Assembly: GCA_030040425.1 (NCBI GenBank) | Contig: JASHTS010000112.1 | Coordinates: 55,449 to 119,448 of the forward strand | DNA from: Acidobacteriaceae bacterium | GTDB lineage: Bacteria > Acidobacteriota > Terriglobia > Terriglobales > Acidobacteriaceae | Direction: 5' to 3' | DNA length: 64,000 nucleotides | In this document: positions 1 to 64,000 of the stretch, in pieces | How positions within the stretch are numbered: the first letter of the stretch is position 1 | Layout: the number at the start of each line of letters is the position of its first letter | Translations under genes and position numbers: made by a program | The notes under the pieces: generated by a model | What the model was told of the DNA's origin: nothing | What the model saw: the letters and a program-made list of their open reading frames with translations, nothing else | Databases searched by the model: none

Positions 1-2169
1 GCTGTCGCTGATATAGAGGTCGCCTGCCCCATCGATCGCCATCCCCGAAGGAGCCGCGATCCCCGCGCCAACGCCAATGGCATCGTTCTGTACCAGAGTG
101 CCGCCTTCATTGGGAATGCGCAACACGCTGCTGCTTCCTTCGTTGACGACGTAGAGGCTTCCCGATGCATCGAGCGCCAGGGCGGACGGTTGCTCGAGAT
201 TGGCGGCAACCACCTCAACCTGGCCCGCACCGAGAGGCCACACGATCTTGTCCACTTTTCCGTTGCCTGAGTCCGCAACATAAAGGTCGCCGCTCGCGTC
301 GGCGGTGACAGCCAGCGGCGAGCTGAATCCCGAGCCGACGGTATACGCCGCGCCCACCTCGAGCGAGCCGTCATTGGGCACGAAGACGATGCGACTGTTG
401 CCGCTATCCGCGATATACAGATTGCCGGCTGCGTCCGTGGCTACTCCCGCGGGAGCGTTCAAGTCGGAGCCGGCTATCGAACCCGAAGCCACCACCATCT
501 GCGCGGAATTGCTCAAAGCGCCACTGAGCAGGGGAACTTCGACAATCCGGTTATTTCCGCTGTCGGCGACAAAGACATCTCCCTGGCTGTCTATGGCGAC
601 GCCCATCGGCTTGCTCAGCCCGCTGCCAATCGGAACGCTGGTCGAGCTTCCAGCGGCATACTCGTCCACGGTGTTGGCGCCCGCATCGGCAACGAAGACA
701 TTGCCGCTCGCGTCAACCGCAACCCCCTCAGGCGACGTGAACCCGCTGCCCAAAGCGGTCGCGCTTCCGGGGTCGACGGTGAGCGCGGCGCCGAGGCCGG
801 TTCCAAAAACCTGGGCAGAGGCAAGGTTCGCACCGCTGCTGTCAGAAAGAATTACGGCGGCGCCCTGAACACCCGGCGCGGACGGAGCGTAATTCACAAC
901 CACGGTGCAGCTTTGTTTGGCAGTGTATGCGGTGCCCGCCGCGCAACTTCCGCTGCCGAGGGCAAATTGGCGGCTCGTCACACCGCCGGAGACGGCGGCG
1001 ATCGCCGCAGGAGTCACATCGGCATTGAAGACAACATCGAGCGTGCCGGAGGCGCTCGATGCCCCTGACAGAGCCTGGCTGCCGAGGTTGACGGATCCAA
1101 GCGTCTGCTGGCTGAAGCTCCCGTAGCTGGTGTACCCTCCTGGCGCATTGGGTGAATAGAAGATCGCCGGATCGTTGGTGCCGTTGATGCCTGCGGTGAG
1201 CGGGCTTCCAATGGCAAGTCCGGTGGCCACCAGGTACGCACTGCCGAACTGCAGGCTGGGCGTGGAGGTTCCGGACGCAGCAGCGTACGGAACTTCGTAG
1301 ATGCTTCCGGCTCCGGTATCGCCAATGTAGAGATCGCCCGCCGCATCGAAACTCAGGCCGAATGCATTGGTCAGCGTAGTAATGACCGCCGTCGGGCTCG
1401 ATGCGTAGGCGCCATCGCTGTAAGGCAGCTCATAAACAGTGGTGCCCGAGGTATAGAAGACGTCGTCACTCGCATCGACCGCGACCGAAGTTGCTTCGCT
1501 TGCCAAGTTGCTCGCGAGCGCTGTCGGGGTTCCGGAAGAGCTGATTTCGAGAACCCAGTAGGCAGTAGGCGTGCAGCAGCTTACGCCGGTGGTGGCGAAG
1601 ACATTGTTGGACGCATCCACCGCGATGTCGGCCGGCGCCCAGAAGTAGCTGATGGGACCCAGGCTGTCGATGTCGGATGCAAGATCGACGGCTGAGGAAA
1701 GCTGCGGCGCACAGTTCGTGATAGGGATCTTCCAGATGTGGCCGCCGGCTCCCGCATAGCTGCCATCCATGCCGGCAACATAGAGGTCGCTGCTGCCATA
1801 GACCGCCAGTCCATAACTGCCGCCGGTGAGACCGTTCGGCGGCAACGCAAGGCTCACAGCAGTGCTGCTTCCGGCGGGAACTTCCATCAGCGTGCCGCCG
1901 GCCTCCATCTCGTAGAAGTTCCCGCAGCCATCCTGCACCACCTTGGTGGGGAATTGGATTCCGGATGGGCCGATCGCAGACAGGGATGTGATGACCGCGG
2001 GCGGCACAGTCTGCGCCATGCTTGCCGCACTCAGAGCGGCCAGCAGCGCCGCGGCCGAGAGTCCTGCTCTTCCCAGCACCCCTTGCAGCCATTGTTTCCC
2101 GCCGATCGACATTCCCGCCTCCAGAATCCCTGCTCTTCCGATTGGTCTCGCCATTCGCTTGAACAGCAT
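1..2169 (-). CDS. Secreted NHL-repeat/beta-propeller protein with choice-of-anchor/SPD-2-like Ig domain (3' part cut by window edge)
   Basis: Minus-strand reading open from about 2169 (alternative in-frame starts 2202, 2154) to the edge; my translation starts MLFKRMARPIGRAG...LSAAALLAALSAASMAQTVPPAVITSLSAIGPSGIQFPTKVVQDGCGNFYEMEAGG. Repeats such as GVAVDASGNVFVADAGANTV, GVATDAAGNLYIADSGNSRI and ALALDASGSLYVVNEGSSSV, plus CAAGTAYTAKQSCTVVVNYAPSAPG. Not in the ORF list, apparently because it runs off the window. Confidence 0.8.
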   Translation of the reverse strand, partial: MLFKRMARPIGRAGILEAGMSIGGKQWLQGVLGRAGLSAAALLAALSAASMAQTVPPAVITSLSAIGPSGIQFPTKVVQDGCGNFYEMEAGGTLMEVPAGSSTAVSLALPPNGLTGGSYGLAVYGSSDLYVAGMDGSYAGAGGHIWKIPITNCAPQLSSAVDLASDIDSLGPISYFWAPADIAVDASNNVFATTGVSCCTPTAYWVLEISSSGTPTALASNLASEATSVAVDASDDVFYTSGTTVYELPYSDGAYASSPTAVITTLTNAFGLSFDAAGDLYIGDTGAGSIYEVPYAAASGTSTPSLQFGSAYLVATGLAIGSPLTAGINGTNDPAIFYSPNAPGGYTSYGSFSQQTLGSVNLGSQALSGASSASGTLDVVFNADVTPAAIAAVSGGVTSRQFALGSGSCAAGTAYTAKQSCTVVVNYAPSAPGVQGAAVILSDSSGANLASAQVFGTGLGAALTVDPGSATALGSGFTSPEGVAVDASGNVFVADAGANTVDEYAAGSSTSVPIGSGLSKPMGVAIDSQGDVFVADSGNNRIVEVPLLSGALSNSAQMVVASGSIAGSDLNAPAGVATDAAGNLYIADSGNSRIVFVPNDGSLEVGAAYTVGSGFSSPLAVTADASGDLYVADSGNGKVDKIVWPLGAGQVEVVAANLEQPSALALDASGSLYVVNEGSSSVLRIPNEGGTLVQNDAIGVGAGIAAPSGMAIDGAGDLYISDS

Positions 2170-2206
2170 CGCCGCATTGCACTGCGCGCGAGCCGAATGC
2201 ATCGGC

Positions 2207-5200
2207 TCAGAACGTGTACTTCACGCCCAGCTCCACAATGCGGCCGGGCCCGTTGGCAATCGGACCCGACTTATAACCGGTGTAGCCGAAGATATTCGCA
2301 TTCGGCACCGCCGCCGACACTGCGGCCTGCAGCGTGTCAAAGGTCTGCCCCGAGGGATCCGAGATCACCAGATCGACGCCATTTTGCGCGTTGTTGTTGA
2401 AGGACCGCAACGGATGATTCAGAAAATCGAAGCCGGCGACCTTGAATTGCAGGCTTTGCCGCTCGGTGATCTTGAAGTCCTTGAAAACCGTCAGGTCGGA
2501 GCTGAAAAAGGCCGGCCCGTGAACGTCAGGCAGGTTCCACCATCCCTGCCGTCCCATGGCGGGCAGCGCGAAGCAATTCCCGTTGATGTACTCGACGGCG
2601 GTAATGCTGCCGGTCTTCGTCGAGTGAAGATTCGCTTTCGGATTGCAGGTGACCACCGGTTGCACGCTATAGTCCGGGGTGCCGAGCCAGTTCCCCGAGT
2701 TCACTGCGTAGGTGGTGGTGGTGGAACTCGAAGAATTGAAACCCACAGCGCCCGATAAGGAGAAATTGGTGGTGCCATTGATGACCGCCATGTCCGGGCC
2801 GCTCTGGATCCCCTCGATTCCCGAAATCTCCCAGCCATTGGCCACGCCGCCAAACACGCGATTGCCGTGATAGGGCGTTCCCTCCTGCCAGGAGTAGCTC
2901 AGGTTGAACACCTGGGTGCGATTGAAGGCCAACATGCCGTAGTCGTGGTGGGCGTCGATGGGATCGGCAATATAGCCGGTATCGTAGTTTCCGCGCACGC
3001 CCAGGGCCTTCGACCAGACATAGTTCGCATTGAAGATGATGGGACCTTCCTCTTTCTTCCACGAAGTCTGCAGCGCGTTGTAATTTGCCCAGGCGATATG
3101 GTTGGGCACAAAGACCTGGGTGTAGTTGGGATAAGGCCGGTAATCCGACCAGTTCAAGATGTTGGGCGGCGCCACCACCTGGCCGTAATACGGGCTGGTC
3201 GGAAGCGGGTCAGGCCCGAAGCCTGCACCCAGCGGCACCACGTTCTGGTTCTCCAGATTGCCCAGCGTCGCAAGATGGGAGCTTTGATTGCCCACGTACG
3301 CGACCTCGGCTATCGAGTTCCAGGGCGTCTTCCGGTCCAGCGTGAGATTGTAGTTATAGGTGACCGGCTGTTCGCTGTCGTGCGGATCGAGCGCGTAGAA
3401 GCTGAACATGCCCACGGTTGAAGTCGCTGCCGCTCCCACTCCGCAGCCCCCTGAAGGCACGGTACCCGGGACAAACAACTGTTGATAGGTGCAGCCGTTC
3501 GCGCCGGGAATGGAATAGGTGCTGATGCCGGCCGTGGTGTTCGCGGCTCCGGCCTCCGTATTGTACGAATCGTGCGAACGGTATGCTCCCCAACCCCCAC
3601 GGAACACCGTTCTTCCATCGCCCGTCACGTCCCACGCCACGCCTGCGCGCGGCGAATAAAACAGCACCGTCGCCGGCGCGCCCGAAAGCGGTATGCTGCC
3701 CCCATTCGTATGCTTATGCCAATAGACCCCGGGCCACGTTGTTGGATCGTTGCCGTTGATACTCGTGGAGTAGCCGTAAGCGGACGGCTCCCAGACCGCC
3801 AGCCCGATGCCGTGCGGATCAGTCCACGGTCCAAGATGCTCCAGGCGAACACCCAGAGTGAGCGTGATGCGCCGGTTCAATTTCCACTCGTCGGTGCCGA
3901 AAAACGAAAGGGTCTTGAAGTTCATGTCCGAGGATAGATCCGCATTCGCCTGGCTGTAGGACTGCGCGCACCCCGTGATGAGATCCGCCACCGCATTGCC
4001 CAGGTCCATGTAGAGCGTGGTCGATCCTACCGGCGGCTGATAGTTGGCAAGGCAGTAGTCGTAGGAAGCGAAAACAAAGCTTCCCTGTGCCGGGTTGCCC
4101 AGCGCGATCTGGTTATTGGCAGTGACCTCGGTGTAAATTCCTCCCTTGATGGAGTGCGATCCGAGTTGCTTGCTCAAGGTGTCCTGCACGTTCCAGGAAA
4201 ACTTCCGCAGGTACTCCGAGCCCGGCGGCACGTACGACATGGCAAAGCTGGGCACGCCGATCTGGTAATTGGTAATCTCCGGCAACTGCGTGGTGTCGTT
4301 AGCCAGGTGCCCGCCCGGCCACGGCCAGCCGGTGCCGGAATCCTCCACGAGGGAGCGGTTGGCGAACTGCATCGGCTCGTAAAAGTAAGCGCCGCTTGCC
4401 ACCAGTTCGTTGGTGAGCGATTGCGAGAAGATACGCGTCAGATTCGCCGAAAGCACGTGGGAATAGGCGTTGGAGAATTCCGGCGTCGGATAGGGAATCG
4501 TGCCCGAAGGGTTGTAGTAGATGTTGTTCATGGGCGATTCCGCGTTCACCGCCTCGTAGTTGTAGGTCCCATAGAACTTCAGGTTGTCGGTGAAGTTCTC
4601 ATCCACGCGGCTGTGAATCTGCAAGCCGTTGTTGGTCCCCATGACGTTCTTTACGTAATTGAATCCGTCGGTCGAAGCAGTCGCGATTCCCGGCAGCGGC
4701 TGGGGTACGCGGTTGATCTTTGGATAGAACTTGGTGTACGCGGCGGCGGCGGCCGTCTGAATCGCGGTCGACGGAATCTGCCCATTGGAGGAGGAGTTGA
4801 CCACATCTCCGTTCTCGTCGTTGGTGGTTCCTGCGCTGCCGGGGACGTAGCAGATTCCGCCCACGTTGGACAGGTTGCCGAACGCGTAGGGCTCGGTGCA
4901 GTTGGAAGTGAGTGTTGCCTGGCTGAGATTGAGCGCCTGGGCAAGGGTCGCGGCGCTGAAGTCTCCGCCCAGCATGGCTGCGTTGGGGATGAATGCCTGC
5001 GCCAGGGCATTGACGCTGGTCTGGTTGTAATCCTCGACTCCCAGCCAGAACGTCATCTTCTTCGACTGATTGAAGCCTGTCCCGGGGATCTCCACCGGAC
5101 CGCCGATGCTCGCGCCGGGATAGACAAACCGGTTGTCGGGTTTGGCCGTTCCATAATAATTCGACAGCCAGTCATTGGCGTTGAACGCCGCATTGCGGAC

Positions 5201-6064
5201 ATAGCCATAGAGCGAACCGTGATACTCGGCTCCGCCGGACTTGCCCACCGCGTTGATCACGATCGGCCCCTTGGCCTCGTCGGCGCCAAAGTTCGAGGTC
5301 TGGACGCTGACCTCCTGCACCTGGTCCGCATTCACATTCATGATCTGGCCGCCCATGTCGCCGGGATCGATCACATCGGCGGAATCCGTGACCAGGTTCA
5401 CCTGCCCCTGCTGCGGGGCCGAACCATTGGCGCCATAGCTGCCCAGGTTTCCGCTGCCGAAGCCCATCACCTCATAATCCGGAGCCTGGTTTTGAATGCT
5501 GGTGCCGCCGTTGAGAGTGAAGCCGGGCAGAGTTTTTACCAGCTCGGAGACATCGCGGCCCACCGTGGAGAGGCGTGCGATGTCGCCGGAGGTAATCAGC
5601 TCCGACCGTTCAGGCGAGGTGAGCGCGACGCCGGCAGCGGTGGCCGAAACGGTCACCTGTGTGGTCACCGCCCCCACCTTCATGGCGATCTTGTCGATCC
5701 CGATGCTGTCGCCCGGGTGTACCGCAATGTCCGTGACCATCCACGGTTCGAATCCGCTCATGGAGATTTTCACGTCATAGGCTCTGCCCGGCTGGACCGC
5801 GGCGAAGATGAACTCACCCGCGCCATTGCTCACGGTCGAACGCTCCGCCCGGCTGCTCTCGTCAACCAGTACCACCCGCGCGCCCGGAATCAGGGCGCCT
5901 GTGGTGTCGCGTACGGTTCCGGAAATCGAAGAGGTGGTTTGTCCCCGGGCTACGGCAAGAGCCAACAGGCAGGCTGCGCATCCGGCTAGGCTGCGGAGCC
6001 AAAACCTCCGTGCAAATGCCCGCGCAAGGCCTGCGCCGCGAGAGTGAATCACTGGCTTAAACAA
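2207..6064 (-). CDS. TonB-dependent receptor, Oar-like, with N-terminal carboxypeptidase regulatory-like domain
   Basis: ORF 2207..6361. SISGTVRDTTGALIPGARVVLVDESS N-terminal domain, plug/barrel features and terminal aromatic (VELGVKYTF). TTG at 6064 preceded by GGGAGGCATTCTT gives a signal peptide (LLALAVARGQ), so 6064 is the preferred start. Confidence 0.88.
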   Translation of the reverse strand: MFKPVIHSRGAGLARAFARRFWLRSLAGCAACLLALAVARGQTTSSISGTVRDTTGALIPGARVVLVDESSRAERSTVSNGAGEFIFAAVQPGRAYDVKISMSGFEPWMVTDIAVHPGDSIGIDKIAMKVGAVTTQVTVSATAAGVALTSPERSELITSGDIARLSTVGRDVSELVKTLPGFTLNGGTSIQNQAPDYEVMGFGSGNLGSYGANGSAPQQGQVNLVTDSADVIDPGDMGGQIMNVNADQVQEVSVQTSNFGADEAKGPIVINAVGKSGGAEYHGSLYGYVRNAAFNANDWLSNYYGTAKPDNRFVYPGASIGGPVEIPGTGFNQSKKMTFWLGVEDYNQTSVNALAQAFIPNAAMLGGDFSAATLAQALNLSQATLTSNCTEPYAFGNLSNVGGICYVPGSAGTTNDENGDVVNSSSNGQIPSTAIQTAAAAAYTKFYPKINRVPQPLPGIATASTDGFNYVKNVMGTNNGLQIHSRVDENFTDNLKFYGTYNYEAVNAESPMNNIYYNPSGTIPYPTPEFSNAYSHVLSANLTRIFSQSLTNELVASGAYFYEPMQFANRSLVEDSGTGWPWPGGHLANDTTQLPEITNYQIGVPSFAMSYVPPGSEYLRKFSWNVQDTLSKQLGSHSIKGGIYTEVTANNQIALGNPAQGSFVFASYDYCLANYQPPVGSTTLYMDLGNAVADLITGCAQSYSQANADLSSDMNFKTLSFFGTDEWKLNRRITLTLGVRLEHLGPWTDPHGIGLAVWEPSAYGYSTSINGNDPTTWPGVYWHKHTNGGSIPLSGAPATVLFYSPRAGVAWDVTGDGRTVFRGGWGAYRSHDSYNTEAGAANTTAGISTYSIPGANGCTYQQLFVPGTVPSGGCGVGAAATSTVGMFSFYALDPHDSEQPVTYNYNLTLDRKTPWNSIAEVAYVGNQSSHLATLGNLENQNVVPLGAGFGPDPLPTSPYYGQVVAPPNILNWSDYRPYPNYTQVFVPNHIAWANYNALQTSWKKEEGPIIFNANYVWSKALGVRGNYDTGYIADPIDAHHDYGMLAFNRTQVFNLSYSWQEGTPYHGNRVFGGVANGWEISGIEGIQSGPDMAVINGTTNFSLSGAVGFNSSSSTTTTYAVNSGNWLGTPDYSVQPVVTCNPKANLHSTKTGSITAVEYINGNCFALPAMGRQGWWNLPDVHGPAFFSSDLTVFKDFKITERQSLQFKVAGFDFLNHPLRSFNNNAQNGVDLVISDPSGQTFDTLQAAVSAAVPNANIFGYTGYKSGPIANGPGRIVELGVKYTF

Positions 6065-6452
6065 AAGAATGCCTCCCAACTGAAAGTCCCCGGTTCCGGC
6101 TTCGTCGCCTGCCGGTTTTCCGCGCCACCTGTTCAATCCGCTCCGCGCGGGATCCCACGCAGCCAAATGCAGTCGCCCGGCGCGGGAAACATTGCGGCCG
6201 GCAGGGAAGGCGCCGCCAGAAAAATCCGCCCTGCTGCGCCAAGTCCTCGTTTCGCGGCTGCCCCGCCTCTCCGCTTTGCCTTCCGCCTCAGGCCCTTCCG
6301 TCTCGGGCGCTACCGGGCACGCACACACTTCCGCGCAGCTTAAAGAAACCGCTGAAGGCAAAAAGGTATGTTCGGCTTGAATCGATGCGAAAGGTTAATC
6401 TTGTACAGAATTGTTCCATCTCCGCCCGGAAACAGGTACACCCTTGACTGGC

Positions 6453-8084
6453 ATGAAGATAATTACGCTGTTACATGCCCTGGATGCTAATCGTTTTCAT
6501 GGCTTTCCGCAATGCATTCCGCACCGTTTGCAGCCGGCGGGTAAACGGGCATGCTTGGCCTGGCGAAGCCGCGCGGAACGGCAGGTTCACTTCCCGGGAC
6601 CCTGCGAGGTCCCGGTCCTCGCCAGCTCCATCCAGCCCGTTCACCGCCGTCCGCCGCACGGGCCGGCAAGCGTCCGGCGCCTCGCTCACCGGTTCGCGGG
6701 CTCGGCTGCCCTGGCAATCCTGGCAGCCTCCGCTCATCTCGCCTCGCCGCAACGCAGCGCAACCGTAAGCGTCGATCTGAGCCGTCCGCTTGCGACTGTC
6801 TCGCCGGCTGCCTACGGTGTGGACATGTCGGTTTACGACAACGATTTCACGCCGCCCGACTTGTCCGGGAAACTGAAAGCCGCCGGCGTCACGGCATTGC
6901 GTTTTCCCGGCGGCTCCTACTCCGACATCTACCATTGGCAAACGAACTCCGCCACGGTGGGGCAGAACATCTATATCAACGCCAATGATTCCTTCGATCA
7001 CTTCATGACCAGGGACGTGCTTCCTTCGGGAGCGCAGGCCATCCTCACCGTGAATTATGGCTCCAATGCCGCGGGCGACGCAGGCGGCGACCCAGCCGAA
7101 GCCGCTGCATGGGTGCGCTATGCCAACGTTGAGATGAAGTGGAACATTCAATACTGGGAAATCGGCAACGAAGTGGAAGGCAACGGCTATTTCGGCGCCA
7201 AAGGCTGGGAGCTTGACCTGCACTTTCCCGAGGGTGATAAGACCAAGCGCGTTGGGCAGCCCGCGCTCTCGCAGGATGCCTATGGCGAGAATGCGCTTGC
7301 GTTCATTCGCGCAATGAAATCTGTCGACTCTTCCATCAAGATCGGCGTCGGCGTTGACCTCGCGGACCAAAACAAGCTCGCGCGGAGCGTTCCCCTGCTC
7401 AGGCGTGCGGGCTCCAGGATCGACTTTGTCATCGTGCACTGGTACCCGCGGGGCAGCACTTCCGACCTCAGCGTCACCGATCAGATTCTGCCCCGGACCC
7501 GCGAACTCCGCAGACAGCTTGAGCGATGCGCAGGAGAACGAGCCCGAAACCTGCCCCTTGCCATCACCGAAACCAACGGAGGAGCACCGGGCGCGGCGCG
7601 CGCGCTTTTTGCCACCGACACTTATCTCACCTGGTTCGAGGCCGGCGCATTCAATGTGGACTGGCAGGAGATGCACAATGGCTTTCTCTCCGACGGTGAA
7701 GATACGCCACTCGACACGCCCACCGAGGCGTATTACGGATTGCAGATGGCAGCTCTGGCAGCGCGCCCCGGCGACACTCTGGTGGAAACACGGTCGAGTG
7801 CACCCGCGCTTGCGGCGCACGGCGTAAAGCGCGGGGACGGCACCGTGGCAGTGGTGTTGATCAATCGAGATCCCGACCAGCCTTATACTGTCACTCTATC
7901 CATTGCCGGGTTCGCGCCGGGCGTCGCCGGAACGCGTTACGATTTTGGCCGCGCCAACTTCCGCTTCAACAGCCCCTGGGCCACCTCGGGCATCGGGAAA
8001 AGCACATTTACTACGTCAGGCGGCTTGCAGTTCACAGTCCCCGCTTACTCCGAGACCGTGCTCGTGATCCCTGCCGCAAAGTAG
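6453..8084 (+). CDS. Secreted alpha-L-arabinofuranosidase-like / clan GH-A glycoside hydrolase
   Basis: ORF 6411..8084. LRFPGGSYSDIYHW, IQYWEIGNEVEGNGYF (acid/base NE motif), LAITETNGG (candidate nucleophile), C-terminal beta domain. Start codon uncertain. Confidence 0.7.
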   Translation: MKIITLLHALDANRFHGFPQCIPHRLQPAGKRACLAWRSRAERQVHFPGPCEVPVLASSIQPVHRRPPHGPASVRRLAHRFAGSAALAILAASAHLASPQRSATVSVDLSRPLATVSPAAYGVDMSVYDNDFTPPDLSGKLKAAGVTALRFPGGSYSDIYHWQTNSATVGQNIYINANDSFDHFMTRDVLPSGAQAILTVNYGSNAAGDAGGDPAEAAAWVRYANVEMKWNIQYWEIGNEVEGNGYFGAKGWELDLHFPEGDKTKRVGQPALSQDAYGENALAFIRAMKSVDSSIKIGVGVDLADQNKLARSVPLLRRAGSRIDFVIVHWYPRGSTSDLSVTDQILPRTRELRRQLERCAGERARNLPLAITETNGGAPGAARALFATDTYLTWFEAGAFNVDWQEMHNGFLSDGEDTPLDTPTEAYYGLQMAALAARPGDTLVETRSSAPALAAHGVKRGDGTVAVVLINRDPDQPYTVTLSIAGFAPGVAGTRYDFGRANFRFNSPWATSGIGKSTFTTSGGLQFTVPAYSETVLVIPAAK

Positions 8085-8143
8085 AGAGCTCGGCGCATCG
8101 GGCAACCCGGAGCGTCGCGAGCAGGCGCCGGCCCTGATTTCCA

Positions 8144-11098
8144 TTACCTGAGGTTGACTTGAAGGGCGCTGCCACTGTATTGCACTGTCGTGCCCGGCGT
8201 TGCCGCGAATGAAAATGCGGCCGGATGCGCCCTCGACACCAGAATGACTTTGAACGTCCGCCGGCGGAGCATGCCGTCAAATGCTCCCGTGCGCTCGCCA
8301 ATAGTAAGCACGCCGTTCTTATCGTTCCACTCGATCGGGATCTCGGTAAAGGCTCCCTTCTCGTAATCGAAGGTCGTGCCTTGATCTTCGTAGAGAGTGA
8401 AGCGGCCATCGGCGCCTGCATACACGAAGAGCGTGGTCGGGTCACATGGTTTCTCGGCCACATATTGCATCGCAGGCGCGTAGGGGATAATCGATCCGGC
8501 GCGGACAAAGATCGGAATCCGGTCGTAAGGCGCACCAGCTTCGATTCGTCCCGATGCGGCAGGCTCCCCCGTCCAGTAGTTGTACCAGCGCGCTGAGGGC
8601 GGCAGGTAAACCGGCCGCGTACGCGCGCGGTATTGCGTCACGGGCGCCACCAGCAACGCGGGCCCGAACATGTATTCGTCGGTCAGGCTGCGGGCGGCGC
8701 GATCTGCGCGGAAGTCCATCACCAGTGGACGCATCATGGTGTATGCGTTCTGCGTCGTCCAGCCAGCCATCGAATAGATGTAAGGGAACAGCGCGTAGCG
8801 CAGCTTGTCGAATTTCAGTTCCGCAAGGTAAGCCGGGGAACCGTCGCCGAGCATCCACATCTCCCGCGCGCGAAGCTCGCCATGCACGCGCAAAATGGGC
8901 GTAAAGGCGGCATACTCGAACCAGCGTGCATTCAGCTCCCGCCACTCGTCTTCGTGCGCCGCGGTCATGGGCTCGCGGGAAAACTTGAGCGGCATGGTAT
9001 AACCGCCCGTATCCATAGTCCAGTAGGGAAGGCCGGAGATGCTCGCGCCCAATCCCGCCGGTATCTGCTTGGCCATCGCGGTCCACGTCGAAGAAATGTC
9101 TCCCGACCAGATCACTGTGGAATAACGTTGTTCGCCGGCAAAACCGGATCGGGAAAGAATGAAGACCCGTTGATGGGGCGCTGCTTCCCTCTGCCCGGTA
9201 TACACCCCGCGGCTGTTCTCGAGCGCGTATCCATTCAGCATGCGGCCTCCCGATCCCAGATAGGTCGGGTTCATGTGGGCGATTTGTCCCTCGAGCGTTG
9301 GCGGCGAAGGCAGCAGATCGGGCTCAGTCGCATCCATCCACCAGGCATCCACGCCTTTTTGAAACAACTGGAAGTTGATCTGCGTCCAGAACAGCTTCCG
9401 CGCCCCGGGGTCGAACGCGTCATAAAACGTGTAAGGCTGATGGGTCCAATCCAGCAGCTTCTCTTTCAGGTTCGGTTGGTAGAGATAGCCTTTTGCCTCC
9501 ATCGCCCGCGCATTGTCCGTGTTGGGATTGAATTTGCCCCAGACGGAAATCATCAGGTGTGCATGCAGCGCATGGATCGCTTCGATCCATCCCTGCGGAT
9601 CGGGGAAGCGCGCACTGTCGAAGGTGTGCGAGCCCCAGGCATCGGGGCGCCAGTACTGCCAATCCTGCACGATATTGTCGAAGGGAATTCCTCGTTGCCG
9701 AAATTGCCTCACCACGTCCAATGACTGCCCGGCCGTCTCATAGCGCTGCCGCGATTGCCAAAGTCCGAACGCCCAGCTCGGCAACATCGTGGCTGTGCCC
9801 GTGAGCTGGCGATATGCGGAGATGACCCGGTCGATCGAAGGGCCGTAGACGAAGTAATAATCCACTCCATCGCCAACCTGCGACCACAGGGATGTGTTGT
9901 GGTCCGCATCGGGCGTCTTCCACAACAATTGAAGTGTGTTTTGTTGTTCCGGATCGTTTTCGACGCACAGTGAGTACCGGTGTCCGGCCTCGAGATGGAC
10001 GCGCACCTGGTCGTCGGAAGGCAACCATGCTTGTCTCCAGTGCGACATCACCAGTTTTCCCTCGAGCCACACGTGGACGCCGCCATTTGAGTAGGCGCGG
10101 AGCTGGTAGTCGCCCGTGACCGGCGCCAGGATAGAGCCGCTCCACCTTTGTTTGCGAATTGGCGGTGGATCGCCGCTTGCATCAGCGGACTGGCCGCCGC
10201 TCTGTTGGGGTTCGATCCCGATCTCGGCGGTTTGCCGTGGCGCTTCGCTGCCATCGAGAGCGGTCAGAGTCAGGCCACCGGGCCTTCCTTCGGCTGAATA
10301 GAGATTGGCGGCGGGGATGGGTATGAATGGGCGTAAATCTCCGAAGCGCGTAAACGAAGTATTGTCCCAAAGAATGCCGTACCCTTTCGACGAGACAAGA
10401 AACGGAACGACAACGTTGGTATTGTGCTGCCACAAGTCGAGATCGCAACCCTTGATGTCGACAACACCCAGTTGCATCTGGCCCAACCCGTAGAGTGATT
10501 CGTTCTCCCGGGCCTTCCACTCCTGGCGGATGTGGTAGGTTGCCTCCCCCATCACCGTCGCGGGTTCCAGCATCCGGCTGCCCGATACCTCCGAGAGCAA
10601 GTCGATTCCGCTTGCATCAGCAAACGACACCGCGCCCGATTTGCGGTCCACCACAATCTTCAACCTCGTCGTGGCGAGCACGATTTGCGTTTCGGATTCG
10701 GTGATCTGGATGCGCACCTCACCCGGCGCAAGGGGAACCCTGTCGATTGAAACGCGGCTGAAGAAATCGGGCTGCTTCGAAAAAGCGACGCGCACGATGG
10801 AGTCTGTCAGCACTTGCACGCGCAGCTCACCGGAAGGCAATTGCAGGCTGATTCCGTCGGCTTCGCGGTGAAGCGTGCCTGCGCCGGCATTTTGGGCGAA
10901 GGAGGAAAGGCAAAAGAGGAGCGCAAGAAACGCACAAAACGGAATCCGCACCATTGCAGGAAACCACGGGCGTCTCCGGTCTTCGTTCTTCGCGGACGGC
11001 GCCGATCGTACGGCTACGGCAGAGCATGAACAAGCACACACACGCCGCGTCTGACCGCACCGATCCATCCCATCGCTTCGATAGTTGCCGTCCTTCAT
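8144..11098 (-). CDS. GH31 family alpha-xylosidase/alpha-glucosidase with PA14-like insert
   Basis: GVDAWWMDATEPDLL (GH31 nucleophile region), WSGDISSTW, ENESLYGLGQMQ; internal PA14-like segment WSGSILAPVTGDYQLRAYSNGGVHVWLEGKLVMSHW. Confidence 0.88.
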   Translation of the reverse strand: MKDGNYRSDGMDRCGQTRRVCACSCSAVAVRSAPSAKNEDRRRPWFPAMVRIPFCAFLALLFCLSSFAQNAGAGTLHREADGISLQLPSGELRVQVLTDSIVRVAFSKQPDFFSRVSIDRVPLAPGEVRIQITESETQIVLATTRLKIVVDRKSGAVSFADASGIDLLSEVSGSRMLEPATVMGEATYHIRQEWKARENESLYGLGQMQLGVVDIKGCDLDLWQHNTNVVVPFLVSSKGYGILWDNTSFTRFGDLRPFIPIPAANLYSAEGRPGGLTLTALDGSEAPRQTAEIGIEPQQSGGQSADASGDPPPIRKQRWSGSILAPVTGDYQLRAYSNGGVHVWLEGKLVMSHWRQAWLPSDDQVRVHLEAGHRYSLCVENDPEQQNTLQLLWKTPDADHNTSLWSQVGDGVDYYFVYGPSIDRVISAYRQLTGTATMLPSWAFGLWQSRQRYETAGQSLDVVRQFRQRGIPFDNIVQDWQYWRPDAWGSHTFDSARFPDPQGWIEAIHALHAHLMISVWGKFNPNTDNARAMEAKGYLYQPNLKEKLLDWTHQPYTFYDAFDPGARKLFWTQINFQLFQKGVDAWWMDATEPDLLPSPPTLEGQIAHMNPTYLGSGGRMLNGYALENSRGVYTGQREAAPHQRVFILSRSGFAGEQRYSTVIWSGDISSTWTAMAKQIPAGLGASISGLPYWTMDTGGYTMPLKFSREPMTAAHEDEWRELNARWFEYAAFTPILRVHGELRAREMWMLGDGSPAYLAELKFDKLRYALFPYIYSMAGWTTQNAYTMMRPLVMDFRADRAARSLTDEYMFGPALLVAPVTQYRARTRPVYLPPSARWYNYWTGEPAASGRIEAGAPYDRIPIFVRAGSIIPYAPAMQYVAEKPCDPTTLFVYAGADGRFTLYEDQGTTFDYEKGAFTEIPIEWNDKNGVLTIGERTGAFDGMLRRRTFKVILVSRAHPAAFSFAATPGTTVQYSGSALQVNLR

Positions 11099-11327
11099 CC
11101 GCGTTCTGCGACACCCTACCTGCAGCGGCCCACGATGGAAAAGGTTAATGTTGTACCACTTCGTACGGGCTTGTTACGCAAGGCATGTACAGCGCTGATC
11201 TCACTCGTATCGCTAGATGTGGCCGGTGCGCCCGCCGCGCCCGCGGGCGGTCTTCCAGCCGATCCCCAATGCTTCGATCCGCGCGAGGCGCTGAGCGCCT
11301 GCCGCCAAGCCCGCCGATCTTGCCCTT

Positions 11328-13052
11328 TTGAAGGACAGGTTCTATGCATGTATTCGATTGATTAGACTGGAGATGGTGTTCGGTGTATCCCGCGCCTGGA
11401 ACGCCGTTGCGAAGGCTTTCCATGTGGCAGTATCATCTTCAGGCATCAGCCCAAGCAGGAGTTCCAACGTGCAGGCGCATCTCGAGCAGGTTTCCATTGA
11501 AGCCGAACGTTCCGAGCTGGAATCGGCAGTCGAAGCACTAAGCCGTTCTCCTCGTCTGGCCAATCTCCTGCGTTACATAGGCGAAGCGTACTTCAGCGGC
11601 CAAAGCGACCGGCTCACCGAATACAACATCGCCACCGAGGTATTTGGCCGTTCCAAGACGGTCTTCGATCCGGGCGAAGATGCCATTGCGCGAGTCGAGG
11701 CGCACCGGCTGCGCAAGAGACTGAAGGAATTTTACGAAGGACCTGGCCGGGACCATCCAATTCAGCTTTCGCTTCCTTCGGGAAGCTACGTGCCCGTCTT
11801 TTCGCAAAAGATTGCGGAGACTCCGCCTGTTCCGGCCGTTCAGATAGCGGAAAACGGCGGAAGAGGCGCCAAGCCGACGCAGTCTTCCACACCGCCGATT
11901 CAGATCCATCCCCCGGTGAATGCCGGAGCTCCAGGCGGCAATCCTCCCCGCTCTCGCGCCGGAAAATTCGCGCTGGCGTCCGTTGCAGCCCTATGTATTG
12001 GAATCGCCGGCTTCTATGCGCGCTCCGTCTTCCGCCCGGCTGCGTCTGCTCCCGCGCTCCCGGTGCACGGCGAACCCCCGCGCGCTGTCTCATCTTTGCC
12101 GGCTTCGATTGCGCCCGCGGCGGTGCCGCTGCGCATCCTGGCAGGTTTTGGCGGGGAACCCCAGATGGACAGCGCTGGGGCCATCTGGCAGCCCGATCGT
12201 TATGGTCGAGGCGGAGGCTCGTGGAGCAGCTCCAATACTGCGATCGCCCGAACCAGCAATCAGCTCCTTTTTCAGCAATGGCGCACCGGGGACTTCACCT
12301 ATGACATTCCTCTCCGCCCGGGCGTGTATGAGCTCCACCTTTATTTTTTCACCACTGAGCCTTCGAACGAAGACCTCTCCACCTTTACCGTCAAGATCAA
12401 CGGGGAAAACGCTCTCACTGGTTTCGATATCAACTCCGATGCCATGGGAGAAAACATTGCGGACGAACGTGTCTTCCGCGACATCTCCCCGGCTTCCGAT
12501 GGATTCTTGCATCTCTCCTTCGCCAGCGAGCGCGGCGCCCCGCGCCTCAACGCGATCGAGGTCTTGCAGGGAACGCCGCACGCCTTGCTGCCCATACGCC
12601 TGATCATGCGCCGTACTCCCTTCACTGACAGCGACGGCCGGCTGTGGCATCCCGACGACTACTTTCTCAACGGCCGAATCTCCGAGAGACCGCTTCAAAC
12701 CTCCGGAGCCTCCGATCCCAACCTCTTTACGACCGAGCGGTACGGGCATTTCAACTATGCCATTCCCGTCGATCCCCGGGATCGCTATACACTCGTGCTC
12801 CATTTCGCCGAGTTCTATTTCGGATCCCGGGCTGCCGGAGGCGCGGGCAGCCGCGTATTTCGCGTGATGTGCAATGGCGAAACGCTTCTGGATAACTTCG
12901 ATATCTATAAGGAGGCCGGCAGTCTGCACGCGATCGCAAAGACCTTCTATCATTTGAAGCCCTCGGCCCAGGGAAAACTGAATATTACGTTTGAACCGAT
13001 TAACAACAACGCCACTGTCTCCGGCATCGAGGTTCTCGACGAATCTCATTAA
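11328..13052 (+). CDS. Membrane protein: N-terminal putative regulatory domain, single TM helix, two malectin-like domains
   Basis: N-term SPRLANLLRYIGEAYFSGQSDRLTEYNIATEVFGRSKTVFDPGEDAIARVEAHRLRKRLKEFYEG; TM GKFALASVAALCIGIAGFYA; two malectin-like repeats (YELHLYFFTTEPSNEDLSTFTVKINGENALTGFDI and YTLVLHFAEFYFGS...RVFRVMCNGETLLDNFDI). Start may be downstream of 11328. Confidence 0.8.
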   Translation: MKDRFYACIRLIRLEMVFGVSRAWNAVAKAFHVAVSSSGISPSRSSNVQAHLEQVSIEAERSELESAVEALSRSPRLANLLRYIGEAYFSGQSDRLTEYNIATEVFGRSKTVFDPGEDAIARVEAHRLRKRLKEFYEGPGRDHPIQLSLPSGSYVPVFSQKIAETPPVPAVQIAENGGRGAKPTQSSTPPIQIHPPVNAGAPGGNPPRSRAGKFALASVAALCIGIAGFYARSVFRPAASAPALPVHGEPPRAVSSLPASIAPAAVPLRILAGFGGEPQMDSAGAIWQPDRYGRGGGSWSSSNTAIARTSNQLLFQQWRTGDFTYDIPLRPGVYELHLYFFTTEPSNEDLSTFTVKINGENALTGFDINSDAMGENIADERVFRDISPASDGFLHLSFASERGAPRLNAIEVLQGTPHALLPIRLIMRRTPFTDSDGRLWHPDDYFLNGRISERPLQTSGASDPNLFTTERYGHFNYAIPVDPRDRYTLVLHFAEFYFGSRAAGGAGSRVFRVMCNGETLLDNFDIYKEAGSLHAIAKTFYHLKPSAQGKLNITFEPINNNATVSGIEVLDESH

Positions 13053-13368
13053 TGGCCTGCGGTCCACCCTTCTCCGGTGCCGAGAGACGCGTAATCTTGC
13101 ACCATCCGGATTTGCCGGACACTCCGCACAGGTGTAGTACACCTGACCCATTGCGCATCGTTCCCACTCCCCGGTTACAGTTACTGTGCCCCCAGCACCA
13201 GCTCGAACTGCGAGTTCCAGGATGAGGCTGACGGACAAGGGATGAGGGCTTGCTCTGGATTGGAACGGGCGAGCGCTTTCTGCGCTTGTCCCATGGCGGT
13301 TTGACTCGCTCGGCGCAAGTGAGAGAGGTCCCCGGCGTCAAATCTCAATTCTTCAGGAGGCACGTACG

Positions 13369-16300
13369 ATGGCGAACAAGGTCGGGAGCTTTATGCCTTC
13401 CTCGGAACGGCACAGCGGCATTCTGCGGCATTTGACGCCTCATTCGCTTTGGACCGCTGGATCGAAGTGCCGCAACGGCTTGAGTCTTTTCTTCCTGCTC
13501 TTGGTCGCGATCCCTTGCTCTGCCCAGTACAGCGGCAATGTGCAGGGAATCGTGACGGACCCGACACAGGCTGCCATTGCCAACGCGACCATCCATCTGC
13601 GCAGCGTGGAGACGGGCATCGTCCTGAGCACCACCAGCGACAATGCGGGCTTTTATCGCTTCAGCAGTCTCGCTCCGGGGAACTATGTTGTTTCGGCAAC
13701 GGCGCCCAATTTCAGGGAAGAAGAATCGCAATTCACGCTGAGCACTGCCGAGACCAAAGGCATCAATCTCACCATGCATTTGGCGTCAACCCAGGAGAAC
13801 GTCGTCGTCCAGGTAACGCCGCCGACGATCAACACCGACGACAGCCGCCTGGAAACAACCCTCGAAGCGCAGACCGTCCGCGACCTGCCCGAAGCCAATC
13901 GCAATCTGTGGGACACGCTGGCCGCAGCGCCGGGCGTCTCGGGAACGGGCACGCGCGCCCAGGGAGAATCACCGGGAGGGTTTGCGGATAACTTTGGAAC
14001 GCAGACCCCGGCGATCAGCGCCAACGGACGCAGCTATATCGGCAACGTGGTGATGGTTGACGGAATGAATGTGACGAGCCCGATTCAGAACGGAAATCTC
14101 ATTCTGTCCCCGATCCCGGAAGCGGTGCAGGAAGTAACCATGCAGACGAATTCCTGGGATGGAGACGTGAATCTCGGCAGCTCCATTCTCGTGCAGGTGA
14201 CGACAAAATCGGGCACCAACCAGTTTCACGGCGCGGGCAGCCTTTTTTATACGGACCAGAAACTCGAAGCCAACACCGAGTTCTCGAACGCAACTGCGGA
14301 TCTTCCCTTTGGGCGCAAGGATCTGGTCGGCGCTCTGGGCGGACCCATTTGGAAAAACAAGACCTTCTTCTTCGCCGACTTCGAGAAACTGTGGGCGACG
14401 ACTTCTGCCACGGCCAGCTCCGGTGCGCAGACATTTGAGGATCCGGCATTTGTTACATGGGCCAAAACCGCGTACCCCAGCACGGTCGGAACCGAGGTTC
14501 TCACCGGCTGGCCGGCAAAGTTTATGATTCCTAACGGCACCGTGGAAACTGCTTTGACCGCTTTCGGCGCAAGCAATTGCAGCGGGACCGGCGGCACGGG
14601 CGCGAGCACGGACATTCCTTGCAGCACCAATGCGATTGACACAGGAAATTTCGCGGCCAGCCCCTACTACAACGCCCTGCAGTACAACTTCCGCGTCGAT
14701 CAGTATTTCACTCCCAACGACCGCCTCTATCTGAGCTATTACAACGACAGCTTCACTCAGCAGCAGCTTTCTCCCAGAGAAGGTTTGCAGGCTGAGGACA
14801 TCATGGCGAACCGGTATGGGCAGATCGACTACACCCATACCTTCAACGCGAAGTTCCTGTGGGAGTCAGCCTTCGCCTTCGCCAGCGTGGGCGGCGCCAA
14901 TGGGCAGGATGCCGATTTGAAGGTACCGGCCATCACGGTTTCCGATATCTCCGAAGGTTTCCAGGTTGGCGGCGGATTTGGGCCGGGTGAGTACCGCGGT
15001 CCCATGTACAACTGGCGTTCCGTGTTAAGCCTGGTCCACGGCAGGCATGTATTGAAGTTTGGCTACGATGGGGCCAGAGGCATTGAACACGGCGACTTTA
15101 CTCCTGACTACGTGCGGCCCAGCTTCACCTTCGGCAACCTTCTGACCCTGGTGCAGGACACACCGGTGTCAGAATCGGCAACCTACAACCCGCTCACCGG
15201 ACAGCCGGCCAAAGTCGCTTTTGGCGGACAGGAGAATCCGTTTGGGTTTTACGTTCAGGACGACTGGAAAGCGCGGCCGAGTCTTGCCTTGACGATCTCC
15301 CTGCGCTGGGACGATTTTACGAATCACATTCCCTGGGGAAACAGCGGCTTCCAATTCAGCGCGCTGATGCTCGGGACCGCGGGTACATTCTCGGAACAGA
15401 TTGCCAACGCCGCGGTCGGTACCGTTCCCCAGGTATTTGCCAAGGACATGTCGAATGTCTTTAGCCCTCGCATTGGGTTCTCATGGGATCCCAGCGGCCG
15501 CGGGACCTGGGTGGTGCGCGGCGGAGTGGGCGTTTACCACGATTGGATTGCGATGGGCCAGACGGTCGACCAGACCCGTCTGAATCCCCCGGGCGTTATC
15601 GGCGCCACTTTTTACGAAGGCGGCACGGGAATCCAGCCGATCTTCGGGCTTGCGCCCTCGGGGACCTATCCTTTCAACTTTACCTTGCCAACCATCCCCG
15701 CAACCGGGTTGAACGCGGCCGGGGGCTTGCCTGGAGTGCAGGCGAGCGTGGATTCTCTTGACCGGAACATGGTGCCGCCACTCTCCGTAAACTACGTCAT
15801 CGGCGTCGAGCATGAATTGGCATTCAAACTGGTTGCCGGCGCGAGCTACTCCGGCTCCAAGGGCTACGACCAATTGACGGGCACCGATGAAAACCGCTAT
15901 GACGGGGGCGCGGTGGTCAGCGGAACAAGCGAAACCGTCAACCGCCTGAATCCCAATTTCGGCGCCATCACTTACGTGACCAATGCGCGCTACGCCAACT
16001 ACAACGCGATGATTCTCACCCTGCGCGGCAGGCAGGGAGCCAGGGGCAGTTTCCAAGCCTCTTACACCCTTGCCCAGGCCAAGGATTATCCCGAAGAGGG
16101 CACGCGGTTTGACCAGGATACCGGCAATATCCCCGAACCCGGCGCCTATTTCAGTTATTACGGGCTGGCAAACTATGATGTGCGCCAGCGTCTCTCGGCT
16201 TCCGGCGGTTATACCCTTCCGGGCATGAACAGCAATGCGATGGGAAGAGTCGTGACTTCCGGCTGGGAACTGACAAGCATCCTGGCTGCGCAGACGGGTT

Positions 16301-16740
16301 CGCCCTTCTGGGTTTTTAACACCAACCCGCCAACCGTTCCTGTCAACCCCGGCGACTATAACCTCGACGGCACCGACTGGGATGTGCCCAACAAGCCTAC
16401 TCAGAACTTCACCGGCGGCCATAGCCGTGCATCGTTCGAAAAAGGATTGTTCACGCAATCCGATTTTCCGGTCCCGGCTGCGGGCACGGAAGGCAATGAG
16501 CCGCGCAATATGTTCACTGGTCCGGGTATGGTCGAGGTGGATGCCAGTTTGCTCAAAAACACGCAGCTACCCCACCTGGGCGAGCAGGGCAACCTGCAAC
16601 TGCGATTTGACTTCATTAATCTGTTCAATCGCGTGAACCTCGGCCCGGTGGATGGGGATATGGCCGACGGAACTTTCGGACATTCCACCACCGCGCTGCC
16701 GGCGAGAGCTTTGCAAATGGGTGCGCGGTTCGCGTTCTGA
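13369..16740 (+). CDS. TonB-dependent receptor, Oar-like, with carboxypeptidase regulatory-like domain
   Basis: AGGAGG upstream of ATG; YSGNVQGIVTDPTQAAIANATIHLRSVETG; TonB receptor-like barrel ending RALQMGARFAF. Confidence 0.9.
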   Translation: MANKVGSFMPSSERHSGILRHLTPHSLWTAGSKCRNGLSLFFLLLVAIPCSAQYSGNVQGIVTDPTQAAIANATIHLRSVETGIVLSTTSDNAGFYRFSSLAPGNYVVSATAPNFREEESQFTLSTAETKGINLTMHLASTQENVVVQVTPPTINTDDSRLETTLEAQTVRDLPEANRNLWDTLAAAPGVSGTGTRAQGESPGGFADNFGTQTPAISANGRSYIGNVVMVDGMNVTSPIQNGNLILSPIPEAVQEVTMQTNSWDGDVNLGSSILVQVTTKSGTNQFHGAGSLFYTDQKLEANTEFSNATADLPFGRKDLVGALGGPIWKNKTFFFADFEKLWATTSATASSGAQTFEDPAFVTWAKTAYPSTVGTEVLTGWPAKFMIPNGTVETALTAFGASNCSGTGGTGASTDIPCSTNAIDTGNFAASPYYNALQYNFRVDQYFTPNDRLYLSYYNDSFTQQQLSPREGLQAEDIMANRYGQIDYTHTFNAKFLWESAFAFASVGGANGQDADLKVPAITVSDISEGFQVGGGFGPGEYRGPMYNWRSVLSLVHGRHVLKFGYDGARGIEHGDFTPDYVRPSFTFGNLLTLVQDTPVSESATYNPLTGQPAKVAFGGQENPFGFYVQDDWKARPSLALTISLRWDDFTNHIPWGNSGFQFSALMLGTAGTFSEQIANAAVGTVPQVFAKDMSNVFSPRIGFSWDPSGRGTWVVRGGVGVYHDWIAMGQTVDQTRLNPPGVIGATFYEGGTGIQPIFGLAPSGTYPFNFTLPTIPATGLNAAGGLPGVQASVDSLDRNMVPPLSVNYVIGVEHELAFKLVAGASYSGSKGYDQLTGTDENRYDGGAVVSGTSETVNRLNPNFGAITYVTNARYANYNAMILTLRGRQGARGSFQASYTLAQAKDYPEEGTRFDQDTGNIPEPGAYFSYYGLANYDVRQRLSASGGYTLPGMNSNAMGRVVTSGWELTSILAAQTGSPFWVFNTNPPTVPVNPGDYNLDGTDWDVPNKPTQNFTGGHSRASFEKGLFTQSDFPVPAAGTEGNEPRNMFTGPGMVEVDASLLKNTQLPHLGEQGNLQLRFDFINLFNRVNLGPVDGDMADGTFGHSTTALPARALQMGARFAF

Positions 16741-16986
16741 GCTGCGCATGGTCTTGCCCGGCGGGCCGGATCCCATCCAGGCTCGCCGGGGCTCGCGGTT
16801 CCTGCCGGCTGTGCGCGAAGATTTGAAAAAATCTCCTGCATTCCGCGACTGTCCTCATCGCCCGATAGCCGGCACAATGGCCTTCGATGGAAGAAGGTTT
16901 GCCTATGAGGAGTCCGCGGCTCTTGCCGAATGCTTCCTTTTTCGAGCCGGTTCCGCTGGCGCGGAAAGCGAGAGATAATCATCTCC

Positions 16987-18486
16987 GTGCGATTTACTCT
17001 CCGGACTGGCGTGTTGGCTGCGCTCCTGGCATACGGTTTGCCGGCTGCGCAAACGGCCGATCCGCAGACCGTTGCACAGGAAATCGGGCCGGTCGCCGCC
17101 GCCCTGCAGGCCGGCCAATTCGATAAGGCGCTCGCGTATCTGCAGCCGGAGCTTGCGCGCAGTCCGAACGATGTGCAATTGCGGACCTTGCAGGGCATCG
17201 CGCTCTCCGGCAAGGGAAACAAGAAGGATGCTCTGACTGCCTTCCACCGCGCCCTGGAAATCTCTCCGGACTATTTGCCGGCTTTGGAAGGAGCCGCGCA
17301 AATTGAATATGAAGAAAACGGTAAAGACACTGCTGCGCTGCTCGAACACATCCTGGAACTGCGTCCCGGCGATGAAACCAGCCACGCCATGCTGGCGGTG
17401 ATCGCCTACCGGCGCGGCGACTGCGCCACGGCGGTTTCGCATTTCGAGCAGAGCGGCTCAGTCCTCGATTCCCAGCCCGGAGCCTTGCAGCAGTACGGCG
17501 CTTGCCTGATCACGCTCAAGGAGGACGAGAAAGCGATCGCGGTGTTTCAGCGCGCTCTGATTCACTCCCCCGCCGATGCGCATGCCCGTTGCCGGCTTGC
17601 CTCCGCCCAGATGATCGCCCAGCGTCCCCAAGACGCCATCGCGACCCTCGAGCCGCTGCTGCAGACAGGCACGGCAGATGCCGATGTTCTCGAGTTGGCG
17701 GCGGCAGCTTTGGAAGCGGATGAAAATACTCCTGAGGCGGTCCGCATTCTTCGCCAGGCAATTGTCTCCGATCCGCATGATGTCGATCTCTATGTTGACT
17801 TCGCCACTCTTTGTCTTGACCATCAGTCGTTTCAGGTGGGCGTGGATATGATGAGCGCCGGACTGGAGGTAGAACCAAAGGCGGCGCCGCTCTACGTGGC
17901 GCGCGGCATCCTCTATGTGCAGATGGCGCAGTACGACAAGGCAGAGGCGGATTTTGACAAGGCCGATCTGCTCGATCCCCGGCAGTCCTTCGGCTCGGCT
18001 GCGGAAGGGCTGGCTGCCTTGCAAGAGAACGACCCCGAGCGCGCCCTCATCTCGGTGCGCAAGAAGCTGGCCCAAAAACCCGACGATCCTTTCCTGCTGG
18101 ATTCCGAAGCGGAACTGCTGGCCCAGAGCGGCCCGCAGCCGGGCAGCGCCGAGTTTCGCATGGCCGTGAACTCCGCGGAAAAGGCTGTTGCGCTGCGTCC
18201 CTCTCTGGGCACGGCGCGCGACCTTCTGGCAAAACTCTACCTGCAATCGGGGCAGAACCAGGCAGCCATCGAACAGAGCCGCGAAGCTCTCAACATCGAC
18301 GCCAGCGATCAGACGGCGCTTTATCATCTGATCCAGGCGTTGCGCAAAAATGGACAGGATGCCGAGATCCCCGATTTGCTCAAGCGTCTGGCAGCGCTCC
18401 GCATGGAAGGTACGAAAGAGGAGAACCAGCGAAATCGTTACAAGCTGGTGGAAGAACAATCCCCGCCAAGCGGGCAACAACGTTGA
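16987..18486 (+). CDS. Secreted TPR-repeat protein
   Basis: ORF 16930..18486; GTG at 16987 gives a signal peptide (VRFTLRTGVLAALLAYGLPAAQTADPQ); multiple TPR-like repeats. Confidence 0.78.
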   Translation: MRFTLRTGVLAALLAYGLPAAQTADPQTVAQEIGPVAAALQAGQFDKALAYLQPELARSPNDVQLRTLQGIALSGKGNKKDALTAFHRALEISPDYLPALEGAAQIEYEENGKDTAALLEHILELRPGDETSHAMLAVIAYRRGDCATAVSHFEQSGSVLDSQPGALQQYGACLITLKEDEKAIAVFQRALIHSPADAHARCRLASAQMIAQRPQDAIATLEPLLQTGTADADVLELAAAALEADENTPEAVRILRQAIVSDPHDVDLYVDFATLCLDHQSFQVGVDMMSAGLEVEPKAAPLYVARGILYVQMAQYDKAEADFDKADLLDPRQSFGSAAEGLAALQENDPERALISVRKKLAQKPDDPFLLDSEAELLAQSGPQPGSAEFRMAVNSAEKAVALRPSLGTARDLLAKLYLQSGQNQAAIEQSREALNIDASDQTALYHLIQALRKNGQDAEIPDLLKRLAALRMEGTKEENQRNRYKLVEEQSPPSGQQR

Positions 18487-18670
18487 CGCGCTAAATTCCA
18501 ATTTCCCGGTTCGCGGATGATTTTCTTTCCGCCGGCATCGACCGACCGGTAAACACAGCCGCAGCTTTGGACGATTGTGGAATACAACGAAGCGGTGCAT
18601 CGCCGAATCTCGCCCGGTGCCAAGGTTTTTCGCTCGCGAAATGCATTCGCCTGCGATCTCGAATTTTCGG

Positions 18671-18700
18671 TTGACTCGTAGACATACACCTGACTATAGT
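18671..18700 (+). promoter_or_regulatory. Putative sigma70-type promoter (TTGACT-N18-TATAGT)
   Basis: TTGACT at 18671-18676 and TATAGT at 18695-18700, upstream of the 18961/20685 gene pair; implies a leader of about 250 nt. Confidence 0.45.
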
Positions 18701-18960
18701 GAGTAGTCCCCCAAATTGAATCGTCTCTTGTTCCCCAGTCGAAGTAAGCGAAAGCACTCTCTCTAGAGCTTCAAAGAGAGCTCAAGGACGAGGTGTCTTT
18801 GGCCAATTGGAAGGGTATCCATCCTTCCATTCGGACGGCTGCCGATCCGTCGAGCGGGAAGGCCTGCCTCTCACTCGAAAGCGGGCGCAACGCGCGTTGA
18901 TCGCGCGGGAGCCGAGTTGATCTGCGATCTTGACCACCTGACGATCGGAATGGAAGACGC

Positions 18961-20634
18961 ATGAGCTACAATCCGCCACGGCAGAGAACGCCCGCGGCAC
19001 CCAAAGACCCGCTCGAGATCGATCTGGTCTACAACCTGCGCCCGTGCGGCACATGCGAGTTCTTCTGGCCTGACGTTCAGGCGACGCAGCCCTATGGCCC
19101 CTATCCTGCTTACGATTTCGAGCAAAACTTCCCCAAAGAAAATCTGCCTGGATCCGGCGCAGGTTCGTTTGTGTGGATCGACGGCTCGACGCAACCTCCG
19201 TGCTTTCCCGGACCCGAAGTTATGGATGGATGCCGCAAAGCGCCCATTATGACCATCGGCATCAATCCGAACCTGACCGCTTTTGGCCCGGGGACCACAG
19301 GCGCCTCATGGTGCTACCCGAATTTTTCAAGCGATGGCGGCACAGACGCATACGCGAAATATGCCTATTACTATCGCTACCGCTCGGTATACCAGGAGCA
19401 TTTCGCGCTGCCCTTCGCTGAAGACCATCTGGTGCAGGGGAGCGAGGTCAAGGCGCCGAAGGCGGGCGAGCTCAAGGGGTATACGCGCGGCGACGACTCA
19501 CCGGCCTTCGACATTCAAGTGCAATATGACGGAGAAACGGCGCCTTCCGCGATCCATCTTGCCGGAACGCTGGGCGGGCCGCAGTATGTTGTGCTCTTCA
19601 ATCTCGGAGCACGCTTCGCGGCGGGCGATGTATTAGCCGCAAAAATCAGCGTGCCGCCGGGCCTGCAGACCGATGTTTACCAGCAGGGCATCACTTACTA
19701 TACCCAGCTTCTTCCCGTGTTGAGCGCATTCGAGTCGTTTCTCGCCGGCAAGGGGCATGCCGGCGCGAAGCTCCGCGTGGGGGAAGATGTGGGTCAATTG
19801 GACATGGTGGCCTGTGCATCCCCTCATTGGGCGCCGCAATGGCTGGGCGGGACATCGCAGAGCGTCAACACGGTGGTGAAAAACTGCGTGCAGAAAAACG
19901 CCTGGGCGATGAAGCAGCTCCTGCAGACACGCCCTGCGATTCTGTTTCTCGTGGGCCAATCCTCGTGGACGATGTTCCGCCACTCTTTCGGACATCTGGT
20001 TAAAGGACCGCAGCCGTTGCCGGCAGTTCCTGAAGATGGTCCGTATACGCTCCTGAGCCTTACGACAAAAAACGAATACCGCATCCAGATATCGACGCAA
20101 ATTGGCTCGGCGGAGTACCAGCTTTCGACGCGCCTGGTCATCACGCCGCACTTCTCGTACGACTTCAACTTCTATCCGCAGTTCCGGCTCAGTTCCGATG
20201 ACTGGAGGGCATTTTCTGCCCAGAACGCTGCCGCCGCGAAGTTTCTTTCCACAGATCCTCGGCTGAGTTTTCAGCAACCACCCGGAGCTTACGTGGCAAT
20301 CGGCATTCCGCCTGCTGCGGGCAACGCGCTTCGAGAGTTCCAGAAGCAATTTGCGGCCGCTTATGCGGCGCTGCAGCCCTTCTTTTACGACCCACACAAC
20401 CAGATGGCCGCAGTGCTCGGCGATCTTTTTAACGGCGGGGAATTGACCTGGACTCCTGGCGACGGCCAGAGTCCCGGCTATTTATCGCGGGCCGACGGGC
20501 CATGCCAGTTTTGCGAAAACAGCCATTGGAAGTTTCCCCTGGGGTGCCCGTACGGCAAGCCGAAAGAAGAGCAATTTACCGTTGGATTTCTCGAGAACGT
20601 GGCTGCAAAGGTGATCGCAAGCGGAACCGGATAA
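18961..20634 (+). CDS. Uncharacterised Cys-rich protein with motifs resembling the uracil-DNA glycosylase superfamily
   Basis: CGTCEFFWP near N-term; PIMTIGINPNLTAFGPG (motif-A-like); LDMVACASPHWAPQW; ILFLVGQSSWTMFRHSF; VITPHFSYDF; C-terminal CQFCENSHWKFPLGCPYGK. CDS well supported; function tentative. Confidence 0.75.
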   Translation: MSYNPPRQRTPAAPKDPLEIDLVYNLRPCGTCEFFWPDVQATQPYGPYPAYDFEQNFPKENLPGSGAGSFVWIDGSTQPPCFPGPEVMDGCRKAPIMTIGINPNLTAFGPGTTGASWCYPNFSSDGGTDAYAKYAYYYRYRSVYQEHFALPFAEDHLVQGSEVKAPKAGELKGYTRGDDSPAFDIQVQYDGETAPSAIHLAGTLGGPQYVVLFNLGARFAAGDVLAAKISVPPGLQTDVYQQGITYYTQLLPVLSAFESFLAGKGHAGAKLRVGEDVGQLDMVACASPHWAPQWLGGTSQSVNTVVKNCVQKNAWAMKQLLQTRPAILFLVGQSSWTMFRHSFGHLVKGPQPLPAVPEDGPYTLLSLTTKNEYRIQISTQIGSAEYQLSTRLVITPHFSYDFNFYPQFRLSSDDWRAFSAQNAAAAKFLSTDPRLSFQQPPGAYVAIGIPPAAGNALREFQKQFAAAYAALQPFFYDPHNQMAAVLGDLFNGGELTWTPGDGQSPGYLSRADGPCQFCENSHWKFPLGCPYGKPKEEQFTVGFLENVAAKVIASGTG

Positions 20635-20684
20635 GAGAAAATGTGCGTGTTTGTTGCGCGCAATGAGTTTTCAACCAGGACACA

Positions 20685-21890
20685 TTGGAGCAATCGGGAA
20701 GCGAGAGCTCGAAGGAGAAAAGAGAGATGGCGGTTAAGACACTTTCCTATGCCGAAGAAACTCGTCTCAAATACGATCCTGAAAAAGCTGCGGCTCCGCC
20801 TGCAGGCCGGTTTGCCTCCGCAGCGGAAGCCGCGCGGGCAGCCGCCGCGGCAGGTCTTCCAGAGCCGGTACCGTGGCCTAAGGGGCTTGCTCCCACCGCG
20901 CAGCCGCTCAATCCCGCGCCGGCGGAAACGGACAGTCTGTCACGTTTTGCCGGTTACGACGCGGTGGTGATGACGTACACCTCTGCCGAGGCAGCTTCCC
21001 TCGCGGCGCTTTTCACTCCCGGACATCCTGTCTCTACCTGGTACGAATATCGCCACAACATCGATGCGTACGTACCCCTCGTTACCGGCCCTAACGCTCC
21101 ATTCAACAGCACCGAACGCGAGGACCAGCGCTACTACCACTCCCTTGGCCTCTATTTTCCGTGCACCATCGGCAGTGCGAAGGTGCTTCTGATCAAATCG
21201 GGCCTGCACATGGACTACGACACCAAGACACTGGCGCCCAATGGCGTGGTTCCTTATGGCAAGTTAGTCGCCGAGATCGTGCAAATCGTGAAGCCGAAGA
21301 TGTTCATCACCACCGGAACCGGCGGCGGCATCGGTTCTGACGTCAAGCTGGGCGATGTAATTGTCGCCGCACAGACACGCTTCGACTGCACTGACCAGTT
21401 CAAGTCGCAGAGCTGGGCGCAACAGTCCTACAAAACCAGCGCGCTGCCGGCTTCCACACTCGGGCTCATCACTCCGCAATTGACCAAAGCCAACGCACAG
21501 CACATCGCCGCGGCCACGCCCATCCCCGGACGGCCCGAGCCGAAAATCTGGTCAGCGAATTCCGCCATTGTGACCACCGACGTTTTTGCCTTCGATACGA
21601 GCAACAACTACTACAAGCTCCAGGGGCTCGGGCAAGTATGCGACATGGGCGATGCCATGGTGGGCCGCACGCTCTCGAAGTCTCCTGATGTCAAGTGGTA
21701 CGCGATCCGCAACGCGTCCGATCCGCAGGTCCCCATGTCCGGCAGCTCGGAGGCAGACTACAAGAAAGCCGACCAGGAAGCCGGAGACATTTACAAGAAG
21801 TTCGGCGGCTATACCACGGCGGCCAGCGTGGTTGCCACATGGGCAGTGATCGCCTCTTCCGGCGCGGCGGGAGCGCGTGGCAAGAAGTGA
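20685..21890 (+). CDS. Nucleoside phosphorylase (PNP/UDP/MTAN)-like protein
   Basis: KMFITTGTGGGIGSDVKLGDVIVAAQTRFDC, IVTTDVFAFDTSN, VCDMGDAMVGRTL, WYAIRNASDPQVP. Listed start at 20685; ATG at 20727 (MAVKTLSYAEETRLKYDPEK), preceded by AAGGAGAAAAGAGAG, is the more likely start. Confidence 0.72.
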   Translation: MEQSGSESSKEKREMAVKTLSYAEETRLKYDPEKAAAPPAGRFASAAEAARAAAAAGLPEPVPWPKGLAPTAQPLNPAPAETDSLSRFAGYDAVVMTYTSAEAASLAALFTPGHPVSTWYEYRHNIDAYVPLVTGPNAPFNSTEREDQRYYHSLGLYFPCTIGSAKVLLIKSGLHMDYDTKTLAPNGVVPYGKLVAEIVQIVKPKMFITTGTGGGIGSDVKLGDVIVAAQTRFDCTDQFKSQSWAQQSYKTSALPASTLGLITPQLTKANAQHIAAATPIPGRPEPKIWSANSAIVTTDVFAFDTSNNYYKLQGLGQVCDMGDAMVGRTLSKSPDVKWYAIRNASDPQVPMSGSSEADYKKADQEAGDIYKKFGGYTTAASVVATWAVIASSGAAGARGKK

Positions 21891-21927
21891 TGAGCGGGCG
21901 GCTCTCGTGCACTTTCAAGGCGAGTGC

Positions 21928-23712
21928 TTAGGCGAGTGAAATTCTCAGCGCCGCAGCGTAGCTGTTCGCAACGGACAATCCATAAGGCAGGTGCAGATGC
22001 AGAGCGTCGGCGTCCTGAGTCCACTTCACCTCGGCATCCGAGCCGAGCACGGTAATGTTCTGCACCTTGCCCGGGTTGGTTTTGCTTGATGTTCCCAGCG
22101 ACGCAATCTGTGCATGCGATTCCGGCCATCCCATGAAGATGGCGTAGATCACGTTATTCGCCTTGTTGCGCGTGAAGCGGATGTCTTTGCTTCCCAACGC
22201 GCTGATGCTGGCGCCCTGGAAGGGTCCGCTGGTGACTGCATTCGGCCCCTCGCCGTAAACGGTCCACGGGCGCGTCTCGAAGATGGCTTCGCCGTTTACC
22301 TTCAGCCATGCGGCAACTTCATTGAGGACGGCCATCTCTTTGCTGTCGATGGTGCCGTCGGGCTTGCCCGGAATATTGAGAATGAACGTGCCGTTCTTGC
22401 TCACCGTATCGACCAGCCAGTGAATTACGTCGCGAGGCGGCAGGTAGCCCCCAAATGCGCCGGGGCCCTCAAAAAGGCTGCGCCGGTAGTGCCACTCTCC
22501 AATGCATGTTTCGGACTGCCAAGCGTAGGGCATGATGCCGCTCGTCAAACCTCGCTCGTAGTCGGCCACCACGGCCTTGGCCAGCTTGTCGGGCACGTTC
22601 TTGATGTTCAGCACCGCTTCCATCTTGCCGCGCGTCTTGAGGTTGTGGTTGTAGAAATATGCACCTAAATTCATGCCGCCCCAGCCCAGCGGAAGCAGCG
22701 GATTATCGAAGTACAGCAGGTCGGGATCGTGCTGGTCGATCAGGTCCCGCGTGCGATCATAGAAATTCTTCACATAGGAAGCATCGGGCAGCGCATCCTT
22801 GGGGTGCTTCGCGCTATAAAGCATCTGTGGATCGAGCCCGTCCCACCATTGGTTCTTGCCTTCTGCCTTGGTCATTCGCCCGTCGTACGGTACTCCTGCA
22901 TACGGCCCGCTCTTGTCTGCTCCATGCGAAGTCTGGAACCACCACCAGTTGCGCGCCTGGTGCACGGTCACGCCGAACCGCAGTCCCTGCCTTCGCGCCG
23001 CCGCTGCCCAATCGCCGACCACATCGCGATGCGGCCCGTGGCTCACGGCATTCCAGGGCTGATGTTTCGAGCCCCAGGTATCAAAGCCGTCGTGGTGATT
23101 GGCAAGCGCAATGAACAGGCGCGCTCCGGCGTTCTTATAGCGTTCGATCAGCGCCTCCGGCTCCCAGTTCAGCAGCGTCCATTGCGCGCAAAGGTCCTTG
23201 TACCCGAACTCGGAGGGGTGGCCGTAGTGCGCGTTCTGGTAGCGGTAGTCGGGTGAGTCCTCTTCATACATGTTGCGCGCGTACCAGTCGCCGTACTCGG
23301 GCACACATTGCGGGCTCCAGTGCGCCCAGATGCCGAACTTGGCGTCGCGGTACCACTCGGGAGCCTCATATTGCAGCAGGGAATCCCAATTTGCCTGATA
23401 CGGCCCCTCGCCGTTAAGCCCTTCCACCGGAGCCTGCATGGGAACACCATCCCATGAGCCGCCGGGTAATGCGGGCGGGTCGCCCCACGCTGTGGGCGAC
23501 CAGTCGGCATTATCCAGCCTCTTCTCGACAATATTGCCGTCAACCAGCGCGTAGAAGATGCGCTGGCTCTCCGGTGTGGCACAGAACTCCGCGTAGGTCT
23601 GATGGAGCTGGTTGAAGCCTGAGGGCGCGCCCGCAGCCGATTGCCCTTTTGCAGGCATGGCTCCGGCTGCCGCGGCAGCGGCGATCAGCTTGCAGAACTC
23701 TCTTCTTTGCAT
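21928..23712 (-). CDS. Alpha-L-fucosidase (GH29), probable Tat/Sec export signal
   Basis: MQRREFCKLIAAAAAAGAMPAKGQ; WYRDAKFGIWAHWSPQCVPEYGDWYARNMY; LFIALANHHDGFDTW; LLYFDNPLLPLGWGG; NGTFILNIPGKPDG. Confidence 0.87.
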   Translation of the reverse strand: MQRREFCKLIAAAAAAGAMPAKGQSAAGAPSGFNQLHQTYAEFCATPESQRIFYALVDGNIVEKRLDNADWSPTAWGDPPALPGGSWDGVPMQAPVEGLNGEGPYQANWDSLLQYEAPEWYRDAKFGIWAHWSPQCVPEYGDWYARNMYEEDSPDYRYQNAHYGHPSEFGYKDLCAQWTLLNWEPEALIERYKNAGARLFIALANHHDGFDTWGSKHQPWNAVSHGPHRDVVGDWAAAARRQGLRFGVTVHQARNWWWFQTSHGADKSGPYAGVPYDGRMTKAEGKNQWWDGLDPQMLYSAKHPKDALPDASYVKNFYDRTRDLIDQHDPDLLYFDNPLLPLGWGGMNLGAYFYNHNLKTRGKMEAVLNIKNVPDKLAKAVVADYERGLTSGIMPYAWQSETCIGEWHYRRSLFEGPGAFGGYLPPRDVIHWLVDTVSKNGTFILNIPGKPDGTIDSKEMAVLNEVAAWLKVNGEAIFETRPWTVYGEGPNAVTSGPFQGASISALGSKDIRFTRNKANNVIYAIFMGWPESHAQIASLGTSSKTNPGKVQNITVLGSDAEVKWTQDADALHLHLPYGLSVANSYAAALRISLA

Positions 23713-23900
23713 CGTCCTTCTCTCCTTTTTGCTTCGTGGTATCGGGCCAGATGGCCGCGATACGTCGAACGGACTTGCACTAGCCCGGCTGTTTCCATTG
23801 CCGGATCACGTCCGAGGAGCTTCTCCGCTTCTTCGATTCCGCTATGACACCACAACGGCAACATGCATCCAAAGCAGATTTTTCCCAATCAAATTCGAGA

Positions 23901-24974
23901 TTACGATCGCTCTTCACTCGAAGTTGGACAAACCGCAACTTTACCGCAGCGGCCTGAAGCCATGAGACGGTAGGCTTCATCGGCCTGATCGAGGGAGAAG
24001 CGGTGAGTGACGATCTCTTCCGGGTGCAGGTTCCAGCGAACCAGCCTCTCCACCAACTCCTCCATCAGCCACGTCGACGTGACCCAGGATCCGTAAATGG
24101 CCTTCTGGTCGTGAATCAAATCGGGCGATGGATTGAACGCGACCGTGCCGCCCTCGCCCACCATGACCATCCTTCCCCATTTGCGCGTGGCGCGCAGAGC
24201 GGCGGCGCGGGCTTCGGCATTGCCGGAGCAATCGATGGCGCGTTCCACGCCTTTGCCGCCGGTAAGGTCGCGAACCTGGCCTGCGTTCTGCGGCCCGGCG
24301 GCGAGAACGGAATCGCAGAGACCCAGGCGGACAGCAAGGTCGCGGCGTTCGGCGGAAAGATCGATGCCGATGATCTTTTCCGCGCCCAGCTTGCGGCACA
24401 AGGCTCCCGCCGCCAGGCCCACGGGGCCAAGTCCGGTGATCAGCACCGCATGATTGCCATCGATTCCCACCTTCTGAAGCGCTTCGTAGACGGTGCCGAA
24501 GCCGCAGGCTACCTGCGCGCCATCAAGATAGGTAAGCGAGTCGGGAAGGTCGATCAGGTCCTTCTCTTCGGCGAGCAGGTATTCGGCCATGCCGCCATCG
24601 CGCTGCCATCCATAAGCGCGGCGATATTCCGCGCTGCTGCAGGAGATCATGTACCCGCGGCGGCAATCGTTGCACACCCCGCACCCCGAGATGTGATAGA
24701 CGATCACGCGATCGCCTACCTTCAAGCGGCGGCAGCCCGCGCCGGCCGCTACGATCTGTCCCGCCGGTTCGTGCCCGGCGATCACGCCCTGGTACCCTTC
24801 AGGACCTTTACCCAGGTGCTGGTGATAGATGGCCCGGATATCGGAGCCGCAGATGGTGGAAGCTTTGACGGCGAGGAGCATTTCGCCATGGCCTGGCTCC
24901 GGTACCGGAACTTCCCTTATCTCCACAGTGCTATTGCCCGGGAGAAACGCTGCTTTCATCGTTGTCTTGATCAT
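23901..24974 (-). CDS. Zinc-dependent medium-chain alcohol/sugar dehydrogenase
   Basis: [49 protein letters not shown] (structural Zn), [14 protein letters not shown]. Confidence 0.87.
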
Positions 24975-25117
24975 CTCGTCCGGCTCCCGCCTCCGGCGCG
25001 TGTGAATCGCAACGGATAAGCGCGCGTTGTGACGCCACGTTTAATTCCTCCGGAGACCGACATTCGCGCGCCGATTCCATGCCGGCGCAGTTGCTCCGTT
25101 CTCTTCGTCCACTGGCG

Positions 25118-26131
25118 CTACTTCCGTTGCGAAGACGCCCGAACGATCAGTTGAGGCTCGAGCACGACCTTGCGGCTGCGGCTTGAGGCATCTTTCTCGA
25201 GCAGCCGCGCAATCATGCGCGCCGTGCGCTCGCCGATTTCGACGGCGCGCTGGTCCACGCTCGTGAGTGGAACCTGCAGCTTGCTGCTGTAGTGGTAGTT
25301 TCCGCAGCCGACGATCGCCAGATCTTTGGGGATCGATATGCCGGCCTCGAAGGCTTTGAACATCGCGCCCACCGCGATGGTGTCATTGAAGCAGAACAGA
25401 CCGTCGGGCTGTACCTTGAGGGCGAGAATCGCTTCCATGGCTCGGCGGCCGCGGGTTTCGCCGTCGGATTCAGAGGAATCGCCTGCGGAGATGATGTATT
25501 CAGGAGGCGCAGCGATGCCATGGCGTTGAAGGGTGTCGCGATAGCCCTGGGCACGATTGTTGCCCACGCTCGTGGCCGATCCGCGGATGTGCGCGATGCG
25601 CCGGCAACCCTGGCTGATGAGATGCTCGGTGGCCAGCTCGCCCACCTTGTAATCGTTAACGCCCACAAAGTTGGAATCGAAGCCGGGAAACCTGCGGTCG
25701 ATCAGGACGAGAGGCACGGACTCGCCGATGCTGGGCAGTGACTCGCTGCTTTCCTGGCAGGATGCCAGCACCAGGCATTCGAGGTGATGGGCAAGTATGT
25801 GATCGATCTCATCCTGTTCGAGCTTGGGATCGCTCTCCGATGACGTCACGATCACGTAGTAACCCATATCGCGGAGCGCCGTGGAAAGTCCCTTGGCAAT
25901 CTCGCCGAAGAAGGGATGGATCAAGTCGGGAACCACGAGGCCGATGAGCGAACTGCGGCCGGTGACCAGACTGCGCGCCGCAAGGTTTGGCCGGTAGTTC
26001 AGTTCCCTCACCCGATCGAGGATGCGGGCCTTTGTCTCGCTGGCAATATCGGGCCGGTCCCGCAGCGCGCGCGACACCGTGACCACGGACACACCGAGCT
26101 CGTTTGCAATGTCTTTCAGCCGGACATTCAT
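25118..26131 (-). CDS. LacI family transcriptional regulator
   Basis: MNVRLKDIANELGVSVVTVSRALRDRPDIASETKARILDRVRELNYRPNLAARSL N-terminal HTH plus periplasmic-binding-like effector domain. Confidence 0.95.
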   Translation of the reverse strand: MNVRLKDIANELGVSVVTVSRALRDRPDIASETKARILDRVRELNYRPNLAARSLVTGRSSLIGLVVPDLIHPFFGEIAKGLSTALRDMGYYVIVTSSESDPKLEQDEIDHILAHHLECLVLASCQESSESLPSIGESVPLVLIDRRFPGFDSNFVGVNDYKVGELATEHLISQGCRRIAHIRGSATSVGNNRAQGYRDTLQRHGIAAPPEYIISAGDSSESDGETRGRRAMEAILALKVQPDGLFCFNDTIAVGAMFKAFEAGISIPKDLAIVGCGNYHYSSKLQVPLTSVDQRAVEIGERTARMIARLLEKDASSRSRKVVLEPQLIVRASSQRK

Positions 26132-26194
26132 CGTTACAGTCTACTTTGCGGCCGCCTGTGCGACGGGGAGCGTATCGCGCAAACCGCCCAAGCG

Positions 26195-27838
26195 TTAATC
26201 TCCACAGCGGTGCACGTGCACGCCCAGTTCAGCAAAGGTTGCGGCCTTCGCAGCCAGAGCCTTGTCGGCGCTTTCGGGTGTAGGTGCGTAGGCCACATTC
26301 AAGTGGTTGGCATGGTGGCGCGCCATGAACTGATCGCGCGTAATTCCGTGCAACAGCGCGTGCAAAATGGGCCACTGATAGGTGACGCAGCGCAGGCGCC
26401 GCTCGGTTTCTTCGGGCGGAAGCTCGATCGCGGTAGCGCGGCCGATGTCCAGGTGCAGAGCCCCACCTTCGACGAACACGCGGCTCCAGACCAAGTGGCC
26501 GGGCTTGCAAACGCCCTTGAGCGTGCCGCCACCGAGGCGGAAGTACATGGGAGGCTGTCGCTCGCTCACCGCGCCCTTGTAGCCGCCGGCGAGGTGCGAT
26601 GGGGGTGCGGCGCCCGAAATTTGGAAGACCCAGACAAAATCGTCGATGCCACCGCCGGTGTAGTGCTCGCCCCAGCGCACGTCGTGAAGCGTGGTCGCCG
26701 GGTCGAGACGCATGGCCGTCCATACGCGGTTGGTGAGGAGAGAATCGAGGCCGGCACATTCGTCGACTTCATTGAAGTGCGGCAGAGGCGCACCGGCATA
26801 AAGCTCGCGGCCATCTTTCGTGAAGGCCGGCGGGCGCTCCGCGTTGTTCAGCAGCCCCTCCACCAGATCGGAAGCGGGAACCATGTCCTTCAAGCCCTGC
26901 TGATATTGAATGCCAATCGCGTCGCATGAGAAATCCGCGGCGATGCGCAGTGCGGCGATGTACATCTTGCATTGCTCGAGAATCTGCGCGTCCGTCAGAT
27001 CCGTTGCTTCGTTCGGCCCAGTGGCGAACTTCATGCCGCGCTCGTCGAGCCAGGTGCGGATTTTCTGCGCCTCGGCGCTCGACACTTCGCGCATGGCGGC
27101 GACCAGGGCCGACTGGCTCAGCCGTTCCTTGTACACGCCCAGTGGATTGAGCATGAAATCTTCGATGATGGCATTGTACATGCCCATGCAGCCTTCATCG
27201 AAGACGCCGAGAATGGCTTTCTTCGCCTTGATTTCGCGAGCCAATGCCTGGCCCAGGCGCCGTTCGTCGGCCGGCAAAGCGGCAAAGTTGAGACTGCGCA
27301 CGTGGCTGAGGTCGTGAGAGATTTTGCGCGTTTGGAGCCACTGCCGCAATCCGTTGCGGAAGAAATCGTCGGTGAAATCTTTGCTCCAGATGGTGCTGTA
27401 CTCCACGCCGGATTTAGCAAGCGAACCGTTGAGATTAAGCATGCCCACGAGGCCCGGCCACTGGCCCGACCAGTTGGCCACGGTGAGAACGGGGCCGCGA
27501 TGGGACTGCAATCCGGCAAGCAGGTGGTTGCTGTACTGCCATACCGCTTCGGCAACCACGACCGGCGCTTCAGGATGTATGCGCGTGAAAACATCCATGC
27601 CCATGCGCTGGCTGCAGATGAAGCCGTGCTTGCGCTTCTCATCGTAGAGATGGGCGCGACGGAGCGTGACGCCTTCCGCGGCAAACGCAGCCGTAAGCTG
27701 GTTCTCCATCTCCGCCTGGGCCGGCCAGCAAACCTCGTTTGCCGACTGGCGCAGGTCACCGCTGGCAACCAGCAACGCCTCGCCGGCAGAAACCGGCCCT
27801 GGCTCATTCACTTCAGGAATCGAATAAGGAATCGACAA
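26195..27838 (-). CDS. L-fucose/L-arabinose isomerase family protein
   Basis: ORF 26195..27868; TTG at 27838 preceded by AAAAGGAGAAAGCA is the likely start. Fucose isomerase-like N- and C-terminal features (PVLTVANWSGQWPGLVGMLNLNGSL, GVFDEGCMGMYNAIIEDFMLNPLGVYKERLSQSAL, C-terminal beta-barrel-like domain). Confidence 0.72.
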   Translation of the reverse strand: MSIPYSIPEVNEPGPVSAGEALLVASGDLRQSANEVCWPAQAEMENQLTAAFAAEGVTLRRAHLYDEKRKHGFICSQRMGMDVFTRIHPEAPVVVAEAVWQYSNHLLAGLQSHRGPVLTVANWSGQWPGLVGMLNLNGSLAKSGVEYSTIWSKDFTDDFFRNGLRQWLQTRKISHDLSHVRSLNFAALPADERRLGQALAREIKAKKAILGVFDEGCMGMYNAIIEDFMLNPLGVYKERLSQSALVAAMREVSSAEAQKIRTWLDERGMKFATGPNEATDLTDAQILEQCKMYIAALRIAADFSCDAIGIQYQQGLKDMVPASDLVEGLLNNAERPPAFTKDGRELYAGAPLPHFNEVDECAGLDSLLTNRVWTAMRLDPATTLHDVRWGEHYTGGGIDDFVWVFQISGAAPPSHLAGGYKGAVSERQPPMYFRLGGGTLKGVCKPGHLVWSRVFVEGGALHLDIGRATAIELPPEETERRLRCVTYQWPILHALLHGITRDQFMARHHANHLNVAYAPTPESADKALAAKAATFAELGVHVHRCGD

Positions 27839-27915
27839 ATGCTTTCTCCTTTTCCAGATAAGGTGCACCCTTCAGAAACGGGACCCGCGCGCAACAAATT
27901 TCCCGGTCGTCAGAA

Positions 27916-30537
27916 TTAAGGCGCCTTTCCAGCGGCGGACGCGGATGGTTGACTTCGCGCCCGCGCGACCAACTCAAGAGCGGCCTGGGTCACGGGATCA
28001 TCGGGCTTGTCCGCTTTCGCGGCGAGCAGCTCTTTTTCGCCGTTCTCGAGATTGCCGGCCTGGCAGTCGATGATGCCCAGTTTCCGATGAAGGTCGGCTT
28101 TCGCTGCGCAGTCACCGCACGCCGAAATGGCTTCTTTTAATTGCCGGATCGCTTCAGGCCAATCGTGAGCGGACGCCGCTTCAATCCCGTCGTTGGCCAG
28201 CGTATCGGCACGGTCCAGGATGCGCCGCTCTTTTTGCACTGCCACATACCGCGCCATCAACTGTTCCGACTCCGCTCGATCCGTAGGCTGCAATGCGCGC
28301 GCCAGGCTGAACAGCGCCTGGCTAAACTTGGGATCGATCTCAATTGCCTTCCTCCAAGCCGCGAGCGCCTGCGCTGTCTGCTGCTCCTGCTCAAGACATT
28401 CGCCGAGCATGTACCAGGCCATTTCGTTACCGGGCTGCAGTTTGACGGCCTCCTCGAGCAGGCCGGCCGCAAGCGGGTACTTGTCCTCCTGTTTGTCGAT
28501 GAGAGCGAGAAAATATCGTGGCTCCGGCATCGCCGAATCAAGCCGGCAGGCGGTTTCGAACTCCGGCTCCGCTTCGCTGCTGCGGCCTAGATCGTAGAGA
28601 ACACGTCCGCGATAGAAATGCGCGATCCCGGACTGCGGAGCAAGGTGGACCGCCTCGTCAGTCTGCGCCAGGGCTGCGGGCAGGTTATAACTTTCGGCGA
28701 GCGCGAGCGCCAAATCCAGATGGGCCGCCGCCGCGTCCGGCGCCAGATCTACCTCCTTCTGAAGAAGCACGATCCCTTCGCTCAACTTACCCATTTGCAC
28801 CTTCGCTTTGCCAACGGTGGCCAGAGTGGCAGGATCGTTTTCGGCCAGCGCGACCGCTTGATCCAATTCCTCGTCGGCATCGGACTTTCTATTCTGCTGC
28901 GCCAGGATCAACCCGAGGTTCAAATGGCCATCCTTATAATTTGGATCGTCTTCGAGGGCCTGTCGCAGAAGCTTCTCGGCCGAAACCAGATCCCCTTTCC
29001 GGGCGTAAATCATGGCCAGATTCCCGCGCGCCTCCACGAGTTCGGGCTCCAGTTGAAGTGCGGATTCGAGCCATTTTTGCGCGGATTGCGCGTCGCCGTC
29101 CGCCAATTTCAGCCGGCCCAGCTCGGCCTGAATCTTGGCCAGCTTCGGATCAATATTGATTGCAGTGTGCAGGGCATCTTCCGCGCCCTTCCTGTCATTC
29201 GTGGCTTCAAGCGCCAGCGCGAGATTATAGGCCGTCCAGGCACTATCAGGATTCTCTTCGAGCATGTGGCGATAAATCTGCGCTGCCTCTGCCGCTTTGC
29301 CGGCTTGCAGCAGGTCGTTCGCCTTAATTCCCTCGGCGGTCAACTGGCTGTCCAGGAATTCTTTCCCCTGCTCCTGCCGCAACTGCTCTACGATCTGCGC
29401 TGCCTCCTGCGTTTGCCCCAGGGAGCGCAGCACAGCCACGAGCTGGTACTGCGCCGACCTGTCTCCCGGCTTGAGAGCGACAGCTTTGCGCAGCTGCGGC
29501 AAAGCTTGCGCGGGCTTTCCCATGCGCTGCAAGACGAGCCCGAGCTGATAGCGAGCTTCAAAATCATCGGGAGCCCTGGCGGCTCCAAGCTCCAGTTCCG
29601 GCTCCGCTCTTGCGTAGTCGCCCAGTTGCTGGTACACCGTGCCCAGCATGACGTGCCCCGAGGGATCGTTCGGCTCCCGGCGCACATATTCGCGGGCGGG
29701 TGCAAGCGCCTCACTATATGCCGATGTGTCGATAAGCGCCTTCACTTGCGCAGCGAGTGCGACCGTATCCTCAGCATTCCGGCTGATCACGTCCTGGTAT
29801 TCATCCGCGGCCTCGCGATCGCGCCGCTCGTTCGCATAGATGTTTCCCAGGGTGAGGTGGGCCGCCGTCATGTCAGGATGACTCTTGAGCAAATTCGTCA
29901 GCAGCTCAATCGCGTCCCCCACCCCGGCGCCATCCAGGGCCGGCAGCCCGTCGGCCTGCCTCGCCTTGGCCGCTTTGTATGTCGCTGTCGCCAGGGAAAG
30001 CTCCATGTCGGGAGCGTCCGGTTGAATCCGGAGGGCTTGCCGCCAGTAATCCAAGGCGGCATCGTAGCGTCTCTGCTTCACCAGAGCCTGCCCCATCCCG
30101 TCGAGCGCGCAGACCAACTGCGGGTTCGCTGCGAGCGCTTTGCGGAATTCGCCTTCGGCCTCCGCCGGGTCAGCAAGGGACGAACCCAGCGCACAATGCG
30201 CCTGCAGCAGGGCAGGATCATACTCGAGCGCAAGACGGAACTCGCTGATTGCGGCTGCAGGCTGCTGCTGACTTTGCCGCACAAGCCCCAGATCGAAATG
30301 CGCCTCGGCCAGGCGCGGCTCCAGCCGCAAGGCCTGCTGGAATGCCGCGACTGCACACGGAAGATCGCCCTTTTGCGCAAACCACACGCCCACGGCGTCA
30401 TTCACTCTGGCCGCGGATGTGCCTGGCGGCGGGTGCGCAGCCGATGCCGGAGCTTTGCAGGCATCGGGCAGTTGCGCCGCAGCCTGTAGGCAGGCAAAGA
30501 GTAGAAATACGACGGCGCAAATGTGTGATCGCTTCAT
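27916..30537 (-). CDS. Large TPR-repeat protein, secreted
   Basis: MKRSHICAVVFLLFACLQAAAQ signal; numerous 34-aa TPR-like repeats. Confidence 0.88.
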   Translation of the reverse strand: MKRSHICAVVFLLFACLQAAAQLPDACKAPASAAHPPPGTSAARVNDAVGVWFAQKGDLPCAVAAFQQALRLEPRLAEAHFDLGLVRQSQQQPAAAISEFRLALEYDPALLQAHCALGSSLADPAEAEGEFRKALAANPQLVCALDGMGQALVKQRRYDAALDYWRQALRIQPDAPDMELSLATATYKAAKARQADGLPALDGAGVGDAIELLTNLLKSHPDMTAAHLTLGNIYANERRDREAADEYQDVISRNAEDTVALAAQVKALIDTSAYSEALAPAREYVRREPNDPSGHVMLGTVYQQLGDYARAEPELELGAARAPDDFEARYQLGLVLQRMGKPAQALPQLRKAVALKPGDRSAQYQLVAVLRSLGQTQEAAQIVEQLRQEQGKEFLDSQLTAEGIKANDLLQAGKAAEAAQIYRHMLEENPDSAWTAYNLALALEATNDRKGAEDALHTAINIDPKLAKIQAELGRLKLADGDAQSAQKWLESALQLEPELVEARGNLAMIYARKGDLVSAEKLLRQALEDDPNYKDGHLNLGLILAQQNRKSDADEELDQAVALAENDPATLATVGKAKVQMGKLSEGIVLLQKEVDLAPDAAAAHLDLALALAESYNLPAALAQTDEAVHLAPQSGIAHFYRGRVLYDLGRSSEAEPEFETACRLDSAMPEPRYFLALIDKQEDKYPLAAGLLEEAVKLQPGNEMAWYMLGECLEQEQQTAQALAAWRKAIEIDPKFSQALFSLARALQPTDRAESEQLMARYVAVQKERRILDRADTLANDGIEAASAHDWPEAIRQLKEAISACGDCAAKADLHRKLGIIDCQAGNLENGEKELLAAKADKPDDPVTQAALELVARARSQPSASAAGKAP

Positions 30538-32423
30538 GCCGGATTCGCTCCGCGTCTCATTCCATCGTGGTGAAATTCATTGCTGAGCGCCATTGCGGGT
30601 TCGGTTACTTCGAGTATGCGATCCGCACTCACATCGTGCAACAACTGGCGCGTGCCCGATGGCCATCGAATTTCAATTTCCTTGATCACGCGCGAGCTTC
30701 CGAGACCGAAATGGACGCGCGGATCGCTTGAGGCCGCGTAACCCGTGCTGGTGGTCGCCTCGTTATAAAGCATTCTGCCGTCGTCAGTGGTGATTCGAAT
30801 GCGGGCGCCGATGCCCATCCTGTTGCTTCTGGTTCCGACAAGTTTGAGCAGAACCCAGTGATGGTGCGTGGCGGTGACGTTGCGGAAGATGCTGACCGGG
30901 GCTCCCAGAGCGGTTACGACCAGATCGATCCGCCCATCGTTGTCCAGGTCTCCATACGCGAGCCCGCGGTGGGGGGCAGGCCGGATGAAGTCGGGCCCGG
31001 CAGTTGCGCTCACATCTTCAAACTGCCCGTTTCCGAGGTTGCGAAAGACCGAGTTCGGTTCGGCATAGCGGAAATGCTGTGATATTTCTCCGATATTGTC
31101 GAGCACATTGCTGCGGGCGACGACCAGATCTTTCCAGCCGTCGTTGTCCAGATCTACGATTCCATTCGACCACCCGGACATCGACCTGGTCAGGTTTGCA
31201 AGCCGGCTCTCCTGGCCGGCATTGCGAAACATTCCGTCGCCTTTGTTGATGAATAACGGAAAGGTTTCGTTTTCGATCGCGGTATGCCAGATATCGGGGA
31301 AGCCATCGTTATTCAAATCGCGGAAATCGACTCCCATCCCTGCCAAAGCGGTCCCTTCGTCGTTGTAGGCCACGCCCGCCTGAAAACCCACCTCCTCAAA
31401 TCGTTTTCCGCCGAGGTTATGAAATAAAAGATTCGGGCTGTTGTCATTGGCTACAAACACGTCGAGAAAACCGTCTCCGTCGTAGTCCGCAAAAACCACT
31501 CCCATCCCCTTGCCCAGCACGCTCGAAATCCCGGTTTCTGCTGAAACATCGGTAAACGTACCGTCTCCGTTGTTGCGGTAGAGCGTGTTGGGAAGTGGAG
31601 CGAAGCTGTCGGGGTGACAATACCCGCGGCCATCCAAACCCATGCAGACAGGTTCATAGCGCGGATCCCACTGGCAGTAGTTGGCTACGAAAAGATCCAG
31701 CAGTCCGTCATTGTTGTAGTCGAACCAGCCGGCCGCGATGGACCACATCTTGCGGCCCTTGAATTCGGCGCCTCCCAGTCGCGCTTTCGCGGTGACCTCG
31801 GTGAATGTCCCGTCGCCATTGTTGTGGAAGAGCTGATTCCCGTTCACGTTGGCCAGGAACAGGTCAGGCCGGCCGTCATTGTCGTAATCGCCCACGGCTG
31901 CGCCCATCCCGTAACCCGCCCCGCCGACCCCGGCGCGCTCCGTCACATCGGTGAAGGTTCCATCGCCGTTGTTGTGAAACAGGCGGTTGGAATACTTGGG
32001 GCCAGTCTTCACCAGGGATGGCATGTCGGCGCCATTAGCCAGGTAAATGTCGAGCAGCCCATCGCCGTCGTAGTCGAACAACGCAACGCCTCCCGGCATG
32101 GTCTCCGGCTGGTACTTCTCCGGGGTGGGGCAGTTCTCAACCACAAAATGCACGCCCGCTTTTTGCGCAATGTCTTCGAACCGGATCGCCGAGGGAACCG
32201 CCGCACCCGGCGCAATATCCGCGAGCAGGCCATTGCCGTTTGGTCGCGCCCAGGAAAGCAGAAAGTTGGGGGCGAGCAAACCAGCCGCGCACAGCAAGGT
32301 TCGCCGGGAGCCATCGACGCTTGGATCCTGCTCAACGGCCGAAGACCGCATGGCGCGCAGGACAATGACGATTCCACCGAGCACAATGGAGCAAAGCAAC
32401 AGAAGCAGCACTGCGAAACGCAT
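30534..32423 (-). CDS. CRTAC1 family protein (FG-GAP/VCBS repeats plus ASPIC/UnbV C-terminus)
   Basis: Repeats such as AVGDYDNDGRPDLFLANVNGNQLFHNNGDGTFTEVT; C-term RMGIGARIRITTDDGRMLYNEATTSTGYAASSDPRVHFGLGSSRVIKEIEIRWPSG. Overlaps the next gene by 4 nt. Confidence 0.9.
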   Translation of the reverse strand: MRFAVLLLLLCSIVLGGIVIVLRAMRSSAVEQDPSVDGSRRTLLCAAGLLAPNFLLSWARPNGNGLLADIAPGAAVPSAIRFEDIAQKAGVHFVVENCPTPEKYQPETMPGGVALFDYDGDGLLDIYLANGADMPSLVKTGPKYSNRLFHNNGDGTFTDVTERAGVGGAGYGMGAAVGDYDNDGRPDLFLANVNGNQLFHNNGDGTFTEVTAKARLGGAEFKGRKMWSIAAGWFDYNNDGLLDLFVANYCQWDPRYEPVCMGLDGRGYCHPDSFAPLPNTLYRNNGDGTFTDVSAETGISSVLGKGMGVVFADYDGDGFLDVFVANDNSPNLLFHNLGGKRFEEVGFQAGVAYNDEGTALAGMGVDFRDLNNDGFPDIWHTAIENETFPLFINKGDGMFRNAGQESRLANLTRSMSGWSNGIVDLDNDGWKDLVVARSNVLDNIGEISQHFRYAEPNSVFRNLGNGQFEDVSATAGPDFIRPAPHRGLAYGDLDNDGRIDLVVTALGAPVSIFRNVTATHHHWVLLKLVGTRSNRMGIGARIRITTDDGRMLYNEATTSTGYAASSDPRVHFGLGSSRVIKEIEIRWPSGTRQLLHDVSADRILEVTEPAMALSNEFHHDGMRRGANPA

Positions 32424-32652
32424 CCCTCTTCGCGGTTATTCTTCCAGCATAAATAATCGAGGCCCAGGAGCGATAAGCATCACCGCCGGCGCCACGTCGA
32501 GCGATGACACGGAAATTCACTCGGTCGCGTGCGGACTGCTCGAGCGACCGCATGAGTCGTTGAATTCCCGACGTCTCATCCGCAGCAGCGGACAAGACGT
32601 TGAACGCCCGCCCTGACACGCGGATCCGCTTTCAATTCGCGAGGCCGCAAAA

Positions 32653-35600
32653 CTAGTAATAGAACTTCAGGCTCATCTGTAACTGGCGCGTGCACGGCTG
32701 GCCGTTTTGACATGTGCGTTGGCTTGTGGCTTGTCCGTAAGTGGTGTCTGTGCTGTTCGCATCCGGGGGATTGAAAACAACGTTGTTGAAGAGATTGAAC
32801 GATTCGGCCCGGAACTCAAAATATCGCTGTTCTCCGAGTCCTATATGGAAATCGCGGAACAGGGACATGTCCACGTCGTTGTAATGTTGCGAAGCGAGGA
32901 AGTTCACTTTTTCATTGCCATAGGCGTACCCGGGAATCGCGAAGGCATTTGTATTGAACCACTCCTTTTGGGTGTGCACGGATCCGCCGTTCGGGTTTCC
33001 AATCACATTCATGCGCTCCTGATTGATGCCGCCTACATTCTCCGGGTCGCCGCCGGCGGTTACCGTGTAAGGCTGCCCCGAAGTTTCCTGCACGATGCCG
33101 TTCAGCGCCCATCCGCCCGCCATGGCGGAGACAAACTTGCTGGAGGATCGGTTGAATGGCGAGGCCGCGGTGAATGCCGCTGTAAACACGTTCGTCTGGT
33201 TGAGGTCTGAGGTGCCGTAGCTGCTGGCCTTGTCATAGGGATTCTGCTCGTCGCAGCTTGCGCCCAGGTTGCAGCCGTCGGCATTGGTGTGCGAAAGCGT
33301 GTAGGCCGCCAGGAAGGTGACTCCATGTGTGGCGCGTTCCTGCACGGTGACCTGCAGGGCGTTGTAACGGCTGTTGCCGGCGCTCTGATCGAACCATTGC
33401 GGCTGCATGTAAGGATATGGCCGCCGGGCTTGCTGGTTGCCCGGCCCAGGCTGAGGCACGTTCATGGCCGGCCCCCAGTCCTCATGCCTGCCGTTCGAAC
33501 CGACGTAGTTCGCATCGAGAGTCATGTTGCCCGGCAGCTGCCGTTCGATGCCCGCGTTCCACTGATCGAAAACCGGAGTCTGAAAACTCGGATCGACCAT
33601 CCACTGGCTCACCTGACTGAAGTCGTTGATCGGATACACGATCGCTCCGCCGCTGCCAAATTGCAGCGGATCGGCGGCGGTCACCGTAGGCAGAGCGGAA
33701 TTTAGATTGCTGTTGTCGATGGTATTCACCGCCGGCCAGTTTCCGCCGAAGTTCTGCGAGAGCTGGGTGATGTCAGCCCACTCGTCGTAGAAGCGGCTGT
33801 AGGCCGCGCGGATCACCGTCTTGTCGTTGAGCCGGTAGGCCACCCCAAGCCGCGGAGCCCAGTCGGCCAGCGAGTTTTTGATCACGCGGAGACTGGGGCT
33901 GACATAGGCGTTCGGCGGAAGTCCACCGGGAGCCGGCGTGCTCGATGCGGTGTAGGTGCCGGTGGGAATGCACGGCGCGCCCTGGGTTGCCGAGCAGTCC
34001 GGCGGAAGCGCGTTGAGCTCGTATTTCCCGGTGATGGGGTTGGCATTGCCGGTGTAGAAATTGCCGCCGTGACCGGTGCCATAAATCGGAGTGAAGACCA
34101 TGTCATTGCGGAATCCGAGATTGACGGTGAGACGGTCCGTCGCCTTGAACTGGTCTTCGACGTAGATCCCGTTGATCCAGCCGCCCCAGACATCTTCGAA
34201 GATATTCCGGTAGGTGCCTCCGTTCGGATAGCCGAGCAGCAGTGACGCCCAGCTATTGCCCCCGGTGCTGGTTGCCCCCAGGCTCGATGTTTGCTGCGGC
34301 TCGAAATCATCGCCGGCATAGGCGATCGGCGAAGTGAAGTTATTGGTTTCGAAATCGGCGCCCGCCTTGATCGTGTGCCTGCCGATGATCTTCGAGAATG
34401 CGCCGCCGAACTGCCAGTCATCCCCCAAACCGGAACCCTGCAACTGCGAGCCACCCAGGCCGATATAGCCGCCTCCTGCCGTATATTGCGGCGAGTAGAG
34501 CTTGTTGTTCAGGGTCATCCAGTAGGTCGACATCCCGTCCGACTGCAATTGCGACAAGAATCCCGAGGTCACGCCGGGCCAGGTGGTGCCGGTGGTGGTG
34601 AATCCATAATTTCTGCCGAAGTACACATCGGAAAAGGTCGTTGGACTGAATTCGTGCGTCCAGTGGCCGATGTAGTTGTGACCGGGGACATGCACGAAAG
34701 CGCTGCCGATCGTATCCGATGGCGACGTCTTGAACAGATCGAACTGGCTGTAGCGGAAGTAGACCTGGTTATTGTTGCCGAAGTTCTGGTCGACTCTGAG
34801 CGTTCCCGAATTCTGGGTGTAATCGGTGTTCTGGGGGTAGTAGAGGTTTCCTCCGTTGACGATCGTCGAGCTGCCGGTGGGAATGATCGAGAGGAAGAGC
34901 ATCGAGATCGGGCTGATCCGGTTGGGCGAGCCCGGGGTTGCGCTGTACGCGGCGGTTGAGCCCGCTCCTGGAATACAGTTGATGTCGCCGTTGCAATACG
35001 CTGGGTTCGGTTCGCTGTACTCCTGGGTAAAGCTTTCGCGCGTGTAGTTGCCACTGCTGAGGACCGTCGTCTCCGGGTCGTAAATGGTTGCGCCCACTCC
35101 GCTGAAGTCGCCCGCGTCCATTGCGGCCGTGGGCGCCAGCGCGGGGGTTTCGCTCTTGGAGGCGTACCGGTAGCCTTCCCATGCCAGATAGAAGAAGGTG
35201 TGGTTCTTGCCGTTGTACAGCTTTGGAATTGAGAGGGGACCGCCGGCAGAAGCGCCAAACTGGTTCTGCCGCAGGGGCTCGCGAGCGGTCTCGAAGTAGC
35301 CGCGCGAATCCATCACCTGGTTGCGCAGGAACTCCCAAAGAGCGCCGTGGTACTGGTTGGTTCCGGACTTCGTGACTACGCTCACCTGGGCTCCCGCGGC
35401 CCCGCCGTATTCAGCCAGGTCGTTGTGACCCTGGCTTTTGAACTCCTGAATGGCGTCGACGATCGGCGCATAGTTGTAAGTACCGGAAAGCGTGTTCAGG
35501 TCGTTGGCGCCATCGAGGATGAACATGTTGCTGCGGTTGCGGGCGCCATTCACTGCCGGGAAGCTGAACTGCCCGATCGACGCACCATTCCAACCGCCGC

Positions 35601-36156
35601 CGCCGCCGCTGTTCTGGTCGGTATTGAGGTTCACGGTACCCGGCAGGATGGTCAACAACTGGGTGAAGTTTCGGCCGTTTAGCGGCAGGTCGCTCACATC
35701 TTTCGGCGCCACAACCGTCCCCAATTCAGAGGTTGAAGTCTCCAGCGCCGGCGCGATGGCGTCGACGGTAACCGTACTGGAGGTCGCGCCGACCTTCAGT
35801 TGAAAGTCGAAGGTCGCAGTCTGGCCGACTTCGAGGGTCACCGCCGGCTGCGTCACCGTTGAAAATCCGGAGGCCGATGCCTGCATGCTGTAAGCCCCCG
35901 GAACCACGCTTGGGAAATCGTAGATTCCGGCGGTATTGCTGGCCGTTCTCCGCACCACACCGGTGTTGACGTTCGTGAGCTCAACTTGCGCATTCGCGAT
36001 TGCGGCGCCGCTTGGATCCTTGACGACGCCGTTGACGTCCGCGGTCGCTTGTTGGGCCACGCCGGCCGGGGCCATCAAGCCTGCGATGCTGAAAACTACC
36101 GCCAGCAGGCCGAGATTCCAGTGCCTGTTCCTCAGCATTCCCGCCAGAGCCTCCAT
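32653..36156 (-). CDS. TonB-dependent receptor, Oar-like, with carboxypeptidase regulatory-like domain
   Basis: ADVNGVVKDPSGAAIANAQVELTNVNTGVVRRTASNTAGIYDFPSVVPG; DVSDLPLNGRNFTQLLTILPG; barrel ending LQMSLKFYY. Confidence 0.92.
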   Translation of the reverse strand: MEALAGMLRNRHWNLGLLAVVFSIAGLMAPAGVAQQATADVNGVVKDPSGAAIANAQVELTNVNTGVVRRTASNTAGIYDFPSVVPGAYSMQASASGFSTVTQPAVTLEVGQTATFDFQLKVGATSSTVTVDAIAPALETSTSELGTVVAPKDVSDLPLNGRNFTQLLTILPGTVNLNTDQNSGGGGGWNGASIGQFSFPAVNGARNRSNMFILDGANDLNTLSGTYNYAPIVDAIQEFKSQGHNDLAEYGGAAGAQVSVVTKSGTNQYHGALWEFLRNQVMDSRGYFETAREPLRQNQFGASAGGPLSIPKLYNGKNHTFFYLAWEGYRYASKSETPALAPTAAMDAGDFSGVGATIYDPETTVLSSGNYTRESFTQEYSEPNPAYCNGDINCIPGAGSTAAYSATPGSPNRISPISMLFLSIIPTGSSTIVNGGNLYYPQNTDYTQNSGTLRVDQNFGNNNQVYFRYSQFDLFKTSPSDTIGSAFVHVPGHNYIGHWTHEFSPTTFSDVYFGRNYGFTTTGTTWPGVTSGFLSQLQSDGMSTYWMTLNNKLYSPQYTAGGGYIGLGGSQLQGSGLGDDWQFGGAFSKIIGRHTIKAGADFETNNFTSPIAYAGDDFEPQQTSSLGATSTGGNSWASLLLGYPNGGTYRNIFEDVWGGWINGIYVEDQFKATDRLTVNLGFRNDMVFTPIYGTGHGGNFYTGNANPITGKYELNALPPDCSATQGAPCIPTGTYTASSTPAPGGLPPNAYVSPSLRVIKNSLADWAPRLGVAYRLNDKTVIRAAYSRFYDEWADITQLSQNFGGNWPAVNTIDNSNLNSALPTVTAADPLQFGSGGAIVYPINDFSQVSQWMVDPSFQTPVFDQWNAGIERQLPGNMTLDANYVGSNGRHEDWGPAMNVPQPGPGNQQARRPYPYMQPQWFDQSAGNSRYNALQVTVQERATHGVTFLAAYTLSHTNADGCNLGASCDEQNPYDKASSYGTSDLNQTNVFTAAFTAASPFNRSSSKFVSAMAGGWALNGIVQETSGQPYTVTAGGDPENVGGINQERMNVIGNPNGGSVHTQKEWFNTNAFAIPGYAYGNEKVNFLASQHYNDVDMSLFRDFHIGLGEQRYFEFRAESFNLFNNVVFNPPDANSTDTTYGQATSQRTCQNGQPCTRQLQMSLKFYY

Positions 36157-36280
36157 AATTGCCTCCTCAGCGAAGTTTGTGCGTCACCCTGTCGGTGATC
36201 CGTTCACCACCCGCGGCATGCGCGGATTTCAAACTTAAGGTTGAGTTGAGACTCACCATAACGGTCACGTCATCGGTCAC

Positions 36281-36292
36281 GTAAACGTTTAC
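36281..36292. promoter_or_regulatory. Candidate LacI-family operator (perfect 12-bp palindrome GTAAACGTTTAC)
   Basis: Perfect palindrome with central CG, about 125 nt upstream of the receptor at 32653..36156; adjacent CGGTCACGT direct repeats (36262-36270 and 36274-36282). Confidence 0.5.
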
Positions 36293-36386
36293 GGACCCGA
36301 ATCCTACTCATCGCTCGAAGGTCTGTCAAGGCTTTTTTTCCATCGGGCTCGGTATTTCCTATCGTTCGCGCGCCAAAGCCGCTGAA

Positions 36387-38429
36387 TTGATGCGGTTACG
36401 CAAAAACTGGCTGCAGCCTGCCCATCGCCGCTCCGTTGTACGATGTCCGGAAGAGGTAAGGATTATCTTGCGGTTCTCCCGGCTTTGCAGGCACGCCGTG
36501 CACCCCGTCCGGTTTGGCCCGATCGGGACTTCTGTTAATCGTCTAAGGTTGCTGTCTGTCCTCCCACCTTTGGCAGTTTGCGCGTTGCTTTGTCTCGTGC
36601 CGCGCATCGCGCCGGCGGTAAGCGCCGCAGGCCAGCAAGGACAAACCGCAGGCGGCGGGATGGCCAACGCCGGCCCGCAGGCGGCGGAATTCGACAGCCA
36701 GCACCGCCCCATCACCGCCGGCGGCTTCGTGAAGACGGGTCCGGTTGTTTTCATCGATGACACCGAAAAAGCGGGGCTCTCCAAGTGGCGCAACGTAAGC
36801 GGCGGGCCGCAAAAACGGGTGATCATTGAAGCCAAAGGCTCCGGCGTTTGTCTGCTTGACTACGATAACGACGGCTGGCTGGATATCTATCTGGTCAACG
36901 GATCCACGTTGGATGCCCTGGCGGGGAAGGCTCCTTCACCGCATGCTGCCCTCTTCCACAACAATCATGACGGTACGTTTACTGACGTGACTGCGCGCGC
37001 AGGCGTAGCCAACGACCGATGGGGCACGGGTTGCGTGGTGGGCGATTATGACAACGACGGGTGGCCCGACCTCTACGTGACCAACGTAGGCGCCAACCGG
37101 CTCTATCACAACAATCGCGACGGCACGTTTACCGACGTTGCGGTGCAGGCCGGCGTGGACCTCGACGATGGTTCGCCGGACATGATGGTCGATCACACCG
37201 GCGCCACCTTCGGGGATTACGATGGCGACGGCAATCTGGATTTATTCGTGGCCGGCTATCTCGATCTGGACCTGAAGAATGCTCCGCTCCCCGGTTCCAA
37301 GACCGCCGGTTACGACTACTGCCAGTACCGCGGCGTGCAGGTGATGTGCGGTCCGCGCGGCCTCGAGGGAGCACACGATCATCTCTTCCACAACAACGGC
37401 AACGGGACCTTTGCCGATGTCAGCAAGAAGCTGGGCGTGGACGATCCCAGCGGCTTTTACGGGCTCGACGCGCTGTTTGCCGACGTAAATAATGACGGCA
37501 AGCCGGATCTCCTGGTCGCCGACGATTCCACACCGAACTATCTGTACATGAACAGGGGAAACGGCACCTTCAAAGACGACAGCTACGAAAGCGGATTCGC
37601 GCTCAACGGAGACGGACGCGAGGCAGCCAACATGGGACTCGCCGTGGGAGACTACGAGAACAACGGGCATCTCTCGGTAGTGAGCACAACCTTCTCCGAT
37701 GACTACCCCATCCTTTTCCGGAACGATGGCTCAGGGGCTTTCACCGATGTCAGTTACCAGGCCGGAATTGCGCGGCCTTCCTTCCCTTTTGTGAAATTCG
37801 GCGATGGATTTCTCGATTATGACAATGACGGATGGAAAGATCTGTTCATGGTCAACGGCCACGTCTACCCGCAGGTGGATCAACATCCGGAGTGGGGACA
37901 AAGCTACGCACAGCGTCCGCTGCTCTTCCGTAATCTGGGCAACGGCAAGTTCGAATTGGTTCCTGCGGTGGAAGGAACGGGGCTTGCCGTGGTCACCGTG
38001 GGGCGCGGCGCCGCGTTTGGCGACCTGTTCAACGATGGAAAAATCGACGTAGTGATCAATAGCATGGACGGCCCCCCGGTGCTGTTGCGCAACGTCAATC
38101 CCGACCATCATCATTGGGTGGAAATAAAGCTCATTGGCGGACGGAAAAGTCCCCGCGATGCGGTGGGCGCAACCGTCTACCTGACCGCAAACGGGATGCG
38201 TCAGCGGGGAGACGTTTTGAGCGGTGGAAGCTATCTCTCTTCGAACGATATGCGCGTTCACTTCGGATTAGGCGACTCGCAAAAGATCGATGGGGTGGAG
38301 ATTCATTGGCCCAGCGGCAACGTGGAGAAGCTGAGTCTGCCTTTCGTCGATCGCATCTACACCGTCAGCGAGGACAAAGGCATCACCGGCGCGCTCTGCG
38401 ACGGCAAACCCTGCGATCCTTTCCATTGA
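36387..38429 (+). CDS. CRTAC1 family protein (FG-GAP/VCBS repeats plus ASPIC/UnbV)
   Basis: CLLDYDNDGWLDIYLVNGSTLDALAGK, VGDYDNDGWPDLYVTNVGANRLYHNNRDGTFTDVA; C-term DAVGATVYLTANGMRQRGDVLSGGSYLSSNDMRVHFGLGDSQKIDGVEIHWPSG. True start probably near 36549. Confidence 0.88.
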   Translation: MMRLRKNWLQPAHRRSVVRCPEEVRIILRFSRLCRHAVHPVRFGPIGTSVNRLRLLSVLPPLAVCALLCLVPRIAPAVSAAGQQGQTAGGGMANAGPQAAEFDSQHRPITAGGFVKTGPVVFIDDTEKAGLSKWRNVSGGPQKRVIIEAKGSGVCLLDYDNDGWLDIYLVNGSTLDALAGKAPSPHAALFHNNHDGTFTDVTARAGVANDRWGTGCVVGDYDNDGWPDLYVTNVGANRLYHNNRDGTFTDVAVQAGVDLDDGSPDMMVDHTGATFGDYDGDGNLDLFVAGYLDLDLKNAPLPGSKTAGYDYCQYRGVQVMCGPRGLEGAHDHLFHNNGNGTFADVSKKLGVDDPSGFYGLDALFADVNNDGKPDLLVADDSTPNYLYMNRGNGTFKDDSYESGFALNGDGREAANMGLAVGDYENNGHLSVVSTTFSDDYPILFRNDGSGAFTDVSYQAGIARPSFPFVKFGDGFLDYDNDGWKDLFMVNGHVYPQVDQHPEWGQSYAQRPLLFRNLGNGKFELVPAVEGTGLAVVTVGRGAAFGDLFNDGKIDVVINSMDGPPVLLRNVNPDHHHWVEIKLIGGRKSPRDAVGATVYLTANGMRQRGDVLSGGSYLSSNDMRVHFGLGDSQKIDGVEIHWPSGNVEKLSLPFVDRIYTVSEDKGITGALCDGKPCDPFH

Positions 38430-38577
38430 TTGCGCCGCCTGCAAACGAAACCATACGCGGGAGACAAACCGATCGAATTCGGGCTCGCGGCGTCTACGAT
38501 TACGTTAAGGTTGACGGGAGCGCAGCCGGTTGCTACGATTCAATGCCGCGTGCAACCGCGCTGAGGGAGAATTCTGA

Positions 38578-40002
38578 ATGATCCGTGGAGCTGGACTCTT
38601 TTTGTTCTTGGCAGGACTGCTGATGCCGGCCGGCAGATTGTGCACGGCACAGGAACACGCCCCGTACGAACCGACGCTCGCATCGCTGGACAGTCACCCG
38701 CTTCCCCAGTGGTATGCGGGAGCGAAGCTGGGGATCTTCATTCACTGGGGACTGTATTCGGTGCCCGGATGGGCGCCTTTGTCGCATCCCAGCCACGATT
38801 TTACGAGCGCGGACTACATCAAGAACAATCCCTACGCGGAGTGGTACTTGAATGTCATGCGCATTCCCGGCTCGCCCACACAGGCCTATCACCGCGAGCA
38901 CTACGGCGCAAATTTCAGCTATTACGACTTCGCTCCCATCTTCAATCGCGAGTCAAAAAAGTGGAACCCCGACGAATGGGCAAAAATCTTCCGCGACGCA
39001 GGGGCGCGCTATGTGGTGCTGACCACGAAGCACCACGATGGCTTCACGCTGTGGCCGAGCACCACGGTGAATCCCAATCCCTCGATCCCGCAAAATGAGC
39101 GGCACGCGGAGCGCGACATTGTGGGCGAACTTACTGCGGCCGTTCGCCAGCAGGGGTTGAAGATGGGGCTCTATTACTCCGGCGGGTACGACTGGACGTT
39201 CAACTCGGGCCCCATCGAAACCGCCGCAGACTACGAGGCAGCAAAACCGGAAACCCAGGCCTACGGGGACTACGCCTTCGCGCAGATTCACGAACTGATC
39301 GATCGTTATCACCCTGCGGTTCTGTGGGACGACATCGACTGGCCGAAGACCGGCCGGCCGATGCAGGTTGAGGCCGACTACTACAACGCCGTGCCGGATG
39401 GAGTGATCGACGATCGATTCGGAATCAAGCACGCCGATTTTGTTTCGCCGGAGTATCAGAATCTGGACAAGATCAGCGCGAAGAAGTGGGAGGAGTGCCG
39501 CGGCCTGGGAAGGTCCTTTGGCTATAACCGCGCCGAAGGCGAGGCAGAGACCATCGCTCCCGCCGATCTGATCGCCTTGCTGGTAGACATTGTGAGCAAG
39601 AACGGCAACCTGCTGCTGGACGTTGGGCCTGAGGACGATGGAACCATTCCGCCGGTGCAGATGGAACGGTTGAAGGCTCTGGGCGCATGGCTCAAGCAAA
39701 ATGGCGAAGCCATCTACGACACCGTGCCCTGGGAGCGCGCCGTGGGCAAGACGGTCGAAGGCGACGACCTGCGCTTCACGCGCAAGGGAAGCGATCTCTA
39801 TGTGACCATCCTGGGAGCTCCGAAGGGGCGAACGGCGACGATCGTGGGTGTGGCCGCGCGGCCAGGCATGCAGGTGACCATGCTGGGCCACGCCGAGCCG
39901 CTGGAGACGCGCGCGGCGGGCGATAACCTTCAGGTGACGCTGCCCGCGCATCTGCCCGGGAACTACGCTTATGTGCTGAAGCTTGCCGGCTACGCGCAGT
40001 GA
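38578..40002 (+). CDS. Alpha-L-fucosidase (GH29), secreted
   Basis: WYAGAKLGIFIHWGLYSVPGWAPL, YVVLTTKHHDGFTLWPS, LWDDIDWPKTG, NGNLLLDVGPEDDGTIP. Confidence 0.95.
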   Translation: MIRGAGLFLFLAGLLMPAGRLCTAQEHAPYEPTLASLDSHPLPQWYAGAKLGIFIHWGLYSVPGWAPLSHPSHDFTSADYIKNNPYAEWYLNVMRIPGSPTQAYHREHYGANFSYYDFAPIFNRESKKWNPDEWAKIFRDAGARYVVLTTKHHDGFTLWPSTTVNPNPSIPQNERHAERDIVGELTAAVRQQGLKMGLYYSGGYDWTFNSGPIETAADYEAAKPETQAYGDYAFAQIHELIDRYHPAVLWDDIDWPKTGRPMQVEADYYNAVPDGVIDDRFGIKHADFVSPEYQNLDKISAKKWEECRGLGRSFGYNRAEGEAETIAPADLIALLVDIVSKNGNLLLDVGPEDDGTIPPVQMERLKALGAWLKQNGEAIYDTVPWERAVGKTVEGDDLRFTRKGSDLYVTILGAPKGRTATIVGVAARPGMQVTMLGHAEPLETRAAGDNLQVTLPAHLPGNYAYVLKLAGYAQ

Positions 40003-40114
40003 CGAAAGAAGATCGGTGAGATTTCAGCCGATGACTGGAGAGGAAGTCCTTCCCTGCATCAGTACCTGACAATCGGCGGCACCGCGTCCGCAACGAGAGA
40101 CATCGCACGCATCG

Positions 40115-42496
40115 TCACGGCTGAAAACTGATCGTGAGTTCTGTGCCGTCATAAGTCACTTCGCGGTCTGCGGTGGAAGTGAGCGCTTCTCCTGTTCCCT
40201 GCCCCTTCCCCACAAGGACAATGCGAAAGACCCGCTGCATGGCCATCCCCGGGAAAGATCCCTGGCGCGCACCGAGTGTCAGCACGCCGGCCTGATTGTC
40301 CCAGCGTATCGGGATCACCGCGTGCTGGCCCTTTGTGTAGTCGTAGCTGTCGCCCGAGTCGTCGTAGAGATCGAAGCTGCCGTCCGCCCCGCGATAAATG
40401 CGCAGTTCGAGGGGACCGTCCGCATCCTGCCCGGCGTACTGAATCTCCGGCCCCATCGGCACAATAGAGCCGGCCCGCACATAGAGCGGCATGCGATCCA
40501 AAGGCGCCGCCGCCTGAACGGTCTGTCCGCCGGCCACCCGATCGCCGCTCCAGAAATCGACCCAGTCGGATTTCTCGGGCAGATAAACGCTGCGCATCGT
40601 CGCTCCGGGCTCGAGAACCGGGCTCACCAGCAACGCAGGGCCGAACATGAACTCGTCGCCCAGGTTCCAGGTATGCGGATCGGCGCGATAATCCATCACC
40701 AGCGGCCGCATGATGGTGTAATCCTCGCTGCTTACTTTCCATGCCAGCGAATAAATGTAGGGCATCAGGCGATAGCGCAGCTTGTCGTACTCAAGCAGAA
40801 TCGGCTCTACCTTCGGATAGCTCCAGAACTCGTTCTCCGGCCGGTGACCGTGGCTGCGAAAGATGGGGCAGAACGCGCCGTACTCGAACCAGCGCGCATA
40901 GAGTTCCTGATAGTCCGGCTCCTCGATCCGCCCATCGATGGCGGGCCAGTAGCCGCCGATGTCCGTGGTCCAATACGGATAGCCCGACAGCGCAAAATTC
41001 AGTCCCGCCGCAACCTGGTGCTTCAGGCCCCACCAGGTGCTGTAGACGTCCCCGGACCATACGGTGGCTCCCACGCGCTGCTGCCCCAGAAATGCCGAGC
41101 GCGTAAGCAGGAACACGCGCTTCTGTTCCGTCGTCGCCATCCAGTGGTCCTGCACGCCCAGCGTATGCATGAAGGGAAAGACATTCGTGTACTCGGCGCC
41201 GCTGCCGATGAACAGCGGCTTGTCCTTGAGGATGGCATCGCCCAAGTGCGGCCAGTATTCTTCCGGCTCCGCGCTGTCCAGCCAGAAGGCGTCCCAGCCC
41301 TGTTTGAGCAGCGGACCGACCAGGTTATTCCAGTAAAAATCGCGCGCCGCGGGATTGGTGGCGTCGTAGACGTGCGTGCCCGGAATGTCCCAATGATGCG
41401 CGGTCATGATCCGATAGTTCTTCGATGAGGGATCCATCAGGCCCCAGACCGAGATCATGGCGTGCACGTGCTCGTCGTGCAGCGCGGCAAGGGAGCCTGG
41501 CACGTCGTGGTAGTTCGCGTTGAAGATGGGGTCGCCTTCGTGCGCCCACCAGAACCAGTCCTGCACCATGGTATCGAGCGGAATCTGCTCGGCGCGGTAG
41601 CGTCCGGCGATGCTGCGAATCTCATCCAGAGAAACATAGCGGTCCTTCGACTGGAAATATCCGTAAGCCCACTTCGGCAGCATCGGCGTGTGGCCGGTCA
41701 TGGTGCGGTATTGGTGGAGAATGCTGTCGAACTCCGGACCATAGAGGAAGTAGTAGTCGATCGAACGCCCTGCCAGGGACTGGAAAGCCAGCAACAGCGG
41801 AAAGCGGTTATCCACATACGTGAGCGACGCCGTGTTCCAAAGAATGGCGTAGCCTTTCGTCGAAAGCAGCAGCGGAATCGCCACATCGGTGTTGTTCTGG
41901 CCCAGCTCGACGGTGGAGCCGCGATAGTTGAACAAGCCGCTCTGGTGCTGGCCCAGGCCGTACATCGCTTCGGTGGCATCGGGCGAGAAGCGATCCGTGA
42001 TTCGGTAGAAGCCGGCGCCCTCATTGCCTTCAGGCTGGAGGACTTCGGGCTGGTACGTCCGCGGCACCGAATTGCTCTCGCGCAGCAGCGGACTGCCGTC
42101 AGGCTGCTCAAAGATTACGTTGCCGCGTGTGAGCGAGAACTCCACTCGCAGCTTCGCCGTGGTCAGGCTGGCGTGTTCCTTGTCCTGTGCGAATTGGAAC
42201 TCTGCGCCCGGACAAGACTGCTCCGGCGGAAGCATCCACGGCTTGGGTGAGGTATCGGGCACGCCCAGCGGTGTGGAGACTACGTGAATCACCGAATCCG
42301 CGCACACGGTGATATCCACCGATTCACGGCCCACCGTGGCGCGTATGCCGTGTGTGGACTGTGCAGCTTGGATGATCGGCTGCGCGGGAAACTCCGCGCC
42401 GGGCATCTGCGCGCAGCTTATCCGGGCCAGGAATAAGACGGCGACCTCCAGGCAGCTCAGGGTTGCGAAACGAAGAAGGTTTTTCGCGTCATCCAT
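40115..42496 (-). CDS. GH31 family alpha-xylosidase/alpha-glucosidase, secreted
   Basis: GWDAFWLDSAEPEEYWPH, YGLGQHQSGLFNYRG, VWSGDVYSTWWGLKHQVAAGLNFALSGYPYWTTDIGGYWP. Confidence 0.93.
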   Translation of the reverse strand: MDDAKNLLRFATLSCLEVAVLFLARISCAQMPGAEFPAQPIIQAAQSTHGIRATVGRESVDITVCADSVIHVVSTPLGVPDTSPKPWMLPPEQSCPGAEFQFAQDKEHASLTTAKLRVEFSLTRGNVIFEQPDGSPLLRESNSVPRTYQPEVLQPEGNEGAGFYRITDRFSPDATEAMYGLGQHQSGLFNYRGSTVELGQNNTDVAIPLLLSTKGYAILWNTASLTYVDNRFPLLLAFQSLAGRSIDYYFLYGPEFDSILHQYRTMTGHTPMLPKWAYGYFQSKDRYVSLDEIRSIAGRYRAEQIPLDTMVQDWFWWAHEGDPIFNANYHDVPGSLAALHDEHVHAMISVWGLMDPSSKNYRIMTAHHWDIPGTHVYDATNPAARDFYWNNLVGPLLKQGWDAFWLDSAEPEEYWPHLGDAILKDKPLFIGSGAEYTNVFPFMHTLGVQDHWMATTEQKRVFLLTRSAFLGQQRVGATVWSGDVYSTWWGLKHQVAAGLNFALSGYPYWTTDIGGYWPAIDGRIEEPDYQELYARWFEYGAFCPIFRSHGHRPENEFWSYPKVEPILLEYDKLRYRLMPYIYSLAWKVSSEDYTIMRPLVMDYRADPHTWNLGDEFMFGPALLVSPVLEPGATMRSVYLPEKSDWVDFWSGDRVAGGQTVQAAAPLDRMPLYVRAGSIVPMGPEIQYAGQDADGPLELRIYRGADGSFDLYDDSGDSYDYTKGQHAVIPIRWDNQAGVLTLGARQGSFPGMAMQRVFRIVLVGKGQGTGEALTSTADREVTYDGTELTISFQP

Positions 42497-42517
42497 GTCC
42501 AGGCTGAATCCACGATG

Positions 42518-43672
42518 TTATGGGCATTCCTTTGCGAAGCAGAGGTTCTGGCTGAAAAAAGGAATCACGTGATTTTGAAAACGATCGGCCACGGCGCTCG
42601 TATGCGTGCCGTGATAAAGCTCGAAGGTGTTCTTGATCCCGTAGCTGTCCAGGATCGCGTGCAGCTTCTCGGTGTCGAATCGCAGGCCATCCTGATCGCC
42701 CACGTCCATCGCAATCGCTGTATATTCCCGCAAGTTGTCGATGTACTGGTCCACAAACGCCAGAGGCGCATTGGCCGTCCACTTGGCCACGATCTCGGGC
42801 CTCGGCGCGCCATCCTTGAACGGCAGATCGAAATAGAGCGGCGGGTTTTTCGGGTCGGGCGACCAGGCGGCGGCTGAAGCGAGTTGGGCCTTGGTGAAGA
42901 ACGGCAAATCCGCAGCGTCGGCGGGCGATTTCATCGCCGCAACCGCCTCTTCAAGCTGCTTTTCATTCTCCTCGAATTTCGATGCCTCAACCCCCGGCGG
43001 CGGACCAGCCGGACGCGGCGACATGCAGCACGGGCTCATGATGTACAGGCTCCCGAAAACCTCCGGATGCTGCATGCCGATGCGGGCCGCGCCATAGCCG
43101 CCCATGGAATGTCCCACAAGCCCGCGGCTCAGGCGATTGGGAAGGGTGCGATAGTGCGCATCGATATATGCAACCAGATCGTGAGCGATGAAGCGCGCAA
43201 AGTCGCCCGTGGTCGCGGAGCTCGAATACATTGACCCGCCATAGGCAGTCTTCGAGTCGGGGAGCACGACGATCATCTCCTTCGCGCCTTGCGCAAACGC
43301 GCCCTCGATCGTCTGCGGCACATGGATCTCGCGCGTCCACTGTTCCGCGCCGATGGAGAATCCATGCAGGGCGTAGACCACGGGAAAGCGGCGATGCTTA
43401 TCTTTGTTGTAGTCCGGGGGCAAAAAAACGATCACATCGCGGTCGGCGGGCTCGCCTTCCAGATTGCCTTCAAGCGATTGCGCATGCACCTTGATGCGCT
43501 CGACCGTAACGGGCCTCGCTCCGGGAATGACGGGAGGCACCTCGGTTTGCACCTGCGCCGCGATCTGCCCGCAGACGAACAGGCTTACCCACAGGACCGA
43601 ATATGCCGGAGTCTTTCCGTTCATCCTCAACGGTCTTGCCGCCACCGAGCCCACTATACAGAGGATGCTCAA
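42518..43672 (-). CDS. Secreted putative esterase (alpha/beta hydrolase, esterase D/FrmB-like)
   Basis: RFPVVYALHGFSIGAEQW, GLVGHSMGGYGAARIGMQHPEVFGSLYIMSPCCM, conserved C-terminal H (ELYHGTHTSAVADRF). The listed start at 43672 may be upstream of the true one. Confidence 0.85.
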   Translation of the reverse strand: MSILCIVGSVAARPLRMNGKTPAYSVLWVSLFVCGQIAAQVQTEVPPVIPGARPVTVERIKVHAQSLEGNLEGEPADRDVIVFLPPDYNKDKHRRFPVVYALHGFSIGAEQWTREIHVPQTIEGAFAQGAKEMIVVLPDSKTAYGGSMYSSSATTGDFARFIAHDLVAYIDAHYRTLPNRLSRGLVGHSMGGYGAARIGMQHPEVFGSLYIMSPCCMSPRPAGPPPGVEASKFEENEKQLEEAVAAMKSPADAADLPFFTKAQLASAAAWSPDPKNPPLYFDLPFKDGAPRPEIVAKWTANAPLAFVDQYIDNLREYTAIAMDVGDQDGLRFDTEKLHAILDSYGIKNTFELYHGTHTSAVADRFQNHVIPFFSQNLCFAKECP

Positions 43673-43848
43673 AGATCGACAACGAAATAAATAAATCGCT
43701 TTTCTCGAATTCGCGCTGAAGCTTCTTTACACGCGCCGTCGAATCTCCACGCTTGCGCTGCGCCCACTCAGGCGTCTCCCCGAAAAATCGAGTGGAAGGC
43801 GACCGCTCGGCCGCCCTCCCTTCGGATCAATTGGAAGCAGGCAATGGT

Positions 43849-46800
43849 TCAGGGTTGGTACCAGGTATATGTTTCCGCCACATTGCCATGGCTGTCGATT
43901 ACGTTGATTAACCAGTAGTAGGTTTCCCCCGAGGTTAGGCTGGAGACGCTGGGCGTATTGCTGGTGTCTCCGGTTGGATCGGTTCCCCAGGTGATGGAAG
44001 TGATGGAACTGCCGAACCCGTTGGAATTGGAGCCCGAGGAAGGAATCATCCATATTTGGTTCCCGCCCGAGTCAGTTAACTGGAACTGGTATTCGTAGGT
44101 GCTCGCGCCGGAGATGGTGGGATCGGTCCAGGTAAAGGTGGGCGTAGTGCTGGTGCTGCTGGTGCCGGAAGGCGCGAGAGACGTAGGCGTGGCTGGCGAG
44201 CCCACCACTCCGGTCGTGGACCCGAATGCCGTCACGTTCGCAGTCACGTTCGTGTCCTGTGTGCCGTCGCTGTAGGTGACGGTGAAGACGTAGGGGTCGC
44301 CCACGTTGCTCGCATTGCCGAAGACATTGCCCTCGAACTCATAAGCGATCGATGTAGAGCAGCTGGAGCAGAGGTTGCTCAGGTCGATCGGCGTGACCAG
44401 GTTGGGACCCGACGTGAGAGTGACCGCGACCGGCAATTTATTTTGCGGCTCCACGGAAACGGTAAGGTACCGCGTGCTCGACGAACCTCCCTGGAGGATG
44501 TCGTGAATATACGTCGATAACACCGAAGACGTGGTACTTGTGGAGGGCAGGGTCACGTCTTCTCCGCTCGTCGAGCCGGAAATGGAGATCGCGCTGTTGT
44601 TGCTGTTATTTGCCACGTTTGAGACATCGCCGACGTCGATCAGACCATCGCTGTTCTCATCGAGGATGCCGAAGAGAATATAGCTGGAGCCGTTGGGAAC
44701 ATTCACTGAATAGGAGTTGGCGCCGGATACCGGACTGGCGATGGCGTCGGCGTAGGCGGTATTGGTGTTTTCGTCATAGAGGCCGGCGTAGAGTACAGCC
44801 CCCGGATCGATGGTGACGCCGGCTGGAATGGTGATAGTGCCGGAGACGGTATCGGGTTCGCTGGGCGAGCCAATGGTGACAGTAATGGCGCACGATGTGG
44901 TGGCGCAGGCTGTGCTGGGACCACCCCAGTAACTCCACGGGCTGTTTCCGGCAGGATTCGTGCCCATGGCGCGGAAATAGTATGCGGTGCCGTTGGCAAG
45001 CGAGCCGGCGAAGTTCTTGTCCAGGGCATCGACAATCCAGACGTCGCTGCCGTTGATGCCGGTAGCCTTGAAGGTAGCCTGGTTGGAACTGCTGAAGCCT
45101 CCCGTCGTGGTGGACCACTGCACTGTGTATGAGGTGTATTCCTCTTGACCGATGGCGGTGCCGACATCGCCGAAAGAGATGACCACGGCGGATTCCTGCG
45201 GAGCGACTGCAAAGAGCCTGGGCCCGCTGCCGACGGTGAGGCCGGTGGGATCATTCATCGTGACGGAGGTGTCAGGCAGGTCAGCGAAGGAAACCGACAG
45301 ACCTGAGGCGCTGCCCGTTGGATCGGCAGCGTTCGGCTGCTCCTCACCGAGCGCGGCCAAATCCATGATCGCCTCCAGGCTATAGGTGCCCGGCGCCACT
45401 CCGCGGATGCTGAAGTCGCCCGCCGCGGAGATACTGGTGCCATATCCGACGGGGTTGTAGGGGCAGGAGCTATTTACGAGATCGAGATAGATCTGGCCCG
45501 TATTGGCGCCGGAATAGCTCACCGAGCCGGAGACGGTGTAGCCCAAAGCAGCCTGGAAGTTGGTGTTGATCACATCGGCGCCAGCCATCGTGACCATCCG
45601 GTTAGGCCCATAGAATGCGGCGCCCGGTCCCGTGATGCTGGGAGTGACAAGCCACGTTCCGTTCGGAACGCCGCTGAAGCTGAAGCTGCCGTCGCTATTG
45701 CTGGTGGTGGTCATTTCAGGGCTGGTGCTCAGGCTCACCTGGAACGCGGCGAGATTCGAGTTGGTTGTGCCGCCGCAAGGATTCGTGACCCCGATGACGC
45801 CGCTGACGGTCTGACCGGGATTTCCCACCGGGATGCTATAGGTGAGGGTATTGCTCGTTTTGCCCGTAGTGTTGTCCTCTATCTCGGCGGTGAAAGAAAG
45901 CTCACCCGTCGAGGTGGGGTTGCCGGTGATCGAGAGAGTGCCGCTCCCTCCGGAATTGCTGACGCTGAACTGGCTGCTCAGGCCGCTGGTGCCCAAAGCC
46001 AGGGAGCCGGTCGTGGGCACCGCGGCGCCGTTCACGGTCCAGGTGTAGGTTGGCCCCACGCCGCCGCCCGCGGTGAGCGACGCGGAATAAGCTTGGCCAT
46101 CGATTGCCGGCCCCGGAACCGCTGTACTGGCGTTGGGCAGAACCGGTCCGTTGGGTGTGTTGATCGTGAGGGTGTAGCTCTTCGTAACGGAGCTCGAAGT
46201 CGTCGTGTCGGTCAGCTTGACGGTGAATGGCACAGCCTCAGCGGTTGTCGGTCCTCCAGTCCCCGACTGGATGTTCAGCTCCGATCCGCTCACGACAGCG
46301 CTGAGATTGTCTGCCGGCAGTCCGGAGGAGGCGGAGATGGCGAGATTGCCGCTGCCGCCCGAGCCGACAACGAAGCTTGTGTAATTGACCCCGACGAAGC
46401 CATTGGCCAGCGGATTGCCGTTCAGCGTGGATATCGAGAGAGCGTTATTCACCGTCACTGTGTAAGTAATCGGCCCGAAACTCTGATCCGCGGTTGTGTC
46501 GGTGATTTTGGCTGTGAAAGAGACGGTTTCGGCCGATGCGGGGGTGCCGCTGATGGTAAGAGTTCCTCCGCTGGTTGAGGCGCTCAACCCGTCGGCCGGC
46601 ATGCCGGTGATGGTCCACGAGTAATTACCGCTGCCGCCGGTTGCCACCACGGTTCCGCTGTAGGGCGAGGCTGCGTCCGCAGAACCCAGTGTCGAGGGGT
46701 TCGTAGAAGGCAGGGTGACGCCGCTGGTAACCGTCACCGAGAGGGTTGCCGCAGCGGATACGTGACCTTCCGAGTCCGTTACCGTGACGGCGAAGGTCGC

Positions 46801-49023
46801 GGTGCCTGCTTGCGGATTGGCGCCTGCCAAAACGCCGCTTGAGGAAACTGCGAGGCCTACGGCTGTCAGGCTCGATGCGCCTGAAGTCACGGCCCAGGTC
46901 GTATAGGTCCCCGATCCGCCGGATGCCGTAAGCGCGTAGTTTGGATTCACGCCCGCCGCCACTCCGGGCAATGTGGCCGGGGATGCGACAACCAGCGTCG
47001 CCTCGATGGTGATGCTCACCGTTGTGCTGCCCTTATTGCCGACGGAATCGGTTGCCGTCACGACGACGCTGGAGATCACGCTGGTTGTGCCCGTGTTTGC
47101 AGGCGTGCCGGAGATGACGCCTGTGCTGCTCCCGATCGACAGTCCATTGGGCAGCGTCGACCCGCTGGCCGCAGCCCATGACCACGTATAGCCGGTGCCG
47201 CTGCCGCCGCTGGCAGTAAACGCGGAGGATGTGTACGCCGTGCCTGGGTAGCCCGAAGCCAGCGGGGGCGCTGCGATGCTCAATCCCGGATCGATGGTGA
47301 TGCTCAAAGTGGCTGTGGCGCTATTGCCAACCGAATCGACCACGTTGAACGTAACGCTTGTCGTGCCCGGATTGGCGGGAGTTCCGCTCAATAGTCCGCC
47401 CGCCGAGAGAGTGAGTCCGGAGGGCAGGATTGTGCCGCCGGTCACGATCCACTGATAGCCTGTGCCCGTGCCGCCGCTGGCTGTCAGTTGCTGCGAATAG
47501 CTCGATCCGGTGTAGCCGGTAGGCAACGTCGTCGTGGTAATGCTGACGCCCGCATCGACGACGATGGAGAAGCTTCCGGTGGCGCTGAGATTGGCTACCG
47601 TATCCGTCACCTTGACGGTGAAATTGTCTGTGCCCGTGGTGTCGGTATTGAGGAGCGTGCCCGAGATGACACCCGCCGTCGAGAGCGATAAGCCGCCCGG
47701 AAGCGCACCACCCGTCACCTGCCATGAGTAGTTGCTGGCCGTGCCGGTGCCGCCGGTGGCGGAGAGAGTGCTCTGCGTGTAAAGTCCTGCCACATAGGCA
47801 GTGGGCAAGCTGCGCTGCGTCACGCTCATTGCCGCATAACTGATGGTGAGCGCGTAGCTCTGCGTAGCCGAATCGCCATAGGCATCGGCGGCTTTCACGG
47901 TAAAGTTGAACGTGCCCAAATCCGCGGCTTTGCCGGGCGTGCCGGTGATGGCGCCGCTGCTCGAGTTCAACGAGAGGTCAGACGGCAGCGCACCGGTCGA
48001 AATACTATAAGTGAGCGCGCCCGCGCCGCCGGTGGCCGCAGCGCTACCCGAGAAGGCCACGCCGTAGGTTCCGGTAGTCGGCACAGAGCCGGTGAACGTG
48101 ATGGCTGGAGCCGCGGCGATGGCGATGCTCAGGCTTCCGGAGGTAGCAGTATCCCCGTAAGCGTCTGTCACCGTGACCGTAAAGGAGGCAGTGCCTGCGT
48201 CGGCAGCCTTCGGCGTTCCGGTAATCGCACCCGTGCTCGAATTGAGACTCAAGTCGGCCGGTAAGGAACCGCTCGCGATGACGTAGGTTGACGCGCCGAC
48301 CACGCCGGTAGCGGCCACGCTGCCCGTATAAGCGACGCCGACGTTACCGCCGGGCAACGTGGGCGTGAACGAGATCGTTGGAGCCGTGATGGTGATGGTG
48401 AGCGGCGATGAGGTCACGCTCAACGGCGTGGGTGTGCCCGAGTCCGTGGCTTTGAATGTGAGATTGGTATAGCTGCCGGCGCAGGAAGCGGTGGGCGCCG
48501 TCCCTGAAGCGGTGGTGAGGGTGCCGTTGGACTTGAGAGTCAGGCAGGCAGGCAGCGTGGTGCCGGCGCCCAGCGCCCAGGTGAACGGCGGAATTCCGCC
48601 GCTGGCCTGCAAGGACACCGAGAACGCCGTTCCCACCGCGCCGGTAAGATTGGCGCTGGTGGAGGTCACCGCCGGCATGGCGGGCACGGTTAGGGTGGCG
48701 GAGCCCGATTTGCTGCTGTTGGCGATGGAGGTCGCCGTGACGGTGGCCGTCTGTTGCGCATTTGTGGGCGCAGGCGCGGTATAGGTTGCGGACGTGGTGG
48801 TGGTGTTGGAGAGCGTGCCCGCGCCGCTGACTGTCCAATTCACTCCGGCGCTGTTTTTGTCGTTGGTTACGGTGGCCGTCAATGTCACCGTATCGCTTCC
48901 GTCGACCGTGGTCGACGAGGCCGCCACTGCCACGCTGACGGGTTTGGAACCGCTGCCTCCGCAGCCGGAAAGGCACACCGCGACACCCAACGCAAGAATA
49001 GCCAGAGCGATTCTTTTGCTCAC
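43849..49023 (-). CDS. Giant Ig-like-repeat (putative Ig/cadherin-like) surface lipoprotein
   Basis: MSKRIALAILALGVAVCLSGCGGSGSKP (lipobox LSGC); repeated putative-Ig units (GGTGTGYQWIVTGGTILPSGLTLSAGGLLSGTPANPGTTSVTFNVVDSVGNSATATLSITI); C-terminal carboxypeptidase-regulatory-like and FnIII-like segments. Confidence 0.88.
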   Translation of the reverse strand: MSKRIALAILALGVAVCLSGCGGSGSKPVSVAVAASSTTVDGSDTVTLTATVTNDKNSAGVNWTVSGAGTLSNTTTTSATYTAPAPTNAQQTATVTATSIANSSKSGSATLTVPAMPAVTSTSANLTGAVGTAFSVSLQASGGIPPFTWALGAGTTLPACLTLKSNGTLTTASGTAPTASCAGSYTNLTFKATDSGTPTPLSVTSSPLTITITAPTISFTPTLPGGNVGVAYTGSVAATGVVGASTYVIASGSLPADLSLNSSTGAITGTPKAADAGTASFTVTVTDAYGDTATSGSLSIAIAAAPAITFTGSVPTTGTYGVAFSGSAAATGGAGALTYSISTGALPSDLSLNSSSGAITGTPGKAADLGTFNFTVKAADAYGDSATQSYALTISYAAMSVTQRSLPTAYVAGLYTQSTLSATGGTGTASNYSWQVTGGALPGGLSLSTAGVISGTLLNTDTTGTDNFTVKVTDTVANLSATGSFSIVVDAGVSITTTTLPTGYTGSSYSQQLTASGGTGTGYQWIVTGGTILPSGLTLSAGGLLSGTPANPGTTSVTFNVVDSVGNSATATLSITIDPGLSIAAPPLASGYPGTAYTSSAFTASGGSGTGYTWSWAAASGSTLPNGLSIGSSTGVISGTPANTGTTSVISSVVVTATDSVGNKGSTTVSITIEATLVVASPATLPGVAAGVNPNYALTASGGSGTYTTWAVTSGASSLTAVGLAVSSSGVLAGANPQAGTATFAVTVTDSEGHVSAAATLSVTVTSGVTLPSTNPSTLGSADAASPYSGTVVATGGSGNYSWTITGMPADGLSASTSGGTLTISGTPASAETVSFTAKITDTTADQSFGPITYTVTVNNALSISTLNGNPLANGFVGVNYTSFVVGSGGSGNLAISASSGLPADNLSAVVSGSELNIQSGTGGPTTAEAVPFTVKLTDTTTSSSVTKSYTLTINTPNGPVLPNASTAVPGPAIDGQAYSASLTAGGGVGPTYTWTVNGAAVPTTGSLALGTSGLSSQFSVSNSGGSGTLSITGNPTSTGELSFTAEIEDNTTGKTSNTLTYSIPVGNPGQTVSGVIGVTNPCGGTTNSNLAAFQVSLSTSPEMTTTSNSDGSFSFSGVPNGTWLVTPSITGPGAAFYGPNRMVTMAGADVINTNFQAALGYTVSGSVSYSGANTGQIYLDLVNSSCPYNPVGYGTSISAAGDFSIRGVAPGTYSLEAIMDLAALGEEQPNAADPTGSASGLSVSFADLPDTSVTMNDPTGLTVGSGPRLFAVAPQESAVVISFGDVGTAIGQEEYTSYTVQWSTTTGGFSSSNQATFKATGINGSDVWIVDALDKNFAGSLANGTAYYFRAMGTNPAGNSPWSYWGGPSTACATTSCAITVTIGSPSEPDTVSGTITIPAGVTIDPGAVLYAGLYDENTNTAYADAIASPVSGANSYSVNVPNGSSYILFGILDENSDGLIDVGDVSNVANNSNNSAISISGSTSGEDVTLPSTSTTSSVLSTYIHDILQGGSSSTRYLTVSVEPQNKLPVAVTLTSGPNLVTPIDLSNLCSSCSTSIAYEFEGNVFGNASNVGDPYVFTVTYSDGTQDTNVTANVTAFGSTTGVVGSPATPTSLAPSGTSSTSTTPTFTWTDPTISGASTYEYQFQLTDSGGNQIWMIPSSGSNSNGFGSSITSITWGTDPTGDTSNTPSVSSLTSGETYYWLINVIDSHGNVAETYTWYQP

Positions 49024-49394
49024 AAGCAGCCTCCAATCGACGACCCAGAGCGAGATATGAAGCCGTTACGGCGAGCAGCCGGCCTAGGGTGCAAGCCAAA
49101 GCCCTCATGAGCCCGTCGGTGATTTCGCGTCAAAATCGCGTGGCGAGAGTTGCAAAATAGGAGGAAAATCAGCCGGACCGAAAAGTCATAGCTAAGCTGC
49201 ATCTTCCAGGGGATGTAGCATATGCATCCGCCCAGAGCGGTCATTGTGGACTCGTTGGGAAGTAATGTTTCGAAAGTTCAGTGGAGTTCGCAAGTTCCGA
49301 GTTCCTTCCTTTTTATTCCCCTGCAAGTTCTAGACAATAAAGAGGAAACTGTGTAACATTCTTCCTACTCTCCCCTGAGGTGAATCGGCTGCCC

Positions 49395-52367
49395 ATGCGC
49401 TCTACGCGACAAGGAGAGCGTCTGGCCCTCTGGTCGGCCTTCGAGTTCGACCTTGGGACACTCGGACTGCGGAAACACGGAATCCGGCTTCGACTGGAGC
49501 AGAAGCCGGCGCAGGTGTTGGCGCGTCTCCTCGAGGAGCCGGGACAGCTCGTCGGAAGGGACGAGTTGGTAGACCTCCTCTGGCCCGGTGAACAGCATGG
49601 GGATTTCGACCAGCGTTTGAACAAGGCCATTCATAAGCTCCGTTGCGGTCTCGGAGACGACCCCGGGGATCCCCGGTTCGTGCAAACGTTGAGCGGTTAT
49701 GGATACCGATTCATCGCAGAAGTGGAGTTCGTGAGCCGCAACGGCCGATCAGTCCCTGCATTGGTCCCCAATGGGACGGTCCGGCACGATAGCCCGCCTC
49801 ACTCAAGACGGTTTGATCCTTCTGCCGAAGGCAAAGAACCGGATACATATGCGCCGGAACATTCACCTGGCCGCACGGGCACGCATCCGCATCATGCCGG
49901 GATGCGAACCTCGTTGGAAGGCGCGTGGGCACGAGCCCCGATTTCACTGCACCTCGGCGGGCAAAAGTTTTGGACGATTGCGGCGGGGCTGGCGATCGCG
50001 GCGGCTCTGTTTACAACTTGGATCCTGCATAAGACCAAACAATGGGCGGGCGGGCGCCGATCTGTTGCGGTTCTGCGCTTCACCAACCTGAGCGGAAACC
50101 CGGCCGACCAGTGGCTTTCGACCGCGCTATCGAACTGGCTGTCAAGCGAACTGGCTGCAGGATCGGGACTGCGCGCAATCTCACAGGAACAGATCGCGCA
50201 ATTCTGGTCAGAGCACGGGCTGAGCGATCCCGATCAGGTCAGCCCGAGCTTGCTCGGCAGGATGAACCATGACCTGGGGTCCGACCTTGTACTGACCGGT
50301 TCCTATGCCACATCGGGAACCGATGGCCAGAGCAGAATTCGAGTGGATGTGCAGATGCACGACGCCCGTTCGGGCCAGCTTCTGTTTGTCGTGAGCGCAT
50401 CAGGTTCCCGTACGGAGATTTTCGATCTCGCGTCAAGTGCGGGAGTTCAGTTGAGAAGAAAACTCGGACTCGATGCTCTGGACAGCTCAAACCTGGTCTC
50501 GATGCGCGCCATCTTGCCCACCAATCCCGACGCGGCCCGCTTCTATGCCGAAGGCACCGAAGAGATCGAAAGATACGATCCTGTCGATGCGCGCGTCCTG
50601 CTCGAGAGGGCGGTTGCCTTGGAGCCGGAGCACGCGCTGACTCATGCAGCTTTGAGCACCGCCAATACGATGCTCGGCTTTTCTGAGGACGCGAGAACCG
50701 AGGCAAAGAGCGCTCTCGCGCTCTCCGCCAGTCTGCCTACGGAACAGCGGCTGCTCGTACAGGGTCAATTCGACGAGGCGAACTACGAGTGGGACAAAGC
50801 GGTCGAGGTCTACTCCAGGCTGTTTCAGCTTTTCCCGGACAACGTCGAAAACGGAATTCGCCTTGCTCATGCTCAAACGCTGGCCGGAAAGCCCCTGGTG
50901 GCGCTCGACACCATCGCTCTGATTCATCAGGCGCCGTTCGGATCAGACGACGAGGCCAGAATCGATCTTGCGGAGGCGGCGGCTGCCGCGTCTGTTTCGG
51001 ACTTCCGCCGCCAAAGGAACGCCGCTGTGCGCGCGGCGGAGCTGGCCCGCACGTCGCAGGCAACGGAGCTGGTTGCCCGCGCCGAGGAAGAGCAAGGCGA
51101 AGCCCTCAGAGCTCTGGGAAGCGTTGCCGAGGCCATGACCTTGTGGAAGGACGCGCAGACCCGGTACACGGCCATCGGAGACCGTTCCGCCGTGGCACGC
51201 CTGCTCATCGATCAGGGCCGTGTGCACTGGGAGCAGGGTGATCCTGAGGGAGCGGAAGACAGCTACACCGATGCGGTTCTCATGAGCGAGAAGATCGGGG
51301 ATGAAGCCAACCACGGACGCGCTCTTGCGGCGCTTGCGCAAGTCAGGATGTACTACGTCGGGTGGGCCGAAGGGGAAAAGCTCTGCAATCAGGCACTGTC
51401 GATCTTTCGACGGACGGGCAACAAAGAGGAAGAGGCCTATACGCTAAGCCTGATGGCCGATATTTTATTTACTCACCATGCACAGGCAATCAGCCTTTAC
51501 CAGCAGTCGCTCCAGCTGAGTCGAGAGGTGAATGACCGCAGCCGCATCGCTGGACGTTTGATGGACCTTGGAATTGAGGCCACCGTTCAGGGAAAGCTGA
51601 GTTCGGCAGACAACTATCTGCAGCAATCCCTGGCCCTCTTTCGCCAAACCGGCGAAAGAAACAGGGAAGGACTTCAGCTGAATTTGCTTGCCATCGTTCG
51701 CACGTGGCAAGGCCGGCTCGAAGAGGCTGACAGCCTGTCAGCCCAGGCGGTTGCAATTTTGGGCGCCGTCGGCGATCCCGTTCCCCTTGCCCAAAGCCGC
51801 GAAACCCGCGGAATCGTGCAAATGGAAAAGGCGCGGCTCGTTGACGCCGAAGCCACACTGAAGCTTGCGATCGAAGAACACCGGAACGCCAATAACCCGG
51901 GAGGTGTCGCGATTGCCTCCGGTCAACTGGCCGAGGTCCTGCTCAAAGAGGGAAAGACCGCGGAAAGCCTGGAGGCTCTTCGCGTATACGACGCGTGGCT
52001 GCGGGACGCCTCCAAAACGGAGTTGATTGCTGGAGAACACGTCACGCAAAGAGCCATCGTTGGGGCGCTCTTGGATGCGCACGGCGGCAAATTCGAGCGG
52101 GCAAGGAACGAGGCCTTGACGGCCGTGAGTCAAGCCCTGGCGGCGGATCAAGGAAGCATGCTGATGAAGGCCCGGCTCGCCCTCGGCGAGATTGAATTGC
52201 AGGGCGCCGACCGGGCTGCGGGCCGCCGCGATCTGAATTCTCTTGCGGCGAAAGCAGAAAGCACCGGATTCGGTTTGATCGGTCGGGCTGCACAACAGAC
52301 GATCGCAGCCTACGATCAAAACAGCGCACACGCTTCGAGCCCGATAGAAGCTTCCGGTCGCAATTGA
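49395..52367 (+). CDS. CadC-like regulator: OmpR-type winged helix, TM helix, TolB/FlgO-like and TPR domains
   Basis: FEFDLGTLGLRKHGIRLRLEQKPAQVLARLLEEPGQLVGRDELVDLLWPGEQHGDFDQRLNKAIHKLRCGLGDDPGDPRFVQTLSGYGYRFIAEV; TM FWTIAAGLAIAAALFTTWILH; VAVLRFTNLSGNPADQWLSTALSNWLSSEL; TPRs. Alternative GTG start at 49380. Confidence 0.9.
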   Translation: MRSTRQGERLALWSAFEFDLGTLGLRKHGIRLRLEQKPAQVLARLLEEPGQLVGRDELVDLLWPGEQHGDFDQRLNKAIHKLRCGLGDDPGDPRFVQTLSGYGYRFIAEVEFVSRNGRSVPALVPNGTVRHDSPPHSRRFDPSAEGKEPDTYAPEHSPGRTGTHPHHAGMRTSLEGAWARAPISLHLGGQKFWTIAAGLAIAAALFTTWILHKTKQWAGGRRSVAVLRFTNLSGNPADQWLSTALSNWLSSELAAGSGLRAISQEQIAQFWSEHGLSDPDQVSPSLLGRMNHDLGSDLVLTGSYATSGTDGQSRIRVDVQMHDARSGQLLFVVSASGSRTEIFDLASSAGVQLRRKLGLDALDSSNLVSMRAILPTNPDAARFYAEGTEEIERYDPVDARVLLERAVALEPEHALTHAALSTANTMLGFSEDARTEAKSALALSASLPTEQRLLVQGQFDEANYEWDKAVEVYSRLFQLFPDNVENGIRLAHAQTLAGKPLVALDTIALIHQAPFGSDDEARIDLAEAAAAASVSDFRRQRNAAVRAAELARTSQATELVARAEEEQGEALRALGSVAEAMTLWKDAQTRYTAIGDRSAVARLLIDQGRVHWEQGDPEGAEDSYTDAVLMSEKIGDEANHGRALAALAQVRMYYVGWAEGEKLCNQALSIFRRTGNKEEEAYTLSLMADILFTHHAQAISLYQQSLQLSREVNDRSRIAGRLMDLGIEATVQGKLSSADNYLQQSLALFRQTGERNREGLQLNLLAIVRTWQGRLEEADSLSAQAVAILGAVGDPVPLAQSRETRGIVQMEKARLVDAEATLKLAIEEHRNANNPGGVAIASGQLAEVLLKEGKTAESLEALRVYDAWLRDASKTELIAGEHVTQRAIVGALLDAHGGKFERARNEALTAVSQALAADQGSMLMKARLALGEIELQGADRAAGRRDLNSLAAKAESTGFGLIGRAAQQTIAAYDQNSAHASSPIEASGRN

Positions 52368-52661
52368 ATCCTGCGCCTGGCTTGCCCAACCGCCGGCGCC
52401 CGCCGACGGCAATCCAAGAAGATTGAGCGGCCGATCTCGACCTTTCGGACGATGCCCGCCTCTTCGACTCCGCTACATTTGCCAAGACGCTCGGTCCGCT
52501 TGCCGGCCGCGACTGGGATGCATCGGTTCCATACAGTTTTTCCTCTTTTGACGAGTCGCCATGGCAGAGTCGGCGCAGGAAAAGCCCGTCGTGCGAACCT
52601 GGAACTGCGCTGGTTGAACTTTTGATTTGACCTGTTTGCGGCGGGAGGGTATGCTCCGGCA

Positions 52662-53087
52662 ATGATCCCTACGGCCGGCCTGAATGTAGCCAAGATCAAG
52701 CAGAACATTGAGGCGTATTGGTTGCAGGACCCGAAGATGAACGGGCCTGTAAAGATCATCTCCGCTGCGCGTGCGGCGAGCCTTGGCGCCCGGCCTGGCC
52801 AGGTCATTCCAGTCGGCGGGTGCGTCGTCTCCGCGAAATTTGTGCTGGGCAGACCGCTGGCAACCGTCGAGAAGATTCTCGGCCTCAAGACCGGGGAGCT
52901 CAGCGGCGGCGGAGCTCTGCTGCGCCTGAACCGCTTCCCGAAGCCCAATGAATTCGATCTGGCCGGCTACACGAATGTGGCCGCCTACCCTGGGTATCCT
53001 CCGGGTCTGGGATCGAATCAGTGGGTTGTGAACGCAAGCATCCCGGCTACGGTTGAGAAACTGGCGGGTCCGGGAGGAACGCTCTGA
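52662..53087 (+). CDS. Hypothetical protein (141 aa)
   Basis: ORF with GGGAGGG upstream of ATG; MIPTAGLNVAKIKQNIEAYWLQDPKMNGPVKIISAARAASLGARPGQ... No family recognised. Confidence 0.6.
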   Translation: MIPTAGLNVAKIKQNIEAYWLQDPKMNGPVKIISAARAASLGARPGQVIPVGGCVVSAKFVLGRPLATVEKILGLKTGELSGGGALLRLNRFPKPNEFDLAGYTNVAAYPGYPPGLGSNQWVVNASIPATVEKLAGPGGTL

Positions 53088-53247
53088 TCCCTCTGCCGAT
53101 CGGCCGGCCAACGCTCCCGCATCTCTCCGTCTCATTTTCCAATCGAATCGGTGGGCGCGTCGATAATCCTGGGCGTATACCCTATCCTGCGGCCCTCGCG
53201 CTCGCCGGCGCGGTCCCCCTCCATGGTCTTGCGCGGGAGTCTGGAAC

Positions 53248-53970
53248 ATGAATCGCATGATTCGCGCGGCGTACCGGCGGCTGGGAATTCTGCATGTGGG
53301 AAGGCGCCGGGTCCGCGACCTGATGGATTTCATCGAGGACCGCAGAATCACGCTGGTGATCGACGTGGGCGCGAATGTGGGCCAGTTCGGCGACTGGCTG
53401 CGCCGGAACGGATATCGGGGCAAGATTCTTTCCTTTGAGCCCGGGCGCGTGGAGTACGCTGCTCTTGCACAGAGGGCGGAAGGCGACGGCAACTGGGAAG
53501 CCTTCCACTGCGGGCTGGGCGCGGCATCGGGAACGGCGGTTCTGCACGTCTCCAAGCTTTCCGTGTTCAATTCATTTCTGGGGCTGAGCGCGGCGGCCAG
53601 GCTGCACGACGAGCGCATGGCCGTGGACCATACGGAAGAAATCGCGGTGCGCACCCTGGATGAGATCGATGTGCCGGCGGCGGAAAACGTCCTGCTGAAG
53701 ATCGATACGCAGGGATATGAGAGGCAGGTGCTCGAGGGCGGCCGGCTGAGCCTTGCGCGTATGAGCGGCATCCTCATGGAACTGCCCGTGATTGGCACGT
53801 ATGAAGGCGAGTGGGCGTTCCATGAGGCGCTCCGGTACATGGCCGAAGCAGGCTTTGTGCCGGCGCAGATGCAGCCGGTGGGCTTTCACACGGCGGATAC
53901 GGTGGCGGCGGTGGAGTTCGACTGCCTGTTTCGGCCGCGCAGCGAGATTGATGGCAAAGCAGCGAATTAG
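53248..53970 (+). CDS. FkbM family methyltransferase
   Basis: LVIDVGANVGQFGDWLRRNGYRGKILSFEPG, LLKIDTQGYERQVLEGG, C-terminal FDCLFR. Confidence 0.92.
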   Translation: MNRMIRAAYRRLGILHVGRRRVRDLMDFIEDRRITLVIDVGANVGQFGDWLRRNGYRGKILSFEPGRVEYAALAQRAEGDGNWEAFHCGLGAASGTAVLHVSKLSVFNSFLGLSAAARLHDERMAVDHTEEIAVRTLDEIDVPAAENVLLKIDTQGYERQVLEGGRLSLARMSGILMELPVIGTYEGEWAFHEALRYMAEAGFVPAQMQPVGFHTADTVAAVEFDCLFRPRSEIDGKAAN

Positions 53971-53988
53971 CCGCCTGGCGAATGAGCA

Positions 53989-54020
53989 AGTCGGCAAGGC
54001 AGCGAGTCGGCAAGGCAGCG
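53989..54020. repeat. Two tandem copies of AGTCGGCAAGGCAGCG
   Basis: Exact 16-bp unit at 53989-54004 and 54005-54020 in the intergenic gap. Confidence 0.8.
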
Positions 54021-54063
54021 AGTTCGCACGTCAGCGCGTCACGCTTCCGCCGCAGTCGGTCCC

Positions 54064-54663
54064 CTATTTTCCCAGGAAATCGATGGGCACGGTGATGGTC
54101 TTGGGAGGCAGGCACTGGTTGTCATTGCAGGCCTGGTAGTGGAGTTTGGCCTGGATGGCGTGCTCGCCCGCCTCGGCGATAAGGCGCGCGCGGATGACGA
54201 AGTCGCCGGTGTAGACGCTGAGTTTCGTGGTGGGGTCGATGGGAAGCGTGATCTCGACGCCGGCCGGGTAGTCTGTTGCCTCGAGGCGCACGCCGGCGCC
54301 GGCAGGCAGCGAGAGCGTCGTGGGAATGAGGAACGTGCTCGAGGGCGTGTGCGAGTTGATGTGCATCCCTTGCGCAACGCGAAAGTGCAGGCTTACCGCG
54401 CTGGGCTTGCCGGCAGGAATGGTCACCTGCGTGGGGTAGAGATAAGCGACCGAGGCGGTCGCGAGGGGCGAGCGCTCGGGCGGATTGGCGGGAACGATCT
54501 GCGCGCGCGATTCCAGCGCCAGGAGAAAAACGACGAAGACAGCGGCGGCGCGGAGGCTGCGTGCGGCCAACTTTATGAGCGGTTGAGATGCCTCGGTTTC
54601 CCGGGTCTCAAAAGCGAGACCTGGGGCGTCCGCTGCTCGCGCCGATAAATACGTCTGGCTCAT
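54064..54663 (-). CDS. Secreted/membrane-anchored DsbD N-terminal-like (DsbC-type) domain protein
   Basis: ORF 54064..54801; ATG at 54663 (MSQTYLSARAADAPG) lies next to the upstream stop (TGACATG). LHFRVAQGMHINSHTPSSTFLIPTTLSL, LHYQACNDNQCLPPKTITVPIDFLGK. Confidence 0.8.
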   Translation of the reverse strand: MSQTYLSARAADAPGLAFETRETEASQPLIKLAARSLRAAAVFVVFLLALESRAQIVPANPPERSPLATASVAYLYPTQVTIPAGKPSAVSLHFRVAQGMHINSHTPSSTFLIPTTLSLPAGAGVRLEATDYPAGVEITLPIDPTTKLSVYTGDFVIRARLIAEAGEHAIQAKLHYQACNDNQCLPPKTITVPIDFLGK

Positions 54664-54664
54664 G

Positions 54665-55348
54665 TCACTGCGCGAGGGCCTTCTTGATGTTGGCTTCCAT
54701 CGCGCTTTCCGAGGAGAGCCCCATCTGCGCGGCAACCACGGTTCCCTTGCGATCGATGAAGAAGGACGTGGGCAGCGCGTCCACGCCGCCGTAGGGTTCA
54801 CTGATGCTGTCGCCGTCGATGAGCACCGGATAAGGCATCTTCATCTGCTGAACGAATCGGGCGACGTCGGCTTTGTCCTTGACCCAGCCGGCCTTGTCGC
54901 TGGGCTTGAGATCGTCGCCCTCGGCGTCGACGCCGAGGACCTCGAAACCCTGGGATGCGTACTTATCGCGCAACGCGACCAGCCAGGGAGTCTCGATCTT
55001 GCAGGGGCCGCACCAGGTGGCCCAGAAGTTGACGAGCACGGCTTTGCCGCGGTAACTGGCGAGCGAGACTTTCTTTCCTGCCAGATCGTCGAGAGCGAAG
55101 GCCGGCGCGAGTTTGCCCTGGAGACTGGTGGCGGCATTGGCGAAGGGCGAGCCCGAAGGCGCGTCTGGATCGGCGGCAACCGAGGCGTCGGCGATCAGCT
55201 CGCCCTGGTGCTCGGCGAGGATGCGGGCACGCGCGGCGGCCTGCTCACGGTATTCCCAGTTGGCCCACCCGGCCCAGGCAAAGATCGCAAAGAGAAGGAG
55301 AACGATGCCAAGAACCAGCGTGTTGCGGCGGATGGGGAGAGACTTCAT
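54665..55348 (-). CDS. TlpA-like thiol:disulfide oxidoreductase (thioredoxin fold)
   Basis: KAVLVNFWATWCGPCKIETPWLVAL (CxxC), signal-anchor NTLVLGIVLLLFAIFAWAGWANW. Start 55348 (MKSLPIRRN) preferred over 55378. Confidence 0.93.
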   Translation of the reverse strand: MKSLPIRRNTLVLGIVLLLFAIFAWAGWANWEYREQAAARARILAEHQGELIADASVAADPDAPSGSPFANAATSLQGKLAPAFALDDLAGKKVSLASYRGKAVLVNFWATWCGPCKIETPWLVALRDKYASQGFEVLGVDAEGDDLKPSDKAGWVKDKADVARFVQQMKMPYPVLIDGDSISEPYGGVDALPTSFFIDRKGTVVAAQMGLSSESAMEANIKKALAQ

Positions 55349-55460
55349 GCTTCTATTGTACGTAAGGGCAGGGAGCAAGGGAACAAGAGAACAAGGGAGC
55401 GAGGGAACTAATTCCTGATCCCTGATCCCTGCTCCCTGCGTTTGTTACCATCAGAAGCCG

Positions 55461-56462
55461 ATGAGTCCACGAGAGCAGGAGGCACCGGAACCCTTTGAGC
55501 CGGCGGCGCTGGTGCGCACGGAGGCGGCGGCGCTCGAAGCGCTCGCCCAGCGGCTTGAATCTGCGATGGCAGAACCGTTTGCCCGCGCCGTGGAGCTGGT
55601 GCTGCGCTGCGGCGAGGCCAACGGACGCGTGGTGGTGACGGGAATGGGCAAGAGCGGAATCATCGCGCAGAAGATTGCAGCCACACTGAGCTCCACTGGA
55701 TCGCCGGCGCTGTTCCTGCATCCGGCCGAAGCCGTGCACGGCGACGTGGGCGTGGTGCTCAAAGGCGACGTGGTGATTGCCCTCTCGGCAAGCGGCGAGA
55801 CGGAGGAGATTCTGCGCCTTCTGGCCACCGTGAAGCGCAAGGGCGATGCGCTGGTGAGCTTCTGCTGCAATCTTGAATCGACTTTGGCGCAGGCCAGCGA
55901 TATTGCGCTCGACTGCGGCGTGGAGCGCGAGGCCTGCGGGCTGAACCTGGCGCCGACGGCCTCGACGACGACGATGCTGGCGCTGGGCGACGCGCTGGCC
56001 GTTGCCGTGAGCCTGCGCAAGGGATTCCGCGCGGAGGATTTTGCCGAGCTGCATCCGGGCGGCAAGCTGGGCAAGCGATTGGCCAAGGTCCGTGACCTGA
56101 TGCACGCCGGCGCGGATGTGCCGGTGGTTGCGCCCGCGACACGCATGGCCGATGTGATCTATGAGATGTCGTCCAAGAAGCTGGGTATGACGACGGTGCA
56201 GGAAGATGGCCGACTGCGTGGCGTGATCAGCGATGGTGATTTGCGCAGGCTGCTGGAGCGCGAGGGCGGCGCGGCCTTGAGCAAAACGGCGGGCGAGGCG
56301 ATGAATGCGCGCCCGAAGACCATTGGCGGCGACGAGCTGGCGGCGCGCGCGCTGGCGATTATGGAAGAGAAGAAGATCACATCGCTGGTGGCGGTGGACG
56401 CGGAGATGCGCGTGGAAGGCGTGGTGCATCTGCACGATCTGTGGGGCGTGGAGATGATCTGA
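55461..56462 (+). CDS. kdsD: KpsF/GutQ family arabinose-5-phosphate isomerase (SIS plus CBS domains)
   Basis: GRVVVTGMGKSGIIAQKIAATLSSTGSPALFLHPAEAVHGDVGVV; paired CBS domains at C-term. Confidence 0.93.
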   Translation: MSPREQEAPEPFEPAALVRTEAAALEALAQRLESAMAEPFARAVELVLRCGEANGRVVVTGMGKSGIIAQKIAATLSSTGSPALFLHPAEAVHGDVGVVLKGDVVIALSASGETEEILRLLATVKRKGDALVSFCCNLESTLAQASDIALDCGVEREACGLNLAPTASTTTMLALGDALAVAVSLRKGFRAEDFAELHPGGKLGKRLAKVRDLMHAGADVPVVAPATRMADVIYEMSSKKLGMTTVQEDGRLRGVISDGDLRRLLEREGGAALSKTAGEAMNARPKTIGGDELAARALAIMEEKKITSLVAVDAEMRVEGVVHLHDLWGVEMI

Positions 56463-56526
56463 CCGGTCAGTGGTCAGTGGTCAGGGATCAGGGAGACCGG
56501 CTTGCCCGGCACTTGTTAAGAACCAA

Positions 56527-56578
56527 CCGCAGCTCTTTCGACTTCGTCCGCCGCGGCGGACTTCGCTCAGGATGACAA
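56527..56578. repeat. Dispersed palindromic repeat, copy 1
   Basis: CCGCAGCTCTTTCGACTTCGTCCGCCGCGGCGGACTTCGCTCAGGATGACA; contains GTCCGCCGCGGCGGAC palindrome; near match at 58811-58870. Confidence 0.8.
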
Positions 56579-56950
56579 TTTCATTTTGATTGCGAGCGCA
56601 GAGCGGAGCCACTCGTGTCAGCGTTGACCCATGCGTGTGCCGGGTGACACGGCGGGAGCCACGGCTCATTCTTGAGAGCCTTTGTTTTCAGTCACGGGAG
56701 ATTTGGCCCTCCACCTGCATTGCTTTCCGGGCAGAGGCAGACCAGGAGGCGAGAGGTGACGGCGGTCTCAGTCACAACGTGGCGTGCATTGGGGGCGACG
56801 GCCGAGAAGCCGCGTGAGCGCCGGCGAGACCGCAAACATTTAGAATGGAATCTGGACCATTCTATTGTCCTGCGTCCGCGTTCCACCGCGCGATTCCAAG
56901 TTCCCACGCGCTCAATGCAAACGGAGGAGAAAGCAAGTACGTCTTTTTCT

Positions 56951-58783
56951 ATGTATCGATGGTCGAAGCTGTTCATTCCCACACTGCGCGAGGCCCCGGC
57001 GGACGCCGAAGTGGCCAGCCACAAGCTTTTGGTGCGCGCCGGCTACATTCGCCAGCTGGGCGCGGGCCTCTACAACTACATCTTTCTCGGGCAGCGGTCG
57101 CTCAACAAGATCATTGCGATCGTGCGCGAGGAGATGAACAAGATCGGCCAGGAATTTTTCCTGCCTGCGCTTCTGCCCAAAGAGCCGTGGGCAGAGAGCG
57201 GGCGCTGGACGGCGATCGGCGAGAGCATGTTTCGCCTCAAGGATCGCAAGGGCGCCGACCTTTGCCTGGGCTTTACGCACGAAGAGATCATGACCACCAT
57301 GGCGCGCAGCGAATTGCGCAGCTACAAGCAACTGCCGCAGATCTGGTACCAGATCCAGACCAAGTTCCGCGACGAGCCGCGGCCCAAGTCGGGATTGCTG
57401 CGCGTGCGCCAGTTCATCATGAAGGACTCGTACTCCTACGACATGGATGAGGCGGGGCTGGACAAGAGCTACAACCTGCACGACGCGGCATATCGCGCCA
57501 TCTTCACGCGCTGCGGGCTGAAGTTTGTGGTGGTCGAGGCGGATTCGGGCGCGATGGGCGGATCGCAGTCGCAAGAGTTCATGGTGTACTCGGATGCGGG
57601 CGAGGACTTGATTGCGAGCTGTCCGGTCTGCGGTTATGCGGCGAATCTCGAGAAGGCAACTTCGTTGCTTCCTCCTTTAGAGGAGATGGTTGCTACCGGG
57701 GACGGGAAACCGGAGCTGGTGCACACGCCGGGGTGCGCGGCCATTCCCGATGTGGCCGCGTTCTTCCGGATTTCGCCGGCATGCGACATCAAGTGCGTGG
57801 CGTACATGGCGCTGAAACGCGGGGCAGCCGGGAAAGACGGCGCCAAGAAAGACGGCGGGCCGGAGAGCTGGCATGGCGTGGCGACTTTTCTGCGCGGCGA
57901 CCACCAGGTGAATGAGACCAAGCTCGCCGGCGCGCTGGGCGCTGCGGAGCTGCGCACCATGCAGGCCGAGGAGCTGAGCCGTTATTTCAACGGCCCGGCG
58001 GGGTACCTGGGTCCGGTGGGATTGAAGGTGGATGCGCAGCCGCTCGGGGATGGGCTGACGGTGGTGGCGGACAAGGCCCTCGAGGGCCGCAGGAACATGG
58101 TGTGCGGCGCCAACAAGCTCGACTACCACTTGCGCAACGTGACGCCGGGACGCGATTTTGGCTGGACGCTGATGACCGACATCCGCAGCGTGAACGAGGG
58201 CGAGGGATGCCCGTCAGGCCAGGACGGCAAACCTTGCGAAGGCAGGCTGGTGGTGGGCAAGGCCATTGAGACGGGACACATCTTCAAGCTCGGCGACAGA
58301 TACACGCGATCGATGGGCGCGCGGGTCCTGGACGAGAACGGCAGGGAAGTGACACCCGTCATGGGATGCTACGGGATCGGCATCGAGCGCATCCTGACGG
58401 CGGCCATCGAGCAGTCGAACGATGCGAACGGGTTCTGGCTGCCGGCGTCGATTGCGCCCTTCACGGTGGTGGTGACCATCACCAATGTTGCCGACGCGGC
58501 CCTCAGGGAGACGGGCGAAAAGCTCGCTGCAGAGCTTGAAAGCGCAGGACTTGATGTGCTGCTCGATGACCGGGACGAGCGCGCCGGCGTCAAATTCAAA
58601 GACGCGGACCTCGTCGGGATTCCCTACCGCATCAATGTAGGGAAGAAGGTTACGGAAGGGAAAGTGGAACTGGTGACGCGGGCCCGCGCGTACAGTGAGG
58701 ATGTGGCGCTCGATGAAGTGGCGGCGCTGGTCAAAAGGCGCGTGGACGAAGAGCTGCTCCTGGAGGCAGTTGTAGCGAAATGA
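56951..58783 (+). CDS. proS: Prolyl-tRNA synthetase (bacterial type with editing insertion)
   Basis: [128 protein letters not shown] opens at 56672; 56951 or 56915 more plausible. Confidence 0.97.
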
Positions 58784-58810
58784 GAGACGCGGACCGCCTG
58801 CGAAGAGACA

Positions 58811-58870
58811 ACCGCAGATCCTTCGACTGCGGTCGTCCGCCGCGGCGGACGACCTTCGCTCAGGATGACA
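58811..58870. repeat. Dispersed palindromic repeat, copy 2
   Basis: ACCGCAGATCCTTCGACTGCGGTCGTCCGCCGCGGCGGACGACCTTCGCTCAGGATGACA; perfect 24-bp palindrome GGTCGTCCGCCGCGGCGGACGACC at 58831-58854. Confidence 0.85.
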
Positions 58871-58949
58871 GCGGTGTATCGGATAGCAGCGCTTGTGATG
58901 CGAACGTCGGAGGCCAAAGGAAGGCGGCAGACGTCTTGAGGGAGCAGGA

Positions 58950-61400
58950 ATGGCGTTGAAGATCCGATTCGCGATGCCCGGGGGCAAGCATCCGGTGCTG
59001 ACGCTGGTTGCGCTTTGTGCAGCAGCGGCGTTCGCCCTCTGCGTGCTGGTGGGCTTCACGATCTTCGGCTATTACTACGTGAAGTATCACTCGATTGTGG
59101 ATGCGCGTTTGAGCCAGCCCATCTTTGCCGATACGGCAAAGATTTACGCGGCGCCGCGCGAGGTGCGCCCGGGGCAGAAGATTTCCGTGCGGCTGATCGC
59201 CAACGAGCTGCGCGAGGCGGGCTACACCACCGATGGCGCGGCGCAGCCTTCACCGCTGGGAACCTTCACCCAGAGCGCGCAGCAGATCACGGTGCATCCG
59301 GGGCCCGAGTCTTATCACGCGCCGGACAGCGCGACCATCCACGTGGACCAGGGTGAAGTGGACTCGATCGAAGATGAGCACGGGCAGGAGCTGGCCAGCT
59401 ACGAGCTGGAGCCGTTGCTGATTACGGGCCTGAGTGAAAGCCAGAACCGCATCAAGCGGCGGCTGCTTACCTACGACGAGATTCCCGCGAACCTGGTGAA
59501 CGCGGTGGTGGCCATCGAGGATCGGCGCTTTTTTGAGCACAGCGGCGTGGACTACTATCGCATCCTCGGCGCGCTGCGCAACGATTTGACGCCGGGACAC
59601 CGGTTTGTGGAAGGCGGATCGACGCTGACCATGCAGCTGGCGCGGGGATTTTTCCTCTCGCCGGAACGCAAGTTGATGCGCAAGGTGGCGGAGATTGCCA
59701 TCACCTTTCAACTGGAGCACCGCTTCACCAAGAAGCAGATCTTCCAGATGTACGCGAACGAAATCAACCTGGGGCAGCGGGGCAGTTTCTCGATTGACGG
59801 CTTCGGTGAGGCGGCGCAGGCGTATTTCGGCAAAGATGTGCGGCAACTGAACCTGGCCGAGTGCGCGCTGCTCGCCGGGATGATCCAGAGTCCCAACCGG
59901 CTGAACCCCTTCCGGCATCCGGATCGCGCCATTGAGCGGCGCAACCTGGTGCTCGATGCGATGGTGGAGACGGGCGCGATCACCAAGGAACAGTCGGAGG
60001 CGGCCAAGGCGGAGCCGCTGCATCTGGCGCCGGCCAGCGTGGATGCGAGCGAGGCGCCGTATTTCGTAGACCTGGTGCGCGACCAGCTGGTGCAGAGGCT
60101 GGGCGACCGGGACTTTAACCGCGAGGGGCTGCGGATATACACCACGCTCGATCCCGATCTGCAGCGCATTGCCACCGAAGCGGTCGATTCCACCATGCCG
60201 CAGGTCGATAAGCTGATTGACCGCATCCATGCGCGCGACCGCAAGCTGGGCAAGCCCTATGTCTATCCGCAGGTGGCGCTGGTGGCGCTCAATCCGCATA
60301 CCGGCCAGGTGCTGGCGCTGGTGGGCGGGCGCAGCTACGGAGAATCGCAATTGGACCACGCGGTTTCGATGCGGCCTACGGGTTCTACGTTCAAGCCGTT
60401 TGTGTACGCCGCTGCCTTCCAGACGGCGGTGGAAGGCGTCATGCTGCCCGGGCAAACGAAGCTCTTCTCCCCGGTAACGATGATCAACGATGCGCAGCAG
60501 ACCTATGGCGAGGGCACACCGAACGAGTACACGCCGCACAACTTCCAGGGCGAGTACTACGGAGACGTGACGGCGCGCTACGCGCTGATGCGCTCTGACA
60601 ACAATGCCACCATCAGCCTGGCCAGCATGGTGGGCTTCGACCAGGTGGCCGCGCTGGGGCGCGATGCCGGCATCAAGAGCGCGCGCGGCACGCCCTCGGT
60701 GGCCATCGGCGCCTATGCCGCGACGCCGCTCGATGTTGCGGGCGCGTACACGGTGTTCGCCAACGGCGGAGTGCATCTCGATCCGTGGATGCTGGCCAGC
60801 GTGCGCACGCCCATGGGCGACGTGGTGACGGATTACACGCCGACCTCGCGGCAGGTGCTCGATCCGCGCGTGGCTTACCTGACCACAAGCATGATGGAAG
60901 ACGTGTTGCGTGGCAACGGTCCCGATGGCTGCAAGGTTGGGGACCGCGACCTCTGCGGAACCGGCGCCGGCGTGCGCGATATGGGCTTTGAGGCGCCGGC
61001 CGCAGGCAAAACGGGCACGGATCACGACGCGTGGTTTGCCGGCTTCACCAGCAACCTGATCTGCGTGGTGTGGATAGGCAACGACGACTATACCCCGCTT
61101 GATCCGGAGAACCGCGGCCGCATCCAGGGTGCGCAGGCGGCGGCGCCCATCTGGGCGGCTTTCATGCGGCAGGCTGTCCAGCTTCCGCAGTACTCAGACA
61201 CGCACGAATTCACTCCGCCCGACGGCGTGCAGGTGGAACAGATCGACAAGGTCACGAATCTGCTCAGCGACAACGCTTGCCCCGACGCCTACAGCGCGGC
61301 ATTTCTGGCCGGCACCGGGCCCACGGACACATGCGATCACCCCGCCGATCACCGCAACATCCTGCAAAAGATCTTCGGGCTGGGCAAGAGCGGCTTTTAG
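58950..61400 (+). CDS. Class A penicillin-binding protein (PBP1A/1B-type transglycosylase/transpeptidase)
   Basis: VAIEDRRFFEHSGVDYYRILGALRNDL...EGGSTLTMQLARGFFLSPERKLMRKVAEI; transpeptidase SMRPTGSTFKPFVYAAA; SDN; AAGKTGTDHDAWFAGF. Confidence 0.96.
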   Translation: MALKIRFAMPGGKHPVLTLVALCAAAAFALCVLVGFTIFGYYYVKYHSIVDARLSQPIFADTAKIYAAPREVRPGQKISVRLIANELREAGYTTDGAAQPSPLGTFTQSAQQITVHPGPESYHAPDSATIHVDQGEVDSIEDEHGQELASYELEPLLITGLSESQNRIKRRLLTYDEIPANLVNAVVAIEDRRFFEHSGVDYYRILGALRNDLTPGHRFVEGGSTLTMQLARGFFLSPERKLMRKVAEIAITFQLEHRFTKKQIFQMYANEINLGQRGSFSIDGFGEAAQAYFGKDVRQLNLAECALLAGMIQSPNRLNPFRHPDRAIERRNLVLDAMVETGAITKEQSEAAKAEPLHLAPASVDASEAPYFVDLVRDQLVQRLGDRDFNREGLRIYTTLDPDLQRIATEAVDSTMPQVDKLIDRIHARDRKLGKPYVYPQVALVALNPHTGQVLALVGGRSYGESQLDHAVSMRPTGSTFKPFVYAAAFQTAVEGVMLPGQTKLFSPVTMINDAQQTYGEGTPNEYTPHNFQGEYYGDVTARYALMRSDNNATISLASMVGFDQVAALGRDAGIKSARGTPSVAIGAYAATPLDVAGAYTVFANGGVHLDPWMLASVRTPMGDVVTDYTPTSRQVLDPRVAYLTTSMMEDVLRGNGPDGCKVGDRDLCGTGAGVRDMGFEAPAAGKTGTDHDAWFAGFTSNLICVVWIGNDDYTPLDPENRGRIQGAQAAAPIWAAFMRQAVQLPQYSDTHEFTPPDGVQVEQIDKVTNLLSDNACPDAYSAAFLAGTGPTDTCDHPADHRNILQKIFGLGKSGF

Positions 61401-61471
61401 TTCGAGCTGAGAAGCAAGCAGCTTCAATTCGTACTTTCCCACGGCTCGAAGTGAATCCAAGAACTCACGAG

Positions 61472-62329
61472 TTATCCATCCACATCCACGTCGCCGGGCA
61501 TAAGCTGGCAGCGCGGGCACCAGAAGGTGACGCGCGCGTCTGCACCCTGCAGACGGCGGCGCACCGGTTCACCGCAGCGGCGGCAGGGCTCGCCGTGACG
61601 GCCGTAGACCCAGAGGCTTTCGCGCGGGTCCGAAGCATGGGTCGTCCGGCGCTGCAGGCCGCGGTACGTGACGATGAGATTGCCGGAGTCTTCAAGGACG
61701 TTCGCGGCGACGAGCTTCTGCGCGGCGGCGACGATCGCGTGAATCTGCGCGGGCGCGAGCGACGCCACCGGCGCGAAAGGATGAACGCCGGTGACGAAGC
61801 ATATCTCCGATTTGAAGACGTTGCCCACGCCGGCGACGACTTTCTGATCGAGAAGTACATCGCCGATGGCCTCGCCCGCACGGGCGACGACGCGGCCGAC
61901 GGCTTCTTCGGCGTCGAACTGCGCGCTTAAGACGTCGGTGTCCGGCTGCGGAATGCGCCGGTCGCGGGCGAGCGACTGCGCGGTGTGCATCTCGGCTACA
62001 GGCACTTTGAAGCCGACCGCGAGGTAGTTCGCGTTCTCGAGGACGATGCGCATGTAGAAACGCGGCTTCTGCCAGCGCTCGCCGGGCCGATAGATGTGCC
62101 AGCTCCCGTTCATGAGCATGTGCGTGGCCAGGGTGAGGCCGCCGGAGAAATGAATGAGCATCCACTTGCCGCGCGCGTCGACACTGTCGACAAGCTGGCC
62201 GGTGAGCGGGGTTTCATCGTGGAAGCGCGTGAGCGTGGGAAAGACACTATGGAAGCCAGTGATGGGCTTGCCGGCAAGGGCGCGGGAGAGCGAGCGCGCG
62301 GTGCGGAAGATGGTATCGCCTTCGGGCAT
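61472..62329 (-). CDS. Fpg/Nei family DNA glycosylase (endonuclease VIII-like)
   Basis: MPEGDTIFRTARSLSRALAGK (PE catalytic N-terminus); VVAGVGNVFKSEICFVTGVHPF; C-terminal zinc finger CRRCGEPVRRRLQGADARVTFWCPRCQ. Confidence 0.95.
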   Translation of the reverse strand: MPEGDTIFRTARSLSRALAGKPITGFHSVFPTLTRFHDETPLTGQLVDSVDARGKWMLIHFSGGLTLATHMLMNGSWHIYRPGERWQKPRFYMRIVLENANYLAVGFKVPVAEMHTAQSLARDRRIPQPDTDVLSAQFDAEEAVGRVVARAGEAIGDVLLDQKVVAGVGNVFKSEICFVTGVHPFAPVASLAPAQIHAIVAAAQKLVAANVLEDSGNLIVTYRGLQRRTTHASDPRESLWVYGRHGEPCRRCGEPVRRRLQGADARVTFWCPRCQLMPGDVDVDG

Positions 62330-62333
62330 TTTT

Positions 62334-64000
62334 TTACTGCACCTCGGGCCTGTGTGTCTCGCCGTGGGCGAGCGGCAACGGAATGCGTCGAAGGTGCATG
62401 CCGAGGGGGCCGGGATGGAAGCCGGCGTCCATCAAGAAACGTGCCATGAAGTGCGCAGCGACGGGCTGGCCGTTGAGGGTGGTGATGAGCGCGCCCCCGT
62501 AGTTCGATCCTGAATGGCCGCCGCCATGGAGCTGCGCCTGGCCGCGCGTCGACAGGAAATGCGCGAGACCCGCCGCGGTTTGCGCGCGCTCGGGCTCGTC
62601 GGCAGGCAGAAAGACGAGCAGGTTGGGATTGCCGCGGCGCATCCAGGCGACGAGCTGGCCGTTGCGCAGGACGACTTCCGCGTAAGCGGCGCGGGTGAGA
62701 ACACGCGGAGCTGTCTCCGCGTCGTCATCCATTGCGGGCAAGTCGGGCCAGCGCAGCGCGGCGCCGTAGGGGTTGGCGGGGTCGGCGGCGGCGAGGAGAA
62801 CGAACTCGGGTTTCTCTGTGGGCGGATCGGCGCGCAACTGGCGCAGAAGATCGACGGCTGCGGGCAGAGCGAACTGGGTTGCGCCCAGGCCGGCGACGAA
62901 GTAGCCGCGGCGGATGCGGCCGCCCTCCTCGAGGGCCTTGAGCACGCCATAGACGGCGCTGAAGCCGCCGGGGACGTTTTCCGCGGCGACGGACTCGCGC
63001 AGGAGGATGCCGTAACGGCTAAGGAGCTGGAGGGCGAGCGCGTGGCTGCGCTCCGTGGCGCTTGGTTCGCCGGTTCCGCTGAGAGAGGCTGCCGCATGCA
63101 ATGTCGACCAGCGGCCCTGCGCGGTGGGCGGGGTGGTGCGGCGCGAGCGGAAGGATTGAATGTGGGAACGGCGCGGGGCGCGCGCGCTGTCAGGCCGGGT
63201 GATGTAGGCGCGCAGGGCGTGCAGCGAATCATTGGTAATGAGCCCGCGCCAGACCAGGCTCCAGAGCGCGTCGAGTGTTTCGCCGGGATAACCGCCGCCT
63301 GCGGCCTGATGCAGCGAATCGAAAAAGCTGGCGCCGGTGGACGCGAGCACGGCGAGGATTTTTTCTTCGCGCTCGGACAAGGGTTCGATAAGAGGACGCG
63401 CTTGCGCGAGGAGCGGGAGTTTATCCGCGAGGAAGAGAGCGATGCGGCCGTTGTGCTCGCCGATGGGCTCCACGCCTGCCCAGGCCACCTCGCCTGCGGC
63501 GATGAGCGTATCGAGGCCGGCGGGCGTGTAGCCGGCAATGCGCGCGGGCAGGATGGACGACTCGAGCAGCGTGGCGGGGATGGGCGCGCCCTGCAGCGAT
63601 TCGACGGCGTCGAGGAGCGCGTCGAGATTCGGGCCTCCTTGCGCGGGGCCGCGGCGGGGCGAGAGGACGCCCTGCCAATGGGTGAAGAAGCGCGCCAGCG
63701 TGTGCTGCTCCACGGGCTCCACTTCGCGGCGCAGGCGCGCGAGCGATTTGCGGCGGATGAGGCGGAGGATTTCCGCGTCGCACCATTCGCGGTGAAGACC
63801 GCCGGGACGGAAACCGCCTTCGAGCACGCGGCCCTCGGCGGCGAGATGGCGCAGCGCGCTTTCGACCGCGGCGGGATCGAGGGCGAAGCGGTCGGCCGCC
63901 TGGAGCAGCGTGAAGGGACCGTGGGTGCGCGCGTAGCGGCGGACGAGCTCGAGGACGGGATGGGCGACGGGCTCAAGCAGCGCGACGGCGAGGCCGGGCG
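62334..64000 (-). CDS. lhr: Lhr-type DEAD/DEAH helicase, C-terminal portion (5' part beyond window)
   Basis: Lhr C-terminal-like ARFFTHWQGVLSPRRGP...LLDAVESLQGAPIPATLLESSILPARIAGYTPAGLDTLIAAGEVAWAGVE; the same frame stays open upstream of 63827 to the window edge (ELVRRYARTHGPFTLLQAADRFALDPAAVESALRHLAAEGRVLEGGF). Confidence 0.88.
   Translation of the reverse strand, partial: PGLAVALLEPVAHPVLELVRRYARTHGPFTLLQAADRFALDPAAVESALRHLAAEGRVLEGGFRPGGLHREWCDAEILRLIRRKSLARLRREVEPVEQHTLARFFTHWQGVLSPRRGPAQGGPNLDALLDAVESLQGAPIPATLLESSILPARIAGYTPAGLDTLIAAGEVAWAGVEPIGEHNGRIALFLADKLPLLAQARPLIEPLSEREEKILAVLASTGASFFDSLHQAAGGGYPGETLDALWSLVWRGLITNDSLHALRAYITRPDSARAPRRSHIQSFRSRRTTPPTAQGRWSTLHAAASLSGTGEPSATERSHALALQLLSRYGILLRESVAAENVPGGFSAVYGVLKALEEGGRIRRGYFVAGLGATQFALPAAVDLLRQLRADPPTEKPEFVLLAAADPANPYGAALRWPDLPAMDDDAETAPRVLTRAAYAEVVLRNGQLVAWMRRGNPNLLVFLPADEPERAQTAAGLAHFLSTRGQAQLHGGGHSGSNYGGALITTLNGQPVAAHFMARFLMDAGFHPGPLGMHLRRIPLPLAHGETHRPEVQ

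What the first reader, a model, noticed from the sequence alone, without database searches (positions are those of the whole stretch)
18961..21890. Candidate two-gene base/nucleoside-processing module: UDG-superfamily-like Cys-rich protein plus divergent nucleoside phosphorylase
Seen: co-directional genes 50 nt apart (92 nt to the preferred downstream start) inside a glycan island. The first has, in order, GINPNLTAFGPG, LDMVACASPHW, FLVGQSSWTMF and TPHFSY, an order reminiscent of UDG-superfamily motif A, central strand and motif B; it also has CxxC near the N-terminus and CxxC-x9-C at the C-terminus that could bind a metal or Fe-S cluster. The second has nucleoside phosphorylase-type GTGGGIGSDVKLGDVIVAA and ASDPQ motifs. 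Inference: a base-releasing or nucleotide-sensing enzyme coupled to a phosphorolysis/N-glycosidase enzyme, for salvage, repair or defence. I do not recognise this pairing as a described system.
Basis: partly seen in the sequence, partly recalled or inferred. Interest (0 to 1): 0.72.

Follow-up and report, generated by a model that had tools for sequence, protein, structure and literature searches.

The report
UDG-fold Fe-S protein paired with nucleosidase
Two neighbouring genes encode an unusual relative of the DNA-repair enzyme uracil-DNA glycosylase and a nucleosidase-type enzyme; relatives of the two sit side by side or are fused into one protein in bacteria of many phyla and in one archaeal bin, so they very probably work together at removing bases from nucleotides or nucleic acid, but what for is not known.

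Summary
The two genes and motifs are real; one spacing is CxxC-x10-C, not x9.

Gene 1 (18961-20634, 557 aa) has no Pfam hit of its own. With 53 relatives it falls in the UDG superfamily: Pfam UDG hits 15 of 54 members, PDB Foldseek ranks 1-7 are all UDG/TDG, and profile alignment puts C285, C309 and H397 on the Fe-S cysteines and motif-B His of family-4 UDGs. It fits no numbered UDG family: motif A is GINPN, eight cysteines are (nearly) invariant, and the protein is acidic. The base-reading Asn of UDGs is Asp in 43 of 43 relatives of clades I+II (window's side) and Asn in 11 of 11 of clade III; in E. coli Ung, N123D creates cytosine excision.

Gene 2 (20727-21890) is a PF01048 protein, closer to hydrolytic MTA/SAH nucleosidase than to phosphorylase.

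The pairing is conserved: a gene-2 homolog lies near gene 1 in 32 of 59 loci, same strand in all 20 unfused pairs measured, fused in 8. Many relatives sit in larger loci with DNase II, nucleobase-deaminase-like, phosphoesterase, second UDG and oxygenase-like genes; the window keeps only the pair. I infer a two-enzyme base-release module; its role (nucleic-acid dismantling, specialised metabolism or defence) is open.

The parts
18961..20634 (+). Gene 1: divergent UDG-superfamily protein, 557 aa, eight (nearly) invariant cysteines
   Evidence: ORF; family of 54; PF03167 in 15/54 members; Foldseek PDB ranks 1-7 UDG/TDG
19045..19056 (+). C29-x2-C32, predicted first half of a family-4-type Fe-S site
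   Evidence: Invariant in 54/54; place and order as in family-4 UDGs, but not aligned by profile because of a long insertion
19231..19233 (+). C91 of GCRKAP, possible ligand of a second Cys4 site with C515/C518/C529
   Evidence: Invariant in 54/54; metal role inferred only
19258..19272 (+). Motif A, GINPN (residues 100-104), with the Mug/TDG-type catalytic Asn N102
   Evidence: G, N, P, N invariant in 54/54; aligned with Mug GINPG (P 0.0099) and family-4 GE[AG]PG (P 0.11)
19801..19815 (+). Motif 3: D281 (base-reading position) to C285 (third Fe-S Cys)
   Evidence: hhalign pairs D281 with the motif-3 Asn and C285 with the Fe-S Cys of family-4 UDGs; D in 43/43 and N in 11/11 by clade
19885..19887 (+). 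C309, predicted fourth Fe-S ligand
   Evidence: Invariant 54/54; aligned with the fourth family-4 Cys
20143..20160 (+). Motif B, TPHFSY (H397)
   Evidence: H in all 53 rows with a letter; aligned with the His of TYHPA in family-4 UDGs
20503..20547 (+). C-terminal C515-x2-C518-x10-C529, possible second metal site
   Evidence: C in all 53 rows with letters; metal role inferred
20712..20717 (+). AAGGAG, likely ribosome-binding site of gene 2
   Evidence: Sequence; 9 nt before ATG 20727
20727..21890 (+). Gene 2: MTA/SAH-nucleosidase-like member of PF01048, 387 aa
   Evidence: PF01048 E 1.4e-8; profile finds MTAN structures at E 1.3e-9
21315..21329 (+). GTGGG loop without the phosphate-binding Arg of phosphorylases
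   Evidence: Column 196 is I/T/V in 29/29
21708..21725 (+). RNASDP: R328, N329, S331 and the catalytic Asp D332
   Evidence: R, N, S, D invariant in 29/29; aligned with the SD of MTAN

Best explanation
The pair is a two-enzyme base-release module. Gene 1 is a new, divergent family of the UDG superfamily with a family-4-like Fe-S cluster and probably a second Cys4 metal site. Gene 2 is a hydrolytic nucleosidase of the MTAN type. Each is predicted to break an N-glycosidic bond. The acidic UDG-like enzyme probably acts on nucleotides, single strands or oligonucleotides rather than scanning duplex DNA; its Asp at the base-reading position suggests a substrate other than uracil (cytosine or another base that donates hydrogen bonds there). 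The nucleosidase acts on free nucleosides or nucleotides. Shown by computation: superfamily membership of both, the conserved and fused pairing, and the recurrent nucleic-acid and nucleobase-type neighbours. Inferred: catalysis, metals, substrates, and that the module dismantles nucleic acid or nucleotides.
For: UDG membership: PF03167 is the only family that recurs widely among members (15/54, best E 2.1e-4); AlphaFold2 pLDDT 94.8 and pTM 0.93, with TthUDG 1ui0 and six TDG entries as PDB ranks 1-7; hhalign with acidobacterial family-4 UDGs P 7.7e-4, placing D281, C285, C309 and H397 on the motif-3 Asn, two Fe-S Cys and motif-B His; controls with unrelated families P 0.19-0.35. Nucleosidase. 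Coupling: fused in L008, L009, L017, L018, L020, L026 (cut by contig end), L027, L036; 20/20 unfused pairs on one strand, several overlapping; background three PF01048 genes in 4.56 Mb. Neighbours: DNase II (PF03265 E 1.7e-77), guanine-deaminase-like amidohydrolase fused to the UDG-like domain (L055, L057, L068), a second, UNG-like protein (E 1.6e-23), metallophosphoesterase. Acidity: median pI 5.4 against 8.7 and 9.7. Specificity: D/N partition and N123D in Ung (PMC3989344).
Against: Foldseek E-values are modest (best 9.4e-3), probably because of long insertions. No activity, metal or substrate is shown. The N-terminal CxxC was not placed by profile alignment. Some neighbours have nothing obvious to do with bases (ferritin-like, GMC oxidoreductase, subtilase, decarboxylase). 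The gene-2 family occurs without gene 1 nearby in 5 of 396 genomes searched, and clade II of gene 1 mostly lacks gene 2.
Confidence: 0.6

Rival explanations
1. Specialised-metabolite or catabolic enzymes: the pair cleaves nucleoside-like intermediates in a small-molecule pathway that also uses oxygenase-like, ferritin-like, GMC, DyP, decarboxylase and phosphoesterase enzymes.
For: Neighbouring ~250-aa protein has a dimeric alpha/beta-barrel fold (anthrone-oxidase-like, E 1.4e-6); ferritin-like protein (PF12902) in 11 loci; DyP peroxidase and a PSD-type decarboxylase; GMC oxidoreductase in 8 loci; LysR regulators beside five loci.
Against: No core synthase or carrier genes were recognised among the neighbours inspected; DNase II, UNG-like, ComEC-like and caspase-like genes do not suit a biosynthetic cluster; the window has only the pair.
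Confidence: 0.3
2. Defence or cell-suicide module: base-releasing effectors destroy invader or own nucleotides or DNA on a signal.
For: PF01048 effectors degrading (d)ATP are known in several defence systems (PMC10952713) and PF01048 domains occur in conflict systems (PMC7159879); a neighbouring MBL protein matches LmuA and Avs1a profiles, an EACC1-associated-type caspase and an S8 peptidase occur; patchy spread and mix-and-match fusions.
Against: Gene 1 has no PADLOC hit and gene 2 only a weak one; nine of ten partner proteins scanned have none; no relative in phage records or viral contigs; no sensor or NTPase core recognised; LysR regulators at five loci suggest induction by small molecules.
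Confidence: 0.25
3. DNA repair glycosylase with a salvage partner.
For: UDG fold with motif A, motif 3 and motif B landmarks conserved.
Against: Acidic protein, unlike DNA-binding UDGs; the genome already has a canonical UDG; very patchy distribution (one of 58 other same-genus genomes); motif-3 Asn replaced by Asp.
Confidence: 0.06
4. UDG resemblance is convergent and gene 1 is another Rossmann-like Fe-S protein with a structural role.
For: Weak E-values; large insertions; hmmsearch of the family profile finds no PDB sequence.
Against: Agreement of Pfam, fold and motif or cysteine register.
Confidence: 0.08

Closest known systems
Family-4 UDG (UdgA) and UdgX
   Same: Order CxxC - motif A - N/D-x3-C - C - motif-B His; best PDB fold match is TthUDG 1ui0; C285, C309 and H397 align
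   Different: Motif A GINPN instead of GE[AG]PG or GEQPG; motif B PHFSY instead of HPA/HPS; D281 instead of Asn; four further conserved Cys; long insertions; acidic; UdgX R-loop not searched for separately
Family-2 Mug/TDG
   Same: Motif A GINP with the catalytic Asn and a downstream Phe; TDG entries are PDB ranks 2-7
   Different: Mug/TDG motif A is GINPG; here it is GINPN, with conserved cysteines and a different motif B
MTA/SAH nucleosidase (MTAN) of the PF01048 superfamily
   Same: Catalytic Asp (D332) and probably Glu (E88) positions and the glycine loop; profile E 1.3e-9 to 6if8
   Different: Longer (387 against about 230 aa), far below NCBIfam MTAN cut-offs (23 against 169 bits), ribose-binding Glu replaced by D or G
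PF01048 (d)ATP-degrading defence effectors (Cap17/Detocs)
   Same: Same Pfam superfamily (PMC10952713)
   Different: No TIR/SLOG-type partner and no sensor seen; direct relationship not tested
Conflict systems of Kaur et al. 2020 (PMC7159879)
   Same: PF01048 domains used as modules; DNA-glycosylase domain occasionally seen in GAP1-N1 systems
   Different: None of the core components (MoxR-vWA, VMAP, DO-GTPase, GAP1) recognised in these loci; the main text does not contain the words uracil or UDG

Membership tests
UDG superfamily (PF03167) | Sequence similarity to the Pfam model | tested here: inconclusive
   Window protein itself 0 hits; 15 of 54 relatives hit PF03167, best E 2.1e-4, the only widely recurrent family
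UDG superfamily (PF03167) | UDG alpha/beta fold | tested here: met
   AlphaFold2 pLDDT 94.8; PDB Foldseek ranks 1-7 UDG/TDG, prob 0.75-0.85, E 9.4e-3 to 4.1e-2; a phage UDG is rank 2 in the viral library
UDG superfamily (PF03167) | Motif A, motif 3, motif B in order with catalytic residues | tested here: met
   GINPN, D281/N, H397 conserved and in register; motif A register itself is weak (P 0.0099 to Mug, 0.11 to family 4)
UDG family 4 (UdgA) | Motifs GE[AG]PG and HPAAVL-like (PMC10359453) | tested here: not met
   GINPN and PHFSY
UDG family 4 (UdgA) | Four Fe-S cysteines | tested here: inconclusive
   C285 and C309 aligned; C29/C32 invariant and in order but not aligned by profile; cluster itself not testable
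UDG family 2 (Mug/TDG) | Motifs GINPG and MPSSSAR/NPSGL | tested here: not met
   GINPN, motif B PHFSY
UdgX | GEQPG motif A and KRRIH R-loop | tested here: not met
   Motif A is GINPN or LNPN in all members; R-loop not searched separately
UDG superfamily (PF03167) | Removes a base from DNA | not testable with these tools
   Needs an enzyme assay
PF01048 phosphorylase/nucleosidase superfamily | Pfam gathering score | tested here: met
   34.8 bits against 25.1; 21 of 29 relatives match
MTA/SAH nucleosidase | NCBIfam equivalog cut-off | tested here: not met
   23.2 bits against 169; 18.1 against 73.8
Nucleoside phosphorylase | Phosphate-binding Arg before the glycine loop | tested here: not met
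   Column is I/T/V in 29/29; position of the Arg in phosphorylases from own knowledge
Known anti-phage defence systems (PADLOC) | Model match | tested here: not met
   Gene 1 none; gene 2 weak PDC-M60C, 20.1 bits

The most novel reading that the evidence does not exclude
Gene 1 founds a new UDG-superfamily family with two Cys4 metal sites in which nature has made the N-to-D switch that gives engineered Ung cytosine specificity. Coupled or fused to a nucleosidase, it is the core of an undescribed, horizontally spreading, modular system that strips and converts nucleobases (with DNase II, a second UDG and guanine-deaminase-like partners).
Probability: 0.2. Interest if true: 0.85.

Novelty: new variant of a known kind. 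Interest (0 to 1): 0.6.

Why it matters
UDGs are textbook repair enzymes. A widespread, acidic, cysteine-rich family of them that is linked or fused to a nucleosidase and often sits with DNase II and base-deaminase-like enzymes would mean the fold has a second life outside repair. The strict Asp/Asn split at the base-reading position makes substrate choice directly testable with one residue change, and a natural cytosine-type glycosylase would interest base-editing and epigenetics work. It also gives a family definition to proteins now annotated as hypothetical or, in Burkholderia, wrongly as 'GTPase'.

Tried and rejected
Single-sequence searches of gene 1 in Pfam, NCBIfam, PADLOC, PHROGs and PDB sequences gave nothing useful; the profile against PDB sequences also gave nothing. 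Phage origin rejected: no viral contig or phage hit. Recent acquisition from base composition: G+C of the pair (0.58-0.59) is that of its surroundings, so patchiness, not composition, argues for transfer. C-terminal CxxC-C as the family-4 cluster rejected in favour of C29/C32/C285/C309. An automatic column mapping of the hhalign result used the wrong column set and was discarded; residue pairings were read from the printed alignment. Global N-terminal profile alignments failed. Literature searches for this pairing found no description; only open-licence papers are searchable. Whole genome not available as a file. A GDPD-like neighbour (about 20 loci) seems by eye to have lost its catalytic His, so it was not used as evidence for a phosphodiesterase step.

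Full report
The finding describes two co-directional genes. Both are there as described: gene 1 at 18961-20634 and gene 2, best started at ATG 20727 behind AAGGAG, ending at 21890. The only slip is the C-terminal cysteine spacing (x10, not x9). A same-genus genome contig (G033:C27, 143,898 bases) has the length and the homolog of record JAKAFB010000001.1, titled Acidobacteria bacterium, so the window is very probably acidobacterial.

Identity of gene 1. Alone, the protein hits nothing useful. A search of 99 related genomes found one good homolog and one compact one, and a scan of 84,980 species found 56 loci in Acidobacteriota, Bacteroidota, Pseudomonadota, Planctomycetota, Lentisphaerota, Spirochaetota, Actinomycetota, Thermodesulfobacteriota, Myxococcota, others, and one archaeal bin. 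Because the scan used two peptide patterns, 56 is a lower bound. In the 54-sequence alignment C29, C32, C91, G100, N102, P103, N104, R139, D276, C285, S287, W290 and C309 are invariant, and C515, C518, C529 and H397 are present wherever the row has letters.

Three tests place the family in the UDG superfamily. First, 15 of 54 members hit PF03167, best E 2.1e-4; no other family recurs in more than two. Second, the AlphaFold2 model (pLDDT 94.8) finds TthUDG 1ui0 and six TDG structures as PDB ranks 1-7, with TmUDG, UdgX and a second TthUDG (2d3y) further down; E-values are modest (9.4e-3 at best), probably because the family carries long insertions. Third, hhalign against family-4 UDGs collected from acidobacterial genomes gives P 7.7e-4. 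The compact clade alone gives P 0.0029 with the same register at motif 3 and the third Fe-S Cys, and unrelated control families give 0.19-0.35. In the alignment, D281 falls on the motif-3 Asn, C285 and C309 on the third and fourth Fe-S cysteines, and H397 on the motif-B His. Motif A GINPN aligns with Mug GINPG at P 0.0099. Family definitions were taken from PMC10359453 and PMC10776899; the motifs match none of the families compared.

Two features set it apart. C91, C515, C518 and C529 are four more conserved cysteines that could form a second metal site (inferred). The motif-3 position is Asp in 43 of 43 members of clades I and II (clade I is the window's group) and Asn in 11 of 11 of the compact clade III. 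In E. coli Ung the change N123D yields an enzyme that excises cytosine (PMC3989344), so a substrate other than uracil is a reasonable, untested prediction. The family is acidic (median pI 5.4) while the family-4 UDG cores (8.7) and Mug proteins (9.7) compared are basic, and the genome has its own canonical UDG; both argue against a repair role on duplex DNA.

Identity of gene 2. PF01048 at E 1.4e-8; 21 of 29 homologs match. The family profile finds MTA/SAH nucleosidases in the PDB at E 1.3e-9. E88, S331 and D332 are invariant, and the position that holds a phosphate-binding Arg in phosphorylases is I/T/V (Arg position from own knowledge), so a hydrolytic nucleosidase is more likely than a phosphorylase. 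It is far below the NCBIfam MTAN cut-offs, so it is not filed as an MTAN.

Pairing. A gene-2 homolog lies in the held DNA around gene 1 in 32 of 59 loci; several of the others are cut by contig ends (L013, L028, L029). In the 20 unfused pairs measured, including the window, both genes are on one strand, several overlapping; order is mostly gene 2 then gene 1, reversed in the window, L021 and L030. The two are fused in eight loci, among them the Burkholderia pyrrocinia megaplasmid, where the protein is annotated 'GTPase'; in the tree these form one clade, so one fusion event suffices. Background: three PF01048 genes in 4.56 Mb of the window's genome. From the other side, five of 396 phylum genomes carry the gene-2 family without gene 1 nearby, one of them next to DNase II, so the nucleosidase can exist alone. 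Clade II of gene 1 mostly lacks gene 2.

Larger loci. Recurrent neighbours: a ~250-aa protein of no known family with a dimeric alpha/beta-barrel fold (AlphaFold2 pLDDT 95.8; anthrone-oxidase-like and other oxygenase-like matches) in 31 loci; GDPD-like in 21; a ~306-aa unknown in 18; metallophosphoesterase and ferritin-like (PF12902) proteins in 11 each; ComEC-like MBL in 8; amidohydrolase closest to guanine and deoxyadenosine deaminases in 8, fused to gene 1 in L055, L057 and L068; GMC oxidoreductase in 8; subtilase in 7; DNase II in 6; UNG-like in 6. Some of these counts include the odd hit that is probably unrelated (for example the L013 GDPD). The ~250-aa family was not found in the window's genome, which is only about 75% complete, and none of the profiled partners lies in the window, so the window holds the pair alone.

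Reading. What is best supported is a coupled base-release pair. The neighbours lean towards nucleic acid and nucleobases, with oxidative enzymes that fit specialised metabolism and a few pieces (MBL related to LmuA and Avs1a, EACC1-associated-type caspase, S8) that fit conflict systems. I cannot decide between these. Literature searches found no description of this pairing, but only open-licence papers could be searched.

Noticed in passing
L008:13825-16767: Burkholderia pyrrocinia plasmid pBPJTT protein WP_258285636.1, annotated 'GTPase', is the nucleosidase-UDG fusion; it lies near tyrosinase, DNase II, metallophosphoesterase, ferritin-like and four R-body (RebB) genes.
   Followed up: partly
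L022:7653-20952: Pseudovibrio denitrificans locus continues on the other strand with a DUF2063-like protein, a DUF692-like (MNIO) protein, a second ferritin-like protein and a decarboxylase homologous to the PSD-type one of L034; looks like a small-molecule or RiPP cluster beside the module. The DUF names are read by eye, not tested.
   Followed up: partly
L037:6179-7774 and homologs in about 20 loci: GDPD-like proteins whose catalytic His and Glu residues appear replaced, with a lectin-like C-terminal part; possible pseudo-enzyme, fused to the 250-aa domain in L054.
   Followed up: no
L037:2870-3772, L010:2498-3598; also L032, L042, L055, L057: UNG (family 1)-like proteins with GNDPY motif A but altered YH and HPSP motifs, near the new UDG-like gene.
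   Followed up: partly
L110:8818-11209: Gene-2 family protein directly followed by a DNase II gene, without the UDG-like gene, in another genome of the same phylum.
   Followed up: partly
window 21928-26131: Alpha-L-fucosidase, zinc-type dehydrogenase and LacI regulator on the minus strand; a second fucosidase-like gene near 38578 (by eye); outer-membrane beta-barrel proteins at 13369-16740 and, by eye, about 32653-36156.
   Followed up: partly
window 61472-62329: Minus-strand ORF beginning MPEGDTIF, which by eye looks like an Fpg/Nei-type DNA glycosylase.
   Followed up: no
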